A stretch of DNA of 64,000 bases. It comes from Alteribacillus sp. YIM 98480. Lineage in GTDB: Bacteria > Bacillota > Bacilli > Bacillales > Marinococcaceae. The DNA is taken from assembly GCF_009765375.1 (NCBI RefSeq), contig NZ_VTOK01000001.1, forward strand, positions 1-64,000. The letters are read 5' to 3'. The translations under genes and the position numbers were made by a program. Positions 1 through 64,000 of the stretch are shown one piece after another. The notes under the pieces are model-generated. The model did no database searches. It saw only the letters and a list, made by a program, of their open reading frames with translations, and was not told where the DNA came from. Every line of letters starts with the position of its first letter. Position 1 is the stretch's first letter.

Positions 1-116
1 TCATCTGAAATCGTTTCCACAACATCGTTGACGGCATAAGCTATATCATTTTCTTGAAGTTTCATTTCCAAATCTAACGGCAAAATGACTTGATTCATGG
101 TATAATGTTTAAACAT
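1..116 (-). CDS. IS1182-family transposase, N-terminal 38 codons
   Basis: The minus-strand frame begins at an ATG at 116 and runs off the window. It reads MFKHYTMNQVILPLDLEM and onward, the characteristic start of IS1182-family transposases (a short Met-Asn-Gln-Val-x-Leu-Pro segment followed by an acidic helix). A gatacctcc stretch just upstream on the plus strand gives a GGAGG ribosome site on the minus strand. Only the N-terminal DNA-binding part is in view, so activity cannot be judged. The family call rests on recognition of this opening motif. Confidence 0.75.
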   Translation of the reverse strand, partial: MFKHYTMNQVILPLDLEMKLQENDIAYAVNDVVETISD

Positions 117-204
117 AAGGGATACCTCCGATACTGTTTTTGTGTCGTTACTTTAACTTTATCAGAAGGTATCCTTTTTGCGTACTTTATTTTAGCATTT
201 TATT

Positions 205-250
205 AAAAAGAGTGGTCCTCACCAACGTATTGGCGAGGACCACTCTTTTT
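205..250. terminator. Long hairpin upstream of the IS transposase
   Basis: Arms 205-224 and 229-250 pair almost perfectly (one mismatch), with A and T tracts on the outer sides, so it can end transcription in either direction. In an IS it would shield the transposase from outside read-through. That role is inferred. Confidence 0.7.
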
Positions 251-283
251 AATTACTGGGTTTTGTCCCAGCCTCTGTAAGAA

Positions 284-544
284 GTTATCCAATAGGATGG
301 TTAGGCTGTCAATTGTTGTCTTGTTCATTTGGCTCATTATTGTAGGTGTAGTTTAATATATGACTTTAAATAAGAAAAGTACTTGAAAAGGGCATGTCAA
401 TTCAAAAAAACACGTTTTCACTAGATTACTGATATAGTTTAATATTCTCCCTGCTATGATAAGTTGTTTGCTGACTCTCTTCTTCCAAAATATCCCTCAT
501 GATGAAGGAGGCAAAAGACGACGTCCTTTGCCTTAAAAAGTTTT
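284..544. other. Intergenic, no gene seen; imperfect hairpin at 510-532
   Basis: No open frame with a ribosome site was found. Arms 510-520 and 522-532 pair with one G-T wobble, just past the stop of the minus-strand spore peptide. They may form its transcript end, but there is no clear T tract on that side. Confidence 0.4.
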
Positions 545-652
545 TTAATATTTCACAAAGCTAACACCTACAATAATTAAAAGAATAAACAAGACGACAA
601 TAAGCGCAAAGTTACTCCCGCGTCCGAATCCACCACCATATCCGTCAGACAT
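545..652 (-). CDS. yjcZ: YjcZ-family sporulation protein, 35 aa
   Basis: This 35-residue frame is too short for usual gene callers. It starts MSDGYGGGFGRGSNFALIV and continues into one hydrophobic helix (about residues 15-32) ending VSFVKY. The Gly/Tyr-rich head plus single membrane segment is the hallmark of the YjcZ/YczM family of small spore-associated membrane peptides in Bacillaceae. A strong AGAGGAGGG ribosome site lies 5-6 bases upstream of the ATG. The molecular function of the family is not known. Its presence supports a spore-forming host. Confidence 0.9.
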   Translation of the reverse strand: MSDGYGGGFGRGSNFALIVVLFILLIIVGVSFVKY

Positions 653-916
653 ATATACCCTCCTCTCTTTTCATGTAATTTAATGAGGTAAAAAAATACA
701 GCATAGTTGGCAATTCAAATTTAAAATTTCATTTGTATTTGGAACAACTAAACTAAAGAATTGCTTATTTTAGCTGACAGTAATTGTATATGTTAAAAAA
801 CTGATAAAGTTTGGACTAATGAGAAACACAAGACACAAATTTTCTGAGTTTTGGGAAAAGGTATAGCCGAGTTCACTCTGAAAGTTTTGCGAGAGATTTT
901 ATAATTGAAAGGGATA

Positions 917-1000
917 TTAGAAAGGGCTTCTCATGAGTTCGCTGAACTTGTGGGAAGCTTTTTCTTCCATTTTTTTGGTCATGTGTGCATAAATATTCAT
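917..1000 (-). pseudogene. Tyrosine integrase C-terminal tail (copy 1)
   Basis: The minus-strand frame reads MNIYAHMTKKMEEKASHKFS then ELMRSPF and stop. This is the C-terminal end of phage/ICE-type tyrosine recombinases, just around the active-site Tyr segment (Y-x-H-x-T-K-x-M). All upstream catalytic parts are missing: homology stops near 1000 and truncated tctA homology starts within about 10 bases on the other strand. Three related tails occur elsewhere in the window (about 19.4, 32.9 and 55.0 kb), all on the minus strand. Confidence 0.7.
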
Positions 1001-2022
1001 GTATAGGAAGCTTAGCTGGTAACTCAATGTTAAAAGGCATTACCGGAGGCGTTTTCGGTTTAATCTTAGGAACAGTAGGGATAGACGCTTTTACTGGAAA
1101 TCCTAGATTTACGTTTGGTGTCACAACTCTTGAATCTGGCATGCCTCTTATTCCTGCTATGATTGGTCTATTTTCTATCTCTCAAGTATTGATTCAATCA
1201 GAAAAACGGGGACATAAAGACGTTAAACAGGTGATTCAGAAAGTAACAGGAAAAGTCCTTCCGACTTTGAGAGAGTTTAAAATGATTTTCATTAATATAA
1301 TACGCTCTTCAGGAATAGGAACCTTTGTTGGAATGCTTCCGGGTACTGGAGGAGATATTGCTTCTTGGATTAGTTACAATGAGGCAAAACGGTTCTCAAA
1401 AAACAAAAATGAATTTGGGAAAGGGTCTATAGAAGGTGTGGCAGCCCCAGAGGCTGCAAATAATGCGGTAACTGGTGGTTCACTAATTCCTACATTAACT
1501 TTAGGAATACCAGGCAGTGCAACGACTGCCATTCTTCTAGGTGGTTTTATGATTCAAGGACTCAATCCAGGTAGAGAGTTGTTTACAACTCATGCAAATA
1601 CCACGTATTCTATTATTTTCGGTTTTATTATTGCAAATATATTCGTAGGTATAATTGGGTTACTAGGAGCGAAGTATTTTGTCAAAATTTCTAATGTTTC
1701 GTTCAAAGTGTTAGCCCCTTTAATTGTGGTGTTTAGTACTGTTGGTGCTTTTGCGATACGAAATAATATGTTCGATGTATGGATAATGGTGATTTTTGGG
1801 CTGATTGGTTATTTGATTAGAAAAACGGGTTTTCACCCTGCTCCTATTATTCTAGGTATTATCTTAGGACCTATAGCAGAAGACGGTTTTAGACAGGCTT
1901 TAATAATGAGTAACGGCAACATGATAACCTATATATTTTCAAAACCAATCTCAATTGCTCTTGTCATATTGATACTTATAGCAATGGTGTCACCTTTTTT
2001 CTCAAAAAAAGTGAAATTATAG
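985..2022 (+). pseudogene. TctA-family tripartite tricarboxylate transporter, N-terminally truncated
   Basis: Homology to the large 12-helix TctA membrane subunit begins at about 1009 (GSLAGNSMLKGITGGVFGL) and runs to a normal C-terminus. Family members have about 500 residues; here about 340 remain and the first 150-160 are gone. The segment SGIGTFVGMLPGTGGDIASW and the TLGIPGSATTAILLGG loop match the intact TctA at 37.9-39.4 kb. The break falls where an integrase tail on the opposite strand begins, which suggests a deletion or insertion junction. No ribosome site precedes the first in-frame ATG (985), and no TctB or TctC partner is adjacent, so a working transporter is unlikely. Its original substrate cannot be told. 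Confidence 0.85.
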
Positions 2023-2053
2023 GATGAACAGGTATATTGAAACCTAAGAATGT

Positions 2054-2084
2054 AAAAGCTGGGTCATCCTCAGCTTTTTTTATT
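2054..2084 (+). terminator. Rho-independent terminator after truncated tctA
   Basis: An AAAGCTG / CAGCTTT stem with a nine-base loop is followed by a T tract, 31 bases past the tctA stop. Confidence 0.8.
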
Positions 2085-2229
2085 TGTTTTGATTATTATT
2101 TTGATTTTAAATGAGCTTCTTTAAAAATTGTTTAAATAAAGTACACCCTGCACAAACAAATCGGAATCTGATAAAATCAGGGTATTCACGTGTTCAAACA
2201 GACTTGTTCAATGACTAGGAGGAAGGAGA

Positions 2230-2847
2230 ATGATTTATGGGTACGCCAGAGTGAGTTCCAAAGATCAAAATTTGTCTCGGCAGATAAAAGAGCTCGAGGA
2301 ATTTGGCTGCGAACGTATTTACGAAGAAAAGCAATCCGGAAAAGATCTAAACCGGCCTGTTTTTCACGATATGCGATCTAAAATGCGTTTTGGAGATGTA
2401 CTCGTCGTTCACGATCTTAGTCGTTTTGGCCGAAATAAAGAAGACATTCGAAATGAATGGAAGTCTTTAATGGAAGAAGAAATTGATATTGTGGTTTTAA
2501 ATATGCCGATTCTTGATACAAGAAAGTACAAAGATTTGGAAGGCGTAGGCCAGCTGGTGTCTGATATCGTACTTACTTTGTTATCATGGATGGTGGATGA
2601 AGAACGAGAACGCATTAGAGCTGCCCAACGAGAAGGAATTGAAATTGCAAAAGCGCAAGGGAAGTTTAAAGGCGGAAAGAAACGTTACCATGCCGGTGCT
2701 ACGGGAAAAGACAAAATAATCTATGATCAAGTGGTACAATTGTTGATGACCGGTAAGAGTGTTATGGATATACATAGGGAAGTGGGCATCTCAAGGAATA
2801 CTGTTTACAGTATCAAAAACGACTTACCATATGACATAAAAAAGTGA
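2230..2847 (+). CDS. Small serine recombinase (resolvase/invertase), 205 aa
   Basis: It would cut and rejoin DNA through a serine nucleophile, as in transposon resolvases and DNA invertases. The catalytic domain starts MIYGYARVSSKDQNLSRQ, with Ser9 as the expected nucleophile. The conserved arginine patch appears as D-L-S-R-F-G-R-N near residue 64, followed by the long E helix with ERERIRAAQREGIEIAKAQG. The C-terminal 45 residues form a helix-turn-helix (SVMDIHREVGISRNTVYSIK). Length fits the family. An AGGAGGAAGGAG ribosome site precedes the ATG. No Tn3-type transposase or cargo is adjacent; it sits between truncated tctA and a GntR regulator, so it is probably a transposon remnant that stayed intact. 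Confidence 0.9.
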   Translation: MIYGYARVSSKDQNLSRQIKELEEFGCERIYEEKQSGKDLNRPVFHDMRSKMRFGDVLVVHDLSRFGRNKEDIRNEWKSLMEEEIDIVVLNMPILDTRKYKDLEGVGQLVSDIVLTLLSWMVDEERERIRAAQREGIEIAKAQGKFKGGKKRYHAGATGKDKIIYDQVVQLLMTGKSVMDIHREVGISRNTVYSIKNDLPYDIKK

Positions 2848-2922
2848 TTCCTTTATTTAATGCTCTATTTCATATACTTATGTTTCCATTTGCTTAAAGG
2901 GTAAGGAGTTCCCATCTAAGCG

Positions 2923-2957
2923 CAACACGATTTTTTTTAATAAAATAAATCGTGTTG
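2923..2957. other. Inverted repeat downstream of the recombinase
   Basis: CAACACGATTT (2923-2933) pairs perfectly with AAATCGTGTTG (2947-2957) around an A/T loop. It lacks a 3' T tract. It could be a recombination site or a transcript end; the sequence does not decide. Confidence 0.45.
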
Positions 2958-3132
2958 GTAGACAGAGGGTTAGATGTTTCTGTTAATGTATTTTAATGTG
3001 TCTTGTTAACGATTATCTCCCCACACCTGGACCAAAAAAACGATTGCAGAAAAGGTCTAGATTGTTGAGGGGGGGAAATAAAAGGTAATAATACTATTAA
3101 AAGATTTAATTAATTGAAATTTGGTGAGATCG

Positions 3133-3870
3133 ATGAATGAAAAAAATGGAAATAGCAGCAATGAAAATGATTTAAAGAAAACCTTATTATCATATAAAGA
3201 AGAAGTAAATGAAGGTCGTTTGCCACAGCGAGCTTATATAATTATTCGAAAAGCGATTAGAAATCTTCAGTTACAGCCTAGCGAAGCTTTTTTAGAACGT
3301 GAAATAGCGGAAATGTTAGAAATGAGTCGTACTCCTGTTCGTGAAGCATTAATACGATTAGAAATGGATGGTTGGATTAGGTTAATTCCTCGAAAAGGGT
3401 TTAGTGTTGAACCAATAATAAAAGAAAATATTGAACAAATTTGGAAAATAGCTGAAGCTCTAGAAGGAGTGGCTGCTGAGCTAGCCACATTAAATATGGA
3501 CGAGGGACATCTCGAAATACTTGATTCACTTATTGAGAGCCAAGAAAAATATATGCTTGAAAATAATCTTAAGGCTTATGCGGATGTAGATGATCAATTT
3601 CACAATTTAATAGTAGATTACTCTCAGAATAAACGGCTGAAAAGTGTAATGGATAGTCATTCTGACCAGTTATATCGTGCAAGGCTGTTTACCATTAATG
3701 ATCGAGAGCTCCCTGTTCGTTCCATTAAGGAACACCGGGCAATAGTTGCTGCAATGAGAGCGCAAGATAGTAAGGCGGCCCAAATCCTAATGCATTCACA
3801 CAGGCATCGAGGAGGCCAGGAGATTTTAGGAATTATTGAAAGTAAGTCCAAAAATAATAAAAAAATATAA
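3133..3870 (+). CDS. GntR-family regulator, FCD (FadR) subfamily
   Basis: It is a ligand-responsive DNA-binding regulator, probably of the tartrate-type genes just downstream. The N-terminal winged helix spans about residues 30-95, with LEREIAEMLEMSRTPVREAL as the recognition region. The C-terminal all-helical FCD domain carries the expected metal-ligand pattern (D-x-x-F-H-N near residue 155, then E-H-R-A-I and H-S-H-R-H near the end). The ATG at 3133 is preferred because GGTGAG lies just before it; a TTG at 3121 is also in frame but has no ribosome site. It has its own terminator, and the 22-bp palindrome upstream of the next gene is a plausible target. Confidence 0.85.
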   Translation: MNEKNGNSSNENDLKKTLLSYKEEVNEGRLPQRAYIIIRKAIRNLQLQPSEAFLEREIAEMLEMSRTPVREALIRLEMDGWIRLIPRKGFSVEPIIKENIEQIWKIAEALEGVAAELATLNMDEGHLEILDSLIESQEKYMLENNLKAYADVDDQFHNLIVDYSQNKRLKSVMDSHSDQLYRARLFTINDRELPVRSIKEHRAIVAAMRAQDSKAAQILMHSHRHRGGQEILGIIESKSKNNKKI

Positions 3871-3882
3871 AAAACATTGTAT

Positions 3883-3912
3883 GACGTTTCTTAAAAAGAG
3901 GCGTCTTTTTTT
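3883..3912 (+). terminator. Terminator after the GntR regulator
   Basis: A ten-pair stem (GACGTTTCTT / AAGAGGCGTC, two G-U pairs) with a three-base loop is followed by seven T residues. Confidence 0.85.
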
Positions 3913-3927
3913 ATGGGATAACAGCAA

Positions 3928-3941
3928 TAATGTATACATTA
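3928..3941. promoter_or_regulatory. Palindrome, possible upstream operator
   Basis: TAATGTATACATTA is a perfect 14-bp palindrome about 58 bp centre-to-centre upstream of the main operator. It shares the central GTATAC with it, so it may be a second GntR-family site. Confidence 0.5.
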
Positions 3942-3982
3942 TAATTAACAATTAGCTTTTTTATTTAAATTTTACACTTTTA

Positions 3983-4012
3983 TTGACATTAACGTATACG
4001 TTAATGTATTCT
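3983..4012 (+). promoter_or_regulatory. Promoter with embedded 22-bp palindromic operator for the dehydratase gene
   Basis: TTGACA (3983-3988) and TATTCT (4007-4012) lie 18 bp apart. A perfect 22-bp palindrome (3986-4007, core ATTAACGTATACGTTAAT) fills the spacer. A protein bound there would block RNA polymerase, so repression by the upstream GntR protein is the simplest reading. Confidence 0.75.
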
Positions 4013-4042
4013 TTTCTTAAATAAACTATTGGAGGTTTTAGG

Positions 4043-5203
4043 ATGAAGATATTAGATATCAAAGAAAGAGCCGTACCAATTAGTAGTAATATCAGTAATG
4101 CATTCATTGATTTTAGTAAAATGAATGCTTCCATTGTTGCAGTCGAAACAGATGTGGTTCGTAATGGCAAACCTGTAGTGGGGTATGGATTTAATTCCAA
4201 TGGTCGATATGCGCCAAGCGGTTTATTGAGGGAACGATTCATCCCCCGTCTATTAGAAGCGTCTTCGGAAGAAGTTGTCAATGATGCAGGCACGAACTTA
4301 TCCCCAGAGAAAATACATCAAGTGTTGATGAAGAACGAGAAGCCCGGAGGTCATGGTGAAAGAACTGTTGCAGTGGGTACCTTGGATATGGCTGTGTGGG
4401 ATGCGGTAGCGAAAATAGAGGATGTCCCTCTTTACAAACTTCTTGCGGATCAGTATGGAGATGGAACTATTGATGAAAAAGTATTTGTATATGCGGCAGG
4501 TGGGTACTACCATCCAAACAAGGGACTTACTGAATTACAAGAAGAGATGAAATCCTATTTGGATATGGGGTATTCAAAAGTGAAAATGAAAGTTGGAGGT
4601 GTCCCTCTCGAAGAAGACCTTAAACGGATCGAAGCTGTTATTGATGTTGTCGGAACTGGACAAAATCTAATGGTCGATGTGAATGGGCGATTTAATTTGG
4701 AAGAAGCTATTCAGTTTGGTGAAGCCATTAAAGACTATGATTTATTCTGGTATGAAGAAGTTGGTGATCCACTGGATTATCACTTACAAGCAGAATTATC
4801 AAAAGTCTACCCGAATGCCATTGCAACGGGGGAAAATCTCTTCTCTGTTCAGGATGCCACCAATTTAATTCGATATGCGGGCATGAATCCTAAAACAGAC
4901 TTTTTACAATTTGACTGTGCACTCAGCTATGGGCTTGTAGAATACATGAAGATTCTAAAGATGCTCGAAGAGAACGGCTGGTCTTCTAGAAATTGCATTC
5001 CGCACGGAGGTCATCAAATGTCATTAAATATTGCAGCAGGTTTGAAGCTATTTGGGAATGAATCCTACCCAGGTGTTTTTCAACCCTTTGGAGGCTTTGC
5101 GGATGGTCACGCTGTAGATAATGGTTATGTTAGTCTTCCGGATGCTCCAGGTATTGGATTTGAAGCAAAAGAGGACCTATATCAACTATTAAAAACACTA
5201 TAA
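4043..5203 (+). CDS. tarD: Enolase-superfamily acid-sugar dehydratase, D(-)-tartrate dehydratase type
   Basis: Predicted to remove water from D-tartrate, giving oxaloacetate. It is a mandelate-racemase-type enolase-superfamily enzyme: the K-x-K base appears in KVKMK (residues 179-183), metal ligands at Asp212, Glu238 and Glu264, and the general-acid His at 321 in IPHGGHQMSLNIAAGLKL. The opening GFNSNGRY and the closing QPFGGFADG region closely resemble the characterised Bradyrhizobium D-tartrate dehydratase, as does the 386-residue length. A GGAGG site precedes the ATG. Neighbours (FAH enzyme, dicarboxylate symporter, tartrate dehydrogenase remnant) support a tartrate-like substrate. Other four-carbon acid sugars remain possible. 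Confidence 0.8.
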   Translation: MKILDIKERAVPISSNISNAFIDFSKMNASIVAVETDVVRNGKPVVGYGFNSNGRYAPSGLLRERFIPRLLEASSEEVVNDAGTNLSPEKIHQVLMKNEKPGGHGERTVAVGTLDMAVWDAVAKIEDVPLYKLLADQYGDGTIDEKVFVYAAGGYYHPNKGLTELQEEMKSYLDMGYSKVKMKVGGVPLEEDLKRIEAVIDVVGTGQNLMVDVNGRFNLEEAIQFGEAIKDYDLFWYEEVGDPLDYHLQAELSKVYPNAIATGENLFSVQDATNLIRYAGMNPKTDFLQFDCALSYGLVEYMKILKMLEENGWSSRNCIPHGGHQMSLNIAAGLKLFGNESYPGVFQPFGGFADGHAVDNGYVSLPDAPGIGFEAKEDLYQLLKTL

Positions 5204-5336
5204 TTCAAATGAATAGATTGAATTTTTATTGAAATCTAAGTAGGGGTATATCTTCCGGGTGTGCCCCTTTTCACCTCCTTATAAAAATTTAAATAAAATT
5301 ACATGAATTTGCGTAGATCAAAAAGGAGATGGTAAT

Positions 5337-6128
5337 TTGTTTAAAACAAAAACGCATACAGTTGTTCGTTATTTAACCGACGATCGATCACATTACGGAT
5401 TATGTGATGGTGACCACATCATACAATTATCAAGTGATTTTTTAGAAATTACAAAAGGAAATCTTAAGGAAGATGGAGTCGTGCATCAATACAGCAATGT
5501 GAAAATATTAGAACCTGTTCAGCCAACCAAAATTGTGAATTTTGGTTGGACATATGCTGAACACGCCATTGAAACAGGTGGTAAAGCACATCTTAAAGAA
5601 CCTTTTCTATTCTTAAAACCATTATCTGCGTTAATTGCAGATAAAGAAGAAATTGTCCTTCCAGATAATAACATGACTTCCCAAGTTCAGTTAGAAGGGG
5701 AAGTGGCGCTGATCATTGGAAAGCGTGGAAAAAACATATCAGAAGAGGAAGCGATGAATTACGTTTTTGGGTGTACCATTTTTAATGATATTACCGCAAG
5801 GGACCTAACTAGAGATGACCCGCAATACACAAGGGGGAAAGGATTTGATACATTCGGCCCAATCGGTCCACATATTGTAACGGGCCTTGATCCATCCAAT
5901 TTGCAAATTACAACAAAGCTAAATGATAAAATTGTGCAGAATGGTAATACAAGTGAAATGACGTTAAAAATCCCATATTTAATTAGTTGGTTATCGCAAA
6001 TTATGACATTAGAACCTGGGGATGTTTTAGCAACGGGGTCCCCTTCTGGCAGCTGTACAATGCAATCTGGTGACACTGTCGAAATCGAGGTAAGCGGTAT
6101 TGGAAAACTACAAAATTATGTCCGATGA
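5337..6128 (+). CDS. Fumarylacetoacetate hydrolase (FAH) family protein
   Basis: It belongs to the metal-dependent FAH fold that cleaves or isomerises beta-keto acids; some members decarboxylate oxaloacetate, which would be the product of the upstream dehydratase. Visible family features are the LEGEVALIIGKRGKNI strand with the acidic ligands, the NDITARD segment, the YTRGKGFDTFGPIGP loop and the terminal GDVLATGSPSG. The 263-residue length matches single-domain members. The start is a TTG at 5337 with AAAGGAGAT seven bases before it. It follows the dehydratase by 130 bp, probably in one operon. The exact reaction is inferred from context only. Confidence 0.8.
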   Translation: MFKTKTHTVVRYLTDDRSHYGLCDGDHIIQLSSDFLEITKGNLKEDGVVHQYSNVKILEPVQPTKIVNFGWTYAEHAIETGGKAHLKEPFLFLKPLSALIADKEEIVLPDNNMTSQVQLEGEVALIIGKRGKNISEEEAMNYVFGCTIFNDITARDLTRDDPQYTRGKGFDTFGPIGPHIVTGLDPSNLQITTKLNDKIVQNGNTSEMTLKIPYLISWLSQIMTLEPGDVLATGSPSGSCTMQSGDTVEIEVSGIGKLQNYVR

Positions 6129-6318
6129 TCGTTTCTTATGTTGTGTTTGGGGATAAGAACAATTTTAAATAGTTGGCATGAATGAAAGGTTTATTGCTGT
6201 TGTAAGCAAGGTAAAGTGCAAGAATACTTTCCTCTATCACTTAAAAGCGTGCACATTGGCGTTTTTCATAGTCAAATTTGCCCCCATATTATATACGTTG
6301 ACTATATAGACACAAAAA

Positions 6319-6373
6319 TGTAAGCGGTTTCGAATGAAAGTAAGGAGGCCAAAATGTTTTTTGTTAACGTATA
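6319..6373 (+). promoter_or_regulatory. cre-like site and operator half-site before the symporter gene
   Basis: TGTAAGCGGTTTCG (6319-6332) fits the CcpA cre consensus with two deviations. TTAACGTATA (6364-6373) equals one half of the 22-bp palindrome at 3986. This suggests catabolite repression plus control by the same specific regulator. The rest of the 312-base gap shows no gene. Confidence 0.45.
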
Positions 6374-6440
6374 TAAAAAATGTTTAATTAAATGTTGGAT
6401 AATGGATTATTAACTCATTATATGAAAGGAGAGAATCATT

Positions 6441-7721
6441 ATGGGCGAAAAGAAATCTGATGAAAAAAAGAGTTTATTTAAAAAGATTATGGAAATGAAT
6501 TTATTTACGAAAATCATGATTGGTTTTGCCTTGGGTATTATAGCAGGTCTTATACTCCAAGAAAAAGCGGCAATGTTTGCGTTCTTAGGTACTATTTTAA
6601 CGAATTTACTAGAGATGGTCGTTGCCCCTTTAATTTTCTGTGTGATTGTAGGTGCTATCGCAAATATAGGTAAGGGGAATAAGGTTGGTCGAATAGGATT
6701 AAAAACCGTCATGTGGTTCTTAGGAACAACGTTATTTGCAATACTTATAGGTTTATTCTTTGCTAATCTGCTGAATGTGGGAACAGGAGTAACTATTCCA
6801 ACACCGGGTGATGCAGGGGAAGTAACCGAATCTGCTGAAGAATTTTCTATAGTAGATACAATCGTGAATATTGTTCCAGTTAGTATTTTTGAAGCTTTAG
6901 CAGAAAATAATTTACTTCCAATTATCTTTTTTGCACTTCTACTTGGTTTTTCAATCCACGCATTGGGCGAAAGCAAAAAAAAAGTACGAGATTTTTTCAA
7001 TACAGGGCAAAATCTGATGACGAGATTAACAGAAATCGTTTTAGAATTTACTCCGATTGGAGTATTTGGCTTAATGGCAGATGTTGTGGGGAATGCTGGT
7101 TTAGATATACTTTTCCCTTATGCTAAAGCAATTATCGCACTTTTCCTGGCTTGTATTTTATTTTTAGTAATTGTACAAGCAGGAATTTTAGTAGGCGGAG
7201 TTGTTAAAATATCTCCAATAAGATTTCTACGAGAAATGAAAGATGCAATGGCTTTCGCTTTTGCAACCTGCTCTAGTGTTGCAACTCTACCTTTAACTTT
7301 AAAAGCTACTTTAAGATTAGGAGCAGATGAAGATACTACAAACTTTGCTGTGCCTTTAGGAGCAGTTATAAATATGAACGGTACAGCCATTTATCAGGCG
7401 GTTTCTGTTATTTTTGTCGCTCAAATGTATGGTGTAGAACTGTCTATAGCAACTCAATTAATGGTAATGCTTACCGCGACGTTAGCATCTATAGGTACTG
7501 CTGGTATTCCTGGATCTGGATTGATTATGTCTGTAATTGTACTTGAGGCTGCAGGTTTACCATTGGCAGGTGTAGCATTATTAGCTGGTATCGATCGTAT
7601 TATGAATATGGGTAGAATTGTACCGAATATTGTTGGAGACGCTACAGCTGCTTTACTAGTTTCTAAATCTGAAGGTACTTTAAATGTTAATAATTTAGAA
7701 GAAAATAAAAAGGTAGGATGA
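6441..7721 (+). CDS. Dicarboxylate/amino acid:cation symporter (DAACS family)
   Basis: This is an inner-membrane secondary transporter that would import a C4-dicarboxylate such as tartrate, or an acidic amino acid, with Na+ or H+. Length 426 residues is normal for the GltP/DctA family. Hydrophobic helices begin at about residue 18. The family signatures are visible: the serine-rich re-entrant loop (AFATCSSVATLPLTLKA), the NMNGTAIYQAV helix, and the TAGIPGSGLIM loop, ending in the DRIMNMGRIVPNIVGDA helix that carries substrate-binding residues. The ATG follows AAAGGAGAG. Position after the dehydratase and FAH genes makes a dicarboxylate substrate likely; this is inference. Confidence 0.88.
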   Translation: MGEKKSDEKKSLFKKIMEMNLFTKIMIGFALGIIAGLILQEKAAMFAFLGTILTNLLEMVVAPLIFCVIVGAIANIGKGNKVGRIGLKTVMWFLGTTLFAILIGLFFANLLNVGTGVTIPTPGDAGEVTESAEEFSIVDTIVNIVPVSIFEALAENNLLPIIFFALLLGFSIHALGESKKKVRDFFNTGQNLMTRLTEIVLEFTPIGVFGLMADVVGNAGLDILFPYAKAIIALFLACILFLVIVQAGILVGGVVKISPIRFLREMKDAMAFAFATCSSVATLPLTLKATLRLGADEDTTNFAVPLGAVINMNGTAIYQAVSVIFVAQMYGVELSIATQLMVMLTATLASIGTAGIPGSGLIMSVIVLEAAGLPLAGVALLAGIDRIMNMGRIVPNIVGDATAALLVSKSEGTLNVNNLEENKKVG

Positions 7722-7734
7722 ACCAAAGTTGATG

Positions 7735-8229
7735 ATGGAGGATTCTAAGGAAATTCCCTGGGGTGTTCTGCTTTTGTTCGGGGTGGTCTTACCATGGCTG
7801 CAGGTTTCACTGCGACCGGTCTTTCCGGTTGGATTGACAAGCAATTACAGGTATTTGAAGGATGAACTCTATTATTATTGTTCTTGTATCTACCGCTGTT
7901 GTATTGTTCCTCACAGAAATTACATCGAACATGGCAACAGCTACAATGATTCTTCCGGTGGTAGCTTCATTAGCAATTGCATTAAACATTCACCCATATG
8001 CACTGATGGTACCGTGTGCGATGGCTGCAAACCTCGCGTTTATGCTTCCAATTGGAACACCGCCGAACGCTATTATATTGGAACAGGGAAAATAAGAATT
8101 CTTCAGATAGTTAAAAATGGATTTTGGATAAACATGATTGTAGTTGTGCCAATTGTTTTATCAGTCTATTTTATCCTTCCTGTCCTCTGGGATATCAATT
8201 TACAAGAAATCCTGGATGGAATTCAATAA
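7735..8229 (+). pseudogene. DASS/SLC13-type Na+:dicarboxylate transporter, decayed C-terminal part
   Basis: Pieces in three frames rebuild about 160 residues of a SdcS-like transporter: KEIPWGVLLLFG, then GFTATGLSGWIDKQLQVFEG, then a stretch with TEITSNMATATMILPVVASL and FMLPIGTPPNAIILEQGK, then the last helix ending LQEILDGIQ. At least three frame breaks are needed (near 7785, 7863 and 8093), and the N-terminal two thirds are missing. It cannot be functional. It lies right behind the intact symporter, so the locus once encoded two dicarboxylate carriers. Confidence 0.85.
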
Positions 8230-8363
8230 AATCTGTATATCAAACACATCTGATGATGTTTTGGCAACACGGTCATTTTCGGGTAAAAGATGATAGATCA
8301 GTCTTGCAACGATAGCAGTCACAAAACTCGCTTAAAATTAAAATAACGAAAGGAGGAACAGGA

Positions 8364-8521
8364 ATGAAGATGTTTGAAATTGCAGTGTTATCCCTGGTGA
8401 CGGTATTGGTAGAGTGGTAGTTCCTTTCGCTCTAAATGTTCAGAATACTCTTTCATAAGTGCATGGAGGTTTGCGATTCGAAACGACTCAATTTGATTGC
8501 AGACTCACATTAATTAAGTGA
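8364..8521 (+). pseudogene. Tartrate dehydrogenase/decarboxylase (TtuC-like) N-terminal remnant
   Basis: After an AAAGGAGGAACAGGA ribosome site the frame reads MKMFEIAVL, then after a frameshift PGDGIGRVVVPFALNV, then after a deletion HGGLRFETTQFDC. These match, in order, the nucleotide-binding start of the isocitrate/isopropylmalate/tartrate dehydrogenase family (the PGDGIG motif) and the segment some 30 residues later. More than 90 percent of the gene is absent. Assignment to the tartrate subgroup rests on wording of these short motifs and on context. Confidence 0.65.
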
Positions 8522-8537
8522 GCAGAAAGGAGAAAAA

Positions 8538-9301
8538 ATGAGTGAACCACGATTTTTCGTACCCAATCGGATTGATGAGGAAGTCATTCAATTTTTGCAG
8601 CAAAATATGGCAACGTAGAATATCGTAATAAGGAAGAAAAGATATCTGAGGGGGAGTTTTTGGACGGTTTGAGCAAAGCAAACGCTCTTTTATGTTATTC
8701 GAGACAAAAGATTAACGATAGAATTCTTGAGCGAACTCCGCTACTCAAGGTAGTATGCAACATCGCTGTTGGCTACGATAATCTTGATCTTGGAGAATTG
8801 ACAAATCGGGGAGTAATGGCAACGAACACTCCCGGCATTTTAACGGAAACGACAGCCGACCTTACTTTCAGTATTCTGATGGCAGCTGCTAGAAGAGTAG
8901 CTGAAGCGGATCATTATGTTAAATCCGAACAATGGCAGGAGTGGTTTCCTAGTTTGATGCTTGGCAAGGAAGTATTCGGGGCAACAATAGGGATTATTGG
9001 CATGGGAAGAATAGGGAAAGCAGTAGCGCGCAGGGCAAAAGGCTTTAATATGAAGATCCTTTTTTATAACCGTTCACACAAGACGGATATTGAAGAGAAG
9101 TTAGGAGCGAAGTACGTTTCACTCAAGCAGCTTCTTCAAAAATCGGACTACGTTGTTGTTTTGACCCCGCTTACCGAAGAAACAAAAAAAATTATAGGAG
9201 CAAAAGAGTTTGCTTTAATGAGGAGGGATGCAATTCTAGTCAATGCCTCCAGAGGTGCTACGATTGATGAAACAGCCTTAATCCATACCTTGCAGGAATG
9301 A
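8538..9301 (+). pseudogene. D-2-hydroxyacid (glycerate/hydroxypyruvate type) dehydrogenase, frameshifted and truncated
   Basis: The frame begins MSEPRFFVPNRIDEEVIQFL at an ATG with an AAAGGAG site. It then needs one frameshift near 8605 to continue as KYGNVEYRNKEEKISEGEFL and into a good Rossmann domain (GATIGIIGMGRIGKAVARRA). The VNASRGATIDETALI motif with the catalytic Arg is present, but translation stops right after it. The last 65-70 residues, including the catalytic Glu and His, are gone. The family interconverts glycerate and hydroxypyruvate or reduces glyoxylate, which fits tartrate breakdown through glycerate. Confidence 0.85.
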
Positions 9302-9427
9302 CGATGGATCTGTGAAAGAGGCGTTAATTAAGAAAGAGGGAACGGCAGTGAGGCGGGAGAAAGCTACTGCTGGAAAAATTGAAGAATAAGAAGAAAGAGC
9401 AGGGCTGAGGCCTTGCTCTATTTATTA
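9302..9427 (+). terminator. Unrecognised short frame, then a terminator at 9397-9427
   Basis: Bases 9300-9390 read DDGSVKEALIKKEGTAVRRE and a few more codons to a stop; I do not recognise it and it may be the tail of a deleted gene. AGAGCAGGGC pairs with GCCTTGCTCT (9397-9420), followed by an A/T-rich run, closing the tartrate-type region. Confidence 0.6.
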
Positions 9428-9640
9428 ATCGTACCGATATTTAGCAGTTTTTAAGGGAGCTTCTAAAGATAACAAAAGGTAAGAAGAAGGGCAGTACTTG
9501 CAGAAAAAAGGAAAGCCCTTTCTTATTTTTAAAATGGTTTAAAAAAGACATTTATCTGCTAATCCCTATAGTATAAGGAGTGTAAGAAATGGTATGCATG
9601 GGAATGGCACCTAAATTTATCAAATAATTTTAAAAACCGT

Positions 9641-9669
9641 TTGACTAATGAAGTGTAATGGCTTACACT
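9641..9669 (+). promoter_or_regulatory. Promoter with palindromic operator for the inositol-type cluster
   Basis: TTGACT (9641-9646) and TACACT (9664-9669) are 17 bp apart. AGTGTAATGGCTTACACT (9652-9669) has perfect seven-base arms and covers the -10. A further AGTGTAAG half-site lies near 9579. The LacI-family protein at 10.8 kb is the likely binder. The remainder of 9428-9736 shows no gene. Confidence 0.6.
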
Positions 9670-9736
9670 CCTTAATTAAGGAAAGAACTTTCCTTTTTCA
9701 TTATCAATTAAATATTCAAAATTCAGGAGGCGGGTT

Positions 9737-10756
9737 ATGAGTGAACTTAACATAGGTTTGATCGGTGCTGGGAGAATGGGAGCTTTTCATGGAGAGACTA
9801 TCACTGATCGTATTCCACAGGCTAATTTGTATGCGATTGCAGACCCAATGCTGGGCGCAGCTGAAAAGTTAGCACAACAACTAAATAAAAATTCAAAAGC
9901 ATACACGGCTCCGCTTGATTTAATTAATGACGAAAATGTCGAGGCAGTAGTGATTGCTTCCCCTGCTCGTACACATGCCAGCAATGTGCTTGCTGCGATT
10001 AGACAAGGGAAAGCGGTATTTTGTGAGAAGCCGATGGCTGTCAATATGGAGAAAGCCGATGAAATTGTACAGGCTTTAGAGAAAAGCAACACGTTGATGC
10101 AAGTTGGGTTTAACCGAAGATTTGAAAAAGGTTATAATGCTGCTCATGAGGAGGTGAAAGCAGGTTATATTGGGACTCCGCAATTGTTGAAATCAATTAC
10201 AAGAGACCCTAAGTTAAACGGAGCTGAATCGATTCCTGAATGGACCATTTTCTTAGAGACATTAATTCATGACTTTGATGCCTTAAGATACTTAAACCCC
10301 GGGGCAAAACCTGTAGAAGTTTACGCTGCTGCAGATGCATTGGTCCGGCCGGACCTAAAAAAGAGCGGGTTATTAGATACTGCTGTCGTGACAATAAAAT
10401 TTGATAACGGAGCATTAGCTACAGCGGAAGCTAATTTCCAGGCCGTTTATGGTTATGACGTTAGAGCGGAGGTCTTTGGTTCAGAAGGCATGATGACGGC
10501 AGGAGGAATACGGGAATCTAGTATGACAAGGTATAACAAACAAGGCATCAGCTATGATACGAGCCGTTATGACCAGAATCTGCTGTTCGATGCGTATGTA
10601 GATGAATTGCGATCTTTTACAGATTGTGTCCTTAACAATAAGACACCATATGCAACGGCTGAAGATGCCAGATGGGCGTTGAAAATCGCACTGGCAAGCA
10701 TAGAGTCGGTACAAAACGATCGTCCGGTTAAGATCGAAAATTATGCGTTAATTTAG
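9737..10756 (+). CDS. iolG: Inositol 2-dehydrogenase-type oxidoreductase (Gfo/Idh/MocA)
   Basis: Predicted to oxidise an inositol or related cyclitol/sugar to the keto form with NAD(P)+. The N-terminal Rossmann fold has GLIGAGRMGAFH (residues 7-18), and the EKP motif that carries the catalytic Lys is at about residue 95 (CEKPMAVNMEKAD). The VGFNRRFEKGYNAAHEEV stretch is characteristic of the IolG group, and 339 residues fit B. subtilis IolG (344). An AGGAGGCGGG site precedes the ATG. It is followed by a LacI regulator, an epimerase and a sugar symporter, a layout typical of a polyol or rare-sugar operon. The true substrate is not fixed by sequence. Confidence 0.8.
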   Translation: MSELNIGLIGAGRMGAFHGETITDRIPQANLYAIADPMLGAAEKLAQQLNKNSKAYTAPLDLINDENVEAVVIASPARTHASNVLAAIRQGKAVFCEKPMAVNMEKADEIVQALEKSNTLMQVGFNRRFEKGYNAAHEEVKAGYIGTPQLLKSITRDPKLNGAESIPEWTIFLETLIHDFDALRYLNPGAKPVEVYAAADALVRPDLKKSGLLDTAVVTIKFDNGALATAEANFQAVYGYDVRAEVFGSEGMMTAGGIRESSMTRYNKQGISYDTSRYDQNLLFDAYVDELRSFTDCVLNNKTPYATAEDARWALKIALASIESVQNDRPVKIENYALI

Positions 10757-10842
10757 TAGCATAAACTAGAACGCTGCTTTCTCCATATAGCCAAACCATT
10801 GGTTGAATGAACAAGGCAGCAAATGAAAGGGGGAAGCTTATT

Positions 10843-11850
10843 ATGAAAGTAACGATCTATGATGTAGCGGAAAAGGCGAAGGTGGCCATATCGACTGTTT
10901 CCAAGGTACTCAACGAGAAAGGAAATATTAATGAAAAAACAAAGCAGCGGGTGTATGACGCGATAGAGGAATTAGGTTACAAACCTAGCGTTGTTTTGTC
11001 GGTAAAAAAAGCCATGAAAACAATTGGGGTATTAATACCTGATATATCTAACCCATTCATGGCTGAAGTCACTCGGGCGGTCGAAGACAGTGGGCGAAAA
11101 AGAGGATTCAACGTCATCATCTGTAGCACGGATAATGACCCTGATAAAGAAGAGGAGCATATTGCCATGCTCCAGCAAAAGTATCTAGATGGGATCATCA
11201 TCGCAACAGGCTTAAAAAATAAGCGTGCACTTCAAAAGTTGATAGACAGTAAAACTCCGGCTGTACTGCTTACACGGGATGTTCCGCATCTTCCAGTACA
11301 TGCGGTAATGGTTGATGACTTTCAAGGAGGGTATGAAGCAGGGACATTTTTAGCACAATCAGGCCACACAGAAGTTGCTATGATCGTTGAAAATATAGGT
11401 GTTCCTTCGATAGAGCAGCGTCTAGTAGGATTCAGAGAAGGATTGCAATCGTTAAATGTACCATTAAATGATGAGCGTGTCGTCTACTCTTCTCACAGCT
11501 TAGCAGAAAGTAAAGAGGCAGGGCTTCAATTATTGTCTGAAGCAAAGAGGCCGACTGCAGTTTTTACTTCTACGGAAATACTGGCCGTTGGCGTCATGCA
11601 GGCAGCAAAGGAATTAGGGTTAAAAATACCGGAAGATTTATCGGTTATTGGATTTGATAATAGTATCCTAGCTCAAATTACTAATCCGCAGTTGACAACT
11701 ATTGCCCAGCCGGCTCAGCAAATGGGTGAGAAAGTTATTGAGTTATTTGTAGAAGAAGTGATTAATACCACTAAAACAGATAAAGTGATACAGCGCATCG
11801 TATTATCCCCATCACTCATTGTGCGGGAATCCACTGCAGAAATTGAGTGA
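10843..11850 (+). CDS. LacI/GalR-family transcriptional regulator
   Basis: It is probably the local repressor of the cluster it sits in. The N-terminal helix-turn-helix reads TIYDVAEKAKVAISTVSKVL with the hinge helix around residues 50-60, followed by a periplasmic-binding-protein-like sensor domain beginning TIGVLIPDISNPFMAEVTRA. The C-terminal domain includes LSVIGFDNSILAQITNPQLT, the usual effector-domain signature. The start is set at the ATG at 10843, with AAAGGGGGAA nine bases upstream; an earlier in-frame ATG at 10807 would add twelve residues before the DNA-binding helix and lacks a ribosome site. The effector is unknown. Confidence 0.88.
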   Translation: MKVTIYDVAEKAKVAISTVSKVLNEKGNINEKTKQRVYDAIEELGYKPSVVLSVKKAMKTIGVLIPDISNPFMAEVTRAVEDSGRKRGFNVIICSTDNDPDKEEEHIAMLQQKYLDGIIIATGLKNKRALQKLIDSKTPAVLLTRDVPHLPVHAVMVDDFQGGYEAGTFLAQSGHTEVAMIVENIGVPSIEQRLVGFREGLQSLNVPLNDERVVYSSHSLAESKEAGLQLLSEAKRPTAVFTSTEILAVGVMQAAKELGLKIPEDLSVIGFDNSILAQITNPQLTTIAQPAQQMGEKVIELFVEEVINTTKTDKVIQRIVLSPSLIVRESTAEIE

Positions 11851-11916
11851 AGCTGAAAACTTACTCGAATACTTAATTTATCGATTTAAACACTCTTAGG
11901 TGCATGGAGGGGAAAA

Positions 11917-12747
11917 ATGATTAGAGATTATGGTCTTTGTTTATGGACGTTTGGTGAAGAAATATCCTTTGAAGAGAAATGTAAGGCTGCTAAGGAAATT
12001 GGCGTGGACGGCGTAGAAATCCAGGGGGATATATCACAAGACCCCGAAGAAGTGTTAAAAATTTTAGAAAAATATGAGCTGAAACTATTATCGGTAACGC
12101 CAGACAACGTAGACATCTCAAGTGATGATGAGAGCATTCGCTCTGAAGCAGTCCAGTATTTCCTGGATTTACTCGAGTGGGCAGCAAAACTCGGTGCTAA
12201 GAGAATTTGTTTACATGGGGAAGTCGGTAAAGTACGCGGATGCGGAGACGCAACAAAAGATTGGGATCTCCTGGTTAAAAGTTCATCGAAAGTCATGAGT
12301 AAAGCAGAAAAGCTGAAAATAGAAGTGGTATTTGAAGTATTAAACCGCTATGAAAACCACCAAATCGTAACAGCCCAGGAAGCATTAAAGCTAGTTAATG
12401 AGGTTAACAGCAAGCATCTTTATGTTCTGCTGGATGCTTATCATATGAATATCGATGAAGCATGCCCTATCCAGGCCATCAAGGATGTTGGAGAAAAACT
12501 AGGTGTTTACCATGTAGCGGATTCTAATAGACAAGCCATAGGTAACGGGCACTCCGATATAAAATGCCAAATGGATGCTTTAAATGAAATCGCTTTTGAA
12601 GGACCAATCATCATGGAAATGACGGCGGAAGGATCAGACCCATTCACGCCAATGAAGGGAGGGAACTATTTAGAAGTAGTGAAAGGATACTATAAAGAAT
12701 CTTTAAGAGAACTCAAAGAATGGGAGTCAGCGTTAGCTAAAGTGTAA
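11917..12747 (+). CDS. Sugar phosphate isomerase/epimerase, TIM barrel
   Basis: This xylose-isomerase-like TIM barrel belongs with IolI, tagatose/psicose 3-epimerases and endonuclease-IV-like folds. Expected metal ligands can be seen: Glu in VVFEVLNRYENH, Asp and His in LLDAYHMNIDE, His in VYHVADSNRQAIGNGH, and Glu in PIIMEMTAEG. The residue set H-x-A-D-x-N-R is typical of the ketose 3-epimerase branch. Length is 276 residues. A GGAGGGG site precedes the ATG. Its place between the LacI regulator and the symporter suggests it handles the keto product made by the dehydrogenase. Confidence 0.8.
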   Translation: MIRDYGLCLWTFGEEISFEEKCKAAKEIGVDGVEIQGDISQDPEEVLKILEKYELKLLSVTPDNVDISSDDESIRSEAVQYFLDLLEWAAKLGAKRICLHGEVGKVRGCGDATKDWDLLVKSSSKVMSKAEKLKIEVVFEVLNRYENHQIVTAQEALKLVNEVNSKHLYVLLDAYHMNIDEACPIQAIKDVGEKLGVYHVADSNRQAIGNGHSDIKCQMDALNEIAFEGPIIMEMTAEGSDPFTPMKGGNYLEVVKGYYKESLRELKEWESALAKV

Positions 12748-12804
12748 GAACGTCTCCATTGAAGCAGCTCTTTTAGTTAGCTGGTATAAGCTCATGGCAT
12801 CCAT

Positions 12805-12839
12805 GGCACTAGAAATCTTGAAAGGAATGTGCTAGTGCC
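12805..12839. other. Intercistronic hairpin before the symporter gene
   Basis: GGCACTAG (12805-12812) pairs with CTAGTGCC (12832-12839) across a 19-base loop. There is no T tract, so it may tune transcript stability between the epimerase and symporter rather than end transcription. Confidence 0.4.
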
Positions 12840-12885
12840 TTCCTTGCCACAAGGGAGTTATTATAAGAAGGGAGATTGATGAAGG

Positions 12886-14337
12886 ATGAACCAGCAAAAT
12901 ATGAGATATATCATATTTCTGTCTATAGTTGCCGCACTGGGTGGACTTTTATTTGGTTACGATACAGCTGTGATTTCCGGTGCAGAGCAGTCATTAGAAG
13001 TCTACTTTATAGATAGTCTTGGTTTAAGTACATTATTCCAGGGTTTAACTGTGTCTAGTGCTCTTATTGGCTGTATTATAGGCGGGTTAATTAGTGGGGT
13101 ACTTTCGAATCGAATAGGCCGCAGGAATTCTCTTATCGTTGCGGCTGTTTTATTTTTTATTTCCGCCGTACTTTCAAGCTACCCCGAATTTTTATTCTTT
13201 ACAAAAGGTGACCCAACGATTGGTCTTTTCATTATGTTTAACATCTATAGAATTATTGGTGGTATAGGCGTTGGGTTGGCTTCCGGATTAGGACCATTAT
13301 ATATTAGTGAAACATCTCCAGCAAACGTTAGGGGAAAATTAGTCACCTTAAATAATCTAGCTATCATATTTGGAATGCTGGTTGTTTATATTGTGAACTG
13401 GAGAATCGCTGCCGGGCAAAGTCTTAGCTGGATCCAAGATATTGGTTGGAGATACATGTTTGCCTCCGAAGCAATTCCAGCATTATTATTCTTTGGTCTT
13501 CTATTTCTAGTACCTGAAACTCCACGTTATTTAATAATGAAGAATAAAGATGAAAAAGCAATAAACATCTTAACGAAAGTGAACGGATCAAAAGATGCAG
13601 CAAAAGCCATTTATCAAGAAATAAAACAAACAGTGGACACTCGTAACCCTTCTAAAACCAATACTTTTTCATATGGAAAATTGGTTGTTTTAGTCGGTAT
13701 TTTATTAGCTGCTGCACAACAGTTTGTAGGGATTAACGTAATTCTCTACTATGCTCCGCGTATATTCGCTAATATGGGAGCAGCGGCAGATAGCTCCATG
13801 CTGCAAACGATCCTCATTGGAGTAGTAAACTTTATTTTTGTATTGATAGCGCTGACACTTGTAGAGAAGTTGGGAAGAAAGCCCTTGCTTCTTATAGGCT
13901 CAGTTGGAATGGCTGTAGGGATGTTTGGAATAGCAGCTTTATCGTTTGTGGAATCGATGGGGTTAGGTGCTTTGCTATTTATTTTAGTGTATGTAGCTTT
14001 TTATAATTTATCTTTTGGTCCACTTGTTTGGGTGCTGGCTTCTGAGCTTTTCCCTAATAAAATAAGAGGGCAAGTGATGGCTATAACAGTGGTTGCTAAC
14101 TGGGGAAGTAATTTACTAATATCATCGACATTCCCTTCTTTACTGGAAGTAGGAGCAGGAGTGGCTTATAGCTTTTATGGTATAATGTGTATTCTTTCTT
14201 TCATTTTTGTCTGGAAATTAGTTCCGGAAACAAAAGGAAAGACACTCGAAGAAATTGAAGAGTACTGGAAGGGAGCAAAAGAAACGACTTTCGTTACGAA
14301 CGATAAAGGCATGAGCCAGAAAAAAGCTTCTTTGTAA
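12886..14337 (+). CDS. MFS sugar porter, XylE/IolT-like proton symporter
   Basis: This 12-helix membrane protein would import a monosaccharide or polyol with H+. Family signatures are all in place: GGLLFGYDTAVISG in helix 1, NRIGRRN between helices 2 and 3, RIIGGIGVGLASGLGPLYIS in helix 4, PETPRYL before the central loop, QQFVGINVILYYAP in helix 7 and PETKGKTLEEIEEYW at the end. The extra stretch between helices 3 and 4 resembles E. coli XylE. At 483 residues it is full length. It closes the iolG-LacI-epimerase cluster. A close paralogue lies at 24.6 kb. Confidence 0.9.
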   Translation: MNQQNMRYIIFLSIVAALGGLLFGYDTAVISGAEQSLEVYFIDSLGLSTLFQGLTVSSALIGCIIGGLISGVLSNRIGRRNSLIVAAVLFFISAVLSSYPEFLFFTKGDPTIGLFIMFNIYRIIGGIGVGLASGLGPLYISETSPANVRGKLVTLNNLAIIFGMLVVYIVNWRIAAGQSLSWIQDIGWRYMFASEAIPALLFFGLLFLVPETPRYLIMKNKDEKAINILTKVNGSKDAAKAIYQEIKQTVDTRNPSKTNTFSYGKLVVLVGILLAAAQQFVGINVILYYAPRIFANMGAAADSSMLQTILIGVVNFIFVLIALTLVEKLGRKPLLLIGSVGMAVGMFGIAALSFVESMGLGALLFILVYVAFYNLSFGPLVWVLASELFPNKIRGQVMAITVVANWGSNLLISSTFPSLLEVGAGVAYSFYGIMCILSFIFVWKLVPETKGKTLEEIEEYWKGAKETTFVTNDKGMSQKKASL

Positions 14338-15060
14338 GCGTATACAAATAGTGGCTCACACAAGGAAATTTCTAAGGTGGGATTACATGTATTCATATGG
14401 AGAGGTAACTCACTTCTAATGAAAAAGATAGTGAGAATGACCTGAATGAACCCATCTTCGTATGCCAGCTTCGACCAAAAAACTTGCAAACAGAAGGATT
14501 CATCCAGTGTCAAAATAATTTTAACACATGAAAATAAAAAGAAACAAAGAGTATGTGGTGAAGGAAACTAAGTCACAGTTAAACAGGTATTTAAGTAACA
14601 AATCAATCATGAGGGGTTATTATTAACCATTTGTTACGAAATGGAAGTATTAACCACAGAGGGAGCGCTCAATAATATTCGTCAACTTGGCTCTAATAGT
14701 AAACAGATTGAGGATAGGCTCAGACAGGTGAATATTCTTAATTTACCCATGCTAAATGCAGATAGAGCCATGGGGGATGTGAATTTCTCTTTAGACGATC
14801 ATGTATCAAGCTCTCGTCAATCTGTTTGAAATGAGAAGGATGTCTGATACCAGCTATGAACCATGTGTATTAGGTTTAAAAATCTAACGGTGACTGACTA
14901 AATAAGCTTATTTAGCTATCAAACAATACCTGAAGCTTATTGCGGATGGGTCTATTGTAGAAGCTGATGGGTCATATAAGATGATTTACCTGAACAAGAT
15001 TATAATTACTAGTGAAGTAAAGACTCAATTTCAATCTTAGGGATTGGGTCTTTTGTTTTA
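14338..15060. other. Gene-poor stretch with unrecognised short frames; terminator at 15021-15060
   Basis: A 62-codon frame at 14641-14829 has no ribosome site and no recognisable motif. A frame at about 14906-15040 reads AYLAIKQYLKLIADGSIVEA onward without a start; it looks like the tail of a lost gene. AGACTCAAT (15021-15029) pairs with ATTGGGTCT (15043-15051) followed by TTTTG, a probable terminator for that tail. Confidence 0.45.
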
Positions 15061-15177
15061 GAGAAAAGTTAGTCATATAATAAAACACTTCTCTAGAAAA
15101 CTAAATTAGAATGAAAAAATATAAAATCACACCTTTTAAACCAATGGGTAGAGGTATAACTTTACATTCTTAAATTA

Positions 15178-15400
15178 TTAGGAATAGTCTACTTTTAGTT
15201 TAATATCCTGCGGGTGATCCCCAAACTCCTTCCCAAAAAAATTAATCTCTCCTCTATAAAAAGCATCTTCTTTTATGCCGATCTTAAAGGTTAAAAAGTT
15301 CTCTTCTTCTAACCCAAGATCCTGAATGGTGACATCAGAATTGGAAAATAGTCGTTTTGTATATCAATAATAATTAAAGCAGTGCTCCAATATATGACAA
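15178..15400 (-). pseudogene. Fused gene fragments, one resembling the start of an isochorismatase-family hydrolase
   Basis: On the minus strand, 15345-15400 reads STALIIIDIQNDYFP, the typical first beta strand and catalytic Asp of cysteine hydrolases of the isochorismatase family. It then joins out of context to a 45-residue frame (FKIGIKEDAFYRGEINFFG onward) ending at 15178 that I do not recognise. Both parts are incomplete. Confidence 0.4.
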
Positions 15401-15620
15401 TTAATATAAATTTAGGAATTAACTTTGATTAGTATCAATTTCAAATTGAAGTTCATCATAAATTAATGTCTTTTGTGTGGGTACACCGATATGCTGCGCT
15501 TATATATTTCCGACCTTTTCATATGCGTAAGAATAAGGATTTTGTGTAACAAAATACTGAATCAGAAAGAGCTGATCCAAATAATGAAGTGGAGATTATC
15601 CTTAAAAGGAATATAACAAA

Positions 15621-16037
15621 ATGTCTAAAGCAGACAACATGCTTGCTATATGAAAACAGAAAAACAGATGACAGCGAAGCAATTAGCGGAAAAATTGGAG
15701 ACTCATATCCGGAGTATTTACCGTTATATTAATGCTTTGTGTGCAAGCAGTGTTCCCATTATAGCTGACTCAGTTTGCCGGAGTTCCATTATTTTTTGAT
15801 CTGGTCGAGCAAAAAGAAGTTGTTCATGCGGTCAGATTTGCAGAAGAGGCAGGGTACCCCTTTGGTGACACATTAGATGGTTCCATCTCTAAGCTGAAAA
15901 GATATGCCAATACCGAACAGTTGAATAAAATTGAACTCCATTCGGAAGGCTTTGATGTCATCAGCCCTTTAATTGATCCGGCTTTGGAGTTTTATCAAAA
16001 AGTTGAAGGGGCTGTATCAAAGCGTCATTTTTTATAA
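15621..16037 (+). pseudogene. WYL/YafY-type transcriptional regulator, decayed
   Basis: The start MSKADNMLAI, a stop, then MTAKQLAEKLETHIRSIYRY and INALCASSVPIIAD form the winged helix of the YafY/WYL group (HTH plus a WYL ligand domain). A break follows, and the middle part resumes as VPLFFDLVEQKEVVHAVRFA, EEAGYPFGDTLDGSISKLKR and FDVISPLIDPALEFYQKVE. At least two frame breaks and loss of the whole WYL domain make it non-functional. It is flanked downstream by a strong hairpin. Confidence 0.7.
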
Positions 16038-16055
16038 CCTTTTGATACAGCCCCT
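16007..16055. terminator. 15-bp perfect hairpin between convergent units
   Basis: AGGGGCTGTATCAAA (16007-16021) pairs with TTTGATACAGCCCCT (16041-16055). It lies ten bases past the stop of the minus-strand secreted protein gene and would end its transcript. Confidence 0.65.
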
Positions 16056-16064
16056 CTCTCAAGA

Positions 16065-16709
16065 TTATTTTTTAAACTTCTCTGGAAACTGTTTCACAAC
16101 TCCCTCAGATATAGCATCTGCCATTAAGATTATATGTGTAATCCCTTCATCAATCGCAACAATTCTTTCATCCCATTTTTTTTCTAAGCTTGCTAATAAG
16201 TCATCTGTTACCAATTCTAAATGCATATACAGCAATTTTTTTAAATCTTCATTTTTGAAATTTGGGTTGGCACCACTAAGGAACGCCGCTATATCATCAG
16301 CATTTCTATACCATTCTTTGTTTAGCTGATTTACCATGTCTTCGTTTCCATTTTTAGCGGCATCTACGATTTTGCCAGCAATAACAATATGTTCTTTGGG
16401 CAAATCTGTAAGTTTGTTCCCTGCGTCTTCTCCGTATACCGGTTTCACAGCATTTCCTATATCATCCTGATTTCTCAGAAGTCTTGATAGAACTTGTTCT
16501 TGATCCTCCGCTCCTGCTGTTGTTGCACTTGTAATATAATTACTGGTCCACAATACATGATCAATCCAAAGTCTCCTGAATTCATTTTTGAACTTCACCT
16601 CTGATTGACTAATACATTGTTCTTGTGTGTTAGCAGTGACACTAATTGCCCCAGGCAGCATGTTTAGCATAAATACTAAAATTAATGACGTAAACAAAAA
16701 TCTTTTCAT
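16065..16709 (-). CDS. Secreted protein of unknown function, 214 aa
   Basis: The start is the ATG at 16709 (GGAAGGAG eight bases before it), giving a clear signal peptide MKRFLFTSLILVFMLNMLPG with cleavage probably after ISVTANA-like residues near position 25. The mature part is helical and carries the segments FRRLWIDHVLWTSNYITSA, NQDDIGNAVKPVYGEDAGNK, LPKEHIVIAGKIVDAAKNGN and KEWYRNADDIAAFLSGANP. I recognise this as a family common in Bacillaceae, sometimes misnamed in databases, with no established function. The regular helix pairs and conserved His and Trp residues suggest a four-helix bundle. No metal or heme motif can be assigned with confidence. Confidence 0.75.
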   Translation of the reverse strand: MKRFLFTSLILVFMLNMLPGAISVTANTQEQCISQSEVKFKNEFRRLWIDHVLWTSNYITSATTAGAEDQEQVLSRLLRNQDDIGNAVKPVYGEDAGNKLTDLPKEHIVIAGKIVDAAKNGNEDMVNQLNKEWYRNADDIAAFLSGANPNFKNEDLKKLLYMHLELVTDDLLASLEKKWDERIVAIDEGITHIILMADAISEGVVKQFPEKFKK

Positions 16710-16730
16710 CAAATTTACTCCTTCCAGCAT

Positions 16731-17328
16731 AACAAGTTCCTTCCTATTATTGTTTTAATGAATTTTTTCATTCGTCAAAGTCACTTTATTGGAAAGAATA
16801 ATTATATATAAAATTTATTTACTATTAGAAAACTTAATGGGGTGTTCAAATATTATTTATACTAATTCTAGTAAAGGGAGCGAATATTCAATAAGGAGTT
16901 GTTTGCCTTGAGCACCATATAACAAAATAAAAATTTTTACGAACGAACAAATAGATTAGCATTCGTCTTTTTAAAAAGGGAAGAAAGCATAAATTTTTGG
17001 CGTTTTACATGTCTAGCGCAAGCGCCTACTCGCTCGAGATTCCTTCGGTCCGTCAATGGAAAGCAAAGATCAGCTTTCCATATGCAGCCTCTCCAGGACT
17101 TGTCGCTCGTGAGCAAGGCGCTTGCGCTTTTCTTATTAAAACAAGCAATTATGAAATTGATTCTAATAATAATTCTTTCTCGCTAAGATTGTCCTTATCT
17201 GGTCCAGTTCTAGGAATGTCAAAAATTTGTTGTTTTGCTACACATAAATATTTAAACAATGTAGAGAAGACATTTGATGGGAGGTTTTTAGTTCGATTTA
17301 GTTATGTAATCATTAGTAAACGGTACAA
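16731..17328. other. Intergenic stretch containing a structured repeat; no supported gene
   Basis: Apart from the repeat at 16996-17140 nothing recognisable was found. A 115-codon plus-strand frame (16997-17344) is mostly the translated repeat and has no ribosome site, so it is not called. Confidence 0.5.
17016..17127. repeat. Dispersed palindromic Bacillaceae repeat
   Basis: GCGCAAGCGCCT (17016-17027) is the inverse of AGGCGCTTGCGC (17116-17127). Inside are the CTCGAG...TTCCTTCGGTCC core and a nested GGAAAGC/GCTTTCC stem. The pattern (TCTAGC...GCGCC...CTCGAG...CGGTCCG...GGCGCTT) is one I know from many Bacillus-group intergenic regions; function is unknown. Confidence 0.65.
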
Positions 17329-17380
17329 AAAGCACCACCGGTAATTCATGCACACATTTATGAATTACCGGTGGTGCTTT
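17329..17380 (-). terminator. 21-bp perfect hairpin, terminator of the merR gene
   Basis: AAAGCACCACCGGTAATTCA (from 17329) pairs along 21 bases with the segment 17360-17380, ending in a T tract on the minus strand. It begins one base past the merR stop. Confidence 0.85.
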
Positions 17381-17381
17381 G

Positions 17382-17801
17382 TTAATTAGTAGTAGGAATT
17401 TCTATTTTTTCGTTTTTATGAATATCTTCCGTTCCAGCTTCCAATGCCGTCTTGTAGTACCAGCATTTATGCTTGATGAGTTCCATTGTCTTGTTTAGTT
17501 CTTCAAGTTGAGATTCCACCGTAGCTTTACGTTCTATAAACATCTCATACCTTTGCTGCAACGTGGAATCCCCATCAGAACACCAATCAATGAAATGTTT
17601 AATCTCCTTAATAGGCATCCCGGTGGATTTCAGACATTCAATAACTTTTAAAGCTTCGATATCTGATTCTTTAAACAATCGTGTTCGGCTGGCCGTCCGT
17701 TCCACAAAAGGCATAAGTCCCTCCTTGTCGTAGTAACGTAAAGTATATGCTGTAAGATTCAATTCTTTTGCAACTTCGCTGATAGAATACGTCTTCAACA
17801 T
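17382..17801 (-). CDS. adhR: MerR-family regulator, AdhR-like
   Basis: It probably activates the divergent alcohol dehydrogenase in response to reactive aldehydes. The winged helix covers residues 3-75 (YSISEVAKELNLTAYTLRYY, then GLMPFVERTASRTRLF), followed by the dimerisation coiled coil (about 80-118). Cys56, in IEALKVIECLKSTGM, aligns with the single redox Cys52 of B. subtilis AdhR that senses formaldehyde and methylglyoxal. Length is 139 residues. An AAAGGGTGATAAATG start is visible. Both its own upstream region and that of the dehydrogenase contain AGTTAACT dyads, the expected autoregulated divergent arrangement. A second Cys near residue 74 and one near 113 are not conserved in AdhR. 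Confidence 0.8.
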   Translation of the reverse strand: MLKTYSISEVAKELNLTAYTLRYYDKEGLMPFVERTASRTRLFKESDIEALKVIECLKSTGMPIKEIKHFIDWCSDGDSTLQQRYEMFIERKATVESQLEELNKTMELIKHKCWYYKTALEAGTEDIHKNEKIEIPTTN

Positions 17802-17826
17802 TTATCACCCTTTCTTAATATTATAG

Positions 17827-17842
17827 ACCTCGAGTTAACTCT
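17827..17842. promoter_or_regulatory. Operator at the merR promoter
   Basis: The ACCTCGAGTTAACTCT block contains GAGTTAACTC, the same dyad as at the dehydrogenase promoter. On the minus strand TATAAT lies immediately downstream, consistent with autoregulation. Confidence 0.55.
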
Positions 17843-18020
17843 ATTGTTGTATGGGGATATTAGCATGGCAGTTGCTGAAAGTCAAAGTCTTTAGAAGATA
17901 GTAAAAAATCGGTCCGGTTTAATAGAGGCATACTTGTTCTTTAAAATAGCTATAGGCTAGATTGATAGATGATTTGGAACTAACGGCCGTAAAGATCTTC
18001 TAAAGAAATAATTTAATCAC

Positions 18021-18051
18021 TTGACCTAGAGTTAACTATAAGGATTAACAT
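18021..18051 (+). promoter_or_regulatory. MerR-type promoter of the alcohol dehydrogenase
   Basis: TTGACC (18021-18026) and TAACAT (18046-18051) are separated by 19 bp, the long spacer that MerR-family activators work on. The dyad CCTAGAGTTAACTATAAGG (18025-18043) fills the spacer. Confidence 0.75.
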
Positions 18052-18173
18052 GGTTTTGCAAGAGAAAAAATAAGAATAGAAATGAATGATGGGAAGTTTA
18101 ATTTGAGTGATGCATTTACCTCATACCAGCATTTTCTCTTGAAAATTATAAATTTTGATAGGAGGTTTTAGGA

Positions 18174-19214
18174 ATGATAACTGCTAAAGCAAGAGCTGTT
18201 AACGGTCCGGAAAAACCCTTTCGAGCTGTGGAAATTAAAAGACGCGATCTTGATTTTCATGATGTTCTGATTGAAATTAAATATGCAGGGATATGTCATT
18301 CAGACATCCATACTGCTCACGGCGAATGGGGTGAGGTAAACTATCCTCTCGTGCCTGGACATGAGATTGCGGGAATAGTGACTGATGTTGGAGCCGAGGT
18401 AACAAAGTATAAGGTTGGTGACCGGGTAGGGGTCGGATGTATGGTTGATTCCTGCGGTGAATGTGAGAACTGCCGTAAAGGAGAAGAGCAATACTGTCTT
18501 AAAGGAAACGTCCCTACCTACGCAGGTGTTGACAAATACGGCGAGCCCACTCAAGGTGGATATTCTACCCACATTGTCGTACAGGAAGATTTTGTACTGA
18601 AAATTCCTGATAGAATAGAGCTTGATGTTGCAGCACCATTACTTTGCGCAGGTATTACGACATATTCTCCACTAAATCATTGGGAGGCTGGACCAGGTAA
18701 GAAAGTAGCTGTTGTGGGCATGGGCGGTCTTGGTCATATGGCTGTCAAGATTGCAAACGCCATGGGTGCAGAAGTTACCGTTCTTTCACAAACATTAAAT
18801 AAAAAAGACGATGGCTTGCAATTCGGTGCAGACAACTACTATGCCACCAGTGATCCAGATACATTCGAGAAACTTGCTGGCACTTTTGACCTCATCATTA
18901 ATACGGTAAGCGCCGAAATTGACATTAATGCTTATTTCTCGTTGTTGACGTTGGATGGAACTCTAGTAAATGTTGGTGCGCCTGCAGAGCCATTGTCCGT
19001 AAACGTGTTCTCTCTTATTCCTCATCGCCGTTCCTTTGCAGGGTCAATGATTGGAGGCATCCGTGAGACTCAGGAAATGTTGGATTTTTGTGCAAAACAT
19101 AATATTGTTCCTAAAATTGAAGTTATTTCAGCCGACAAAATTGACGAAGCCTACGAACGAGTTTTAGCTTCAGATGTTAAGTATCGGTTTGTAATTGACA
19201 TTAGGACAATGTGA
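18174..19214 (+). CDS. adhA: Zinc-dependent alcohol/aldehyde dehydrogenase, AdhA/YahK type
   Basis: This cytosolic medium-chain dehydrogenase would reduce toxic aldehydes with NAD(P)H. Catalytic zinc ligands are Cys41 ([15 protein letters not shown]), His63-Glu64 (PGHE) and the Cys in [14 protein letters not shown]; the structural zinc site has four cysteines within [16 protein letters not shown]. The nucleotide fold has [17 protein letters not shown]. At 346 residues it matches B. subtilis AdhA. A GGAGG site precedes the ATG. Divergence from an AdhR-like regulator with shared operators makes a carbonyl-stress role likely. Confidence 0.87.
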
Positions 19215-19332
19215 GTTGCGTAAGAGAATACTAATATCGAGGATATTCAAAAAGCTATGGGACGTTGCAGTTATAGTCCGAGATCCGCTCAATCCCCTTG
19301 ATATATAATCTCCTGTTTGAAGATATTATTGG

Positions 19333-19540
19333 AGGCTTCTCATAGTTGACCAAACTTTTGAGAAGCCTCTTTTTCATTTCTTTTGTGACGTGACCGTACT
19401 TCCTCTGATTGTTTTGTCATCTGAGCGGCCAAGACGGTTCATAATATCCTCTCATGCCACCTTAGCTTCTGGGAATAAAAAAAGTGGGTAGTGAGTTCTT
19501 TGTTTAAGCCGGCCAACATTAATAAACGCCTCATTCTGTT
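19333..19540 (-). pseudogene. Tyrosine integrase C-terminal remnant (copy 2)
   Basis: On the minus strand the pieces RMRRLLMLAGLNKELTTH, EDIMNRLGRSDDKT and HVTKEMKKRLLKSLVNYEKP follow each other across frame breaks. They match the active-site region of phage/ICE tyrosine recombinases (the H-x-L-R segment is damaged, the L-G-H-S box reads L-G-R-S, and the catalytic Tyr context precedes H-V-T-K). Several breaks and in-frame stops show it is dead. It is the best preserved of the four related tails in this window. Confidence 0.75.
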
Positions 19541-20048
19541 CTCAATTATTGGATGGCAAAGTTTTTGAACAGAAAGTTTTGTTCCTCTACATAATTTCCG
19601 TGTTTTAACTCATATAGAAATCCAGTCACTGCCCCTACACATCCGATTTAGTGGTGAATCCACTTCTTTGTTTCTGCCTTCTTTTCCCTGTTCTTGAATC
19701 TGGACCAATTTCTAAAGTAAACGAAGCTTATTTATGAATTTAAAGTTTAGCATGGGGAAACTGCAGCTTCTTGTTAAAAGGCTTGAACAGTTACAAAATG
19801 GAAATTGGACGAAACAGAAGCACATGAGCAAACTTTATACTTTGTTTGAGTATTTTTTTGTTTTATCTATACTTAAAAAGAGAGTTTGTATTTATGAATT
19901 TATTTGATATTCTGATAGGTAATCAAGAATCGTCATGCACATAACTGGCAGGTACTCAATATCGTAGGTTTACCACTTTCGGCGCTATATATGAGTAATG
20001 GTGCTTCTCTTAGATGGCAATTACAATTATATGGTAGGGAGTGATTTT
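19541..20048. other. Intergenic stretch before the AraC gene, no gene seen
   Basis: A/T-rich sequence with stops in all frames and no convincing promoter. It may contain unrecognisable remains of the integrase body. Confidence 0.4.
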
Positions 20049-20957
20049 TTGGCACTAAGAAATTTTGTATCTGGAAAAATCTTTTTGAATGAATATGTTC
20101 ATCGTTTAGAGCAGAACGGGGCTGTTTTTAACATCCACTATTGGGGAGGGATGCCTAATCATTATAATACGCTTCGTCATAAACATTCTTTTTTTGAAGT
20201 GTGTTATGTCGTAGAAGGAGAAGGGACTTATATCGATGGAAACGACGTCTACCCGCTTCAAGAACAGACAATATTTCTTTCTAGACCAGGTGTTTCGCAT
20301 CAAATAAAAAGTGAACGAGGATTATTCCTTTTATATGTCGCATTTCAATTGGTTGAACCAGAATCAAGTGATGAATGGATAACGATCCTAGAGAATGCAA
20401 AGCAATGCCCAAAAATAATCTTTGAAGTAAATGAGGACACGGTTCCTGTACTACTATGGAAATCTTTACTCATCCAAGCGACAAAGCCGAAACATGATTT
20501 GTTAAAAGAGGCACTAACAAACTTAGCAGGGAACCTCATTTTTTCTATTATTCATTTTTTTGTACCTATTTTTAAGAAGGAAGAATCGGTACATTTACCT
20601 GCACCTTCTTCCCAAATTCTCAAACAGGTCATCATTTATATCCGTGATAATCTATCAGATTCATTAAAAATGAACGATATAGCCGAACATTTCCATATAT
20701 CCAGAAGACATTTGTCACGTCTATTTGTATCTGAGATGGGGGTAAGTTACTCTGATTTTGTACAAAATGAAAGGATAGAAAGGGCGGCAATACTGCTTAA
20801 ATCAACAAGCTTATCCATTAGTGAGATTGCTGAAGAAAGCGGTTTTTCGGAGGTTCATTATTTTACTCGTGTATTTACTTCTAAAATGCGTAATCCCCCA
20901 GGGCGTTTCCGTTCACTTTATTCCAACTTAAAAACGAAGGACTTCACAGAATATTGA
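20049..20957 (+). CDS. AraC-family transcriptional regulator
   Basis: It probably activates the adjacent epimerase/dehydrogenase genes. The N-terminal cupin sensor domain has the pattern LRHKHSFFEVCYVVEGEGTY and VYPLQEQTIFLSRPGVSHQI; the C-terminal 100 residues hold two helix-turn-helix motifs (LKMNDIAEHFHISRRHLSRL and LSISEIAEESGFSEVHYFTR) ending in the FTSKMRNPPGRFR signature. I favour the TTG at 20049 because TAGGGAGTG lies just before it and the cupin begins there; upstream in-frame ATGs at 20031 and 19998 are alternatives without good ribosome sites. The inducer is unknown. Confidence 0.85.
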   Translation: MALRNFVSGKIFLNEYVHRLEQNGAVFNIHYWGGMPNHYNTLRHKHSFFEVCYVVEGEGTYIDGNDVYPLQEQTIFLSRPGVSHQIKSERGLFLLYVAFQLVEPESSDEWITILENAKQCPKIIFEVNEDTVPVLLWKSLLIQATKPKHDLLKEALTNLAGNLIFSIIHFFVPIFKKEESVHLPAPSSQILKQVIIYIRDNLSDSLKMNDIAEHFHISRRHLSRLFVSEMGVSYSDFVQNERIERAAILLKSTSLSISEIAEESGFSEVHYFTRVFTSKMRNPPGRFRSLYSNLKTKDFTEY

Positions 20958-21243
20958 TTCTTTTATCGATTTTTTAATGACGTCATCTATTAAGAATTAG
21001 CAAATGATAATCTAGTCTTCATAGTATAAATCGTTACTATAAAAATGAAGAACGATTGTTCACGTATAGTAACTTTGTAATTGATTTCACATTTTTCTAA
21101 GGTTCATTGAATCACTTTGCAATATGGCCTCAAAATCCAAAATAGAGTCATCATATTTCAAATACATGTGTTTTTAATTCTCTTACAATTTAGGTATAAG
21201 TTAATGAAAAAACATTTTTTACATCTGAAAGAAAACGATTACA
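20958..21243 (+). promoter_or_regulatory. Control region of the second epimerase/dehydrogenase cluster
   Basis: Inverted repeats GTTACTATA (21033-21041) and TATAGTAAC (21065-21073), plus ATAGTA/TACTAT at 21021-21040, are candidate AraC sites. GAAAACGATTACA (21231-21243) resembles a CcpA cre and recurs exactly at 24027 and 24420. A stretch with TTCAAATACA...CTTACAATTTA (about 21158-21196) is repeated in front of the decayed copy at 23.8 kb. Confidence 0.5.
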
Positions 21244-21316
21244 AAGACGATTGGGAGCTATAAAAAAGGATGATCGTTTTCTTGGGGAAATGAAATTGCC
21301 TTACGGAGGGATGGCC

Positions 21317-22285
21317 ATGATGAAAACGGGTCTAGTCACTGATATTTTGGACTACATGACTTTTGAAGAAATGCTCGATACCTGTGTCAACCAAGGAATC
21401 GAAACATTAGAGTTTGGTTGTGGGAATTGGTCAAACGCACCGCATGTTGATTTAGATGGTTTGTTAGAAAGTGCACCGAAACGTCAGGAATTTTTAGATG
21501 AAATCCAAAAAAGAGGATTGGAAATCGCCGCTTTAAACTGTTCGGGTAATCAATTGGAACCCACAGAACGTGGAGAAGCTCACAAAGCAGTTGTTGAGAA
21601 AACTTTTAAGTTGGCAGGGTTATTAGGAGTTGAAACGGTCGTTATGATGTCTGGTTGCCCGAGCGGCGGGCCGGATGATGTGACACCGAACTGGATTACT
21701 CATCCAATATTGCCCCCGCACTTTGAGACACTAGATTGGCAATGGAATGAAGTCGCTTTTCCTTATTGGGAGAAGGCCGTTAAAGTTGCGAAAGAGTATG
21801 GTGTTAAAAAGATCGCGATTGAAAATCTAGGGTTTAATTTAGTTCATAATCCTGAGACACTTTTTAAATTAAGAAATGAAATCGATAACATGATTGGAAT
21901 GAATTTTGATCCAAGTCACTTATTTTGGATGGGTGGAGATCCTATTGCAGCTGCAAGAGAATTAGGTCATGCGATGTATCATGTTCATGCGAAAGATGTA
22001 AGAATCGAAAGAGGAGTAAATGATATTCATGGCCTTATTGACGTGAAGCCTATGGAAAGGTTTACCACCCGCTCATGGAACTATGTAGCGCTCGGTCACG
22101 GTCATGATATTGGCTTTTGGAAAGAATTCTTTACAGTCGTTAAGATGAGTGGTTATGAGGGACCAATTGTTCTTGAAATGGAAGATTTAACAATGGATCC
22201 TTTTACTGGTGTGGAAAAATCAATGAATGTTTTAAAAGAATCCTTACCTAGAACTTTTAAAGAAAAAGAACTGATTACTAATTAA
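21317..22285 (+). CDS. Sugar phosphate isomerase/epimerase, TIM barrel
   Basis: A larger TIM-barrel enzyme of the xylose-isomerase-like group, 323 residues from the ATG at 21317 (GGAGGG six bases before; an earlier TTG frame start at 21251 has no support). Expected metal-site residues appear in IAIENLGFNLVHNPETL, MNFDPSHLFWMGGDP, MYHVHAKDVRIE and PIVLEMEDLTMDP. The NWITHPILPPHFETLDWQWN insert is characteristic of the subgroup that travels with Gfo/Idh/MocA dehydrogenases. Together with the next gene it would process a sugar or polyol through a keto intermediate. The substrate is not known. A fragment of a second copy lies at 24.05 kb. Confidence 0.82.
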   Translation: MMKTGLVTDILDYMTFEEMLDTCVNQGIETLEFGCGNWSNAPHVDLDGLLESAPKRQEFLDEIQKRGLEIAALNCSGNQLEPTERGEAHKAVVEKTFKLAGLLGVETVVMMSGCPSGGPDDVTPNWITHPILPPHFETLDWQWNEVAFPYWEKAVKVAKEYGVKKIAIENLGFNLVHNPETLFKLRNEIDNMIGMNFDPSHLFWMGGDPIAAARELGHAMYHVHAKDVRIERGVNDIHGLIDVKPMERFTTRSWNYVALGHGHDIGFWKEFFTVVKMSGYEGPIVLEMEDLTMDPFTGVEKSMNVLKESLPRTFKEKELITN

Positions 22286-22357
22286 AAATCTTTAGATAGA
22301 AAATTTCCAATACTCAAAAGTTAAACTTGTTCATATGAAGAAAGAGAGGAATTTACT

Positions 22358-23536
22358 ATGCTAAATGGGGAAAGATTGATTTCAAGACCACTACGTTGGG
22401 CCATGGTTGGAGGTGGACGTACTGGTCAAGTGGGGTACAAACATCGCACTGGAGCACTTCGAGATAACACAGCTTTTGAATTAGTGGCAGGTGCGTTTGA
22501 TATCGACGCTGAAAGAGGCAAGGATTTTGGTGTTAACATCGGTGTTCCTGAGAATCGATGCTATTCTGATTATCAGACCATGTTTGCTGAAGAAGCGAAT
22601 AGGGAGGATGGTATTGATGTTGTCTCTATCGCTACTCCTAATGCAACGCATTATGACATTTGCAAAGCTGCATTAGAAGCTGACCTGCACGTTATTTGTG
22701 AAAAACCATTGTTTTTTACTACTGAAGAAGCACAGTTTATCAAGGAGTTAGCAGAGGAAAAAGGAAAAATTGTCGGTGTGACATATGGTTTTTCCGGCCA
22801 TCAGCTGCTCCTGCAAATGCGTGCAATGATTGAGCAAGGAAAAATAGGAGATGTACGTGTAGTGGATTTACAATACACCCATGGTTTCTGTGCAACGGAT
22901 GAGGGAGACCAAAAAAATGATGCACAAAAATGGCGCGTTGACCCAAAAGTTGCGGGACCAAGTTTTGTTCTAGGGGATCTGTCCACTCACACATATTACA
23001 TGTCTCAACTAATTTTACCTCATATGAAAATTGAAAAATTATTATGCGACCGTCAAAGTTTTGTTGGAAGCCGTGCACCATTAGAGGACAATGCTCACGT
23101 TCTGATGCATTATGATAATGGAGCAGTCGGAACGATGTGGACTTCATCTATAAACGCTGGATGTATGGATGCTCAAAGAATTCGTATCGTAGGGTCAAAG
23201 GCAAGTTTAGAGTGGTGGGATAGCAGACCAAATGAATTAATATATGAAATTCAAGGGGAGCCTTCCCAAACGCTGGTACGTGCCATGCCATATTTAGATG
23301 AGAGCTGTAATAGAGATGAACGATTAGGCGCATTACATGCTGAAGGGTTATCGGAGTCTTGGGCCAATATTTATCTTAAGTTTGCTGCTGCCATTGATGC
23401 TAAAGATCGTGGTGATGAGGAAACATTGAAAAATTTGGTGTATCCGGATATTGACGCTGGGCTTGAGGGTGTTCGCTGGGTTGAAAATTGTGTACGCTCT
23501 GCTGATCAAGGCGCAGTATGGGTAGATTTTGAATAG
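22358..23536 (+). CDS. Gfo/Idh/MocA-family oxidoreductase
   Basis: A 392-residue NAD(P)-dependent dehydrogenase acting on a sugar or polyol. The Rossmann start is RWAMVGGGRTGQVGYKHRTG and the EKP motif is CEKPLFFTTEEAQF (Lys near residue 115). The substrate-domain signature includes GPSFVLGDLSTHTYYMSQLI, where the His in the D-x-x-x-H motif is the expected catalytic partner. The length exceeds simple IolG proteins and fits the group paired with TIM-barrel epimerases. It starts 72 bp after the epimerase stop with AAAGAGAGG before the ATG, so both genes form an operon. Substrate unknown. Confidence 0.83.
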   Translation: MLNGERLISRPLRWAMVGGGRTGQVGYKHRTGALRDNTAFELVAGAFDIDAERGKDFGVNIGVPENRCYSDYQTMFAEEANREDGIDVVSIATPNATHYDICKAALEADLHVICEKPLFFTTEEAQFIKELAEEKGKIVGVTYGFSGHQLLLQMRAMIEQGKIGDVRVVDLQYTHGFCATDEGDQKNDAQKWRVDPKVAGPSFVLGDLSTHTYYMSQLILPHMKIEKLLCDRQSFVGSRAPLEDNAHVLMHYDNGAVGTMWTSSINAGCMDAQRIRIVGSKASLEWWDSRPNELIYEIQGEPSQTLVRAMPYLDESCNRDERLGALHAEGLSESWANIYLKFAAAIDAKDRGDEETLKNLVYPDIDAGLEGVRWVENCVRSADQGAVWVDFE

Positions 23537-24619
23537 TATTGTAAATTTTCACGTTACTTTACGAAAAATTAAGGCTGTCTCTTTTGCTTAAAGGCAGCCT
23601 GACTTCCATTGATTAGCCATGATACAAAAATGGCCAAAAAGCGATGAACTTGCTGCTCCAATTGATTAATAAGGAAAAGATTGAAAAACATTCTTATGTA
23701 ATGAAAGATAATCTTATGGTTCTAGTATATTCCACATCACATATTTGCTGTAAAGAATGATAGGTATTATTTTGTTCTATGTCTTTAAAATACAAAATGA
23801 TGTCTTTATAATTCAAATACAAATTGTCTGTTATTTCTTACAATTTAAATATATTTAGAAAAGGAACTGAGCTTGTGAGAAAGCGTTTATACAATAGTTA
23901 AAGAAATATATACAGTATCACATACCTTTTGGCTCCCTCATAGGAGATCATTTTTCGTTCTTAATAGGTAAGTTAGTATTTCAACTTAGTTTATTTTAGA
24001 CATCAATGATTTTAAAATAGAAAAAGGAAAACGATTACATTTGATAATTAGCAATGGAATGAAGTCGTTTGGTCTTATTGGGAAGAGGGCCTTATGACAC
24101 CGAAAGAACATGGTGGGATAAGAGTGGATCCCAATTATATATTCCACCCTTAATGAGGATCCAGACGAATATAGGGGATTACGTAAACAGCACATATACT
24201 GAGAAGGCACTCAGTTTAAGTACGTACCTGCAGTAAGGCCTAGATGAGTATTTTGTAAAGTCCTAACCCCGTATTGAATGAGTTTTTCTTAATTTTGGAT
24301 GGGAGGTGAACCTATTAGGCAACAAGAGAATTAGACAAGACTATGTATCATACCCAGCAAAAGATGAGAGAAATTAAAAAATTATTATACACTATCGACA
24401 TATTTTTTTATATGCTTTTGAAAACGATTACAAATACTTATCTGTTCTTAATTAGTGCTCAAATTAATTTAGTACCCGCACGAAAGTCAAACGGAGCAGT
24501 CGTAAGAAATGGTTACTGCCCGCTGGAGAAATGCTCAAGGGTGCATAAAGACGTGCTCTTCCCCTTTTCTACTATGTGTACGAAAATAACTTTTCATTTA
24601 ATAAAGGAGGAATAAATTT
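23537..24619. other. Decayed second control region and gene remnants
   Basis: An AGGCTG/CAGCCT hairpin (23572-23600) follows the dehydrogenase. A promoter-like block (about 23795-23860) repeats the one before the intact epimerase. AGAAAGCGTTTATAC near 23878 and GAAAACGATTACA at 24027 and 24420 look like cre sites; the last could serve the symporter gene. A 90-codon frame at 24343-24615 lacks support. An epimerase relic is listed separately. Confidence 0.5.
24052..24153 (+). pseudogene. Remnant of a second TIM-barrel epimerase
   Basis: The 33-codon frame QWNEVVWSYWEEGLMTPKEH ends in GGIRVDPNYIFHP and a stop. QWNEV-x-x-x-YWE matches the intact epimerase at 21.8 kb (QWNEVAFPYWEKAVKVAKEY), showing that a paralogous copy of the gene once stood here between a duplicated promoter and the symporter. 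Confidence 0.65.
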
Positions 24620-26065
24620 ATGAAACTAAATAGCCAACTATATTATATTTTATTTATAGCAGCAGTAGCTTCTTTAGGTGGACTTCTGTTCGGTTATGAT
24701 ACAGCGGTTATTGCAGGGGCAGAACAATCCGTACAATTATACTTAGTGGAAAGTTTAGGGTTAAGTTCGTTTGTTCATGGTCTTACTGTATCTAGTGCAT
24801 TGGCAGGATGTATTATAGGGGCATTAATTTCTGGATTGTTGTCCAATAGAATAGGACGACGTAATGCACTAATTATTGCTGCTGTTTTATTTTTTCTATC
24901 AGCTCTAGGCTCAGCTTACCCAGAGTTAATATTCTTCACTGTAGGTGAACCTAATTTTTCATTGTTGGTTACTTTTAATATTTATAGAATATTAGGTGGT
25001 ATTGGTGTAGGTTTAGCTTCAGCCATAGCACCAATGTATATTAGTGAAATGAGTCCTCAGAATATCAGAGGGAGATTGGTAGTCTTATATAATATGGCTG
25101 TTGTATTTGGGCAAACTGTAGTATATGTTGTCAACTGGCGCATATCTGTAGGCAGGTCCAGTGAGTGGATTAATGAAATTGGATGGAGGTATATGTTTGC
25201 TTCAGAATTGATCCCAGCTGCATTATTTTTCTTCCTTCTCTTATTTATTCCGGAAACACCTAGATATATGGCCCTTAAACGTGACTATGATAAAGCATAT
25301 AATTTATTAGAAAAGATAAATGGATCGAAACAAATAGCTAGCGAAACCCTTCAACAAATTAAACATTCATTAAATACTCAAACAGAAAAAGTAAACATTT
25401 TCTATTATGGAAAACTAGTTTTGGTCGTAGGTATGACATTGGCTGTTTTACAACAATTTATAGGCATAAATATTATTATGTATTATGCGCCGCGGATCTT
25501 TGCAACTCTTGGTGCTGATCAGTCAACATCAATGTTTCAAACTATACTTGTTGGAGCTATAGGTGTTGTTGTTTCATTAATAGCTGTAAGACTCATTGAT
25601 AGACAAGGAAGAAAGTTCTTACTGCTTTTTGGTTCGGCAGGATGTGCCATTTGTTTACTTGCAGTAGCGTCACTTTTCTTTTTGGGTATCCAAGGAATTA
25701 GTACACTGATATTTATTTTAGGATTTGTAGCTGTATTTCAGATGACTTGGGGACCAGTTGCCTGGGTTGTAATCTCGGAATTGTTCCCTACTAAGATTAG
25801 AGGCCAAGCGGTTGCTATTGCTGTCACTTTAGTATGGGGGGCTAATTTAGCAGCTTCATCTACATTTCCGCCACTAAATGATGCTTTAGGTACAGGAGCT
25901 TTTATCATTTACGGTCTTATTAGCACTTTCGCCTTTTTCTTTGTATTGAAATTTGTTCCAGAAACAAAGAATAAATCACTTGAAGAAATTGAAAAGATAT
26001 GGTTCGCTGGAAAAAAAGTTGAACTAGAAACAACAGATATGGTTTCTGAAAAAAAGTTGAATTAG
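24620..26065 (+). CDS. MFS sugar porter, XylE/IolT-like, paralogue of the 12.9 kb gene
   Basis: A 481-residue, 12-helix proton-coupled sugar or polyol importer. It carries GGLLFGYDTAVIAGAEQSVQ, NRIGRRN, GGIGVGLASAIAPMYISEM, PETPRYMA, QQFIGINIIMYYAPRIFA and PETKNKSLEEIEKIW, and lines up along its length with the symporter at 12.9 kb, including the XylE-like insert after helix 3. AAAGGAGGAA precedes the ATG. It probably serves the epimerase/dehydrogenase operon just upstream. A cre-like site lies 190 bp upstream. Confidence 0.9.
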   Translation: MKLNSQLYYILFIAAVASLGGLLFGYDTAVIAGAEQSVQLYLVESLGLSSFVHGLTVSSALAGCIIGALISGLLSNRIGRRNALIIAAVLFFLSALGSAYPELIFFTVGEPNFSLLVTFNIYRILGGIGVGLASAIAPMYISEMSPQNIRGRLVVLYNMAVVFGQTVVYVVNWRISVGRSSEWINEIGWRYMFASELIPAALFFFLLLFIPETPRYMALKRDYDKAYNLLEKINGSKQIASETLQQIKHSLNTQTEKVNIFYYGKLVLVVGMTLAVLQQFIGINIIMYYAPRIFATLGADQSTSMFQTILVGAIGVVVSLIAVRLIDRQGRKFLLLFGSAGCAICLLAVASLFFLGIQGISTLIFILGFVAVFQMTWGPVAWVVISELFPTKIRGQAVAIAVTLVWGANLAASSTFPPLNDALGTGAFIIYGLISTFAFFFVLKFVPETKNKSLEEIEKIWFAGKKVELETTDMVSEKKLN

Positions 26066-26069
26066 AAAT

Positions 26070-26240
26070 GCGTAGAAAACGCGAAAACCAAGCAGTAGGC
26101 AGGGAGGTTGAGTTCAACGTACGAACGATGAGTATATACCGCAGGGACTGCGGAGTTAGCCTGCTAAAATTACTTTCGGTTACGAGAGTGTTCGCAGGAA
26201 TCCATCACTTCAAGCGTTAGCTAAGGTGGTGGTAGTTCAA
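26070..26240 (+). mobile_element. Relic right end of an IS200/IS605-type element with omega-RNA-like 3' end
   Basis: After the symporter stop the sequence turns into a structured stretch ending GCAGGAATCCATCACTTC, AAGCGTTAGCT, AAGGTGGTGGTAGTTCAA. The terminal hairpin (CATCACTT / AAGGTGGTG around CAAGCGTTAGCT) and the GTAGTTCAA end are what I know from right ends of tnpB-carrying elements in Bacillaceae, where the transcript forms the guide-RNA scaffold. No tnpA or tnpB remains. It ends exactly where an iolG fragment begins. Confidence 0.55.
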
Positions 26241-26442
26241 TGATGCATTTAATGTTGAATTTCAAGAATGGATTGATTCAACGAAAAAAGGATTAGTAAA
26301 TGGTCCGTCAGCTTGGGATGGTTATGTTGTAGCCGTAACTTCGGATGCTTGTGTTGAAGCAAAAAGAACAGGACAGATTGAGCCGATCTCGATGCCTAAG
26401 CGGCCAGCGTTTTATGATAGAGGACAAAAAGTTACATTATAG
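26239..26442 (+). pseudogene. iolG: Inositol 2-dehydrogenase C-terminal fragment
   Basis: The open 67-codon frame reads FQEWIDSTKKGLVNGPSAWD, GYVVAVTSDACVEAKRTGQI and EPISMPKRPAFYDRGQKVTL. NGPS-x-W-D-GY-x-A-x-x-T-x-D-A-C is the C-terminal signature of IolG. The first 270 residues are missing; the break coincides with the end of the IS605-type relic. The fragment differs from the intact iolG-type gene at 9.7 kb, so it is the remains of a second one. Confidence 0.8.
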
Positions 26443-26873
26443 TTTAAGTTTAATATCCCTATTAAATATCAACTTTTTTACATGATGATGAAAAATTGCT
26501 TTCTAGGGGCCATCCTAAAATGAAGGGATGGTCCCTTTGTTTGTTCGTCATGGGTTAGGTTGAAATTATATAGTTAATAATATATGATAAAGTATATGAA
26601 TTGTTAGAATATTATTTAAATGGTTACATTAAGGCTTCGTAAGTTAGGTGAAAGTATTAAAGGGGATAAAAATATTTATGGATTCCACTAATTTTAGATG
26701 CAGATGAAGGGGGATACTTCATGATTAAACAGTTATTTTGTAAACAAAAAAGACTTAAATTAGCTTCAGCAGGAAATAGGTTTTTAGGTTCAAATCAGTG
26801 ATGGAGAAAAAGCAACGTAGTTTCACGCTGCTCTTCGTATAAATGTAAGTCTAAGATATGAATGGAGGAAAAT
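26443..26873 (+). terminator. Intergenic stretch with terminator at 26505-26537
   Basis: AGGGGCCATCC (26505-26515) pairs with GGGATGGTCCCT (26525-26536), followed by TTTGTTTG. The rest is A/T-rich with an ATGAAG/CTTCAT repeat near 26704-26721 and no convincing gene. Confidence 0.6.
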
Positions 26874-29342
26874 ATGAGGAAATTGGTGTGTTTATTAATC
26901 ACTGGACTTATGATGCTTCCCGTGATGGGGGTACAGGCAAAGGATTCATCGTCCTTTAGCCTGCCAGATCAAGAAGATCGTCACGAGGCTGCTGAGAAAT
27001 CTGAGAGCGTAGGTGAAGTGGAGGTCATACGGGACGAGTACGGTGTTCCTCATCTTTATGCTAAAAACAAAGAGGATTTGTATAAGTCATATGGGTACGT
27101 GATGGCGAAGGATCGTCTCTTTCAGTTGGAAATGTTTAAGCGCGGGAATGAAGGAACAGCGTCAGAAATTTTTGGTGAGGAATACTTTCTCAGGGATCAG
27201 CAAAGCAGGCGGGATGGTTATACGGACGCAGAAGTTAAGGATATGATTGCGATCTTGGAACCAAAAACAAGAGAGTTAATTGAACAATTTGCTGACGGAA
27301 TTACAATGTACATACAAGAAGCTCTACAAGCTCCCGACGAGAAGTTATCCAAAGAGTTTCATGACTATAACTTTCTGCCTGAAGATTGGACTGCTGTAGA
27401 TGTGGTGCGCGTCTATATGGCTTCCATGACCTATTTCATGGATAGCCACCAAGAGTTAACAAATGCTGAGATTTTAAAGACATTGGAAAATGAATATGGA
27501 AAAGATCAGGCGAAAAAAATGTTTGATGATTTAATTTGGGAAAACGATCCGAAAGCCCCTACTAGTATCCAAGGCAGTAAAATGAACGCAGACAACAATG
27601 TGATTTCTAGTTCCATGCAGGAGATTTCACCAGGAGTAATACGTGCTGCCGAAGATGTGGAGACAGAAAGAAAAGACTTTGTAGAATCATCAGAAGAGCT
27701 TGGTCTACCTTTAAAAATTGGCAGTAATGCGGCAATTGTAAGCCCTGACAAATCAGCAACAGACAATGCTTTATTATTCAGCGGGCCTCAAGTCGGTTTC
27801 GTTGCGCCTGGGTTTCTGTATGAAGTAGGCTTGCATGCTCCAGGGTTTGATATGGAAGGCTCTGGTTTTATAGGCTACCCTTTCATCATGTTTGGTGCGA
27901 ATAATTTCTTTGCTTTCAGTTCAACGGCAGGTTATGGGAACGTAACCGACATATTTGAAGAACAATTAAATCCGGAAAACCCTCACCAGTACCGTTATAA
28001 TGGTGAGTGGAGGGACATGGAAAAAAGAACGGAAACCTTTTATGTCCAACAAGACAACGGGGAAAAGAAAAAGGTAGAAGAGAGCTTTTATCGTACTGTT
28101 CACGGGCCCGTTGTTAGTATAGACGAGGAAAATAACGTTGCATACAGTAAATCATATTCCTTTCGCGGCACTGAAACGCAAAGTATAGAGGCGTTTATGA
28201 AAGCCAATTGGGCAAAAAATATTCATCAATTTGAAGAGGCAGCTAGTCAATTTACGATGTCTTTAAATTGGTATTATGCCGATAAAAGAGGAAACATAGG
28301 TTACTATCATGTCGGGAAATACCCGAAAAGAAATGATGAAATGGATACAAGATTCCCAACACCAGGAACCGGTGAATATGAGTGGGAAGGTTTCTTGCCA
28401 TTCCATGAAAATCCACAGACCGTCAATCCTGACAGCGGATATGTGGTGAATTGGAATAATAAACCTTCCAAAGACTGGACAAACGGAGAATTAAGCTTTA
28501 ATTGGGGACAAGATAATCGAGTTCAACAGTTTATCAAGGGTATGGAAACAAGAGATGAAGTCACATTGGAGGACTTAAATGAAATCAACTACACAGCTAG
28601 TTTTGCTCAGCTTCGTACCCACTACTTTAAGCCATTATTAATAGAAACACTGGAGAAAAACGAAGATGAACAAGAATACTATTCCTACTTGAAAGAAGAA
28701 CTGGAAAAGTGGAACAACCTAGAAGAGGACGTAAACAAGGATAGGGAGTATGATGCGGGTATTGCTACGTTCTTTAATGAATGGTGGAAGCTTGTTCACG
28801 ATAAAATATTTGAAGCCGAATTGGGACTCATAAATGAATTAACAAAAGAAATCACTGATCATCGTTATGGGGCTACATTAGCTTATAAGGTCCTAAATGA
28901 AGAGGAAACGAATGTGGACTGGGCAGATAAAGATTCTGAAGAAATTATCCTAGAAAGTGCTGACCAGGCTTTTGACAAAATGCAGCAAGAAAAAGGATCG
29001 GCCGTGGAGGATTGGCGTTCTCCAATTCGTACCATGACATTTGGGGAAGAATCTTTAATTGGTGTCCCACATGGGTTAGGGGATGAAACACCAATCATTA
29101 GTATGAATCGAGGCAGCGAAAACCATTATATCGAAATGAAACCCAGGGCTCCACAAGGGTACAATGTCACCCCTCCAGGTCAAATAGGTTTTATCAAAAA
29201 AGATGGAACGCTCAGTCAACATTATAATGATCAACTAGACCTTTATGAAAACTGGGAGTTCAAAAAATATTTATTTAACAGGAAGGATATCCAAAAAGCC
29301 GCTTCTACTACAGAAAAAATAGATGTTCGATCGGAGAATTAA
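26874..29342 (+). CDS. pac: Penicillin G acylase-type Ntn hydrolase, exported precursor
   Basis: It hydrolyses amide bonds of phenylacetyl-type substrates, or degrades acyl-homoserine lactones as some family members do. The precursor has a signal peptide ([20 protein letters not shown], cleavage near AQA-like VQAKD), an alpha chain, a spacer and a beta chain. Ser284 in KIGSNAAIV is the expected autocatalytic nucleophile and beta-chain N-terminus. [32 protein letters not shown] and [12 protein letters not shown] (oxyanion Asn) match E. coli and B. megaterium enzymes. Length 822 is typical. ATG at 26874 is chosen over 26862 because GGAGG lies between them. It stands alone, with no obvious operon partner. 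Confidence 0.9.
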
Positions 29343-29377
29343 AGGTGGTTCTGTATTGTTGGGATGTTTAGTGCAAT

Positions 29378-29473
29378 ACAGCAGCAAAAGCTGCAAAGGA
29401 ACTAACTGGCGGGATCGCTGCATGGAACAAGATGGAGTTTCCAACAGAAACCGTGGAAGGCGTTACGAAATAA
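29378..29473 (+). pseudogene. Rhodanese-like C-terminal fragment
   Basis: The frame TAAKAAKELTGGIAAWNKME continues FPTETVEGVTK and stops. GG-x-x-AW is the end of rhodanese (sulfurtransferase) domains; the catalytic Cys loop is missing, apparently by an internal deletion between KELT and GGIAAW. Confidence 0.55.
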
Positions 29474-29490
29474 AAAAATTGTAGGTAGAT

Positions 29491-29528
29491 GAGAAAACGA
29501 CACTCTGCTAAAGGAGTGTCGTTTTCTC
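29491..29528 (+). terminator. Strong terminator hairpin
   Basis: GAGAAAACGACACTC and GAGTGTCGTTTTCTC form a perfect 15-bp stem with an eight-base loop. It ends transcripts from the acylase side. Confidence 0.85.
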
Positions 29529-29660
29529 TTAGTTATGGCCTTTTATCCCAAAATCTTATTTATGATAACTTTGCATAATGAGTGGTTCTCATTTACGTTA
29601 TACTTAACCGTTTAAGACCTACTTACTTGTCAATGTAATAGTCACATCGTGACTTCTAAT

Positions 29661-30443
29661 TTAATGCGCCATCATCTCATGGGCAATATCATGTCCACCC
29701 ATTTCTGAAGGGTAGTAAGTAGGCCAATTTACCACTTCATCTAATAAAGCTTCGCGGTCGTCACCCCAATACAGGTGGTAGTGATCAGCTTCATTCGGAT
29801 AGATACTATGATCACTAAATTGAATATATTGAGGAAGTCCTTCAGCTTCTTCTTCTAGTTTAAATATGTATCTTACTCCTCTATTTCCCGCATCATAGGT
29901 TAGAATTTCGTAACCATCATAGATATACTCACCAGAAGATTCCTCTCCATTTTTGAAGAAGGTTACAGTATTCTCTTGAATCACGATACGGTTAACATCG
30001 GTTTGGTATCCCTCGTTATAATACTCCTTGTACTCTTCAGCTGTCTTGTCACCTTCATGTTCCGCTTTATGGTCAAACACCTCGTCGAGTGTACCATCCT
30101 GTAGATATGGATATACAGATTGCCAGTCTCCTTCCCAATCGGAGAGGGAACGATCCTTCACTTGGCTGTCTTCAAAATAGCCGTCATAAATTTGTTCTGT
30201 TTCTTCATCGTGTGCATGGCTATGATCGTGCTCATGATTGTGATCGTCTTCCCTTTCATGTGTATGACTTTCTGACGTTTGCTCTTGCGTTTCAGAAGAG
30301 TCTTCTGAAACGGATGAGGATGATGATGATGATGTTTCATTCTCACTTGCCTCATCTTCGGTTGAATCTGATGTCTGGCACCCAACTACTAGCAGTGAAC
30401 TGATAGCTAATATACTTACCCCTTTTGCAAATAAAATTTTCAT
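29661..30443 (-). CDS. zinT: ZinT-family zinc-binding lipoprotein with His-rich linker
   Basis: An extracytoplasmic lipoprotein that captures zinc or cadmium, presumably handing it to an importer. The start is the ATG at 30443 (AAGGAGTG before it). Lipobox LLVVGC with Cys22 is followed by a Ser/Glu linker and a histidine-rich run (HTHEREDDHNHEHDHSHAHD, about residues 60-80). The ZinT (YodA) domain fills the rest: YFEDSQVKDRSLSDWEGDWQ, SVYPYLQDGTLD, and the C-terminal DHYHLYWGDD with conserved ligands, ending in a further HDIAHEMMAH. A perfect Zur box overlaps its promoter, so it should be induced under zinc starvation. No zinc ABC transporter lies adjacent. Confidence 0.9.
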   Translation of the reverse strand: MKILFAKGVSILAISSLLVVGCQTSDSTEDEASENETSSSSSSSVSEDSSETQEQTSESHTHEREDDHNHEHDHSHAHDEETEQIYDGYFEDSQVKDRSLSDWEGDWQSVYPYLQDGTLDEVFDHKAEHEGDKTAEEYKEYYNEGYQTDVNRIVIQENTVTFFKNGEESSGEYIYDGYEILTYDAGNRGVRYIFKLEEEAEGLPQYIQFSDHSIYPNEADHYHLYWGDDREALLDEVVNWPTYYPSEMGGHDIAHEMMAH

Positions 30444-30458
30444 TTGTAACACTCCTTA

Positions 30459-30477
30459 AATCGTAATGATTACGATT
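30459..30477. promoter_or_regulatory. Zur box upstream of zinT
   Basis: The 19-base perfect palindrome AATCGTAATGATTACGATT contains the B. subtilis Zur consensus TCGTAATNATTACGA (30461-30475) without mismatch. It lies 16 bases before the lipoprotein start. Confidence 0.9.
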
Positions 30478-30655
30478 AAATATTATATATGTACTCTGTG
30501 AGAACGTCAATTAAAAATTACCAATTTTTCTTCTCGAATTTGGAGAACATTGGTCTTATTCTTTCTCATTCTTTACAAATCGTCACTATTTTCATGTTCT
30601 TTCTAGCCATAAAAACGTTAAAATAATAATATTCTTGAAGGTTTTGGAGGTATGT

Positions 30656-31015
30656 ATGATTGTACACTACCATCTTGGCGCAATTACTCTAATTATTTTC
30701 CTTTGTATCATTGTCAATCACTTGTACACACGGCAAAAGAATAGAACAGCAGTTATTCTCCACCAAGTGCTTCGTCTCCTGTATTTGTTTGCTGCCCTGA
30801 CTGGTCTTATGCTGCTTGGAATACTGCCCGTGTACTTGGGAGGCTTATTCAAGGCGTTTTTAGGCCTTGGCAGTATTGGATTAATAGAAATTTACTTTAT
30901 TCACAAATTAAAAAACGACGCCCCTAAATACTTACACGTTATTCTTATTGTCATTTTACTTATTACAGTAATTATGGGATTAATGCTCCCTCAAGGTATC
31001 TCCATTTTATCTTAG
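30656..31015 (+). CDS. yisL: YisL-family (DUF1516) membrane protein, 119 aa
   Basis: A small integral membrane protein of unknown role, conserved in Bacillus. Four hydrophobic segments can be seen at about residues 5-25, 37-58, 61-82 and 93-112. IVHYHLGAITLIIFL and LHQVLRLLYLFAALTGLMLL correspond to the opening and second helix of YisL. The ATG at 30656 follows GGAGG by five bases; a TTG at 30635 is less likely. It is transcribed away from zinT with about 200 bp between them, and no shared control is evident. Confidence 0.75.
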   Translation: MIVHYHLGAITLIIFLCIIVNHLYTRQKNRTAVILHQVLRLLYLFAALTGLMLLGILPVYLGGLFKAFLGLGSIGLIEIYFIHKLKNDAPKYLHVILIVILLITVIMGLMLPQGISILS

Positions 31016-31115
31016 AGCCGCTCGTTAAACTGTTTAAAGGCGTACTCATTTCTTTAGAAGTGAGCAGGGAAGGAAAAACCACAGTGAATGGAAAAAATAA
31101 AAAAGTTCTTTAGAT

Positions 31116-31703
31116 GTGAAAGCAAATAAGCAAACATACATAAAGGAAAGGAAGACCAATGACTATTGCTATAGTTCTTGCCGCAATTATTTGTACTCCT
31201 TGCTCCAGCCCGTGATAACCTTAAAGTTAACTGCAGTATTGAATACACGTGCTCTATTTAATCAATCAAATAAACAAGAAATGAATGCCATCATAAATCA
31301 AGCACAACAACTTATAAGTGACGGAAAAGATTTGCTCGTATTAGCAGATAACAGGGAGGAAAGTGTTAAAGAAACAAAAGAAGCGGGTTCTAAATTAGGT
31401 ATGGGTGAGCTGGCTATTAGTAAATTGGTTTCGGCGACCCTCGCTGATATAACCAAAAAAGTAGTAGATCATACTGGTTTAAAAAGGTTAATTATCGCAG
31501 GAGCCGATACATCAGGAACGATTTGCAGGGAATTAGGGATAAAAGGAAACTATGTTTTGAAAGAGATTGAAACAGGATTGCCGTCGGGTCTTGCCATAGG
31601 AAAGGAATTGTTAATTGTTTTGAAATCAGGAAGTTTTGGAGGCGAAGAATTCCTTAGCAAAGCAATTCGTCATTTAAAAGAAATATCAAATGAAGAAAAG
31701 TAA
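31116..31703 (+). pseudogene. Four-carbon acid sugar kinase, C-terminal nucleotide-binding domain only
   Basis: Residues from about 31230 onward match the C-terminal half of the OtnK/DtnK kinase family: QLISDGKDLLVLADNREESV, TGLKRLIIAGADTSGTICRE, LPSGLAIGKELLIVLKSGSF. This part binds ATP. The N-terminal substrate domain (about 250 residues) is absent, and the reading frame upstream is not protein-like, so the kinase should be inactive. The family phosphorylates D-threonate, D-erythronate and related acids. A short frame MTIAIVLAAIICTPCSSP just before it may be part of the lost gene or chance. Confidence 0.75.
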
Positions 31704-31745
31704 CAATAGAATTACTTTTTTCTTATAATCACCCCTCTATAAATA

Positions 31746-31783
31746 AGGAGCATAAACCATGCGAAACATTGGTTTGTGCTCCT
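31746..31783 (+). terminator. 14-bp stem terminator
   Basis: AGGAGCATAAACCA and TGGTTTGTGCTCCT pair with one G-U, followed by CTTT. It lies 43 bases after the kinase fragment. Confidence 0.75.
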
Positions 31784-31845
31784 CTTTAGACATGTGTAGG
31801 TATAGAAGGGTACATAAATCACCAATATAGAAGTAGTGATATAAT

Positions 31846-32746
31846 ATGGAGCTGCTTTTTCAAATCTTATTACAAATTATATTTCCCGTTTTTCTCTTAT
31901 TATTTATTGGTGCTTTCTTACATAGAATCTTTCAATTCGATTTAAGCACTCTTTCAAAAATGTTAACATACATATTTTTGCCGGCTGTGATTTTTTCAAA
32001 CATTTACCAAAATGAAATGGAAGGAGGACTGTTACTACAAGTTGGAGGGTTTTTGGCAGTGCAGTTAGTAATACTTGCTGTCATCGCCCATATCATAGCT
32101 AGACTATTAAAAATGGATCGTAAATTGACCTCTACTTTTAAAAACAGCTTGGTATTAAACAACTCCGGAAACTTTGGTCTGCCTGTCAGTCAATTAGTAT
32201 TTCAAAGCAATCCAATTGGTGCTTCTATTCAAATCATTGTGATGATGTTCCAAAACATTTTGACTTATACATATGGTTTAATGAATGCCGCTTCAGCGAA
32301 ACAAACAGATTTAAGTGCATTAAAGGAACTTTTTAAGACCCCTATTCCTATTTAATCGTTTTGATATTTCTATCCCTTCTTTTATATGGTCCCCTCTTGA
32401 AAATGCAGCAAATGCTTTTCTAGCGTTTGCTCTGCTTACACTTGGAGCACAAGTTGCTTATCCTGCCCTTAAAAACTTCACCTTCATATTTTATCTCAGT
32501 GTGTTGGGGCGGCTTGTTTTTTCACCAATCCTAGCCTTGTCTATATTATTAATACTAGGGATGGATGGCACGATCGCTCAAGCTTTATTTATTGCAAGCT
32601 CTTTCCCAATGTCCCGGAACAGTGCGTTGTTTGCATTAATCTATGACAACTATCCCGATTATGCAGGACAAGGAGTGCTTGTTTCTACCTTGTTCAGCAG
32701 TATCACTGTTACTATTGTGGTTTATTTAGCAGAAGTTATTTTTTAG
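31846..32746 (+). pseudogene. Auxin efflux carrier (AEC) family transporter, frameshifted
   Basis: The first frame (31846-32355) gives helices 1-5 with NSLVLNNSGNFGLPVSQLVF, the usual N-N-x-G-N-x-G-L-P motif. It ends LFKTPIPI and stop. A second frame continues as FDISIPSFIWSPLENAANAF, LTLGAQVAYPALKNF and ends LFSSITVTIVVYLAEVIF (32746). About ten residues are missing at the join along with the frame shift. The family exports or imports small organic acids. If the frame were restored, most of the protein would be present, so decay is recent. Confidence 0.85.
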
Positions 32747-32794
32747 AAGGGCATATTTCCGTTAATGTTTGTAAATTTTAGTACAAAAAGATTG

Positions 32795-32813
32795 CGTTAG
32801 CAACATGCTAACG
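32795..32813. other. Short perfect hairpin
   Basis: CGTTAGCA and TGCTAACG around a three-base loop; there is a further TGCTAAC shortly after. No T tract follows, so a terminator role for the AEC gene is uncertain. Confidence 0.4.
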
Positions 32814-32837
32814 TCTTGCTAACATTGAAGATTATTA

Positions 32838-32935
32838 TTGGAAGCTTCTCATTAGTCGACTAAACTTTTGAGAAGTCTCTTTTTTAATTTTTTTGTTACG
32901 TAATGGTAATCGTTTTTTGGTTGTTTTGTCAGAAA
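32838..32935 (-). pseudogene. Tyrosine integrase C-terminal tail (copy 3)
   Basis: The minus strand reads SDKTTKKRLPLRNKKIKKET then SQKFSRLMRSF. KK-x-K-K-E-T-S-Q-K-F-x-x-L-M matches the end of the other integrase tails. Sequence between the SDKTT box and the tail is scrambled. Confidence 0.65.
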
Positions 32936-33235
32936 GCCCTGCAAAAATTTTTCGCTTAGAACCTTTCGTTTTTGAGGGAGCAATTGATACGGAATTAGTG
33001 GCAGATATGCGATGGATGAAGCAAAAATAGTTACAGCTTTAATAGATAAAGAGAATTTATCCATTGTTTCTAGAAGCTTTTTTTGGGTGGCTGGATATTG
33101 GAATTATTTTTGTATCAATCAAAACCAACCTCGACCACATTTCTCAACCTTCTGCCTTGTATTTTTCCAGAATGTTTGGGAGGAAAAAAATTATGCACTG
33201 TACAAAAAGAAGAAAGATTATGAATTAATTTCATA

Positions 33236-33580
33236 AGTGCTATTTTGATTATCAAAAACGGACATTATATCGATTTTTTCTCCAGGGACGACATTTATTT
33301 TATTTGTCGGACAAAAAAATAAATTTACAATTAAGCGTTGACTTATATGTTTATTTGTCTTACAATTTAAATCATCAAACAAATAAAACAATTTAACAAA
33401 AGAGGACGGATACGACCCATTAGAAGATAAAGGTTGAACTATAAATATAGAAGTCTATGAAATATTTGAAAGCGATACCATCGGTAGATCAAATAATAAT
33501 TTACTGAGGAGTGGTGCTAAAACAGACTTATCCGTCCTCTGAAGAAGAAAGAAAATAAATAATGGAAAGGATTTAGTAGT
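33236..33580 (+). promoter_or_regulatory. Promoter and paired operators of the glucarate operon
   Basis: TTGACT (33338-33343) and TACAAT (33361-33366) have a 17-bp spacer. TTTGTCGGACAAA (33303-33315) is a perfect 6-1-6 palindrome; TTTGTCTTACAAT (33354-33366) is a weaker copy covering the -10, 51 bp away. TTGAAAGCGATACCA (about 33465) is cre-like. The GntR protein encoded at 42.8 kb is the likely ligand-responsive binder. Confidence 0.65.
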
Positions 33581-34504
33581 ATGACGAACAGACAGTCTCC
33601 TACAGGTATATCAGGGTTTCCAGTTTCGCCGTTTGATGAAAACGGAAACATTGATGAAAAAGCATTAACTGTAAATATCGAATTTTTACTTGATGAAGGT
33701 TTAGAATCAATTTTTATTGCTTGCGGTGCCGGTGAATTTCATAATCTCAGCAATCAAGAGTTCGAAAACGTAGTTAAATTAGCCTCTTCTGTTGTAGATG
33801 GCAAAGTGCCGTTTTATACCGGAGTGGGCGGGAATTTAACAGAAGCACTAGAAAAAGCAAAGATTTCAGAAAAATATAGAGCAGATGGATACTTGATCCT
33901 TCCGCCGTACTTGATTGATGGCGAACAAGAAGGGATTTACGAATATTACAGAGCCATCATAACAAGTACCGACTTAAATGCTATTCTCTATCAAAGAGCA
34001 AATGCAGTATTGCAGCTGGAAACATTAAAAAGATTGCTAGAATTCCCACAGGTTGTAGGGTTAAAAGACGGTATTGGAAACATCGAAATGAACATCGAAT
34101 TCACTCAGGAAATTGGTGACCGTCTTGGATGGTTAAATGGTATGCCGATGGCAGAGGTGACGATGCCAGCTTATTTGCCACTAGGGTACAAATGCTATTC
34201 ATCAGCGATTTCTAATTACATTCCGCATATTTCAAGAAAGTTCTACGATGCCCTTCTTAACGATGATAGACAGACCGTAAATGAAATCTATGAAAATGTT
34301 ATTTTGCCTATTAATCGTATTAGAAGAAAAAGAAAAGGATATGCAGTTGCATTAATAAAAGCTGGAATGGAAATTGTCGGTCTTCCAGTAACAAATACGG
34401 TAAGGCCACCTGTTGTACCAGTGGAAAAAGAGCATTATGAAGAATTGAAACAAATTTTAACTCGTGCTCTTGAAAAATATCCATCAAATAAAGTATCTAT
34501 TTAA
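33581..34504 (+). CDS. ycbC: 5-dehydro-4-deoxyglucarate dehydratase
   Basis: It converts 5-keto-4-deoxy-D-glucarate to 2-oxoglutarate semialdehyde, CO2 and water. It is a DapA-like TIM barrel forming a Schiff base through Lys162 ([10 protein letters not shown]), with Tyr137 ([10 protein letters not shown]) as partner. The opening [20 protein letters not shown] and the [17 protein letters not shown] loop are specific for this subgroup and not for dihydrodipicolinate synthases. Length 307 fits. It is the first gene of the glucarate locus and is followed by the enzyme that uses its product after 23 bases. Confidence 0.92.
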
Positions 34505-34527
34505 TTCTATATTTGGAGGGATTTATA

Positions 34528-35991
34528 ATGGCAGTTCAAACAGAAACAAGCAGCAAATTCTTGAACTACATAAATGGAGAATGGGTTGCTTCTAACACAA
34601 ATGAGGTAGTGACAAATACGAACCCAGCCAATACAGACGATGTGGTTGGACAAGTGCAAAAATCTTCGAAGGAAGATCTCGAAAAAGCAGTAGCAGCTGC
34701 AAAATCAGCAAAAAAAGAATGGAACAACTTAGCGGGTGCTGCAAGAGGCCAATACCTATTTAAAGCAGCAGACATTCTTGAAAGCCGTATAGAAGACATT
34801 GCAGAATGCATGACAAGGGAAATGGGTAAAACTTTCCCAGAAGCAAAAGGAGAAACAGCTCGTGGTGTAGCTATTCTTCGTTATTACGCAGGAGAAGGCA
34901 TGAGAAAAGTTGGAGATGTTATTCCTTCCACTGACAGTGATGCGTTAATGTTTACAACAAGAGCTCCTTTAGGAGTTGTTGGTGTTATCACTCCTTGGAA
35001 CTTCCCGGTGGCGATTCCGATTTGGAAATCAGCTCCTGCCTTGATTTATGGAAATACGGTAGTTCTAAAACCAGCTTCAGAGGCTGCTGTAACATGTGCG
35101 AAAATCTTCGAATGTTTTGCAGAAGCAGGAATTCCAGCTGGTGTTGTCAATATGGTTACCGGACCAGGATCTGTGATTGGACAAGGACTTGCAGAACATC
35201 CTGACGTAAACGGAATTACTTTTACTGGTTCTAATACAGTAGGTAAGCAAATTGGACAGGCTGCTCTTGCACGCGGTGCAAAGTATCAGCTCGAAATGGG
35301 CGGTAAAAACCCTGTTATTGTTGCAAATGATGCAGACATTGACCTTGCTGTCGAAGCTACCATCAGCGGGGGACTTCGTTCCACTGGCCAAAAATGTACA
35401 GCAACAAGCCGTGTGATCGTACAAAGTGACGTGTATGATAAGTTTAAAGAAAAACTTGTTGCTAAGGTTAAAGAAATTAGTGTAGGTAATGGATTAAACG
35501 ATGGAATCTGGATGGGACCCAGCGCAAGCGAATCACAGCTAAATACAGTACTTTCCTACATTGAAAAAGGAAAAAAAGAAGGTACACTTCTTTGCGGCGG
35601 TAATAGACTCACTGGTGAAGAACATAATAAAGGTTATTTCGTGGAACCAACTGTTTTCGAAGATATCCAATCAGATACAGCTATTGCTCAAGAAGAAATC
35701 TTTGGACCAGTTCTTGCTCTTATGAAAGTAGATACAGTTGAAGATGCTTTAGAACTTGCAAATGACGTAGAGTACGGGTTAAGTGCATCCATCTTCACTA
35801 CAAACATTCAAAAGATGCTTTCCTTCATTAATGAAATGGATGCTGGTCTTGTTCGTATCAATGCTGAAAGTGCTGGTGTGGAACTGCATGCTCCATTTGG
35901 AGGTATGAAACAATCAAGCTCCCATTCCCGTGAACAAGGGGAAGCAGCAAAAGAATTCTTTACCTCTATTAAAACAGTATTTGTTAAATAA
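34528..35991 (+). CDS. ycbD: 2,5-dioxovalerate (alpha-ketoglutarate semialdehyde) dehydrogenase
   Basis: This NAD(P)-dependent aldehyde dehydrogenase makes 2-oxoglutarate, the last step of glucarate/galactarate breakdown. The catalytic Cys290 sits in [10 protein letters not shown] and the general base Glu256 in LEMGGKNPV; the cofactor loop is [12 protein letters not shown] and the front has [13 protein letters not shown]. Start ATG 34528 follows GGAGGG by seven bases; an in-frame TTG at 34513 is inside that site. At 487 residues it matches B. subtilis YcbD (488). The substrate assignment relies on its position between ketodeoxyglucarate dehydratase and the dehydratases that feed it. Confidence 0.9.
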
Positions 35992-36008
35992 GGGGGGACT
36001 TCCCCCTT
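35990..36008 (+). terminator. Weak hairpin after ycbD
   Basis: AAGGGGG pairs with CCCCCTT around a short loop, with no long T tract. It may reduce read-through into the transporter genes. A cre-like TGAAAGCGTTTTTT lies at about 36056-36069. Confidence 0.45.
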
Positions 36009-36155
36009 TCATCTAAGTTATTATATGAAAGGGAGGTTATATAAAAAATCCATTGATGAAAGCGTTTTTTTATGGGGTTTTATTAACTATTTCATAATTT
36101 TTGCAAAAATGTAAGGGTTGTCATTTTAATAATAGGAAGAAGAAGAGGTGTTGAT

Positions 36156-37238
36156 ATGAAGAAATTGTTGATGGTCTTAATAATCGCATTTCTAGGTGCA
36201 ATTTTGGCTGCATGTGGATCTAGTTCTGAAGAATCTTCTGGAGATGAAACATCAGAAGCCAATGAACAAAATGGAGGAGAAGAAGCCAGCGTTGATTTAA
36301 ATAGAATTCGAGTATTGATCGGTTCATCCTCAACAGGCGGGGATACCTATCAAAATGCAGATGCTGTTAGCAGATATACAGAAGAAGTTTTGGATACGAA
36401 CATGAAAGTAGATGCAGTTGGTGCACTCCGTGCATTTGACGAACTGGGTAAAGCAAAAGATGATGGCAGTACGATCATGTTTTTCCATGACATGGCTTAT
36501 TTAGGTGTAGAATATGGAAGTTTTGATGAAAAGGACGAACTTGACAACTGGACGATTGGTCCAATGGTTTCCATCAATCCAGGGAACGCATTCTTAACTA
36601 GTGCAGACGCTCCTTATGATACAATGGCTGAATCGGCTGAATGGTTAGAAGAAAATCCGGATGAAACCATCACCGTAGCAGTTGAGGCCGGTGGTGTATC
36701 AGAAGTTACATTTGATGCTTACTACTTATGGGTAGAGCAGGAATTTGGAACTGAAATATCTGATCGTATTCATGCTTACGTAACAGGATCTCAGGAGGAC
36801 AAAGACCAAGCTTTATGGGATGGAAATGCTGACATCATACATGGCTCTATTGGTGCTAATAACCAATACACGGAAGATGGGGTAGAAGATAAGATTAAAA
36901 TGAAGTTTTTGGGTGTATCAGCGAGTGAAAGAGTAGAAGGATTTGATGTACCTACATTTAATGAGCAAGGAATTACAGTTGATGGCGAGGAGTTTGTGTT
37001 TGACAAAGAATTCTTCTTCTTAATGCCAAAAGACGTAGATTCTAACTTTGCAGCTGCCTTAGATAATGCAGTAGCTGAAGTTGTGGAAAACCCAGATTAT
37101 GAAGAGGATTTAAATACAAACACATACATTGTTAACCATAGGCCAGCAGAAGAAGCAGAAGAATATTTACTTGAAAAAAGAGACAAAATCCGTTCTGTTA
37201 TTGAACAGGCGCCAGACTTAAATGATATCGCCAAATAA
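36156..37238 (+). CDS. tctC: Tripartite tricarboxylate transporter substrate-binding lipoprotein (TctC)
   Basis: An exported binding protein delivering a carboxylate, here most likely glucarate or galactarate, to TctAB. The signal peptide ends in the lipobox LAAC with Cys20, followed by a Ser/Glu-rich tether (to residue 45). The two-lobed binding fold starts IRVLIGSSSTGGDTYQNADA, with the conserved aspartate-containing loops further on. Length is 360 residues. A GAAGAGGTG site precedes the ATG. A 182-base mobile-element-like insert separates it from tctB. Substrate is inferred from the operon. Confidence 0.87.
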   Translation: MKKLLMVLIIAFLGAILAACGSSSEESSGDETSEANEQNGGEEASVDLNRIRVLIGSSSTGGDTYQNADAVSRYTEEVLDTNMKVDAVGALRAFDELGKAKDDGSTIMFFHDMAYLGVEYGSFDEKDELDNWTIGPMVSINPGNAFLTSADAPYDTMAESAEWLEENPDETITVAVEAGGVSEVTFDAYYLWVEQEFGTEISDRIHAYVTGSQEDKDQALWDGNADIIHGSIGANNQYTEDGVEDKIKMKFLGVSASERVEGFDVPTFNEQGITVDGEEFVFDKEFFFLMPKDVDSNFAAALDNAVAEVVENPDYEEDLNTNTYIVNHRPAEEAEEYLLEKRDKIRSVIEQAPDLNDIAK

Positions 37239-37251
37239 GTTATTGGAACAT

Positions 37252-37433
37252 GGGCCTGTCTCAAAAGGTTAGTTGGGTCATCTAACAACTGGGATATACT
37301 AAACTTCAACGTGATAGGCGGCACTGTTAAAACCCTGCAGTGAGCGAGTTTTCTTAAGAGGAGCTTAATAGCGTCTGTGGAAAACGAGTATATCCCAGTT
37401 GTGTTGGTCGAGAACTGCTTATGGGACAGTCCC
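37252..37433. repeat. 182-bp MITE-like element between tctC and tctB
   Basis: Outer ends GGGCCTGTCTCA and TGGGACAGTCCC are inverted copies with two mismatches. Inside, CAACTGGGATATACT (37286-37300) is a perfect inverse of AGTATATCCCAGTTG (37387-37401). There is no coding capacity. The ends resemble IS termini, so it is probably a non-autonomous element. No target duplication is obvious. Confidence 0.7.
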
Positions 37434-37462
37434 TCTATTTTCAGAGGAGGAAGGTGAGGGAT

Positions 37463-37867
37463 GTGAGTGATCTCTTAACTATTGAATTATCATACAACAA
37501 TTATCATCTCCTTTTCCCGAGAATTATTATAAGTATTCTTCTTATTTTAGGCATGGTTCTTTTAATCACGAACATCATAAAAAGAGTAAAAAATGGGAAC
37601 TTATCAACCTTTAACTTTAAGTTTTTTGTAGATAATTTTGATAAAGTAAAACTATTTGGAACGGCAGTATTATTAGTTGTCTATGCTTCAACGCTTGAAA
37701 TAATTGGTTTTATACCAGCTAGTGTGATCTTTATGTTTTTAGTCACGCTCTTATATATCGGAAATATAAGAAAAAGAACTATAATGATTTCGATATCAAA
37801 CTCACTGGCTACTACGATCATTGTTTGGTATGTATTTGGACAGTTGTTTGATATAACTTTGCCATAA
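37463..37867 (+). CDS. tctB: TctB small membrane subunit of the tripartite carboxylate transporter
   Basis: The small four-helix membrane partner of TctA. Helices are visible at about residues 17-37, 61-80, 84-103 and 110-128; FGTAVLLVVYASTLEIIGFI is the typical third-quarter segment. The start is placed at a GTG at 37463, after AGGAGGAAGGTGAGGG; the frame remains open upstream into the mobile element, where an ATG at 37421 lies within its terminal repeat and is not a credible start. It ends 13 bases before tctA. The family is poorly conserved, so the call leans on its place between tctC and tctA. Confidence 0.8.
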   Translation: MSDLLTIELSYNNYHLLFPRIIISILLILGMVLLITNIIKRVKNGNLSTFNFKFFVDNFDKVKLFGTAVLLVVYASTLEIIGFIPASVIFMFLVTLLYIGNIRKRTIMISISNSLATTIIVWYVFGQLFDITLP

Positions 37868-37880
37868 AGGGGGGACGCCA

Positions 37881-39386
37881 ATGTCAATCTTTGAAATACT
37901 AACCCCGTTGTCTGTTTTACTATGTTTTTTAGGTGTTTTTATAGGAATCGTGATGGGTGCCATCCCCGGGATGACCGCTACGATGGCCATTGCTATCTTT
38001 TTGCCCCTTACATATGCCCTGGACATGATTGACTCCATTGGTTTATTAATTGGTTTGTACGTCGGTGGAATTAGCGGCGGTTTAGTACCCGCTGTTTTAT
38101 TAAATATTCCAGGTACTCCTTCCTCTTTATGTACAACCTTTGACGGATACCCAATGACCAAAAAAGGAGAAGGGGAAAAAGCGTTAAAAGTAGGGATCAC
38201 GGCTTCTATTATAGGTGGATTTTTTAGTTTAACTATTTTATATTTTTTTGCACCGGTACTAGCGTCTGTGGCCATTGATTTCTCTTCGGTGGAAAAGTTC
38301 TTAATTATTGTTTTTGCCTTAACGGTTATTGCTTCTATATCAAAAGGAAGCTTACTCGGTGGAATTTTCAGCGGTCTTCTCGGTATGTTTATCAGTCTCA
38401 TTGGTACATTTACCGATAACAATGAAATGCGGCTTGTACCCCCAGGCTTAGAAGATCAATTGGTCTACGGTTTTTCTCTTTTGCCCGTGTTGATTGGTTT
38501 ATTTGCGATCGGGCAAATCTTACAAGAGTCTGAAGAAGGGATGAAAGCAGCTTCTCATCAGAAAATTGACCTTCAAAAAGGAAATAAGAACACTCAATTT
38601 AGTTTTAAACTTTTTAAAAATCAAAAAATAAATGTTATACGCTCTTCTATTATCGGAACCTTTGTAGGGATGCTGCCGGGTGTAGGTGGAAGTGCGGCTT
38701 CTATCACGGCTTATTCTCAAACCAAAAACTTCTCCAAAAACCCTGAGAAGCTTGGAACAGGAGAACCGGAAGGACTGGTATCTAGTGAGTCTGCGAACAA
38801 TGGTTTAATTGGTGGTGCTTTGATTCCGCTGCTTTCTTTAGGCATACCTGGAGATAGTACCACAGCTATTTTGATAGGAGCATTTTTATTACAGGGAATT
38901 GAAATTGGACCACTATTTATTACGTCCAACCAAGATCTATGGAGCGGGATTGTTTTCTCTCTAGTTATTGCAAATATTGTTATGTTTATTTTGATGTTTT
39001 TCTCCATCAAATATTTTGCAAAAATCGTTTTCATTCCCAAGTACCTCATTTTTCCGATTATCGTTGTAGCTTGTGTGGTTGGTTCCTATGCTATTAACAA
39101 CGGTGTGATGTTTGATGTTTGGACCCTTTTATTATTTGGTTTATTAGGTTACATTTTCCCTAAAATTGGTGTCCAGATTCCTTCTTTCTTAATTGGTTTT
39201 ATATTAGGAACGGAAGCAGAAAAATATTTCGTTGATAGCCTAAAAGGAAGCAGTGGAGACTTAACGATCTTTTTTACAAAAGGACCTATTGCCTTAGTAT
39301 TGTGGATCTTGATTATCGGATCTGTAACTTATGCCATAATCGACAGTCGCAGAACGAAAAAGGCGGCTGAACAAAACGCCTCGTAA
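37881..39386 (+). CDS. tctA: TctA large membrane subunit of the tripartite carboxylate transporter
   Basis: The main transport subunit, 501 residues with about twelve helices. TctA signatures are GAIPGMTATMAIAIFLPLTY, LNIPGTPSSLCTTFDGYPM, SSIIGTFVGMLPGVGGSAAS and LSLGIPGDSTTAILIGAF. A GGGGGGACGCC site precedes the ATG. With TctB and the TctC lipoprotein it makes a complete importer within the aldarate operon, and it differs from the truncated tctA at the window start. Confidence 0.92.
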   Translation: MSIFEILTPLSVLLCFLGVFIGIVMGAIPGMTATMAIAIFLPLTYALDMIDSIGLLIGLYVGGISGGLVPAVLLNIPGTPSSLCTTFDGYPMTKKGEGEKALKVGITASIIGGFFSLTILYFFAPVLASVAIDFSSVEKFLIIVFALTVIASISKGSLLGGIFSGLLGMFISLIGTFTDNNEMRLVPPGLEDQLVYGFSLLPVLIGLFAIGQILQESEEGMKAASHQKIDLQKGNKNTQFSFKLFKNQKINVIRSSIIGTFVGMLPGVGGSAASITAYSQTKNFSKNPEKLGTGEPEGLVSSESANNGLIGGALIPLLSLGIPGDSTTAILIGAFLLQGIEIGPLFITSNQDLWSGIVFSLVIANIVMFILMFFSIKYFAKIVFIPKYLIFPIIVVACVVGSYAINNGVMFDVWTLLLFGLLGYIFPKIGVQIPSFLIGFILGTEAEKYFVDSLKGSSGDLTIFFTKGPIALVLWILIIGSVTYAIIDSRRTKKAAEQNAS

Positions 39387-39432
39387 ACCATGTTTCCAAA
39401 TAATAGAAAATACAAAGTAGGAGAGATTAGTT

Positions 39433-40782
39433 ATGCAATCTCATATGAAAACAAAGAATGAAACACCGAAACTAGTTGATCTTTCTGTTTATACAGTCGC
39501 TGGAAGTGACAGTATGCTTCTTAATTTAAGCGGTGCTCATGGCCCGTTTTTCACAAGAAATGTTGTTATTTTAAAGGATAACAGCGGAAACGTTGGGGTT
39601 GGTGAGGTTCCCGGCGGGGAAGGCATACGCAAAACATTAGAAGATGCAAAAGCATTGTTGGCTGGCGAATCAATCGGTAACTATAAAAACATTCTAAAAA
39701 AGGTAAGAGAAACGTTTGCAAACCGTGACTCTTCAGGGCGCGGATCCCAGACTTTTGATTTACGAATTACGATTCATGCAGTAACTGCATTGGAGGCTGC
39801 ATTGCTCGATCTGCTCGGAAAATATTTGAATGTTCCTGTTGCTGCACTGCTTGGTGACGGTCAAGAGAGAACAGAAGTGGAAACACTTGGTTATTTGTTC
39901 TATATCGGTGATCGTAACAAAACGGATTTGCCGTATGTAAGTGATCCAAATCCAGATAATGACTGGTTCCGTCTGCGTCATGAGGAAGCATTGACTCCTG
40001 AAGCTGTCGTTCGACTGGCTGAAGCGGCATATGACCGTTACGGATTCCGTGATTTCAAGCTTAAAGGCGGAGTACTTCGCGGAGAAGAAGAAATCGAAGC
40101 GGTGAATGCGTTGTCTGAAAGGTTTCCTGAAGCACGCATCACCTTAGATCCAAACGGTGCTTGGTCGTTAGATGAAGCAATTAAACTTTGTAAAGGTCAA
40201 CACAATGTGTTGGCATATGCAGAAGACCCATGCGGCGCGGAAAATGGTTTTTCTGCTCGTGAAGTAATGAATGAATTTAGAAAAGCAACCGGCCTTCCAA
40301 CAGCAACGAACATGATTGCGACCGACTGGCGCCAAATGGGACATGCCGTGCAGCTGCAGGCTGTAGATATACCACTGGCTGACCCCCACTTTTGGACGAT
40401 GGAAGGTTCCGTTCGTGTTGCCCAAATGTGTAATGATTGGGGACTAACATGGGGCTCTCATTCCAATAATCACTTTGACATTTCGCTTGCAATGTTTACA
40501 CACGTAGCTGCTGCGGCACCTGGAGACATTACGGCTATCGATACTCATTGGATTTGGCAGGACGGCCAGCGTTTAACCAAAGAACCATTAAAAATTGAAG
40601 GCGGTAAAATTAAAGTGCCAGAAAAACCTGGTCTTGGTGTGGAAGTGGATATGGAGCAAATCGAAGCTGCTCATATGGTTTATAAGAAAGAGGGGCTTGG
40701 AGCAAGAGATGACTCCATCGCAATGCAATATCTTATTTCGAATTGGACATTCGACAACAAGCGTCCATGTCTCGTAAGATAA
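39433..40782 (+). CDS. gudD: Glucarate dehydratase
   Basis: It dehydrates D-glucarate (and L-idarate) to 5-keto-4-deoxy-D-glucarate. It is an enolase-superfamily protein: K209-x-K211 in DFKLKGG, metal ligand Asp239 with Asn241 in LDPNGAW, Glu in EDPCG, and the catalytic His343 in [36 protein letters not shown] is a GudD-specific region. Length 449 fits (B. subtilis 455). AGGAGAG precedes the ATG. Its product is the substrate of the first gene in this locus. Confidence 0.95.
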
Positions 40783-40813
40783 CAAGGTTCTTGCATTAAT
40801 CATAATTGATGGC

Positions 40814-40832
40814 GGCAGCTGTTAAGGCTGCC
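40814..40832. other. Intercistronic hairpin between gudD and garD
   Basis: GGCAGC and GCTGCC pair around a seven-base loop without a T tract, so it may act as a partial terminator or stability element. Confidence 0.45.
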
Positions 40833-40894
40833 TCATTAGTCGTTTGATAGTTGTTGCAGGTAAGTACAAACAATGACAAAAGGAGAGTGATCCG

Positions 40895-42421
40895 GTGTCT
40901 GATAATACAAACAACCCACGGTATATTAAACTAAATGACAAAGACAATGTCGCTATTATTGCTAACGCTGGCGGGTTGTCGGAAGGAACACTTTTTTCGT
41001 GCGGCCTTACATTAACCGAATATGTCCCGGAAGGACATAAAGTAGCTTTAATACATCTGGAAAAAGATGAACCTATTGTACGCTACGGTGAAGTGATTGG
41101 ATTTGCTCATAGTACAATCAAAAAAGGCAGCTGGGTGAAAGAATCTTTAGTGGTTATGAACACTCCGCCAAAATTAGATGACCTGCCTATCGCTAATAAA
41201 GTGCCGGAGCAAGCTGAAGCGCTTGAAGGTTATACTTTTGAAGGCTATCGTAATGAAGATGGCACAGTCGGAACCAAAAATGTATTAGGAATTACCACTA
41301 GTGTTCAATGCGTTGCCGGTGTATTAGATTATGCTGTAAAGCGAATAAAAGAAGAAATTCTTCCGAAATATCCCAACGTTGATGATGTTGTTCCTTTAAA
41401 TCATAATTACGGATGCGGGGTGGCTATAAATGCACCGGAAGCTGAAATTCCTATTCGGACCGTTCAAAATATGGCGGTGCATCCCAATTTCGGCGGGGAA
41501 GTCCTGGTAGTTGGATTAGGATGTGAAAAGCTTGTTCCGACCAGATTAACCCCCGATGGAAGTACGGAAGATATTGTATCCTTGCAGGATCAAATTGGCT
41601 TTACAAATATGATTGACTCTATTATGGAAATGGCAGATGAAAGACTTGCCAGATTAAATAAGCGTAACCGTGTCACATGTCCAGTTTCAGATTTAGTTAT
41701 CGGAATGCAGTGCGGAGGAAGTGACGCATTTTCAGGAGTAACAGCAAATCCAGCATTGGGGTATGCTGCAGATCTTTTGGTGCGTGCAGGTGCCACCGTT
41801 TTATTTTCTGAAGTGACCGAAGTCCGGGATGCCATCCACCTGTTAACGCCAAGAGCTGTAAATGAGGATGTTGGAAAAGCCTTAATAGAGGAGATGAGAT
41901 GGTACGATCATTATTTACAAAAAGGAGAAGCAGATAGAAGTGCTAACCCGTCCCCTGGAAATAAGGTAGGCGGCCTTACAAATGTTGTGGAAAAATCTCT
42001 TGGATCCATTGCTAAATCCGGAAGCAGTCCAATTGTGGATGTATTATCCCCAGGAGAGAGAGCGACGAAAAAAGGGTTGAATTTCGCTGCAACACCAGCT
42101 AGTGATTTTGTTTGCGGAACACTGCAATTAGCGTCAGGTATGCATCTACAAGTATTTACGACTGGACGAGGTACTCCTTATGGTTTGTCTATGGCTCCTG
42201 TGGTTAAAGTCGCAACTAGGAATGCATTAACCCAGCAATGGCATGACTTAATTGATGTAAATGCAGGCACCATTGCCACAGGTGAGGCTGCTATTGAAGA
42301 AGTAGGCTGGGAAATATTTGATTATATCATAGATGTAGCCAGCGGCCATAAAGAAACGTGGGCGGATCATTGGGGTATTCACAATGATCTCAGTTTATTT
42401 AATCCAGCTCCTGTAACATAA
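40895..42421 (+). CDS. garD: Galactarate dehydratase
   Basis: It dehydrates galactarate (mucate) to 5-keto-4-deoxy-D-glucarate. It belongs to the UxaA/GarD family: an N-terminal SAF domain ([17 protein letters not shown]) and a large catalytic part with the metal-binding motifs [21 protein letters not shown] and [12 protein letters not shown]. The start is a GTG after AAAGGAGAG. Length 508 fits B. subtilis GarD (510). With gudD it funnels both aldarates into the shared ketodeoxyglucarate branch. Confidence 0.95.
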
Positions 42422-42791
42422 AAACAGTAATAACGCTTTTATTTGATACAATTTACGACAAGTTGAACAGCCTAATGATATAATAAAACTAGAATTAATG
42501 CAGTAAGGACAAGAATTAAGGTAACTGTGACATTTAGAGTATACGGATGGTATATACTTATAAGAGGGGGGAACTGAAGACGAGTTACCAGTTTACTCCT
42601 CTTTGTTTAATTATCGATGTCATTATAGAGAAGTGTGTTATATATATGAACCACATACCTTTTTAGGGGGTTCAGCTTACCTTGTTAAACGGTTGAGAAC
42701 AAACTTGGCATGTGATGTAATAAAAATGGCTTAAAACGTATAAGAACTGAAACAAAGCAAATAGAAAATTCGAATGTTAGGAGGAAAGGAT
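42422..42791 (+). terminator. Gap with imperfect terminator at 42562-42604
   Basis: AAGAGG and CCTCTT form the base and AACT/AGTT an inner helix of an interrupted stem, followed by TTGTTTAA. The rest of the gap shows no gene; it should hold the promoter of the GntR gene. Confidence 0.5.
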
Positions 42792-43493
42792 ATGACTAAC
42801 AAAGAGATGATGATGGATATGAAATCTCTTAGTCGAAAATCCCTTTCAAAACAAGTAATAGATGAAATTATAAATCTTCTTGTTACAGAAAAGCTTAAAC
42901 CTGGGGATAAAATCCCAACAGAATTAGAACTTATGGAGATATGTAATGTAAGCAGGCCGGTCATTCGTGAAGCTCTAACTTCCTTAGAAGTTTTAGGAAT
43001 TGTGAACCGTGGAACCCGTAACGGTACTTTTTTTTCTGATAAAGTAGGCAGTCAGCCTTTTGCAATGATGTTAGCTTTGTCTGCTGGTGATGTGCGGTCT
43101 ATAATTGAGATAAGAATAGCCTTGGAACTTGGTTTAGTGACATTAGCAGCAGAGAAAATCACGGAACAAGAACTTGAAAAACTATGGGAAACAATTGAAG
43201 AAATGAAATCCTTGCCAACTGATGACTCTTCAAAAGTGGATAAGCAATTTCATAAAATTATCGCTCATAGTGCTCGAAACCCTCTGTTTGAAGGGATAAT
43301 GGATCCACTACAAAACTTTCATGATAAAGTGTTAGATCAAATTCCTTTGGAAGATAGAGAATTAGAAAAAACAGTGAACTATCATGTTGACATCTACCAT
43401 GCATTAAAGAAAAGAGATCCTATAGAAGCTTATACTAGCATGTATCGTCACCTTGACTTCGTACGAAATAAAGCACTTAAAAATATTAAATAG
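42792..43493 (+). CDS. GntR-family (FCD) regulator of the aldarate locus
   Basis: Probably the glucarate/galactarate-responsive regulator. The winged helix covers residues 15-80 (LKPGDKIPTELELMEICNVS, RPVIREALTSLEVLGIVNRG). The C-terminal FCD domain shows VDKQFHKIIAHSARNPLFE and the His residues in the last helices (NYHVDIYHALKK, MYRHLDFVR) expected for its metal site. Start ATG 42792 follows AGGAGG by seven bases; an upstream ATG at 42774 lies before that site. It is the last gene of the locus, in the position of B. subtilis YcbG. Paired TTTGTC/GACAAA operators at 33.3 kb are likely targets. Confidence 0.87.
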   Translation: MTNKEMMMDMKSLSRKSLSKQVIDEIINLLVTEKLKPGDKIPTELELMEICNVSRPVIREALTSLEVLGIVNRGTRNGTFFSDKVGSQPFAMMLALSAGDVRSIIEIRIALELGLVTLAAEKITEQELEKLWETIEEMKSLPTDDSSKVDKQFHKIIAHSARNPLFEGIMDPLQNFHDKVLDQIPLEDRELEKTVNYHVDIYHALKKRDPIEAYTSMYRHLDFVRNKALKNIK

Positions 43494-43529
43494 CACGCAA
43501 GAAAATACTATTTATCCTGAGAATATATT

Positions 43530-43567
43530 ACATCCACCCTTCCCGAATTATTGAGTGGATGTTTTTA
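43530..43567 (+). terminator. Terminator after the GntR gene
   Basis: ACATCCAC and GTGGATGT stem with a 17-base loop and a following TTTTATTT tract. Confidence 0.75.
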
Positions 43568-43873
43568 TTTGCACTTTATCTTTATAGTGCGTGCTATGCT
43601 TTAACCGAATAACGTCTTTTAAACAATACTCAAAAGGTTTGTTGTTTCTAATTTTGAAACAACAAAAGCTATATTCCCGAGTACTTAATTAATCTGTAAA
43701 AACTTTATACTATCGTGTCTTAAACATTTCAGTTGAGACTTAGGTAGTGTCATTTACACTGCTACCTGTACAATAAGGAGTGTCTCTGCTATCAAAATAT
43801 TTAAATATAATTTTATGGTAATATAAGATGTTGTAGCGTAATGGTTGAAAGCCACAACGAGCTAAAATCAACA
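43568..43873. other. Gap between convergent units, no gene seen
   Basis: A/T-rich, with AAAGGTTTGTTGTTTC / GAAACAACAAAAG around 43631-43666 forming a loose inverted repeat. No coding sequence or RNA gene was recognised. Confidence 0.4.
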
Positions 43874-43903
43874 TAAAAAGCTGCCAAGCAAAACAAGGCA
43901 GCC
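43874..43903 (-). terminator. Terminator of the PTS operon
   Basis: On the minus strand GCTGCC-loop-GGCAGC (43880-43902) is followed by TTTTTATG. It lies 24 bases past the stop of the levR-like gene. Confidence 0.8.
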
Positions 43904-43925
43904 AAAATAAAATTTACCAATAAAT

Positions 43926-46697
43926 TTAATATTGAAAATTTAAGTTAGTGTTTTTGATAATATCATAAATATAACCAATCTCACTTGTAGGAACAGTAAC
44001 TCCATAAGTAAGTTCGATGTTTTTGAAAACGTCATTGATTTTATGAATAAAGTATTGGTGTTTTAACTCTAACGCTTCCATATCGTGATACGTTTCAATA
44101 GGCTGTTTCTTTACTAATCTTTCGATTAGGCAACTTAAGTGAACGTATAGACTGATTTTGGATGAGTTCGTTAACGTCATATCTAACTCTTCCTGAAGCA
44201 CTGTAATGGTTTCGTCTACATGATGAATGATTTTGTCCGGGTTAAGAATTGTTAAATGATCAATAACACTTTGAATGGAAAATAATTTTAATATATTCTT
44301 ATTCAAATGTGAAATGGTTTCTTTGGGGAGTATGGGGTCTAATATTTGGTACCACTTATATTGGTTTTCCCCAGTGATAATATCTTCAATTGCCACAAAT
44401 GGAATACCATGTACCTCTGGATTTACTGTACCAACGATGCCCAACACGTTGTATTGTTGAAATTGCTCTGCACTTAACCCCTTTTGTTTTAGACTTAAAA
44501 AATCATGGGCTAAAATTTTAATATTTTCGCAGTTTTCAAATCCTTTTTCCAATAACTCTCTAAACTTTACTGCTGTTCCAACTCCAGTATCGCAGGTCGT
44601 TACAATCACGTTCATTTTCTTGTCAGAAGACTTTATATACTGATAAGTTGGTACTTGGTTTACTGTTATTTTTTCTACAATTTCTTTTAAAGGCTTTTCC
44701 TGCACAATATATTCTCCGGCTTCAATGGCCATAGATGTCGTGATATTATTAACAAGTCCGATCGGCCCCATGGATACATTTTCCATACGTTCAGATAATT
44801 GTGTGAGTGACCCCATGTCAACAAAGACAATGACACCTTTACTTGTATCAACGCTTTTTAAAAATTGATTGATTTTTTTTGTGATATCCAGCATAGATAC
44901 TTCCGTTGGCATATCAAAGCCCTGGAAGATGTGCCTGTTTAACAGGCGATTAGCGACACCTGCTATACTGCTTGCAGTTTTTTCCCCATGACATACAATA
45001 ACTGCTTTCATTTTATTATTATCTTTTGCAGTTTCTAAGCTTCGTAAATATAAAGCTGTAATACATTGATCAAAAATATTCATTTCTATACCAAGGGCAT
45101 TTTCTAATTCTTCTGCCAGTAGAAGGGTTTGATTGATTTCTCTAGGGAATAATTCATAGATTTCTTCAAATAAATTATAAAATAATTTATTGTCTATATT
45201 GACATTCATTATATATTCTGTTGAATACAAAAGATAACGGGCTAACTTAGTGACTGTTTTATTAGGGTATAATATATAGTCGGAAATTTCCATTACTCCA
45301 GATAATAATTTTTCAATAATAGTCAGACGTTGCTTGGAATCGTTTGTTAAGGATAATTCTAATAGAGCTTCTAGATGATTTTCTACTTCTTCTAATAATA
45401 GGGGCATTTTAAGCTTATCTTTATCTTTCATCCTATTTTCCAAAAGTGCTTTTAAATTATTTAAACAGTTTTCTGCTTCTGATAAAAAGCTTTCTATTGT
45501 ATTTTTAGAGTAGCTTGGATCAATCCAGACATTATCGGAAATCACGCCTTGATATTGATACCTTGTCATATTCTGCTGTTCTATATATTCATTAATAAGT
45601 GACTCTGGAAGGTGTTTAATTCTTACCGATATATACGGGTTTTTATTAGTTTCTTCATCATCCTGAAATGATCTGGCGCAAGAGTACATAATAATATTCT
45701 TTAATTCTCCTGTATTACCGGGAGGGTTATAGTTAACTAATGTGTTAATAACATTTTTTTGCACCTTGATTTGTTTTTTTAATTTCTCGCTTTCATCTTT
45801 ATAGAATTTCACGATCATTGATATCTTTTCACTCAAAGAGCGTTGGTCAAATGATGGTAAATGTATAACGACAGGTATTCGTCTAAAAAAGGTAGGTAAA
45901 AAAGCGTTTTTTGGAGCTTCAGTCGTAGCTAAAATAATTCGTACATTAACGTTTCTTTCAATTTGGTTATTTCCTAGTGGGTTTAACACACCTTTATCCA
46001 TTAATAAAAAAAGCTTTTCTTGACTTTCTGCTGAAAGTCTATGAGCTTCATCCAGAAATAATATTCCTTCATCTGCTTCTTCAATAACTCCAGTTTTATT
46101 CGTATCAGCTCCAGTAAAAGCTCCTTTTTCATATCCGAATAACTTGGAGGTGATTAATTCAGGATTATCCGCATATTCTGCACAGTTAAAAGTAACGAAC
46201 TTAGCTTTATCGGGAATTAATTTTTTATTTAATGCATATTCGTAAATAAGCTGGGCCAAATAGCTTTTTCCCACACCCGAATCTCCAGTTAGAAGTATTG
46301 GAAGTCCATTAGGAGGATAACTAATAGCTGTTTTACATTGTTCTACTATATTTATGATGTTACTTGAAGAGCCAATAAACTTTTTAAAAGGGTCTTTCAT
46401 TTTCTGCTCTGGTAAGAAATAATGATGAAACTCTTCCTCATTTTTAAAAGTCGAGTGGCTGCATTTTATATCGAAAACACTTTCTAGTGTCTTTTTATCG
46501 TAAAATAGAACTGGCCGGGAATTAATCTTGATAGCTTCTCCTTTATGAACAAATTCATTCAAAAGACGGCTTGCTGCACTACGGTCAAGTTGAAAATGGT
46601 CTACAAGATAAGCTGCTGATGTCCCTTGTGGAAAATTCTTATTAGCATTGACAATCGAGTTTTTTATTAATACATTTTTTAAATGTTCTTTGTTCAC
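43926..46697 (-). CDS. LevR/DgaR-type sigma-54 activator with PTS regulatory domains
   Basis: It drives sigma-54-dependent transcription of the PTS genes under phosphorylation control. Order: N-terminal HTH (about 15-65), AAA+ domain (about 95-330) with Walker A GDSGVGKS, the sigma-54 contact loop GAFTGA and Walker B ILFLDEAHR, then a PRD (about 430-550), an EIIA-Man-like domain (KAVIVCHGEKTASSIAGVAN), an EIIB-like segment (VIVTTCDTGVGTAVKF) and a C-terminal second PRD. The GTG at 46697 (GGAG nine bases before) is preferred to ATG 46712 or TTG 46727; this is not certain. Being the last gene of the operon it would be autoregulated. Confidence 0.88.
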   Translation of the reverse strand: MNKEHLKNVLIKNSIVNANKNFPQGTSAAYLVDHFQLDRSAASRLLNEFVHKGEAIKINSRPVLFYDKKTLESVFDIKCSHSTFKNEEEFHHYFLPEQKMKDPFKKFIGSSSNIINIVEQCKTAISYPPNGLPILLTGDSGVGKSYLAQLIYEYALNKKLIPDKAKFVTFNCAEYADNPELITSKLFGYEKGAFTGADTNKTGVIEEADEGILFLDEAHRLSAESQEKLFLLMDKGVLNPLGNNQIERNVNVRIILATTEAPKNAFLPTFFRRIPVVIHLPSFDQRSLSEKISMIVKFYKDESEKLKKQIKVQKNVINTLVNYNPPGNTGELKNIIMYSCARSFQDDEETNKNPYISVRIKHLPESLINEYIEQQNMTRYQYQGVISDNVWIDPSYSKNTIESFLSEAENCLNNLKALLENRMKDKDKLKMPLLLEEVENHLEALLELSLTNDSKQRLTIIEKLLSGVMEISDYILYPNKTVTKLARYLLYSTEYIMNVNIDNKLFYNLFEEIYELFPREINQTLLLAEELENALGIEMNIFDQCITALYLRSLETAKDNNKMKAVIVCHGEKTASSIAGVANRLLNRHIFQGFDMPTEVSMLDITKKINQFLKSVDTSKGVIVFVDMGSLTQLSERMENVSMGPIGLVNNITTSMAIEAGEYIVQEKPLKEIVEKITVNQVPTYQYIKSSDKKMNVIVTTCDTGVGTAVKFRELLEKGFENCENIKILAHDFLSLKQKGLSAEQFQQYNVLGIVGTVNPEVHGIPFVAIEDIITGENQYKWYQILDPILPKETISHLNKNILKLFSIQSVIDHLTILNPDKIIHHVDETITVLQEELDMTLTNSSKISLYVHLSCLIERLVKKQPIETYHDMEALELKHQYFIHKINDVFKNIELTYGVTVPTSEIGYIYDIIKNTNLNFQY

Positions 46698-46729
46698 TTG
46701 TATCAACTCCATATAAACAATAAACAATT

Positions 46730-46759
46730 CCGCATACCTGCCAAGAGGCAGGTATACGG
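46730..46759 (-). other. Strong intercistronic hairpin before the activator gene
   Basis: CCGCATACCTGCC pairs with GGCAGGTATACGG (one G-U) around four bases. On the minus strand an A/T-rich run (AATTGTTTATTG) follows. It may attenuate read-through from the PTS genes into the regulator gene, keeping activator levels low. Confidence 0.6.
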
Positions 46760-46769
46760 CAAAAACCGT

Positions 46770-47849
46770 TTATACTTTACTTTTCATTTTTTGATGGAAA
46801 TCAGGAAATTTTGGGACAGCTGGATCTACGCCTTTTTTGTTAGAAAGTAACGAAGCAAGAACTTGTAATGGTACAATATATTCAAATACACTGAAAAATG
46901 GGTCATCCTCAATCGACAATGCTAAATCTCTTTTTGAATGATTAAATGTGCTATTCTTACCAATCACATAACAATGATTAGTTATATTACCTAAAAAGTT
47001 CCGCAGTTGCAATATTCGTTCTTTATCTTTATGGTTAGCAGCAAGAAATATCAGATAGCTGTCAGCGTTAATACAATTATAAACGCCGTGCATATACTCT
47101 TCCATTTCATAGCCGATAACGGGACAACGAACTGTCTCTAATAATTTCAAAGCCCCTTCCATAGCTGTTGCATAATTAGTGCCGTAGCCAACTACCATGA
47201 TTTCTTTTGCTTCTAAAAAATCATTTCCAATATCACCAAACCATCTTTCTGAAGAAGTGATAATACGATTAATATTCTCAACACTAGCTTCAATTCTATC
47301 GATAAGTTGTTGGTAGGTACGGTTATCAATGATCTTCCGGTGTTGACCAGTTTCTGTCCCTAATACCATAAGTGTTAAAACAGTAGCAACATATCCTTTT
47401 GTTTTCGCACCAGCATTTTCTCTTGAACCAACTGATATAGGTATATACTGATCTGCTAATCGGGCAAGATCGCTGTTTTCATATTCCGTCATTCCTATTG
47501 TTTTTATTCCTAATTTTTGAGCCTTTTTCAAGCCATTGATAGTTGATAAGCTTTTTCCTCCCTGAGATATTCCAATCACCACAGTACTTTTAGGAGACGG
47601 GATATTCTCTAACACAAAATGTGTTGGATACATAGTAAGAATTTGTTTTCCAGTAGTAAATCCTAATACTTCTTTTGCCGCAATAGCAGCATGATACGAT
47701 GTACCCGAACCAATAATATAAATTTGTTCTACTTGTGGATCTCTTAAAATGTCAACACCATTTTTCGAAACATTCTTTCTATTTAAAATAATATTTTTTA
47801 AAATATCTTTTTCTTCTAATATATATTGATGCATTAAATTTACTGCCAT
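46770..47849 (-). CDS. SIS-domain sugar-phosphate deglycase/isomerase (GfrE/GfrF/FrlB type)
   Basis: A cytosolic enzyme with two SIS domains, like the isomerase half of GlmS. It would split or isomerise the 6-phospho sugar-amine delivered by the adjacent PTS. The first domain shows IYIIGSGTSYHAAIAAKEVL and IGISQGGKSLSTINGLKKAQ (phosphate-binding loop), the second MVVGYGTNYATAMEGALKLL and ETVRCPVIGYEMEEYMHG. Length 359 and the GYEMEEYMHG wording fit the fructoselysine/glucoselysine-6-phosphate deglycases and AgaS-like proteins. AGAGGTGAAG precedes the ATG. It has no kinase partner, which is expected when the PTS phosphorylates the substrate. Confidence 0.82.
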   Translation of the reverse strand: MAVNLMHQYILEEKDILKNIILNRKNVSKNGVDILRDPQVEQIYIIGSGTSYHAAIAAKEVLGFTTGKQILTMYPTHFVLENIPSPKSTVVIGISQGGKSLSTINGLKKAQKLGIKTIGMTEYENSDLARLADQYIPISVGSRENAGAKTKGYVATVLTLMVLGTETGQHRKIIDNRTYQQLIDRIEASVENINRIITSSERWFGDIGNDFLEAKEIMVVGYGTNYATAMEGALKLLETVRCPVIGYEMEEYMHGVYNCINADSYLIFLAANHKDKERILQLRNFLGNITNHCYVIGKNSTFNHSKRDLALSIEDDPFFSVFEYIVPLQVLASLLSNKKGVDPAVPKFPDFHQKMKSKV

Positions 47850-47864
47850 TTTGTCTTCACCTCT

Positions 47865-48689
47865 TTAAAAAATTCCTAATGCAGATGTCAAAACACCAAC
47901 AACAATAATACTTAGCATGATATAGTTTACTTTCACGTTACGTTTCAGCAAATAAAGCATAAATAATGTTAAACTAAGCGGTAGGAGTTTAGGCAATATT
48001 TCGTCTAATGTTTCTTGAATGCTTACTTCTGCTCCTTCCATGTTAAATTCAAGTGGTGTTGTTAAATCTATTAATGTTCCTGTCATTGCTCCTATTACAA
48101 TAAGCCCTAAAACGGAAGCACTAAATGATAATCGTTCAAATTGGCCTTTCTCCTGCATAGTATTTAATAAATCTGTTCCTTTATTAAAACCAATAAAAGT
48201 CCCATGGTAACGAGCTAAAAAATGAGGAATGTTAAATAAGAGTAAAAATAGAATTGGGCCTAAGATATTCCCTTGATTTGCGAGAGAAATTCCAATACCT
48301 GCCGAAACTACTCGGAATGTACCCCAGAAAAAAGAATCGCCAATTCCTGCAAAAGGTCCCATTAAAGCCACTTTTATTGAATTTATGCTCGACGGATCAA
48401 AATTCTCCCTATCCTTTGCGTTTCGCTGTTCCATCGCTCCTGAAATGCCCATAATAAAACTTGAAATTGCAGGAGTCGTATTAAAAAATGCGAGATGCCT
48501 TTGATAAGCTTCGGCTCTGTCTCTTTTTTTGGGATAAATCTTCATTAATATGGGAATAAGGGAATAAAGGTAGCCTAGTGCTTGCATTCGTTCATACGTA
48601 AATGATCCCTGCAATGTAAAAGATCTCCAGAATACTTTTCGTAGATCCTTTTTTGTAATCTGTTGTTTCTGTTTTTTTTGAGAATCCAT
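47865..48689 (-). CDS. PTS mannose-family EIID component
   Basis: One of the two membrane subunits of a mannose-class phosphotransferase importer. TLQGSFTYERMQALGYLYSL and HLAFFNTTPAISSFIMGISG, then SIKVALMGPFAGIGDSFFWG, are EIID signatures. Length 274 is typical; hydrophobic helices lie in the second half. Its ATG overlaps the stop of the EIIC gene (TAATG at 48689), implying coupled translation. Confidence 0.93.
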   Translation of the reverse strand: MDSQKKQKQQITKKDLRKVFWRSFTLQGSFTYERMQALGYLYSLIPILMKIYPKKRDRAEAYQRHLAFFNTTPAISSFIMGISGAMEQRNAKDRENFDPSSINSIKVALMGPFAGIGDSFFWGTFRVVSAGIGISLANQGNILGPILFLLLFNIPHFLARYHGTFIGFNKGTDLLNTMQEKGQFERLSFSASVLGLIVIGAMTGTLIDLTTPLEFNMEGAEVSIQETLDEILPKLLPLSLTLFMLYLLKRNVKVNYIMLSIIVVGVLTSALGIF

Positions 48690-49441
48690 TACAAAGCGAC
48701 CTCCCCTTCATCATCTTTAGACTGATCGATTTGATAGAGGATAACTGCTACAATCGCACCAATTATTGCTATCGCAGTGATATCAACCCCAAAATACACT
48801 GCCAGCACAAAACCTAGAAAGAAATAAGGTGACAGTTTCATAGAAAACGTCATTTGAAGGAGTAAAGCAAAACCTAGTGCAGGGAACATAGCTGCGGCCA
48901 CTTCAAGACCTCCGGTAATAAATACGGGTATACTGTTTACAAACCGTTCTACAGTTTCAGAACCTACCATAATTCCTAAAAAGTTTGGTATAAAACCATT
49001 TAGGAAAAACAGTGATACCCCAAGCCAATGCATTAATGTAATTTTTCCAGTGTCTCCTTGTTTCGCATACGTATCTGCTCGGTGGATAAAAAAAGTGTTT
49101 ACCGTTCGAACAAGGATTCCAAGAGATTGAGCTAAAATGGCAATAGGAACAGCTAAAGCTAAAGCTACTTCTGGTCCACTATCTGTCATTATTGCAAAAG
49201 CCGTACCCAAAACGCCGCCTGTTGTAACATCAGGTGGTGTTGCCGAACCAATCCCAACGATTCCCATCCACACTAATTCAAGAGTTGCCCCTACGATAAT
49301 TCCGGTTTGCAAATCCCCTAAAATTAGTCCAACGACAGGGCCAAGCACTAATGGTCTTTCTATCATTGTCTGACCAAAAATTCGCCCATCTAAAATTCCA
49401 ATAGCTCCTATCAGGCCTATTAGTATAGCTTCTAATAACAT
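48689..49441 (-). CDS. PTS mannose-family EIIC component
   Basis: The substrate-channel membrane subunit, 250 residues with about seven hydrophobic helices. LLEAILIGLIGAIGILDGRI, ERPLVLGPVVGLILGDLQTG and ATLELVWMGIVGIGSATPPD are the family signature, seen in ManY, AgaC and GfrC. It partners with EIID, with which it shares an overlapping stop/start. Confidence 0.93.
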   Translation of the reverse strand: MLLEAILIGLIGAIGILDGRIFGQTMIERPLVLGPVVGLILGDLQTGIIVGATLELVWMGIVGIGSATPPDVTTGGVLGTAFAIMTDSGPEVALALAVPIAILAQSLGILVRTVNTFFIHRADTYAKQGDTGKITLMHWLGVSLFFLNGFIPNFLGIMVGSETVERFVNSIPVFITGGLEVAAAMFPALGFALLLQMTFSMKLSPYFFLGFVLAVYFGVDITAIAIIGAIVAVILYQIDQSKDDEGEVAL

Positions 49442-49471
49442 AAAATCCCCCTTGTTCGCTAAAAGTCTTTT

Positions 49472-49942
49472 TTACACTAAATCTTTAAATATTTGTTTTT
49501 TATCATTAGGCACCTGACGAATTTCAACTTCGATACCTTTATTTTCTATCTTTTGTAAAAATTGAATATCTTTTTCATTTACAGCAACAGCTCGAGAAAT
49601 CATTCTTTTGCCCTCTGCCATTCGTATACCTCCTACATTTACACTAGTAATAGCATCACTAGCTAGCACCAGCTCTGCAGCATCTACTGCTGATTCTACA
49701 ACTATTAACGCATTAAATTTGGGATCTAAAAGTTTTGGAAGAATATCAATCGTTTCCTTGACAGATTTTATATACAGTTTTGCACCTGTTGGTTTAGCCA
49801 TTTTCAAAGCCATTTGTTTGGTAACATCCTCTGCTGCATTATCATTTGCTACAACAATAATATTGATACTGTAGTGGCTCGACCAAGCAAAGGCTACTTG
49901 GCCATGTAATAAACGATCATCAATTCTTACTAGTTTAATCAA
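49472..49942 (-). CDS. PTS mannose-family EIIB component
   Basis: A cytosolic phosphocarrier, 156 residues. His13 in VRIDDRLLHGQVAFAW is the phosphorylation site, and SVNVGGIRMAEGKRMISRAV is the second family motif. It passes phosphate from EIIA to the sugar. AAAGGAGGTAA precedes the ATG; it follows the EIIA gene by 16 bases. Confidence 0.93.
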   Translation of the reverse strand: MIKLVRIDDRLLHGQVAFAWSSHYSINIIVVANDNAAEDVTKQMALKMAKPTGAKLYIKSVKETIDILPKLLDPKFNALIVVESAVDAAELVLASDAITSVNVGGIRMAEGKRMISRAVAVNEKDIQFLQKIENKGIEVEIRQVPNDKKQIFKDLV

Positions 49943-49958
49943 TGAAAATTACCTCCTT

Positions 49959-50360
49959 TTACTGATTTTTTAATGCATGATTAATATAAACGATCCCATT
50001 TTTCCCTTGAGCAACGCTATTTTCTATAAGCTCTTCTGTACTTATCCATTCACTTCCACTCATTAGTTCAATGACCATTGGAAGGTTTATCCCGGTCACT
50101 AAATATACACCTTTTTGGGTAATAAATTCGGCCATTACATTAGTAATACTTCCTCCCAAAATATCTGTTAAGACAATACAATCGGTTTTTAGAGGTTTTT
50201 TTTCAATAATCTTAACAAAAGATTTTTTGATATCTTGTATACTTGTCTCAGGTTCCATTGTGATATAATCCAAATTATCTTTTTTTCCAAGTATCATTTC
50301 CACAGAATACATCATAGCCTCAGATAAATGACCGTGGGTTGCAAATATAAAATGTCTCAC
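49959..50360 (-). CDS. PTS mannose-family EIIA component
   Basis: A cytosolic phosphocarrier, 133 residues, first gene of the PTS operon. His9 in FIFATHGHLSEAM is the expected site phosphorylated by HPr, and VLTDILGGSITNVMAEF holds the conserved Asp loop. GGAGGTGAGTGAG precedes the ATG. A -24/-12 promoter lies 28 bases upstream. Confidence 0.93.
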   Translation of the reverse strand: MRHFIFATHGHLSEAMMYSVEMILGKKDNLDYITMEPETSIQDIKKSFVKIIEKKPLKTDCIVLTDILGGSITNVMAEFITQKGVYLVTGINLPMVIELMSGSEWISTEELIENSVAQGKNGIVYINHALKNQ

Positions 50361-50387
50361 TCACTCACCTCCTTTACTATTTATTAA

Positions 50388-50403
50388 TGCAAATAACATG
50401 CCA
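50388..50403 (-). promoter_or_regulatory. Sigma-54 (-24/-12) promoter of the PTS operon
   Basis: On the minus strand TGGCATGTTATTTGCA shows the GG and GC doublets exactly ten bases apart, matching the TGGCAC-N5-TTGCA consensus. The downstream LevR-type activator needs such a promoter. Confidence 0.9.
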
Positions 50404-51086
50404 GTTTAGTGTGATCCAATAAATGATATTGAAGTTGAGGATGAGTTATATAATAAAAGGAATCGTAAAAAGTAGGGGATAAACAAAGGTGAGAATCAAT
50501 AAGTTTTTTAAGTATAAAAGCAATTAAATAGTTTGAAATGAATTGAATTTATTTATTTATAGTCATTTTATATCTGTGTATAAGGATAGATAGAAATACA
50601 AGATAGCTAAGTTATGTGCTAGGATCAAATAAATTATTAGACTTTAAAGGTTGTCTAACACACTTTTTGATTTTTGTGCTTACCTTACACCTTCATGAAT
50701 GATTTTGTTAAATCCATCAAATTAAACAGGGGAGGGAGAAAGTGGATTTTAATACCTACCGAACATAGAGGTGGGAGAGCATAACTATATCGTTTTTTTA
50801 AACCTGAGCATTATTTGTTTTTAACGTGTATAAACTCCTTTAAAAACAATAATAATATTCAGAAAATATTTTAGAAAAATGACAGAACCTGGAGAATGGG
50901 AATCTGAGTAAAGAACTGTCAACACAATTTTGATGTCAGCAACATTACTGTGAAAAGGACATTTGAACTTGTAAACGAGTGGGTGCTTTATCGCCAAGAC
51001 AGCAAAGGGACTCTGGTAGAAAAAGAGGAACAGGATAAATCAAAATTAGGATCCCTAAGAAATGACTAAGAAATCTATAGGGGATT
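50404..51086. other. Upstream region of the PTS operon and gene remnants
   Basis: It should contain the enhancer sites for the activator, though I see no clear dyad. A frame at about 50939-51068 reads NITVKRTFELVNEWVLYRQD onward without a start; I do not recognise it and it is probably the tail of a lost regulator. Confidence 0.4.
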
Positions 51087-51092
51087 GTGCTC

Positions 51093-51400
51093 ATGAAAGT
51101 CATGGTGATTGGCAGTGGAATTGTTGGAGCGAGTGCAGTCTACCGTTTGGCTAATAAGAAAATCGAAGTCTTATTATTAGAGCAACAAGGAAATGCCAAA
51201 GCTGCTGGTGCAGGGATTGTATGTCCATGGATATCTAGAGTTGAAGATAAAAATTGGTATGAAATTGAAAAAAATGCAGAGTATTATCCAGAGCTCATGT
51301 CCTAGTTGTAAGACAATGGTGAAAAGAATGTCGGCTTTATTAAATCCACCTATTTGGAGAGGCTTGTCAAGGCCGACCAACGCGATAGCGTAAGTGGTCC
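51093..51400 (+). pseudogene. FAD-dependent amino-acid oxidase-type gene, N-terminal remnant
   Basis: The start MKVMVIGSGIVGASAVYRLA and LLLEQQGNAKAAGAGIVCPW is the FAD-binding beta-alpha-beta unit of the DAO/DadA family. The frame stops at 51305; weak continuation (DNGEKNVGFIKSTYLERLVK) in another frame follows, then homology is lost. Over 80 percent of a usual 370-residue enzyme is missing. Confidence 0.75.
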
Positions 51401-51687
51401 TTGACAACACGGTGATCCTCCCCGAAGACAAAAGAAGAGATAAAGTATGGATTATGCTAGATAAATAGAGTATGTGTCCAAAATCAAGGGGGTTAATCCG
51501 GAACCCAACTCGAAATTGTTATTCGTCTATTGGAAAAGATAATGTTGGAGAAAACCGTATTTTTCTACAAAGAATTTAGGCACATTTTCAATTTACTATT
51601 CTTACATAAGAGCATAAATAAATGAATCTCATGTTGCCTTTATCGTTAACATCTAAAGACCAAGATTATCCTAAAGCTTATACCGTA
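51401..51687. other. Intergenic, no gene seen
   Basis: Only short frames and A/T-rich sequence follow the oxidase remnant up to the convergent HD gene. No terminator with a T tract was found for the HD gene. Confidence 0.4.
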
Positions 51688-52245
51688 TTATTTCTTGTTA
51701 AAAAGTTTCGCCACTTCTTCTATGAGTAAAGGGTACAAAGGAAATGCCATTAATCGGTTTTCTAATACATTCACAAGGCTTTCATAATACCATTTCTGCT
51801 TCTCTTTTCCTCTGTTAAATTGGTTCCAAATGTTTTCACCAACTTGCTCAAAATCTGTAACGGTCTCTCTGATGTTATGTAATTTGTCCGCACATGTAAC
51901 CATACACACTTCAATCGGGGCTGTGCTTAAAAAATCAAGCGTTTGTTGTTTTCTATCCTCCCACATCAATGATTTATTTTCTGTGCATCCCTCGACAATA
52001 GAAGTCACACGCTCACCAAATTCTCTTTGTACATCACTTTTCGTGATGGAAGTATCTTCTATCGTATCGTGCAAAATGCCCGCTATAATAATATCCTCTT
52101 CGCAGCCTGATTGACTAAGAAGCATCCCCACTGCATAAGAATGTGTAATATACGGTAACTTATTTCCTTTTCGTACTTGATTTCGATGCGCTTTAGCAGC
52201 AAAGTGAATAGCTGAATTAAGTGTATCCAGCTTTAATAAATCCAT
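51688..52245 (-). CDS. HD-domain hydrolase resembling small alarmone hydrolases (Mesh1/SpoT hydrolase domain)
   Basis: Predicted Mn2+-dependent hydrolase, by resemblance able to remove pyrophosphate from (p)ppGpp or a related nucleotide. From the ATG at 52245 (a GTG at 52254 is the alternative) the metal-site residues fall at His35 (YITHSYAVG), His59-Asp60 (ILHDTIEDT) and Asp120 (TCADKLHNIR), with the Glu63-Asp64 pair that SpoT-type hydrolases use. HRNQVRKGNKLPYITH is the usual substrate-side opening. It lacks any synthetase domain; 185 residues equals a stand-alone hydrolase. It lies 25 bases behind the kinase-EAL gene on the same strand, so the two are probably co-transcribed. Activity on another nucleotide cannot be excluded. 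Confidence 0.8.
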   Translation of the reverse strand: MDLLKLDTLNSAIHFAAKAHRNQVRKGNKLPYITHSYAVGMLLSQSGCEEDIIIAGILHDTIEDTSITKSDVQREFGERVTSIVEGCTENKSLMWEDRKQQTLDFLSTAPIEVCMVTCADKLHNIRETVTDFEQVGENIWNQFNRGKEKQKWYYESLVNVLENRLMAFPLYPLLIEEVAKLFNKK

Positions 52246-52270
52246 AATGACCACAACCTATTGTTTTTTA

Positions 52271-54208
52271 TTATGATTTTATCAGTTTTGAGTGAAACCC
52301 TTTCACCCATTCCTTTACAGGTATTTCATCAACTAAACAAGGGCGAGAGAAATAAAAGCCTTGTCCATAATTTATCCCCAAGTTTATTGCTTTCTTGATT
52401 TGATCAGGATTCTCTATTTTTTCAACAATAAACTCTATCTTTTCAAACGTACTCAGGTTACTTTCTTTGTTTTGTTCTATATAATGTTTTATAGCCCTAG
52501 GACCATACTTATCAATATCATCAATAACAACTTTAATATAATCAGGTTTCATTTTTAAAACTTCTTCCATCGAAGATTGCTTTCTTCCAAAATCATCAAT
52601 TGCGGTCGAAAATCCTTCTTCATCAGCCATTCCCCGCCAAATATAGGCCAGGGCTTTACGCTCATACTCGGTAACTTCAATAACAATTTGTTCTCCGCTT
52701 TTTAATAACTCTTTAATTGACTGCTCTAAGATCGGCAATGTTAAGTCTGCTTCTAAATTTACAAATATACCTTTATTTACAAAAGGTTTAATGTAATCTA
52801 CTTTATCAATAAGCTTCTCACATCCAAGTATTGTTAGAGAAGAAAGTTTATTATGGTCTCTGGCTATTTGAAAAATTTCATCAGGCATAAGTATTTCCTC
52901 TGGGTCCCGGCATAAAAACTCAACGGCATCCACTTGACCCGTTTGTAAATGAACGATTGGCTGAACAGCAAAGTTAAGGTCTCGAGTTTTTAATATTTCA
53001 AGCAAACGATTTACTTTTTTGCTGTAAATATCTTTTTGCATAGAATTATCATTAGTTGGTGCCGGCTTAGGCCAATCCAACGGAATTCCCTGTTCATTAG
53101 GCAAATCTAAGTCAATTTGTTCATGTTTAATGGCAGCTTCTAAATTATAAGCTGTATATATAAATGCTGCAAATTTCTTAAGTGGATCAGGCGTTTTACG
53201 AACGAAATTCAACCCAGCAGCCACACCTGCTAAATAATAAGAAGGTTCGCATAAGGATAGGAAATGTTCATCAGTAAATTGGTGACGAAGTGCTTTTCTG
53301 ATGGAAGTAAAAAAAGTCCTTAAAATGAGGCTCCCTTTCATATTCGGAATATATGGATCTTCATTTAATTTCTTCGTTAACCCAGAACATAATTGATGCC
53401 AAAATTGTCTTTCTGCCTCTGTGTTAAAAGATAAATAATCCATTAATAAATGGAGTTCTAAGTATCTTTCATCATAAAATATATTGGTGTTATTTTGGTA
53501 CTCAGCAAAATCAATAATGGAAAAAGATTTATTGTTTAAAATAATAATGTTATTTCCATGAAAGTCGCCGTGACTATCAGCAATAGTACATTCAATCCAA
53601 GAGTTCTGCCATAATGATTCATGTGTAAAAAATTTAGCAGGGTTAGGAAAAATCATTCCTGATTCATTAAATTTAATAAAGTTATCGTCTGTACTGATGT
53701 TTAATTTTTTAAAAGCCTTTAATAGTTTATGGTCCATAAACCTATAACCCATTGTTTGCTTAACTAGATCAAAAGGTTTCATACTATCATCATTATGTTC
53801 TTCGTTCCAATTATATATAAATTCGGAAATTATTGGGGTTACTGACTCGAGATATTCGTCGTTTTCTTCAGTTAAAGCATTATTTAACGTATAACTTTTA
53901 CTATTTCCTGCAAATTGATATAACACTCCATGCCAATTATCTACTTTTTTATAATCAATAATTTTGGGAATAAATAATTCTTTATTATTTTTTTTGGCGA
54001 CAACATTTCTTGCTTTATTATGTACCTCTGCTTCTATGGTTTCATCGCTTTGTTGCTTTTCTATTTTAACAACAGCAGTACTTCTTTTCATTCTTACAAT
54101 ATAGACTTGGGCGCCGGATTTACCGTCGGTTAATGGAGTAATAATCCTCCTTGGTTTTGGATCAAAATTGAAACGGTCTAAAAACTCCTGCTCTTTTTCA
54201 TACGGCAC
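52271..54208 (-). CDS. Fusion of an aminoglycoside-phosphotransferase-like kinase domain to an EAL domain
   Basis: A 645-residue cytosolic protein with two parts rarely seen together. Residues about 20-340 look like an APH/choline-kinase fold: Lys48 in STAVVKIEK, the catalytic loop HGDFHGNN (213-220) and the metal Asp233 in SIIDFAEY. Residues about 395-640 are an EAL-type cyclic-di-GMP phosphodiesterase: Glu430 in the EAL position (VEFLCR), Asn in FVNLEADL, Glu in IEVTEYER, Asp538-Asp539 in IDDFG, and the YGQGFYFSRP end. Metal and catalytic residues appear mostly kept, with E-F-L replacing E-A-L. The GTG start follows GGAGGTGTAAGG. No membrane helices. Its kinase substrate is unknown. Confidence 0.82.
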   Translation of the reverse strand: MPYEKEQEFLDRFNFDPKPRRIITPLTDGKSGAQVYIVRMKRSTAVVKIEKQQSDETIEAEVHNKARNVVAKKNNKELFIPKIIDYKKVDNWHGVLYQFAGNSKSYTLNNALTEENDEYLESVTPIISEFIYNWNEEHNDDSMKPFDLVKQTMGYRFMDHKLLKAFKKLNISTDDNFIKFNESGMIFPNPAKFFTHESLWQNSWIECTIADSHGDFHGNNIIILNNKSFSIIDFAEYQNNTNIFYDERYLELHLLMDYLSFNTEAERQFWHQLCSGLTKKLNEDPYIPNMKGSLILRTFFTSIRKALRHQFTDEHFLSLCEPSYYLAGVAAGLNFVRKTPDPLKKFAAFIYTAYNLEAAIKHEQIDLDLPNEQGIPLDWPKPAPTNDNSMQKDIYSKKVNRLLEILKTRDLNFAVQPIVHLQTGQVDAVEFLCRDPEEILMPDEIFQIARDHNKLSSLTILGCEKLIDKVDYIKPFVNKGIFVNLEADLTLPILEQSIKELLKSGEQIVIEVTEYERKALAYIWRGMADEEGFSTAIDDFGRKQSSMEEVLKMKPDYIKVVIDDIDKYGPRAIKHYIEQNKESNLSTFEKIEFIVEKIENPDQIKKAINLGINYGQGFYFSRPCLVDEIPVKEWVKGFHSKLIKS

Positions 54209-54284
54209 ACCTTACACCTCCAAATTGCTCCAAATTAAAATTTATTATTAAAGATTTTTCGTGAAAAACGTTTATCTCATCATA

Positions 54285-54290
54285 TATAAT
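54285..54290 (+). promoter_or_regulatory. Possible -10 element of the membrane protein gene
   Basis: TATAAT at 54285-54290 lies within the 132-base divergent gap, some 50 bases before the start codon. A convincing -35 partner at 16-18 bases is not seen. Confidence 0.35.
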
Positions 54291-54340
54291 ACATTAAGAG
54301 ACTATAAAAATAATAAAAAAGACATATAGGAGGGGGAAAA

Positions 54341-54994
54341 ATGGCAAAAACAACGACGATGTTTATCGAACACATTATTAATGGCTTTCATTTTTTACTA
54401 TCTTTAATCTTATTTGTCCTTACCATTACAGGGTTTCAATTGATTGAACTGAACACTATTAAATCTTTTATGATGAATGGGGGACTTATTTCTCATTTCA
54501 TTTTTCTTCTGCCTACCATTTATACACTAGGACTGATAATAGATAATTTAGTGGACGATAAAATTTTTGAAAAGCAAGAAAAAAAGTTGAGAAATAAGTA
54601 CATTTCCGATAAATCACATTCAGGCAGAAAATTAATTATGCTGTCCAAAGATGATAATCAAAGGCGGCAGTTAGATTATATCAGAACGAAAATTAGAATT
54701 ACTAGAACAGCAAGCTTTAATTTTGGTTTGCTAACATTCCTCTCGCTCTTATTTACGACCATTCATTTACGGGGGGTCCTGGATGGGTATTTAGTATTGT
54801 TTATTGGGTTAGAAGCAATAGTAGGTGGTTTATTGACCTATTTAGCTTATTGGTCTTGGAAGAGTAATACAAAAACATATTGTAATCGAGTTGTTGATGG
54901 TTTTAAAATACTCCAACTAGAGCAGCCTAAACGAGAACATAAACAAATGGAGTCAGAAGATGAAACAGATAGCTATAATTTGTTTGACGTATAA
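54341..54994 (+). CDS. Four-helix membrane protein of unknown function, 217 aa
   Basis: I do not recognise a family. Hydrophobic segments lie at about residues 16-36 (HFLLSLILFVLTITGFQLIE), 48-68, 123-142 and 147-168. Between helices 2 and 3 is a charged cytosolic-looking loop of about 55 residues rich in Lys and Arg (FEKQEKKLRNKYISDKSHSG, IRTKIRITRTASF), and the C-terminus is acidic. AGGAGGGGG precedes the ATG. It is transcribed divergently from the kinase-EAL gene with 132 bases between them, so a shared control region and a functional link are possible but unproven. Confidence 0.7.
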   Translation: MAKTTTMFIEHIINGFHFLLSLILFVLTITGFQLIELNTIKSFMMNGGLISHFIFLLPTIYTLGLIIDNLVDDKIFEKQEKKLRNKYISDKSHSGRKLIMLSKDDNQRRQLDYIRTKIRITRTASFNFGLLTFLSLLFTTIHLRGVLDGYLVLFIGLEAIVGGLLTYLAYWSWKSNTKTYCNRVVDGFKILQLEQPKREHKQMESEDETDSYNLFDV

Positions 54995-55237
54995 AATTTT
55001 TTCATAGGAGTAGGATAAAGCTTCTCATGAGGTTTACTTACACTTGTGGGAAGTTTCATCTTTTATTTCTTTGTTTATTCGCTTCATATTCAAAACCAAG
55101 CAAAACTTTTACCAAAGTTTATAATATAATTTACACAATTTTCTAATTCTCTAATGTTTCCTTTCCGTTTATGAAAATGATTTAAGAAACAAAATACATA
55201 TTCGAACGAGACCGTTGATCATCTATCTGCAAGAAAA
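54995..55237. other. Intergenic with integrase tail; otherwise no gene
   Basis: Apart from the integrase tail at 55019-55085 the sequence is A/T-rich. CATAATGTAATTC-like text near 55130-55180 resembles the activator gene at 56.35 kb (TTCTAATTCTCTAAT and TTTATGA), so a small fragment of an AAA+ gene may have been copied here. Confidence 0.4.
55019..55085 (-). pseudogene. Tyrosine integrase C-terminal tail (copy 4)
   Basis: The minus strand reads RINKEIKDETSHKCK and, after a one-base shift, LMRSF. This parallels KK-x-K-K-E-T-S-Q-K-F-S-x-L-M-R-S in the copy at 32.9 kb. It is the most eroded of the four. Confidence 0.55.
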
Positions 55238-55748
55238 AGAGAGAAGGCATTTAAAGAGGATCTGAAAGGGTTACCCCGCAAGATCTCCTCTTAAAATGCT
55301 GGGGATGCGGTAAGCGTATAAAGTACAACATGATCTGGAAAAGAATGAACGCATTCGAATGAAGCGAAGCAAAAAACTATTGTGGAATTGAGTCTACAAA
55401 TTATCAGAAGAAGAACGACAAAAGGTCAATCAAATACTCCAGAGCGATTCACGGTTACAGGAAGCTTATGAGGTAAATTATAGGAATGATAAATTAATGA
55501 GAGCAATAAAAACACTGCAGCACAAGGGCTTGAGGAATGTCTGTTCCCTAATGAAAGCTTCAACTATTGAGGCATTTTACAAGGTGATAAAAACATTTAA
55601 ACGTTGAAAGCAAGAGATTCTACAGTCATTTATGTACCCGTTCAATAGCGGGTACATGGAAGGTTTGAACAACACCATTAAAGTGGCAAAACGTATGTCC
55701 TATGGAATTAAAGTCTTTGAACGATTGAAAAAGAAAATATTGTGGTGA
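55238..55748 (+). pseudogene. ISL3-family transposase, decayed C-terminal part
   Basis: Several frames together give VNQILQSDSRLQEAYEVNYR, then STIEAFYKVIKTFKR, then FMYPFNSGYMEGLNNTIKVA, KRMSYGIKVFERLKKKILW and stop at 55748. The F-x-N-G-Y-x-E-G-x-N-N-x-I-K-x-x-K-R and the final FERxxxxIL are the C-terminal catalytic signature of ISL3 transposases. There are at least three frame breaks and the N-terminal zinc finger part is lost. Confidence 0.8.
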
Positions 55749-55797
55749 CAAATGGTGAGAAAGATTCTAGCCTAAATAGGAATAGTTTACCTAGTAG

Positions 55798-55907
55798 AGG
55801 AAATATGCGAGACTCCTGCGGAAAAATGGGTGGCCGAGACCTCGCAGCGTGGTGGTTTTTCGCGAGGAGGCTCGGGCGTTCGTCCGCGGAAAGCGAGATA
55901 TTTCCCT
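55798..55907. repeat. Dispersed Bacillaceae repeat (GACTCCTGCGG type)
   Basis: Outer ends AGGAAATATGCGAG and GCGAGATATTTCCCT are inverted, enclosing GACTCCTGCGG, GGCCGAGACC, CGCGAGGAGGCTCGG and CCGCGGAAAGCGAG. It is much richer in G+C than its surroundings. I know this pattern from many Bacillaceae intergenic regions. The 122-codon frame across it is not a gene. Confidence 0.65.
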
Positions 55908-56010
55908 CTGCGGCCTATATGAAATCACTATTTTTATTAAAAGAGCCTTTTAAAAAGAGATGGTCGAGTGACAATCACACCAACACATTTGACAGAAAAC
56001 TAAACACTTT

Positions 56011-58047
56011 TCATTTCTTTATTGCTTGTATCCCTTTTTTTGTGATTGTGGTTCCGGCTCTGCCTTTTCCCACTTCAACTAAATCATCTTCTTCCATTTC
56101 TTTAAGATAATTTCTCAATTCCTGCTCAGAGATAAAAAGCTGATTTGCAAACGCTTTTTCCGCTATTTTTTTTCTTCCCATTCTTTTTTTGTTGAGATAT
56201 GCTTGATAAAGCACATCTAAAATAAAATTTATTTTTTCTCCAAATTGCATCGGTTCCATATCACTTTCCATAGGGATAGATGGATCATCAACGGAATCTA
56301 TCCATTCTTTGTAAATAGGTAAGTCTTTGCATTCGATAAATCTTTTTCCAAAGTTCATAATGTAATTCGCACAATTTTCTAATTCTCTAATATTCCCTTC
56401 CCATTTATGATTTATTAAAAAATTAGATGCGTCTTCACTTAATGTAATATCATGACCTTGCGTAAAAAAAGAGAATAGAGGAAGAATGTCTTCCTTTCTT
56501 TCGCGAAGAGGCGGTATATCTAATGGTAATACGTTTAATCGAAAGTATAAATCTTTACGGAAGGTCCCTCTTAATACCTCATTTTTTAAATTTCTATTCG
56601 TTGCAGCAATGACTCGTATATCTATTGGGATAATGGAGTCTCCGCCTACTCTCATGACCTCTTTTTCCTGAAGAACCCTTAATAATCTTGATTGAAGAGC
56701 CATTGGCATTTCACCAATTTCATCTAAGAAAATTGTTCCTAAATGTGCTTGTTCAAATAACCCAGGCTTGCCGCCCTTTTTAGCTCCGGTGAATGCTCCT
56801 TCTACATATCCAAACAATTCGCTTTCTAATAATTGTTCTGGGAGTGCTGCGCAGTTAAACGCTACAAATGAATACTGTTTTCTAGGTGAGTGGTTATGAA
56901 TGGCTTGAGCAAACAATTCTTTTCCTGTACCGCTTTCTCCTTTAATTAGCAAAGAGGCGTCCGAATGAGACATTCTTTGTGCGATATCTTTCGATTTTAA
57001 TATGGATGGAGAATTTCCAAGTATATTGAAAAAATGATATTTTGCAGCAAACCCTTTACCCGCTACTTTCGTTCGCAGTCGATGCTGCCGTTTTTCTGTT
57101 TCCTGAAATGGCACAAGAGTAGCGATAGCTCCGGTTGTTTCTTCGTCTACTTTTATAGCGTTCATTGTTAGTACCGTAGACGTTTGGCCAATTTGCATGA
57201 TTTCTTCCACTGTGTCCTGTTCCTCCGTTAGAATGGTGCCAAATTGAATATTTGGAAGAACATCTTGAAAGTGGTGGCCAATTACTTCTTCTGCTTTTCG
57301 ATTAATCAGCTGCTCAGCGGCGTCATTATAGGTAGTAACGATACCAGAAGAATTAACAGCAATTATTCCGTTTTGTACGATCTGAAGAAATAAATCTAAT
57401 TGGTTTTCGAGGTAATCCTTTTTATCTAATATTCTCTCTAGCCCATAACTGATTGGTATGATATTAGAAAAATGCCGTTTAATCTTTCCTTCGAATTTAT
57501 GATGGTCTATATCCAATTTTGCGATGATATCCATATAGGTGGTCATGTCTAAAATACGGTTTCCGATATTAATAATTTCTTTATTTTCGAGATGGTAATC
57601 AGGTTCTTCATTTGGACTGATGATCAAATCAACGTCTGGAAACGGACTCATTCCTTTATAGGCGGGAATCAGATTAATTTGTCTAACATCAAGCTGGTGA
57701 ATGGTAGAGATGGTCTCTAGTGACATTTCAAGTGTTGCGTTATATAAAATGGCATTTGTTCCTTTACGTAAATTTTTAATCTTTTTCAGTCCGGTTTCGC
57801 TTAACGTTCTCTTGGCAATAATGACAGCGGCATTTACATTTTTTATATAACGACGGACTTTTTCAAATACCTTATAGTTGGGAATTAATAGTAAATCCCC
57901 TTCAATTCCTTCATAAATCGTTTCATCCTCAAAACAATAAAGGCTGGTTGTTATGTCCTTCCCAAACATATTGGTCACTTCTTCATGAAATGAAAGCATA
58001 GTGTTTTTATAAAGAGAAACAATCGTTAAATTTTTATTGCTGCTCAT
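56011..58047 (-). CDS. Sigma-54-dependent activator, PrpR-like N-terminus, PAS and AAA+ domains
   Basis: It should activate the divergent M20/oligopeptide-type operon. Residues 1-200 resemble a PrpR-type sensory domain, a PAS domain follows (NGIIAVNSSGIVTTYNDAAE, about 230-320), then the AAA+ domain (about 340-575) with Walker A GESGTGKE, the sigma-54 loop GAFTGA and IFLDEIGEMP. The C-terminus is unusual: instead of a Fis-type helix-turn-helix it has GRKKIAEKAFANQLFISEQE and LRNYLKEMEEDDLVEVGKGR, a winged-helix-like end. GAGGAGGAGC precedes the ATG. The gap to the M20 gene holds inverted repeats and a -24/-12 promoter. Confidence 0.88.
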   Translation of the reverse strand: MSSNKNLTIVSLYKNTMLSFHEEVTNMFGKDITTSLYCFEDETIYEGIEGDLLLIPNYKVFEKVRRYIKNVNAAVIIAKRTLSETGLKKIKNLRKGTNAILYNATLEMSLETISTIHQLDVRQINLIPAYKGMSPFPDVDLIISPNEEPDYHLENKEIINIGNRILDMTTYMDIIAKLDIDHHKFEGKIKRHFSNIIPISYGLERILDKKDYLENQLDLFLQIVQNGIIAVNSSGIVTTYNDAAEQLINRKAEEVIGHHFQDVLPNIQFGTILTEEQDTVEEIMQIGQTSTVLTMNAIKVDEETTGAIATLVPFQETEKRQHRLRTKVAGKGFAAKYHFFNILGNSPSILKSKDIAQRMSHSDASLLIKGESGTGKELFAQAIHNHSPRKQYSFVAFNCAALPEQLLESELFGYVEGAFTGAKKGGKPGLFEQAHLGTIFLDEIGEMPMALQSRLLRVLQEKEVMRVGGDSIIPIDIRVIAATNRNLKNEVLRGTFRKDLYFRLNVLPLDIPPLRERKEDILPLFSFFTQGHDITLSEDASNFLINHKWEGNIRELENCANYIMNFGKRFIECKDLPIYKEWIDSVDDPSIPMESDMEPMQFGEKINFILDVLYQAYLNKKRMGRKKIAEKAFANQLFISEQELRNYLKEMEEDDLVEVGKGRAGTTITKKGIQAIKK

Positions 58048-58134
58048 ATTTTGCTCCTCCTCTTTTAACTAGTTCGAATTTTATAAAAAAAATGAAAAGA
58101 AAGCAATAATTATTCAAACAAAAAAACCAAAAAT

Positions 58135-58175
58135 AATTGGTTAATTTGTAAATTAATTAACCTATTTAACCAATT
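58135..58175. promoter_or_regulatory. Candidate enhancer site of the sigma-54 activator
   Basis: AATTGGTTAA (58135-58144) is the exact inverse of TTAACCAATT (58166-58175), with an extra TTAACC at 58157. It lies about 110 bases before the -24/-12 promoter, the usual place for enhancer binding. Confidence 0.75.
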
Positions 58176-58272
58176 GTTTTTTTAAATTGTATTCAGGGAT
58201 GTATCTTTTTATTTTATATTTTTGACTATGACACTAGGATCCCTCGTTTATTTTTAATAAATTAATTACATT

Positions 58273-58288
58273 TGGCATGGATATTGCA
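58273..58288 (+). promoter_or_regulatory. Sigma-54 (-24/-12) promoter of the M20/dpp operon
   Basis: TGGCATGGATATTGCA has GG and GC doublets ten bases apart and nearly matches consensus. It sits 37 bases upstream of the M20 start codon. Confidence 0.92.
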
Positions 58289-58325
58289 ATAATACTATCG
58301 CAGATAACAATAAGGAGCTGAAACC

Positions 58326-59531
58326 ATGAGTACACTACTTACTAAAGCTATGAATCTACAAAATGAATTATCTAAATGGAGACGCCATTTACATCAATAC
58401 CCGGAACTGGGCTTTGAAGAATATAACACAAGTGCCTTTATTAAAAAGAGACTGAAAGAGTTTGGAATTACTGAAATTACAAAAATGGCTGGAACAGGCC
58501 TGATGGTTTTTCTAAGAGGAAAAAAACCTGGACCGACCGTTATGTTAAGAGCAGATATAGACGCATTGCCTATTCAAGATGAAAAAACAGTGGAGTATGC
58601 CTCAAAGATAAAAAATGTAGCCCACTTGTGCGGCCATGACGCTCATACTGCAATGATGCTTGGAGCTGTGAAAATATTAAAAGATATGGAAATAGAAAAA
58701 GGTAATATTCAGGTAATCTTTCAGCCGGCTGAAGAAGGATTGAGCGGTGCTAAAAAAATGATTGAAGAAGATGTCCTTAATATTCATAATGTAGACGCTG
58801 CTGCCGCTTTACATGTTCAGCCAACATTGCCTACTGGTGAAATATCTGTATGCCCAAATTCTAGTACTGCTAATTCTGATCGATTTGTTATTAAAGTAAT
58901 AGGCAAAGGCGGCCATGCTGCTCACCCTCACGTAACTGTAGATTCCGTAGCAGTAGCGGCTGAGCTCATTTCTTCGATCCAGCATATTGTTAGTAGAAAA
59001 ATTAACCCGCTAGAAAACGCCGTTATATCGATAGGAAAAATCAGCGGCGGGTCCGCTAGAAACGTCATAGCCCCCTCCGTCTCCTTGATTGGGACTGTCC
59101 GAACATTAAAAAAAGATGTGCAAGTGCATGTGAAAGAAGAAATGGAACGAATAATTTCAGGGGTATGCCAAGCATTTGGCGCAGACTATCAATTTGATTA
59201 TGAAAAAGGGTATCCTTCTGTAGATAACGACGAAGAAATGATTGCTATTTTTAAATCGACCGCTGCAAATATTTTAGGAGAAAATAAATTATCCGTCGTC
59301 CCTCCGTCAATGGGTGGGGAAGATTTTTCATATTATACTAAAAAAGTTCCTAGTTTGTTTTTTAGATTGGGAGTCCGTCCTAAAAACAAAGAAACGATGT
59401 ATTCTCACCACCACCCGTTATTTGATATTGATGAAACGGCTATGACTTATGGGACAGCGCTCTTATCTCAGTTCGCACTTGATTTTCTGCATCATAAAAA
59501 GGTATTAAAAGAAACTGTTTTATCTAAATAA
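58326..59531 (+). CDS. M20-family amidohydrolase (N-acyl-amino acid/hippurate hydrolase type)
   Basis: A cytosolic di-metal enzyme releasing an amino acid from an N-acyl or short peptide substrate. Ligand motifs are HLCGHDAHTAMMLGAVKIL (Cys, His and Asp side), FQPAEEGLSGAKKMIEED (Glu pair) and the C-terminal SHHHPLFDIDE. GGEDFSYYTKKVPSLFFRLG is characteristic of the family. Length 401 fits. AAGGAGCTG precedes the ATG. As first gene before a peptide-type ABC transporter it probably processes the imported compound. Confidence 0.9.
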   Translation: MSTLLTKAMNLQNELSKWRRHLHQYPELGFEEYNTSAFIKKRLKEFGITEITKMAGTGLMVFLRGKKPGPTVMLRADIDALPIQDEKTVEYASKIKNVAHLCGHDAHTAMMLGAVKILKDMEIEKGNIQVIFQPAEEGLSGAKKMIEEDVLNIHNVDAAAALHVQPTLPTGEISVCPNSSTANSDRFVIKVIGKGGHAAHPHVTVDSVAVAAELISSIQHIVSRKINPLENAVISIGKISGGSARNVIAPSVSLIGTVRTLKKDVQVHVKEEMERIISGVCQAFGADYQFDYEKGYPSVDNDEEMIAIFKSTAANILGENKLSVVPPSMGGEDFSYYTKKVPSLFFRLGVRPKNKETMYSHHHPLFDIDETAMTYGTALLSQFALDFLHHKKVLKETVLSK

Positions 59532-59604
59532 TAAAGAAGTCTTCTATAATTTTTGTAATTTTTATTATAAAATGAAAACTACATTTCTATAAGGAGGGTC
59601 TTGA

Positions 59605-60522
59605 GTGAGCAATTATATTAGGCGAAGAATAATTCAACTGCTCCCTGTGATGTTTATCATTGTATTTATTGTTTACTGTTTAGTCTATCTTGCTGGCGAT
59701 CCTGTACTGCTCATGCTGCCTGAAAACGCTACAGAAGAAGACATTGCCCGCATGAGAGCTGCATTAAACCTGGATCAGCCATTCTATATTCAATTTTTTA
59801 CTTACATATCGAATGTCATTCAGGGGGATTTTGGTGAATCTTTTCGCTATAACCAACCAGCATTAGGTTTAGTATTGGAACGTTTGCCTGCCACGATTGA
59901 ATTAGCTGTTGCATCAATGATTGTAGCTATTGGTATTGCTATTCCACTCGGGATATGGTCTGCTCTTAAGCGTAACTCTATCACAGATGTGTTTATAACT
60001 GGCGGTACTGTACTAGGGCAGGCGATGCCAAACTTCTGGCTGGGTATTATGCTTATTTTAATTTTTGCAGTTAACTTGCAGATTTTCCCCGTCTCAGGAA
60101 CAGGTACTTACGCGCATTTAGTGTTGCCTGCCATCACTTTAGGAACAGGGATAGCAGCTCAAATTGCACGTTTAACACGTTCGAGCATGTTAGAAACGCT
60201 AAATCAGGACTATATTCGAACTGCTAAAAGTAATGGAATTAATTGGTTTTCGGTTGTGTATTTGCACGCTTTTCGGAATTCTCTGATTCCTGTGGTTACC
60301 ATTACAGCAATGCAGACAAACGCTTTAATTGGCGGTGCTTTAGTTACAGAAATGATTTTTGCTTGGCCGGGTCTTGGGCAGCTGCTCATTCAAGCTATTC
60401 ATGCCAGAGATATGGCTATTGTGCAAGCATCCGTCTTTATCATTGCCATAATCGTTATATTAATGAATTTTATTGCTGACATTTTATACAAAGTCCTCGA
60501 CCCAAGAATTGAATATAAGTAA
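59605..60522 (+). CDS. Peptide/nickel-type ABC transporter permease (DppB-like)
   Basis: Inner-membrane permease, 305 residues with six helices. YIRRRIIQLLPVMFIIVFIV and the GDFGESFRYNQPALGLVLER segment are typical for DppB/OppB; the coupling loop is RLTRSSMLETLNQDYIRTAK-like. The start is a GTG after AAGGAGGG. It pairs with the next permease, 14 bases downstream. Confidence 0.93.
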   Translation: MSNYIRRRIIQLLPVMFIIVFIVYCLVYLAGDPVLLMLPENATEEDIARMRAALNLDQPFYIQFFTYISNVIQGDFGESFRYNQPALGLVLERLPATIELAVASMIVAIGIAIPLGIWSALKRNSITDVFITGGTVLGQAMPNFWLGIMLILIFAVNLQIFPVSGTGTYAHLVLPAITLGTGIAAQIARLTRSSMLETLNQDYIRTAKSNGINWFSVVYLHAFRNSLIPVVTITAMQTNALIGGALVTEMIFAWPGLGQLLIQAIHARDMAIVQASVFIIAIIVILMNFIADILYKVLDPRIEYK

Positions 60523-60536
60523 GGAGGTAAGGTGTT

Positions 60537-61472
60537 ATGGGTTTACCACTTAAGAATAAGGAGCTGGAAACGGCTTCTGCCCCGTCCGAACATAAGAGGC
60601 TTTCTTCATTAAGACGATGGATTAGACTGTTATTACAAAGCAAAACAGGGACAGTTGGGCTGTTTATTGTTCTTAGTGTTTTTTTAGTAGCTGTATTTGC
60701 TCCGTGGATCGCACCGCATAACCCAGCAGAAAATAACCTGGCTTCTATGCTGCAGCCTCCTTTCTGGATGGACGGTGGATCAACCGATCATATTTTAGGA
60801 ACAGACAACTTAGGAAGAGATATTTTCAGTCGAATTGTCTATGGTGCTCAAGTATCCTTGCTCGTTGGCATAACTGCGGTGTTAATTGCCGGTGCAATCG
60901 GTCTGGTAGCTGGTATTGTGGCAGGGTATTACGGAGGTTTTATAGACAATGTCATTATGCGGTTTGTAGATGCTTTTTTAGCAATACCAAGCATCCTTAT
61001 GACGCTGGTTATTCTCGGAATTGTTGGTCCTGGAATGCTTACTTTGATCCTTGTACTAGGGATAACGAACTGGGTTAATTACGCCCGCATTGTAAGAGGG
61101 GAAGTTTTATCGGTTAAAGAAAGGGATTTTGTAAAAGCAGCAAACATGATGGGGGTAAATGATAAAACGATTATGTATCGTCATTTAGCGCCTAATATAT
61201 TTTCTTCTTTTATTGTTATTTCTACATTAAGTGTCGCTACGACAATTATTTCTGAAGCTGCCCTTAGTTTTTTGGGAATGGGAATACAACCTCCACAAAT
61301 ATCCTGGGGAGGTATGCTTAGTACTGGCCGCGATTATCTAGCTGACAGCTGGTGGGTGGCAACATTTCCTGGCATTGCGATAACGATAACCACTTTAGGA
61401 ATTATTTTTCTAGGGGATTGGCTTCGCGATGTACTTGATCCAAAAACGAATGTAGGCCGGAAAGGTGGATAA
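60537..61472 (+). CDS. Peptide/nickel-type ABC transporter permease (DppC-like)
   Basis: Second permease, 311 residues. A long soluble N-terminus is followed by FIVLSVFLVAVFAPWIAPHN, the DNLGRDIFSRIVYGAQVSLL segment and the coupling loop EVLSVKERDFVKAANMMGVN. AGGAGGTAAGG precedes the ATG. Forms the membrane channel with the DppB-like subunit. Confidence 0.93.
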   Translation: MGLPLKNKELETASAPSEHKRLSSLRRWIRLLLQSKTGTVGLFIVLSVFLVAVFAPWIAPHNPAENNLASMLQPPFWMDGGSTDHILGTDNLGRDIFSRIVYGAQVSLLVGITAVLIAGAIGLVAGIVAGYYGGFIDNVIMRFVDAFLAIPSILMTLVILGIVGPGMLTLILVLGITNWVNYARIVRGEVLSVKERDFVKAANMMGVNDKTIMYRHLAPNIFSSFIVISTLSVATTIISEAALSFLGMGIQPPQISWGGMLSTGRDYLADSWWVATFPGIAITITTLGIIFLGDWLRDVLDPKTNVGRKGG

Positions 61473-61476
61473 TCCA

Positions 61477-62451
61477 ATGGCAAATGATCAAACACTGTTA
61501 GAAGTAGAACACCTAAAGACTCACTTTTTTACAGAAAAAGGGGTAATCCCTTCTATTAATGATGTTTCTTTTTCGATAAATAAAGGGGAAATCGTAGCCT
61601 TAGTTGGCGAATCCGGTTCTGGCAAAAGCGTGACCTCCATGTCAATTATGGGTCTTATTGAATCTCCTGGAAAAATCGTCAATGGCAGTATTATATTTGA
61701 TAACCAGGACTTAACTTCACTAACGCATAAAAAATATCAGAAGATTAGAAGAAATGATATGTCTATGGTTTTTCAAGAACCATTAACAGCTTTAAATCCT
61801 GTTTTCTCGATAGGATTCCAATTAATTGAAACCATAAAAGTTCAACAAAAGACAAATAAGAAGAAAGCGAAGGAAATTGCATTTGAATGGCTGGAAAAGG
61901 TGCGCATTCCTAACCCGGACAAAGTTTTTGCTTCGTATCCGCATGAATTAAGCGGAGGCATGCGTCAGCGAGTGATGATCGCTATGGCTCTTTCCTCCCG
62001 TCCGCGATTATTAATTGCAGACGAACCAACGACAGCGCTCGACGTTACTATTCAAAAACAAATATTGCGTTTGATGAAAGATCTAACAAAAGAATTAGAT
62101 ACAGCTATTTTGTTTATCACGCACGATCTTGGTATCGTTGCTGAAATGGTTGATCGTGTCATGGTGATGTACGGGGGTGAAATCGTAGAGAAAAGCGAAG
62201 TCAAACAGTTGTTTCATGCGCCGAAACATCCATATACAGAAGGGCTATTAAAAAGTACTCCAAAGATCAACCAATGGGGTGAAAAATTACACGCCATCAG
62301 CGGCACCGTTCCTACACCATCTAATCTGCCAAAAGGATGTAAATTTCATCCAAGGTGCCCTAAAGCATTTGATCGATGTGAATCGGAACATCCTCCATTA
62401 ATAGGTCACAAGGATGGAAGCCAAGTCCGTTGTTTATTATATGAAAGATAG
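61477..62451 (+). CDS. Peptide/nickel-type ABC transporter ATP-binding protein (DppD-like)
   Basis: ATPase subunit, 325 residues. Walker A is GESGSGKSVTS, the signature LSGGMRQRVMIAMAL, Walker B LLIADEPTTALD, and the C-terminal GCKFHPRCPKAFDRC segment carries the cysteines typical of this family, which can hold an iron-sulfur cluster in some members. ATG 61477 is chosen (AAAGGTGG eight bases before) over a GTG at 61465 that overlaps the upstream stop. Confidence 0.93.
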   Translation: MANDQTLLEVEHLKTHFFTEKGVIPSINDVSFSINKGEIVALVGESGSGKSVTSMSIMGLIESPGKIVNGSIIFDNQDLTSLTHKKYQKIRRNDMSMVFQEPLTALNPVFSIGFQLIETIKVQQKTNKKKAKEIAFEWLEKVRIPNPDKVFASYPHELSGGMRQRVMIAMALSSRPRLLIADEPTTALDVTIQKQILRLMKDLTKELDTAILFITHDLGIVAEMVDRVMVMYGGEIVEKSEVKQLFHAPKHPYTEGLLKSTPKINQWGEKLHAISGTVPTPSNLPKGCKFHPRCPKAFDRCESEHPPLIGHKDGSQVRCLLYER

Positions 62452-62467
62452 AAAGGTTGGTGATCCA

Positions 62468-63499
62468 ATGGCTGCTGAACATTCTCCTCTACTAGAAATC
62501 AGCGGAATTAAAAAATATTTTGATGTTTCCAAAGGAATTTTCAAGAAAAAAAAGCAGTATTTAAAAGCAGTAGATCGGGTGAATTTAACTCTTAATAAAG
62601 GAGAAACTGTTGGCATCGTGGGAGAGTCAGGATGCGGTAAATCAACTCTTGCAAATATTGTCATGGGGGCGCTGCCTCCTGATGAAGGGAATATTATTTT
62701 TGATAACACAGATATTTATTCTCTTTCTAAAAAAGAATTAAAAGAGAAGCGAAGAGGCTTTCAAATGGTCTTTCAGGACCCTTCTTCTTCCCTAAATCCA
62801 AGGATGACTGTTTTTGATATTATCGCAGAGCCGCTAAAGTCATTCAATATAGTGAAAGGGAAGCAATTAATAGAGGAAGTAGAAAAGCTGTTATCCATTG
62901 TAGGGCTCGACATTAGTTACAAAAAGCGTTATCCGCATGAATTCAGCGGCGGGCAGCGTCAACGCATTGTTATTGCAAGAGCCCTGGCTTTAAAACCTAA
63001 ATTAATAGTTTGTGATGAACCTGTCTCGGCTTTAGATGTTTCCATTCAAGCCCAAATATTAAATCTGCTGCGCGAATTACAAGATAAATATCATTTGACT
63101 TACTTGTTTATTGGTCATGGCCTTCCGTCTGTTCATTATATTAGTGACCGTATTGCTGTTATGTACTTGGGAGAGATAGTAGAAACCGGCAAAAAGGATA
63201 TTATTTTTCAAAAACCTGCTCACCCATACACGAGAGCTCTTCTGTCGTCTGTACCAGTTCCGGACCCAGACTATCAAACGGAAAAACGAGAGAATACAGA
63301 GATTCTAGGGGATTTACCTAATCCTATCGATCCGCCTTCAGGATGTAAATTCCATACGCGCTGCCCTATTGCTCAAGATATTTGCAAACAAAAGCCGCCA
63401 GTTTTGTCATCTATAAGAGACAACCAACAAACAGCCTGCCATTTCCCAATAACGGAAAGCTTGGAAGAAGCAAAGGAATATAAAGCATTTATTAACTAG
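62468..63499 (+). CDS. Peptide/nickel-type ABC transporter ATP-binding protein (DppF-like)
   Basis: Second ATPase, 344 residues. Walker A GESGCGKSTLA, signature FSGGQRQRIVIARAL, Walker B LIVCDEPVSALD, and the GCKFHTRCPIAQDIC end. ATG 62468 follows GAAAGGTTGGTGA; an earlier in-frame start at 62414 would overlap the upstream gene. A substrate-binding lipoprotein is not among the five genes in view. Confidence 0.93.
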   Translation: MAAEHSPLLEISGIKKYFDVSKGIFKKKKQYLKAVDRVNLTLNKGETVGIVGESGCGKSTLANIVMGALPPDEGNIIFDNTDIYSLSKKELKEKRRGFQMVFQDPSSSLNPRMTVFDIIAEPLKSFNIVKGKQLIEEVEKLLSIVGLDISYKKRYPHEFSGGQRQRIVIARALALKPKLIVCDEPVSALDVSIQAQILNLLRELQDKYHLTYLFIGHGLPSVHYISDRIAVMYLGEIVETGKKDIIFQKPAHPYTRALLSSVPVPDPDYQTEKRENTEILGDLPNPIDPPSGCKFHTRCPIAQDICKQKPPVLSSIRDNQQTACHFPITESLEEAKEYKAFIN

Positions 63500-63508
63500 G
63501 AGGAAAAC

Positions 63509-64000
63509 ATGAAAAAAACACAAATACTAAATTCTTCTATGGCAGCGGAATTAGAAAAAACATTTGCAAACAATAATTATACCGGCATAACGGAAGCTGA
63601 ACGACCTTTTCATACCGAAACAGGAAGTTTACCAATTTTGGTCTCAGCTCCCCATTCTACCAAACATAAAAGAAATGGTTCTATTAAAGAACAAGATGAT
63701 TACACAGGAGCAATTGCATTGCTTTTGCATCAATTAACAGACTGTCATCTGATTTATACAACCAAATTAAGTGATGAAGATCCTAATTATACGAAAGGTG
63801 GTGGTGTATATAAGAAAAAAGTCGTTGATATAATTCATCGTTTTAAAATTAAATATTTAATTGATTTGCATGGGGCGTCTGAAAAAAGGCCATTTAGTAT
63901 CGACATGGGGACTTGCTATGGCAAAACAATGAAAGGTGACACGCTTTGTATCATTGAAAACGACTTGGTTTCTTCATCTATGCAAGGTGTTAAACAGAAT
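63509..64000 (+). CDS. N-formylglutamate amidohydrolase-like protein, cut by the window end
   Basis: A 164-codon frame open to the window edge, beginning MKKTQILNSSMAAELEKTFA after TAGGAGGAAAAC. PILVSAPHSTKHKRNGSIKE and KYLIDLHGASEKRPFSIDMG match the N-formylglutamate amidohydrolase (FGase) family, where the H in APHS and the D-x-H-G motif bind zinc. It is the sixth gene of the sigma-54 operon. With the M20 enzyme it suggests breakdown of an acylated amino acid or peptide. The C-terminal half is outside the window. Confidence 0.78.
   Translation, partial: MKKTQILNSSMAAELEKTFANNNYTGITEAERPFHTETGSLPILVSAPHSTKHKRNGSIKEQDDYTGAIALLLHQLTDCHLIYTTKLSDEDPNYTKGGGVYKKKVVDIIHRFKIKYLIDLHGASEKRPFSIDMGTCYGKTMKGDTLCIIENDLVSSSMQGVKQN

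Follow-up and report, generated by a model that had tools for sequence, protein, structure and literature searches.

The window analysed here is a stretch of 64,000 nucleotides from Alteribacillus sp. YIM 98480 (positions 1 to 64,000 of contig NZ_VTOK01000001.1). We confirmed three open reading frames in it, which are predicted to encode an alarmone hydrolase, a fusion of a kinase-type domain to an EAL domain, and a membrane protein:

51688..52254, minus strand: small alarmone hydrolase (SAH; HD_4, RelH/MixSpo-like), predicted from Pfam HD_4, profile matches to solved structures, and invariant motifs
52271..54208, minus strand: kinase-EAL fusion, 645 amino acids (Pfam, AlphaFold2 model, and six full-length fusions including this one)
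53039..54208, minus strand: N-terminal TCAD9 kinase-type domain of the fusion, residues 1-390 (Pfam TCAD9, conserved residues)
52274..53038, minus strand: predicted C-terminal EAL phosphodiesterase domain of the fusion, residues 391-645 (Pfam EAL, conserved residues, fold match)
54209..54340, no strand: divergent intergenic region with a candidate TATAAT (consensus scan and by-eye comparison)
54341..54994, plus strand: membrane protein, 217 amino acids (conserved family motifs, co-occurrence with the kinase; no Pfam match)

The coordinates and strands confirm that the membrane-protein gene is divergent from the other two, as an earlier note on this DNA had reported. The note also placed the HD gene 25 bases beyond the stop codon of the fusion. 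This is correct if the HD gene starts at ATG 52245 (185 amino acids); a start at GTG 52254 (188 amino acids) would give 16. The TATAAT lies at 54285-54290 and, when compared by eye, has similar surroundings in the sister species L010. In a promoter consensus scan it matched at 10 of 12 positions; the region has 16 such sites versus 17.5 in shuffles, so the consensus match alone is no evidence of a promoter. In the second species of the genus, the fusion, the SAH, and the membrane protein are 81%, 77%, and 80% identical to those of the window, with dN/dS of about 0.08, 0.20, and 0.14, respectively. All three genes are under purifying selection. Since they are conserved in a second species, have low dN/dS, and recur together in other families, they are not chance open reading frames.

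The SAH matches HD families only (HD_4 at 5.2e-20 in Pfam) and has no synthetase domain. Among solved structures, its profile is nearest to 4yf1 (Lmo0812, 2.2e-42) and 7qoc (1.2e-41), with 7qoe also among the best. H38, H62-D63, E66-D67, D123, and N127 (numbered from the GTG start) are invariant in all four aligned SAHs. These motifs and nearest structures identify the HD gene as a predicted small alarmone hydrolase of the RelH/MixSpo type; the family name is taken from PMC10434055. The earlier note had called the protein a Mesh1-like alarmone hydrolase. The alarmone-hydrolase type stands, but the matches to metazoan Mesh1 (3nqw, 4.3e-19; 3nr1, 5.9e-18) are far weaker than that to Lmo0812, so we rejected Mesh1 itself as its identity. 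PMC9765508 and PMC10434055 describe relatives of the SAH as acting on nucleotide signals.

The C-terminal half of the fusion matches EAL in Pfam (3.2e-26). E430, N484, E511, D538, D539, K559, E596, and Q616 are identical in all six fusions and, in an alignment read by eye, are also present in 3s83. In EAL enzymes, these are the catalytic or metal- and substrate-binding positions. This half of the AlphaFold2 model resembles solved EAL enzymes, with Z up to 22.4 (4lyk; VIA-align), and three c-di-GMP phosphodiesterases, YahA, MorA, and PdeA, are among the joint best matches. With the domain and its metal- and substrate-binding residues present, the fusion is a predicted EAL phosphodiesterase, which agrees with the earlier claim of an EAL domain with Glu430 and Asp538-539. 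Relatives of the EAL domain act on nucleotide signals.

The N-terminal half is related to TCAD9, a kinase-like domain whose name was taken from bacterial conflict systems. The window's fusion matches TCAD9 at 1.5e-13 and 51.2 bits, above the Pfam gathering score of 40 bits. All five fusions that were scanned passed this cut-off (50.4 bits for L010, 60.0 for L013, 55.4 for L015, and 51.6 for L017; the F. enclensis fusion was left out), with best stretches that span only positions 255-349 of 429. The match to APH (PF01636) is 19.0 bits, below its gathering score of 23.2. So where the earlier note saw an APH/choline-kinase-like domain, the kinase type and the intact active-site residues hold up, but the family is TCAD9 rather than APH. 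The residues are G29-K30-S31, K48, E59, HGD at 213-215, N220, and D233, and the note's positions for Lys48, HGDFHGNN (213-220), and Asp233 were exact, as they were for the EAL half. A row of 11 kinase positions is identical in five of six fusions as read, or six of six as printed. The kinase half is thus a predicted distant member of TCAD9 with its ATP-site residues intact, and its HGD...N and D residues resemble those of the kinase superfamily. The AlphaFold2 model of the whole fusion has a mean pLDDT of 82.9. When searched against the viral library BFVD, it matched mostly proteins named as protein kinases, with a phage G protein of no named function ranked above them; the alignments are loose (rmsd mostly above 8). 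The search of solved structures was filled by EAL matches, so it excludes no kinase family in the PDB.

Members of the membrane-protein family share the motifs IEHxxNGFHF, YTLG, DxNQxxQLDxIRTKIRITR, and YWSWxxNT. We found no known family for the window's protein, which has no match in Pfam or, by sequence, among solved structures. Other members have scattered weak Pfam matches (the best is Arv1 at 0.0046, in two of six), and the only NCBIfam match is MSC_0882 at 0.0033, far below the cut-off. The predicted structure is poor (pLDDT 63.5) and all-helical; the four helices that were proposed before are plausible.

By the earlier note's own criterion, its reading would have failed if the fusion and the HD gene were adjacent only in this strain. 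They are not: the block recurs across families. Among 397 genomes drawn from the order, the kinase turned up in 5, which span 4 genera. The membrane protein was found in exactly these five, adjoining the kinase each time, and in none of the 397 without the kinase. The kinase and membrane genes form one block at all six distinct loci that we read, and the SAH belongs to it in four of the five order genomes and at five of the six loci. Gene order and orientation are permuted between lineages, yet the block stays together. The exception is Bacillus sp. 165, which has no SAH beside its fusion, so the SAH may be optional. These patterns bear on whether the block is for metabolic salvage, with the kinase phosphorylating and the EAL domain cleaving a metabolite while the SAH and the membrane protein are co-travelling bystanders. 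APH-fold kinases do usually act on small molecules, and the block of Bacillus sp. 165 would fit. Against this, the membrane protein was never found without the kinase in the 397 genomes searched, and the SAH is kept through rearrangements at five of the six loci. We consider salvage quite improbable.

The SAH itself is widespread in the order: 139 of the 397 genomes have one, including 134 of the 392 that lack the fusion. All five genomes with the fusion have it (Fisher p = 0.005 against the background of 139/397, ignoring kinship). We built a tree from 33 SAH rows, in which a clade of nine with support of 96/94 has only two rows from non-carriers. The others are the five SAHs from modules, an SAH from elsewhere in Bacillus sp. 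165, and a second SAH from F. solisalsi. Taken by themselves, the SAHs from modules do not form a single clade, and a shuffle test among the labelled rows of this tree found no clustering.

Beyond the order, a search of 398 genomes from the phylum with the kinase profile found the window's fusion and four short, distant matches. An origin from phages or plasmids was rejected: searches of viral contigs and of phages found no relative of the kinase, and searches of viral contigs and of plasmids found none of the membrane protein. The only plasmid relative of the kinase is one distant Ruegeria protein, and matches in PHROGs were limited to generic HD and EAL-type families. We would give even odds that the block is a signalling module, rare and patchy in its distribution among Bacillales, and we infer that it has moved horizontally.

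Is the EAL half just an ordinary c-di-GMP phosphodiesterase, regulated in an unusual way by a kinase domain, and does the SAH couple the decay of c-di-GMP to that of alarmones? Its catalytic residues are those of active EAL domains, and its closest folds include known c-di-GMP phosphodiesterases. Also, there are two good GGDEF matches in Peribacillus and one in Bacillus sp. 165, and Peribacillus has a PilZ protein. However, an intact diguanylate cyclase is missing from three of the five carriers (G000, G003, and G323 have none or a broken one, whereas G297 and G390 do have one), while only 9 of 340 non-carriers lack a strong GGDEF. The sole GGDEF gene in the window's genome is broken. Fictibacillus solisalsi has no match to GGDEF, PilZ, or a further EAL, which were the three families searched. 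And Alteribacillus persepolensis has a single weak GGDEF match (5.2e-5), inside a 656-amino-acid protein that matches NF011110 (putative bifunctional signalling protein) at 3.9e-133 and 445 bits, under the cut-off of 707. This contrast is partly a clade effect, because two of the carriers are from one genus and G007, G010, and G016, from the same family, also lack a strong GGDEF. Still, the EAL half may have a target other than a home-made pool of c-di-GMP, since some carriers have no intact diguanylate cyclase. An ordinary c-di-GMP phosphodiesterase seems unlikely. The earlier note suggested a link between c-di-GMP and ppGpp turnover; the pairing of predicted EAL and alarmone-hydrolase genes is real, but the c-di-GMP side is doubtful given those three carriers.

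We propose that the block encodes a module associated with the membrane, which clears nucleotide signals and in which the kinase is a partner or gate (probability of roughly 0.5). The membrane protein would hold the kinase-EAL protein at the membrane or activate it there. The kinase domain, of TCAD9 type, would bind ATP and might either phosphorylate a small molecule or read ATP and gate its partner. The EAL domain, with its complete catalytic residues, would cleave a cyclic or linear (di)nucleotide, and the neighbouring SAH would remove nucleotides that carry a 3'-pyrophosphate, for example (p)ppGpp or pppApp. The three may thus clear nucleotide alarm signals together, perhaps signals that do not arise in the c-di-GMP network of the cell itself. 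In favour of a module, we count the co-occurrence of kinase and membrane protein, the linkage of the SAH, the persistence of the block despite rearrangement, the SAH clade, the identity of the residues, the scarcity of GGDEF, and the action of relatives of both hydrolases on nucleotide signals. Against it, we count Bacillus sp. 165, the frequency of SAHs without the fusion, the lack of a clade or of clustering for module SAHs alone, the clade effect in GGDEF, the two carriers with good GGDEF, and the poor model of the membrane protein. In a more specific version, which we consider decidedly unlikely, the EAL half would cleave a messenger other than c-di-GMP that is made without a GGDEF enzyme; the fused kinase would make, modify, or sense this messenger, in a private membrane circuit coupled to alarmone removal.

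We also considered that the block might act in anti-phage or inter-bacterial conflict, with the TCAD9 kinase as effector or trigger and with the EAL domain and the SAH destroying cyclic or pyrophosphorylated nucleotides of an invader or toxin. The relatedness to TCAD9 and the patchy distribution of the block are consistent with this. Kaur et al. (2020; PMC7159879) include a few active APH-type kinases among the effectors of ternary conflict systems, and a 2021 paper (PMC8195603) lists small-molecule kinases among such effectors. In the clostridial relatives L020-L022, the kinase is N-terminal to an nSTAND NTPase match (below threshold); one clostridial relative is near a type II restriction enzyme, and another is near what looks by eye like a type I restriction gene. 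But no vWA or VMAP was found by Pfam at 1e-5 in the 10 proteins that flank the block (43.9-61.5 kb), whose only AAA matches are two sigma-54 activators instead of MoxR-type genes. These flanking genes are of PTS, regulator, peptidase, and ABC-transport types (for the remaining five loci, the flanks were inspected by eye), and we rejected membership in a vWA-MoxR-VMAP ternary conflict system, whose core genes are absent around the block in the window. PADLOC, which would not match undescribed systems, gave only a weak AbiTi (E = 0.12) in the fusion among the window's three genes, and nothing in the kinase proteins of four relatives. Viral contigs and phages yielded no relative of the kinase, and plasmids a single distant one. 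A defence role is possible by analogy with distant relatives, but it seems unlikely. We also dropped a DisA-like reading of L023:11926-13365, which was made by eye and has no match in Pfam, NCBIfam, or PADLOC.

The sight of an EAL domain almost automatically suggests a c-di-GMP phosphodiesterase. In this block, one whose catalytic residues are complete persists in bacteria without a visible diguanylate cyclase, and it is tied to a conflict-type kinase, a predicted alarmone hydrolase, and a membrane partner that is unique to carriers in our sample. Its substrate, once found, would point to a new nucleotide signal or to the handling of foreign c-di-GMP, and would also offer a biochemical handle on TCAD9 kinases.

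In the titles and abstract openings returned by literature searches, there was no description of this kinase-EAL fusion. Both halves of the fusion and the SAH resemble known proteins. The EAL half has the fold and the catalytic residue set of c-di-GMP phosphodiesterases such as YahA, PdeA, and Lmo0131; it differs in the kinase domain N-terminal to it and in its occurrence in three genomes with no intact diguanylate cyclase. The predicted SAH matches RelH/MixSpo proteins (C. glutamicum RelH, L. levettii RelH, and Lmo0812) over most of its length, including a C-terminal stretch with a WYY region, but it shares a block with a kinase-EAL fusion. The kinase half has the catalytic block of TCAD9 (PF19974, "ternary complex associated domain 9"), with PNP, HGDxHGNN, and IDF, whereas it is joined to EAL and, in the window, has no vWA, MoxR, or VMAP genes around it. 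Its K, HGD, N, and D are shared by L019-L022, and L020-L022 (kinase with nSTAND5-like) match TCAD9 below the cut-off. The STAS and TCAD9 proteins L037 and L038 are from the same kinase family and are far above the cut-off. These relatives, L020-L022, L037, and L038, have other partners (nSTAND5 and TPR below the cut-off, STAS above it) and other neighbours.

Three open reading frames described in the earlier note are present in the window:

51688-52254, reverse strand: small alarmone hydrolase (SAH), the HD gene.
52271-54208, reverse strand: fusion protein of 645 amino acids with a TCAD9 kinase-type domain (residues 1-390) and an EAL domain (391-645).
54341-54994, forward strand: membrane protein.

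In Pfam, the SAH matches HD_4 (5.2e-20), the fusion matches TCAD9 (1.5e-13) and EAL (3.2e-26), and the membrane protein has no match. In NCBIfam, the SAH gene best matches spoT_relA and the fusion best matches the EAL protein RimA, each partially and far under the cut-off, and the sole PADLOC match among the module genes is AbiTi, at 0.12. The spacing of 25 bases between fusion and SAH proposed earlier is correct from the fusion's stop codon to an ATG start; with a GTG start it would be 16 bases. At either distance, the two genes are probably on one transcript. The membrane gene is divergent from the fusion, with a gap of 132 bases.

Of the 10 flanking proteins that we scanned, some form a mannose/sorbose-type PTS operon, accompanied by a sigma-54/PRD regulator and a SIS-domain protein; the others are an M20 peptidase, permeases for peptide transport, and a sigma-54 activator. 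By eye, 51093-51320 looks like the decayed start of a FAD-dependent oxidoreductase; an intact relative (L010:5025-6251) adjoins the same module in A. persepolensis. Next to the membrane gene, 55200-55750 holds, again by eye, transposase-like remnants interrupted by several stops. The region may once have been visited by insertion sequences.

The module is a real, conserved unit. A. persepolensis (G003), a second species of the genus, has the three genes in the window's order. Between the two genomes, the fusion, SAH, and membrane protein are 81%, 77%, and 80% identical, with dN of 0.11, 0.13, and 0.10 and dS of 1.34, 0.66, and 0.70, respectively. These are the only kinase matches in 29 genomes from the family; a third Alteribacillus genome (G002) has none. 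Of 397 genomes sampled from the order, five encode the kinase domain, and the same five encode the membrane protein. Using the kinase alignment to scan the contigs of GTDB genomes, we found 12 loci, of which five are full fusions, one of them from a second Fictibacillus.

We read six distinct loci (the window, A. persepolensis, Peribacillus sp. Bi96, F. solisalsi, F. enclensis, and Bacillus sp. 165). The membrane gene and the fusion share one block in all six, and the SAH lies inside it in five. The arrangements are:

Two Alteribacillus genomes: membrane gene divergent from fusion-SAH.
Two Fictibacillus: membrane gene convergent with fusion-SAH.
Peribacillus: SAH convergent with the membrane gene, fusion 1 kb beyond.
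Bacillus sp. 165: fusion convergent with the membrane gene, SAH about 380 kb off on the same contig.

That the genes remain together despite rearrangement between lineages argues for a functional link. In both Fictibacillus loci, the fusion is immediately preceded, on its own strand, by a gene whose product is closely similar in the two (L012:8510-9271 and L016:7152-7913); the L012 protein has a CBS domain (7.7e-8 in Pfam). CBS domains often bind adenine nucleotides. In Peribacillus, very similar pieces of an MFS transporter gene lie on either side of the module region (L011:1542-2720 and 16634-16945), as though a segment had been inserted or duplicated.

The HD gene had been called Mesh1-like, but in profile comparisons Mesh1 ranks much lower than RelH-type structures. 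The nearest solved proteins are Lmo0812 (4yf1) and RelH from C. glutamicum (7qoc/7qod), followed by RelH from L. levettii (7qoe). All three are assigned to the MixSpo/RelH family in a passage of a Treponema paper (PMC10434055). The SAH is common (139 of 397 genomes in the order at E 1e-30) and is present in all five genomes with the fusion (Fisher p 0.005, a statistic that ignores kinship). Our SAH tree has 33 different rows: 30 loci out of the 139 genomes, and a few others. One of the rows, which has a very long branch, is a piece of a long Rel protein. The module SAHs alone are not monophyletic in this tree: a clade of nine rows holds the five module SAHs, the SAH of Bacillus sp. 165, a second SAH from F. 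solisalsi, and two rows from non-carriers. A shuffle test on the labelled rows found no clustering.

Eleven kinase positions are identical in all six fusions, including G29-K30-S31, K48, E59, H213-G-D215, N220, and D233. The K, HGD, N, and D are also kept in four distant relatives, and E59 in two of the four. In our reading of the AlphaFold2 model, K48 is predicted to lie in a strand and E59 in the next helix, and the HGD loop and D233 would lie between strands, as in kinases. In sequence comparisons, the best solved match to the kinase is poor (E 0.013). Among viral predicted structures, the whole model is matched best by Gp311 of Bacillus phage G (2e-8, function unnamed), then mainly by proteins annotated as protein kinases, with a choline kinase lower; these alignments are loose. 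A few active APH-type kinases are among the conflict-system effectors in a passage of Kaur et al. 2020 (PMC7159879), and in PMC10910872 TCAD9 appears only in the legend to a figure.

The EAL catalytic positions are identical in all six fusions and align with the same residues of PdeA, and in fold the predicted structure agrees with solved EAL enzymes (Z 19.3-22.4 among the 50 matches listed), so the EAL half should be a working phosphodiesterase. Yet GGDEF, the expected partner of an EAL domain, is often missing in carriers. The only detectable GGDEF gene in the window genome is broken, with two frames and an internal stop (G000:C1:201020-201435; L041 about 5050-5520). A. persepolensis has a single weak match (5.2e-5), within a protein of 656 amino acids, most of which aligns to a putative bifunctional signalling protein; we read it as GdpP-like. 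F. solisalsi, whose genome is rated 100% complete, has no GGDEF or PilZ match, and the fusion is its sole EAL match. Each other carrier has a second EAL gene (Peribacillus also has a further EAL fragment). Peribacillus has three GGDEF matches, two of them good and one partial, and is the only carrier with PilZ; Bacillus sp. 165 has one good GGDEF match. As a control, 339 of 343 genomes from the order have a GGDEF match at 0.001, and 11 (counted by hand from the table) have none better than 1e-20, two of which are carriers. With the three carriers in this sample removed, 9 of 340 non-carriers lack a strong GGDEF, versus 3 of 5 carriers (Fisher p 3e-4, inflated by kinship, as two carriers are from one genus, and G007, G010, and G016 from their family are also GGDEF-poor).

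Outside the order, the clostridial relatives of the kinase (about 1400 amino acids) have nSTAND5 and TPR matches after the kinase, both under cut-off (scanned in L020-L022). L023, from Lachnospiraceae, has its kinase-nSTAND gene split over two overlapping frames (7394-8053 and 7923-11741), which looks broken or wrongly assembled. The alphaproteobacterial relatives have C-terminal TPR matches, with TCAD9 just under cut-off. Two relatives from the same phylum have STAS at the N terminus and a strong TCAD9 match at the C terminus (L037:5583-7931, 1.3e-75; L038:5575-7941, 2.5e-63). The L037 gene adjoins genes for a HATPase_c_2 protein and a SpoIIE phosphatase, a hint that this kinase may take part in a partner-switching circuit.

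The kinase is N-terminal in its nSTAND-like and TPR-like relatives, which we take to be the usual place for an effector, so it probably serves as an output enzyme or as a switch gated by ATP. In the genomes searched, the membrane protein is never seen without the kinase, which suggests that it would recruit the fusion to the membrane, or sense there. A kinase paired with a phosphodiesterase, beside a hydrolase of pyrophosphorylated nucleotides, would have the removal of nucleotide signals as a common theme. Because of this theme, we favor a module that clears signals, with an EAL substrate other than a standing c-di-GMP pool. The module may act in stress recovery, in defense against foreign nucleotides, or on a private messenger.

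Each enzyme domain is already known, but among the papers listed in our literature searches no title or opening part of an abstract describes the module, its membrane protein family, or the fusion of kinase and EAL. The alphaproteobacterial kinase-TPR proteins (L019:7848-10529 and L036:5896-8397, with TPR under cut-off in L036) resemble, by eye, the layout of class III cyclase-TPR proteins, with the kinase in the cyclase's place.
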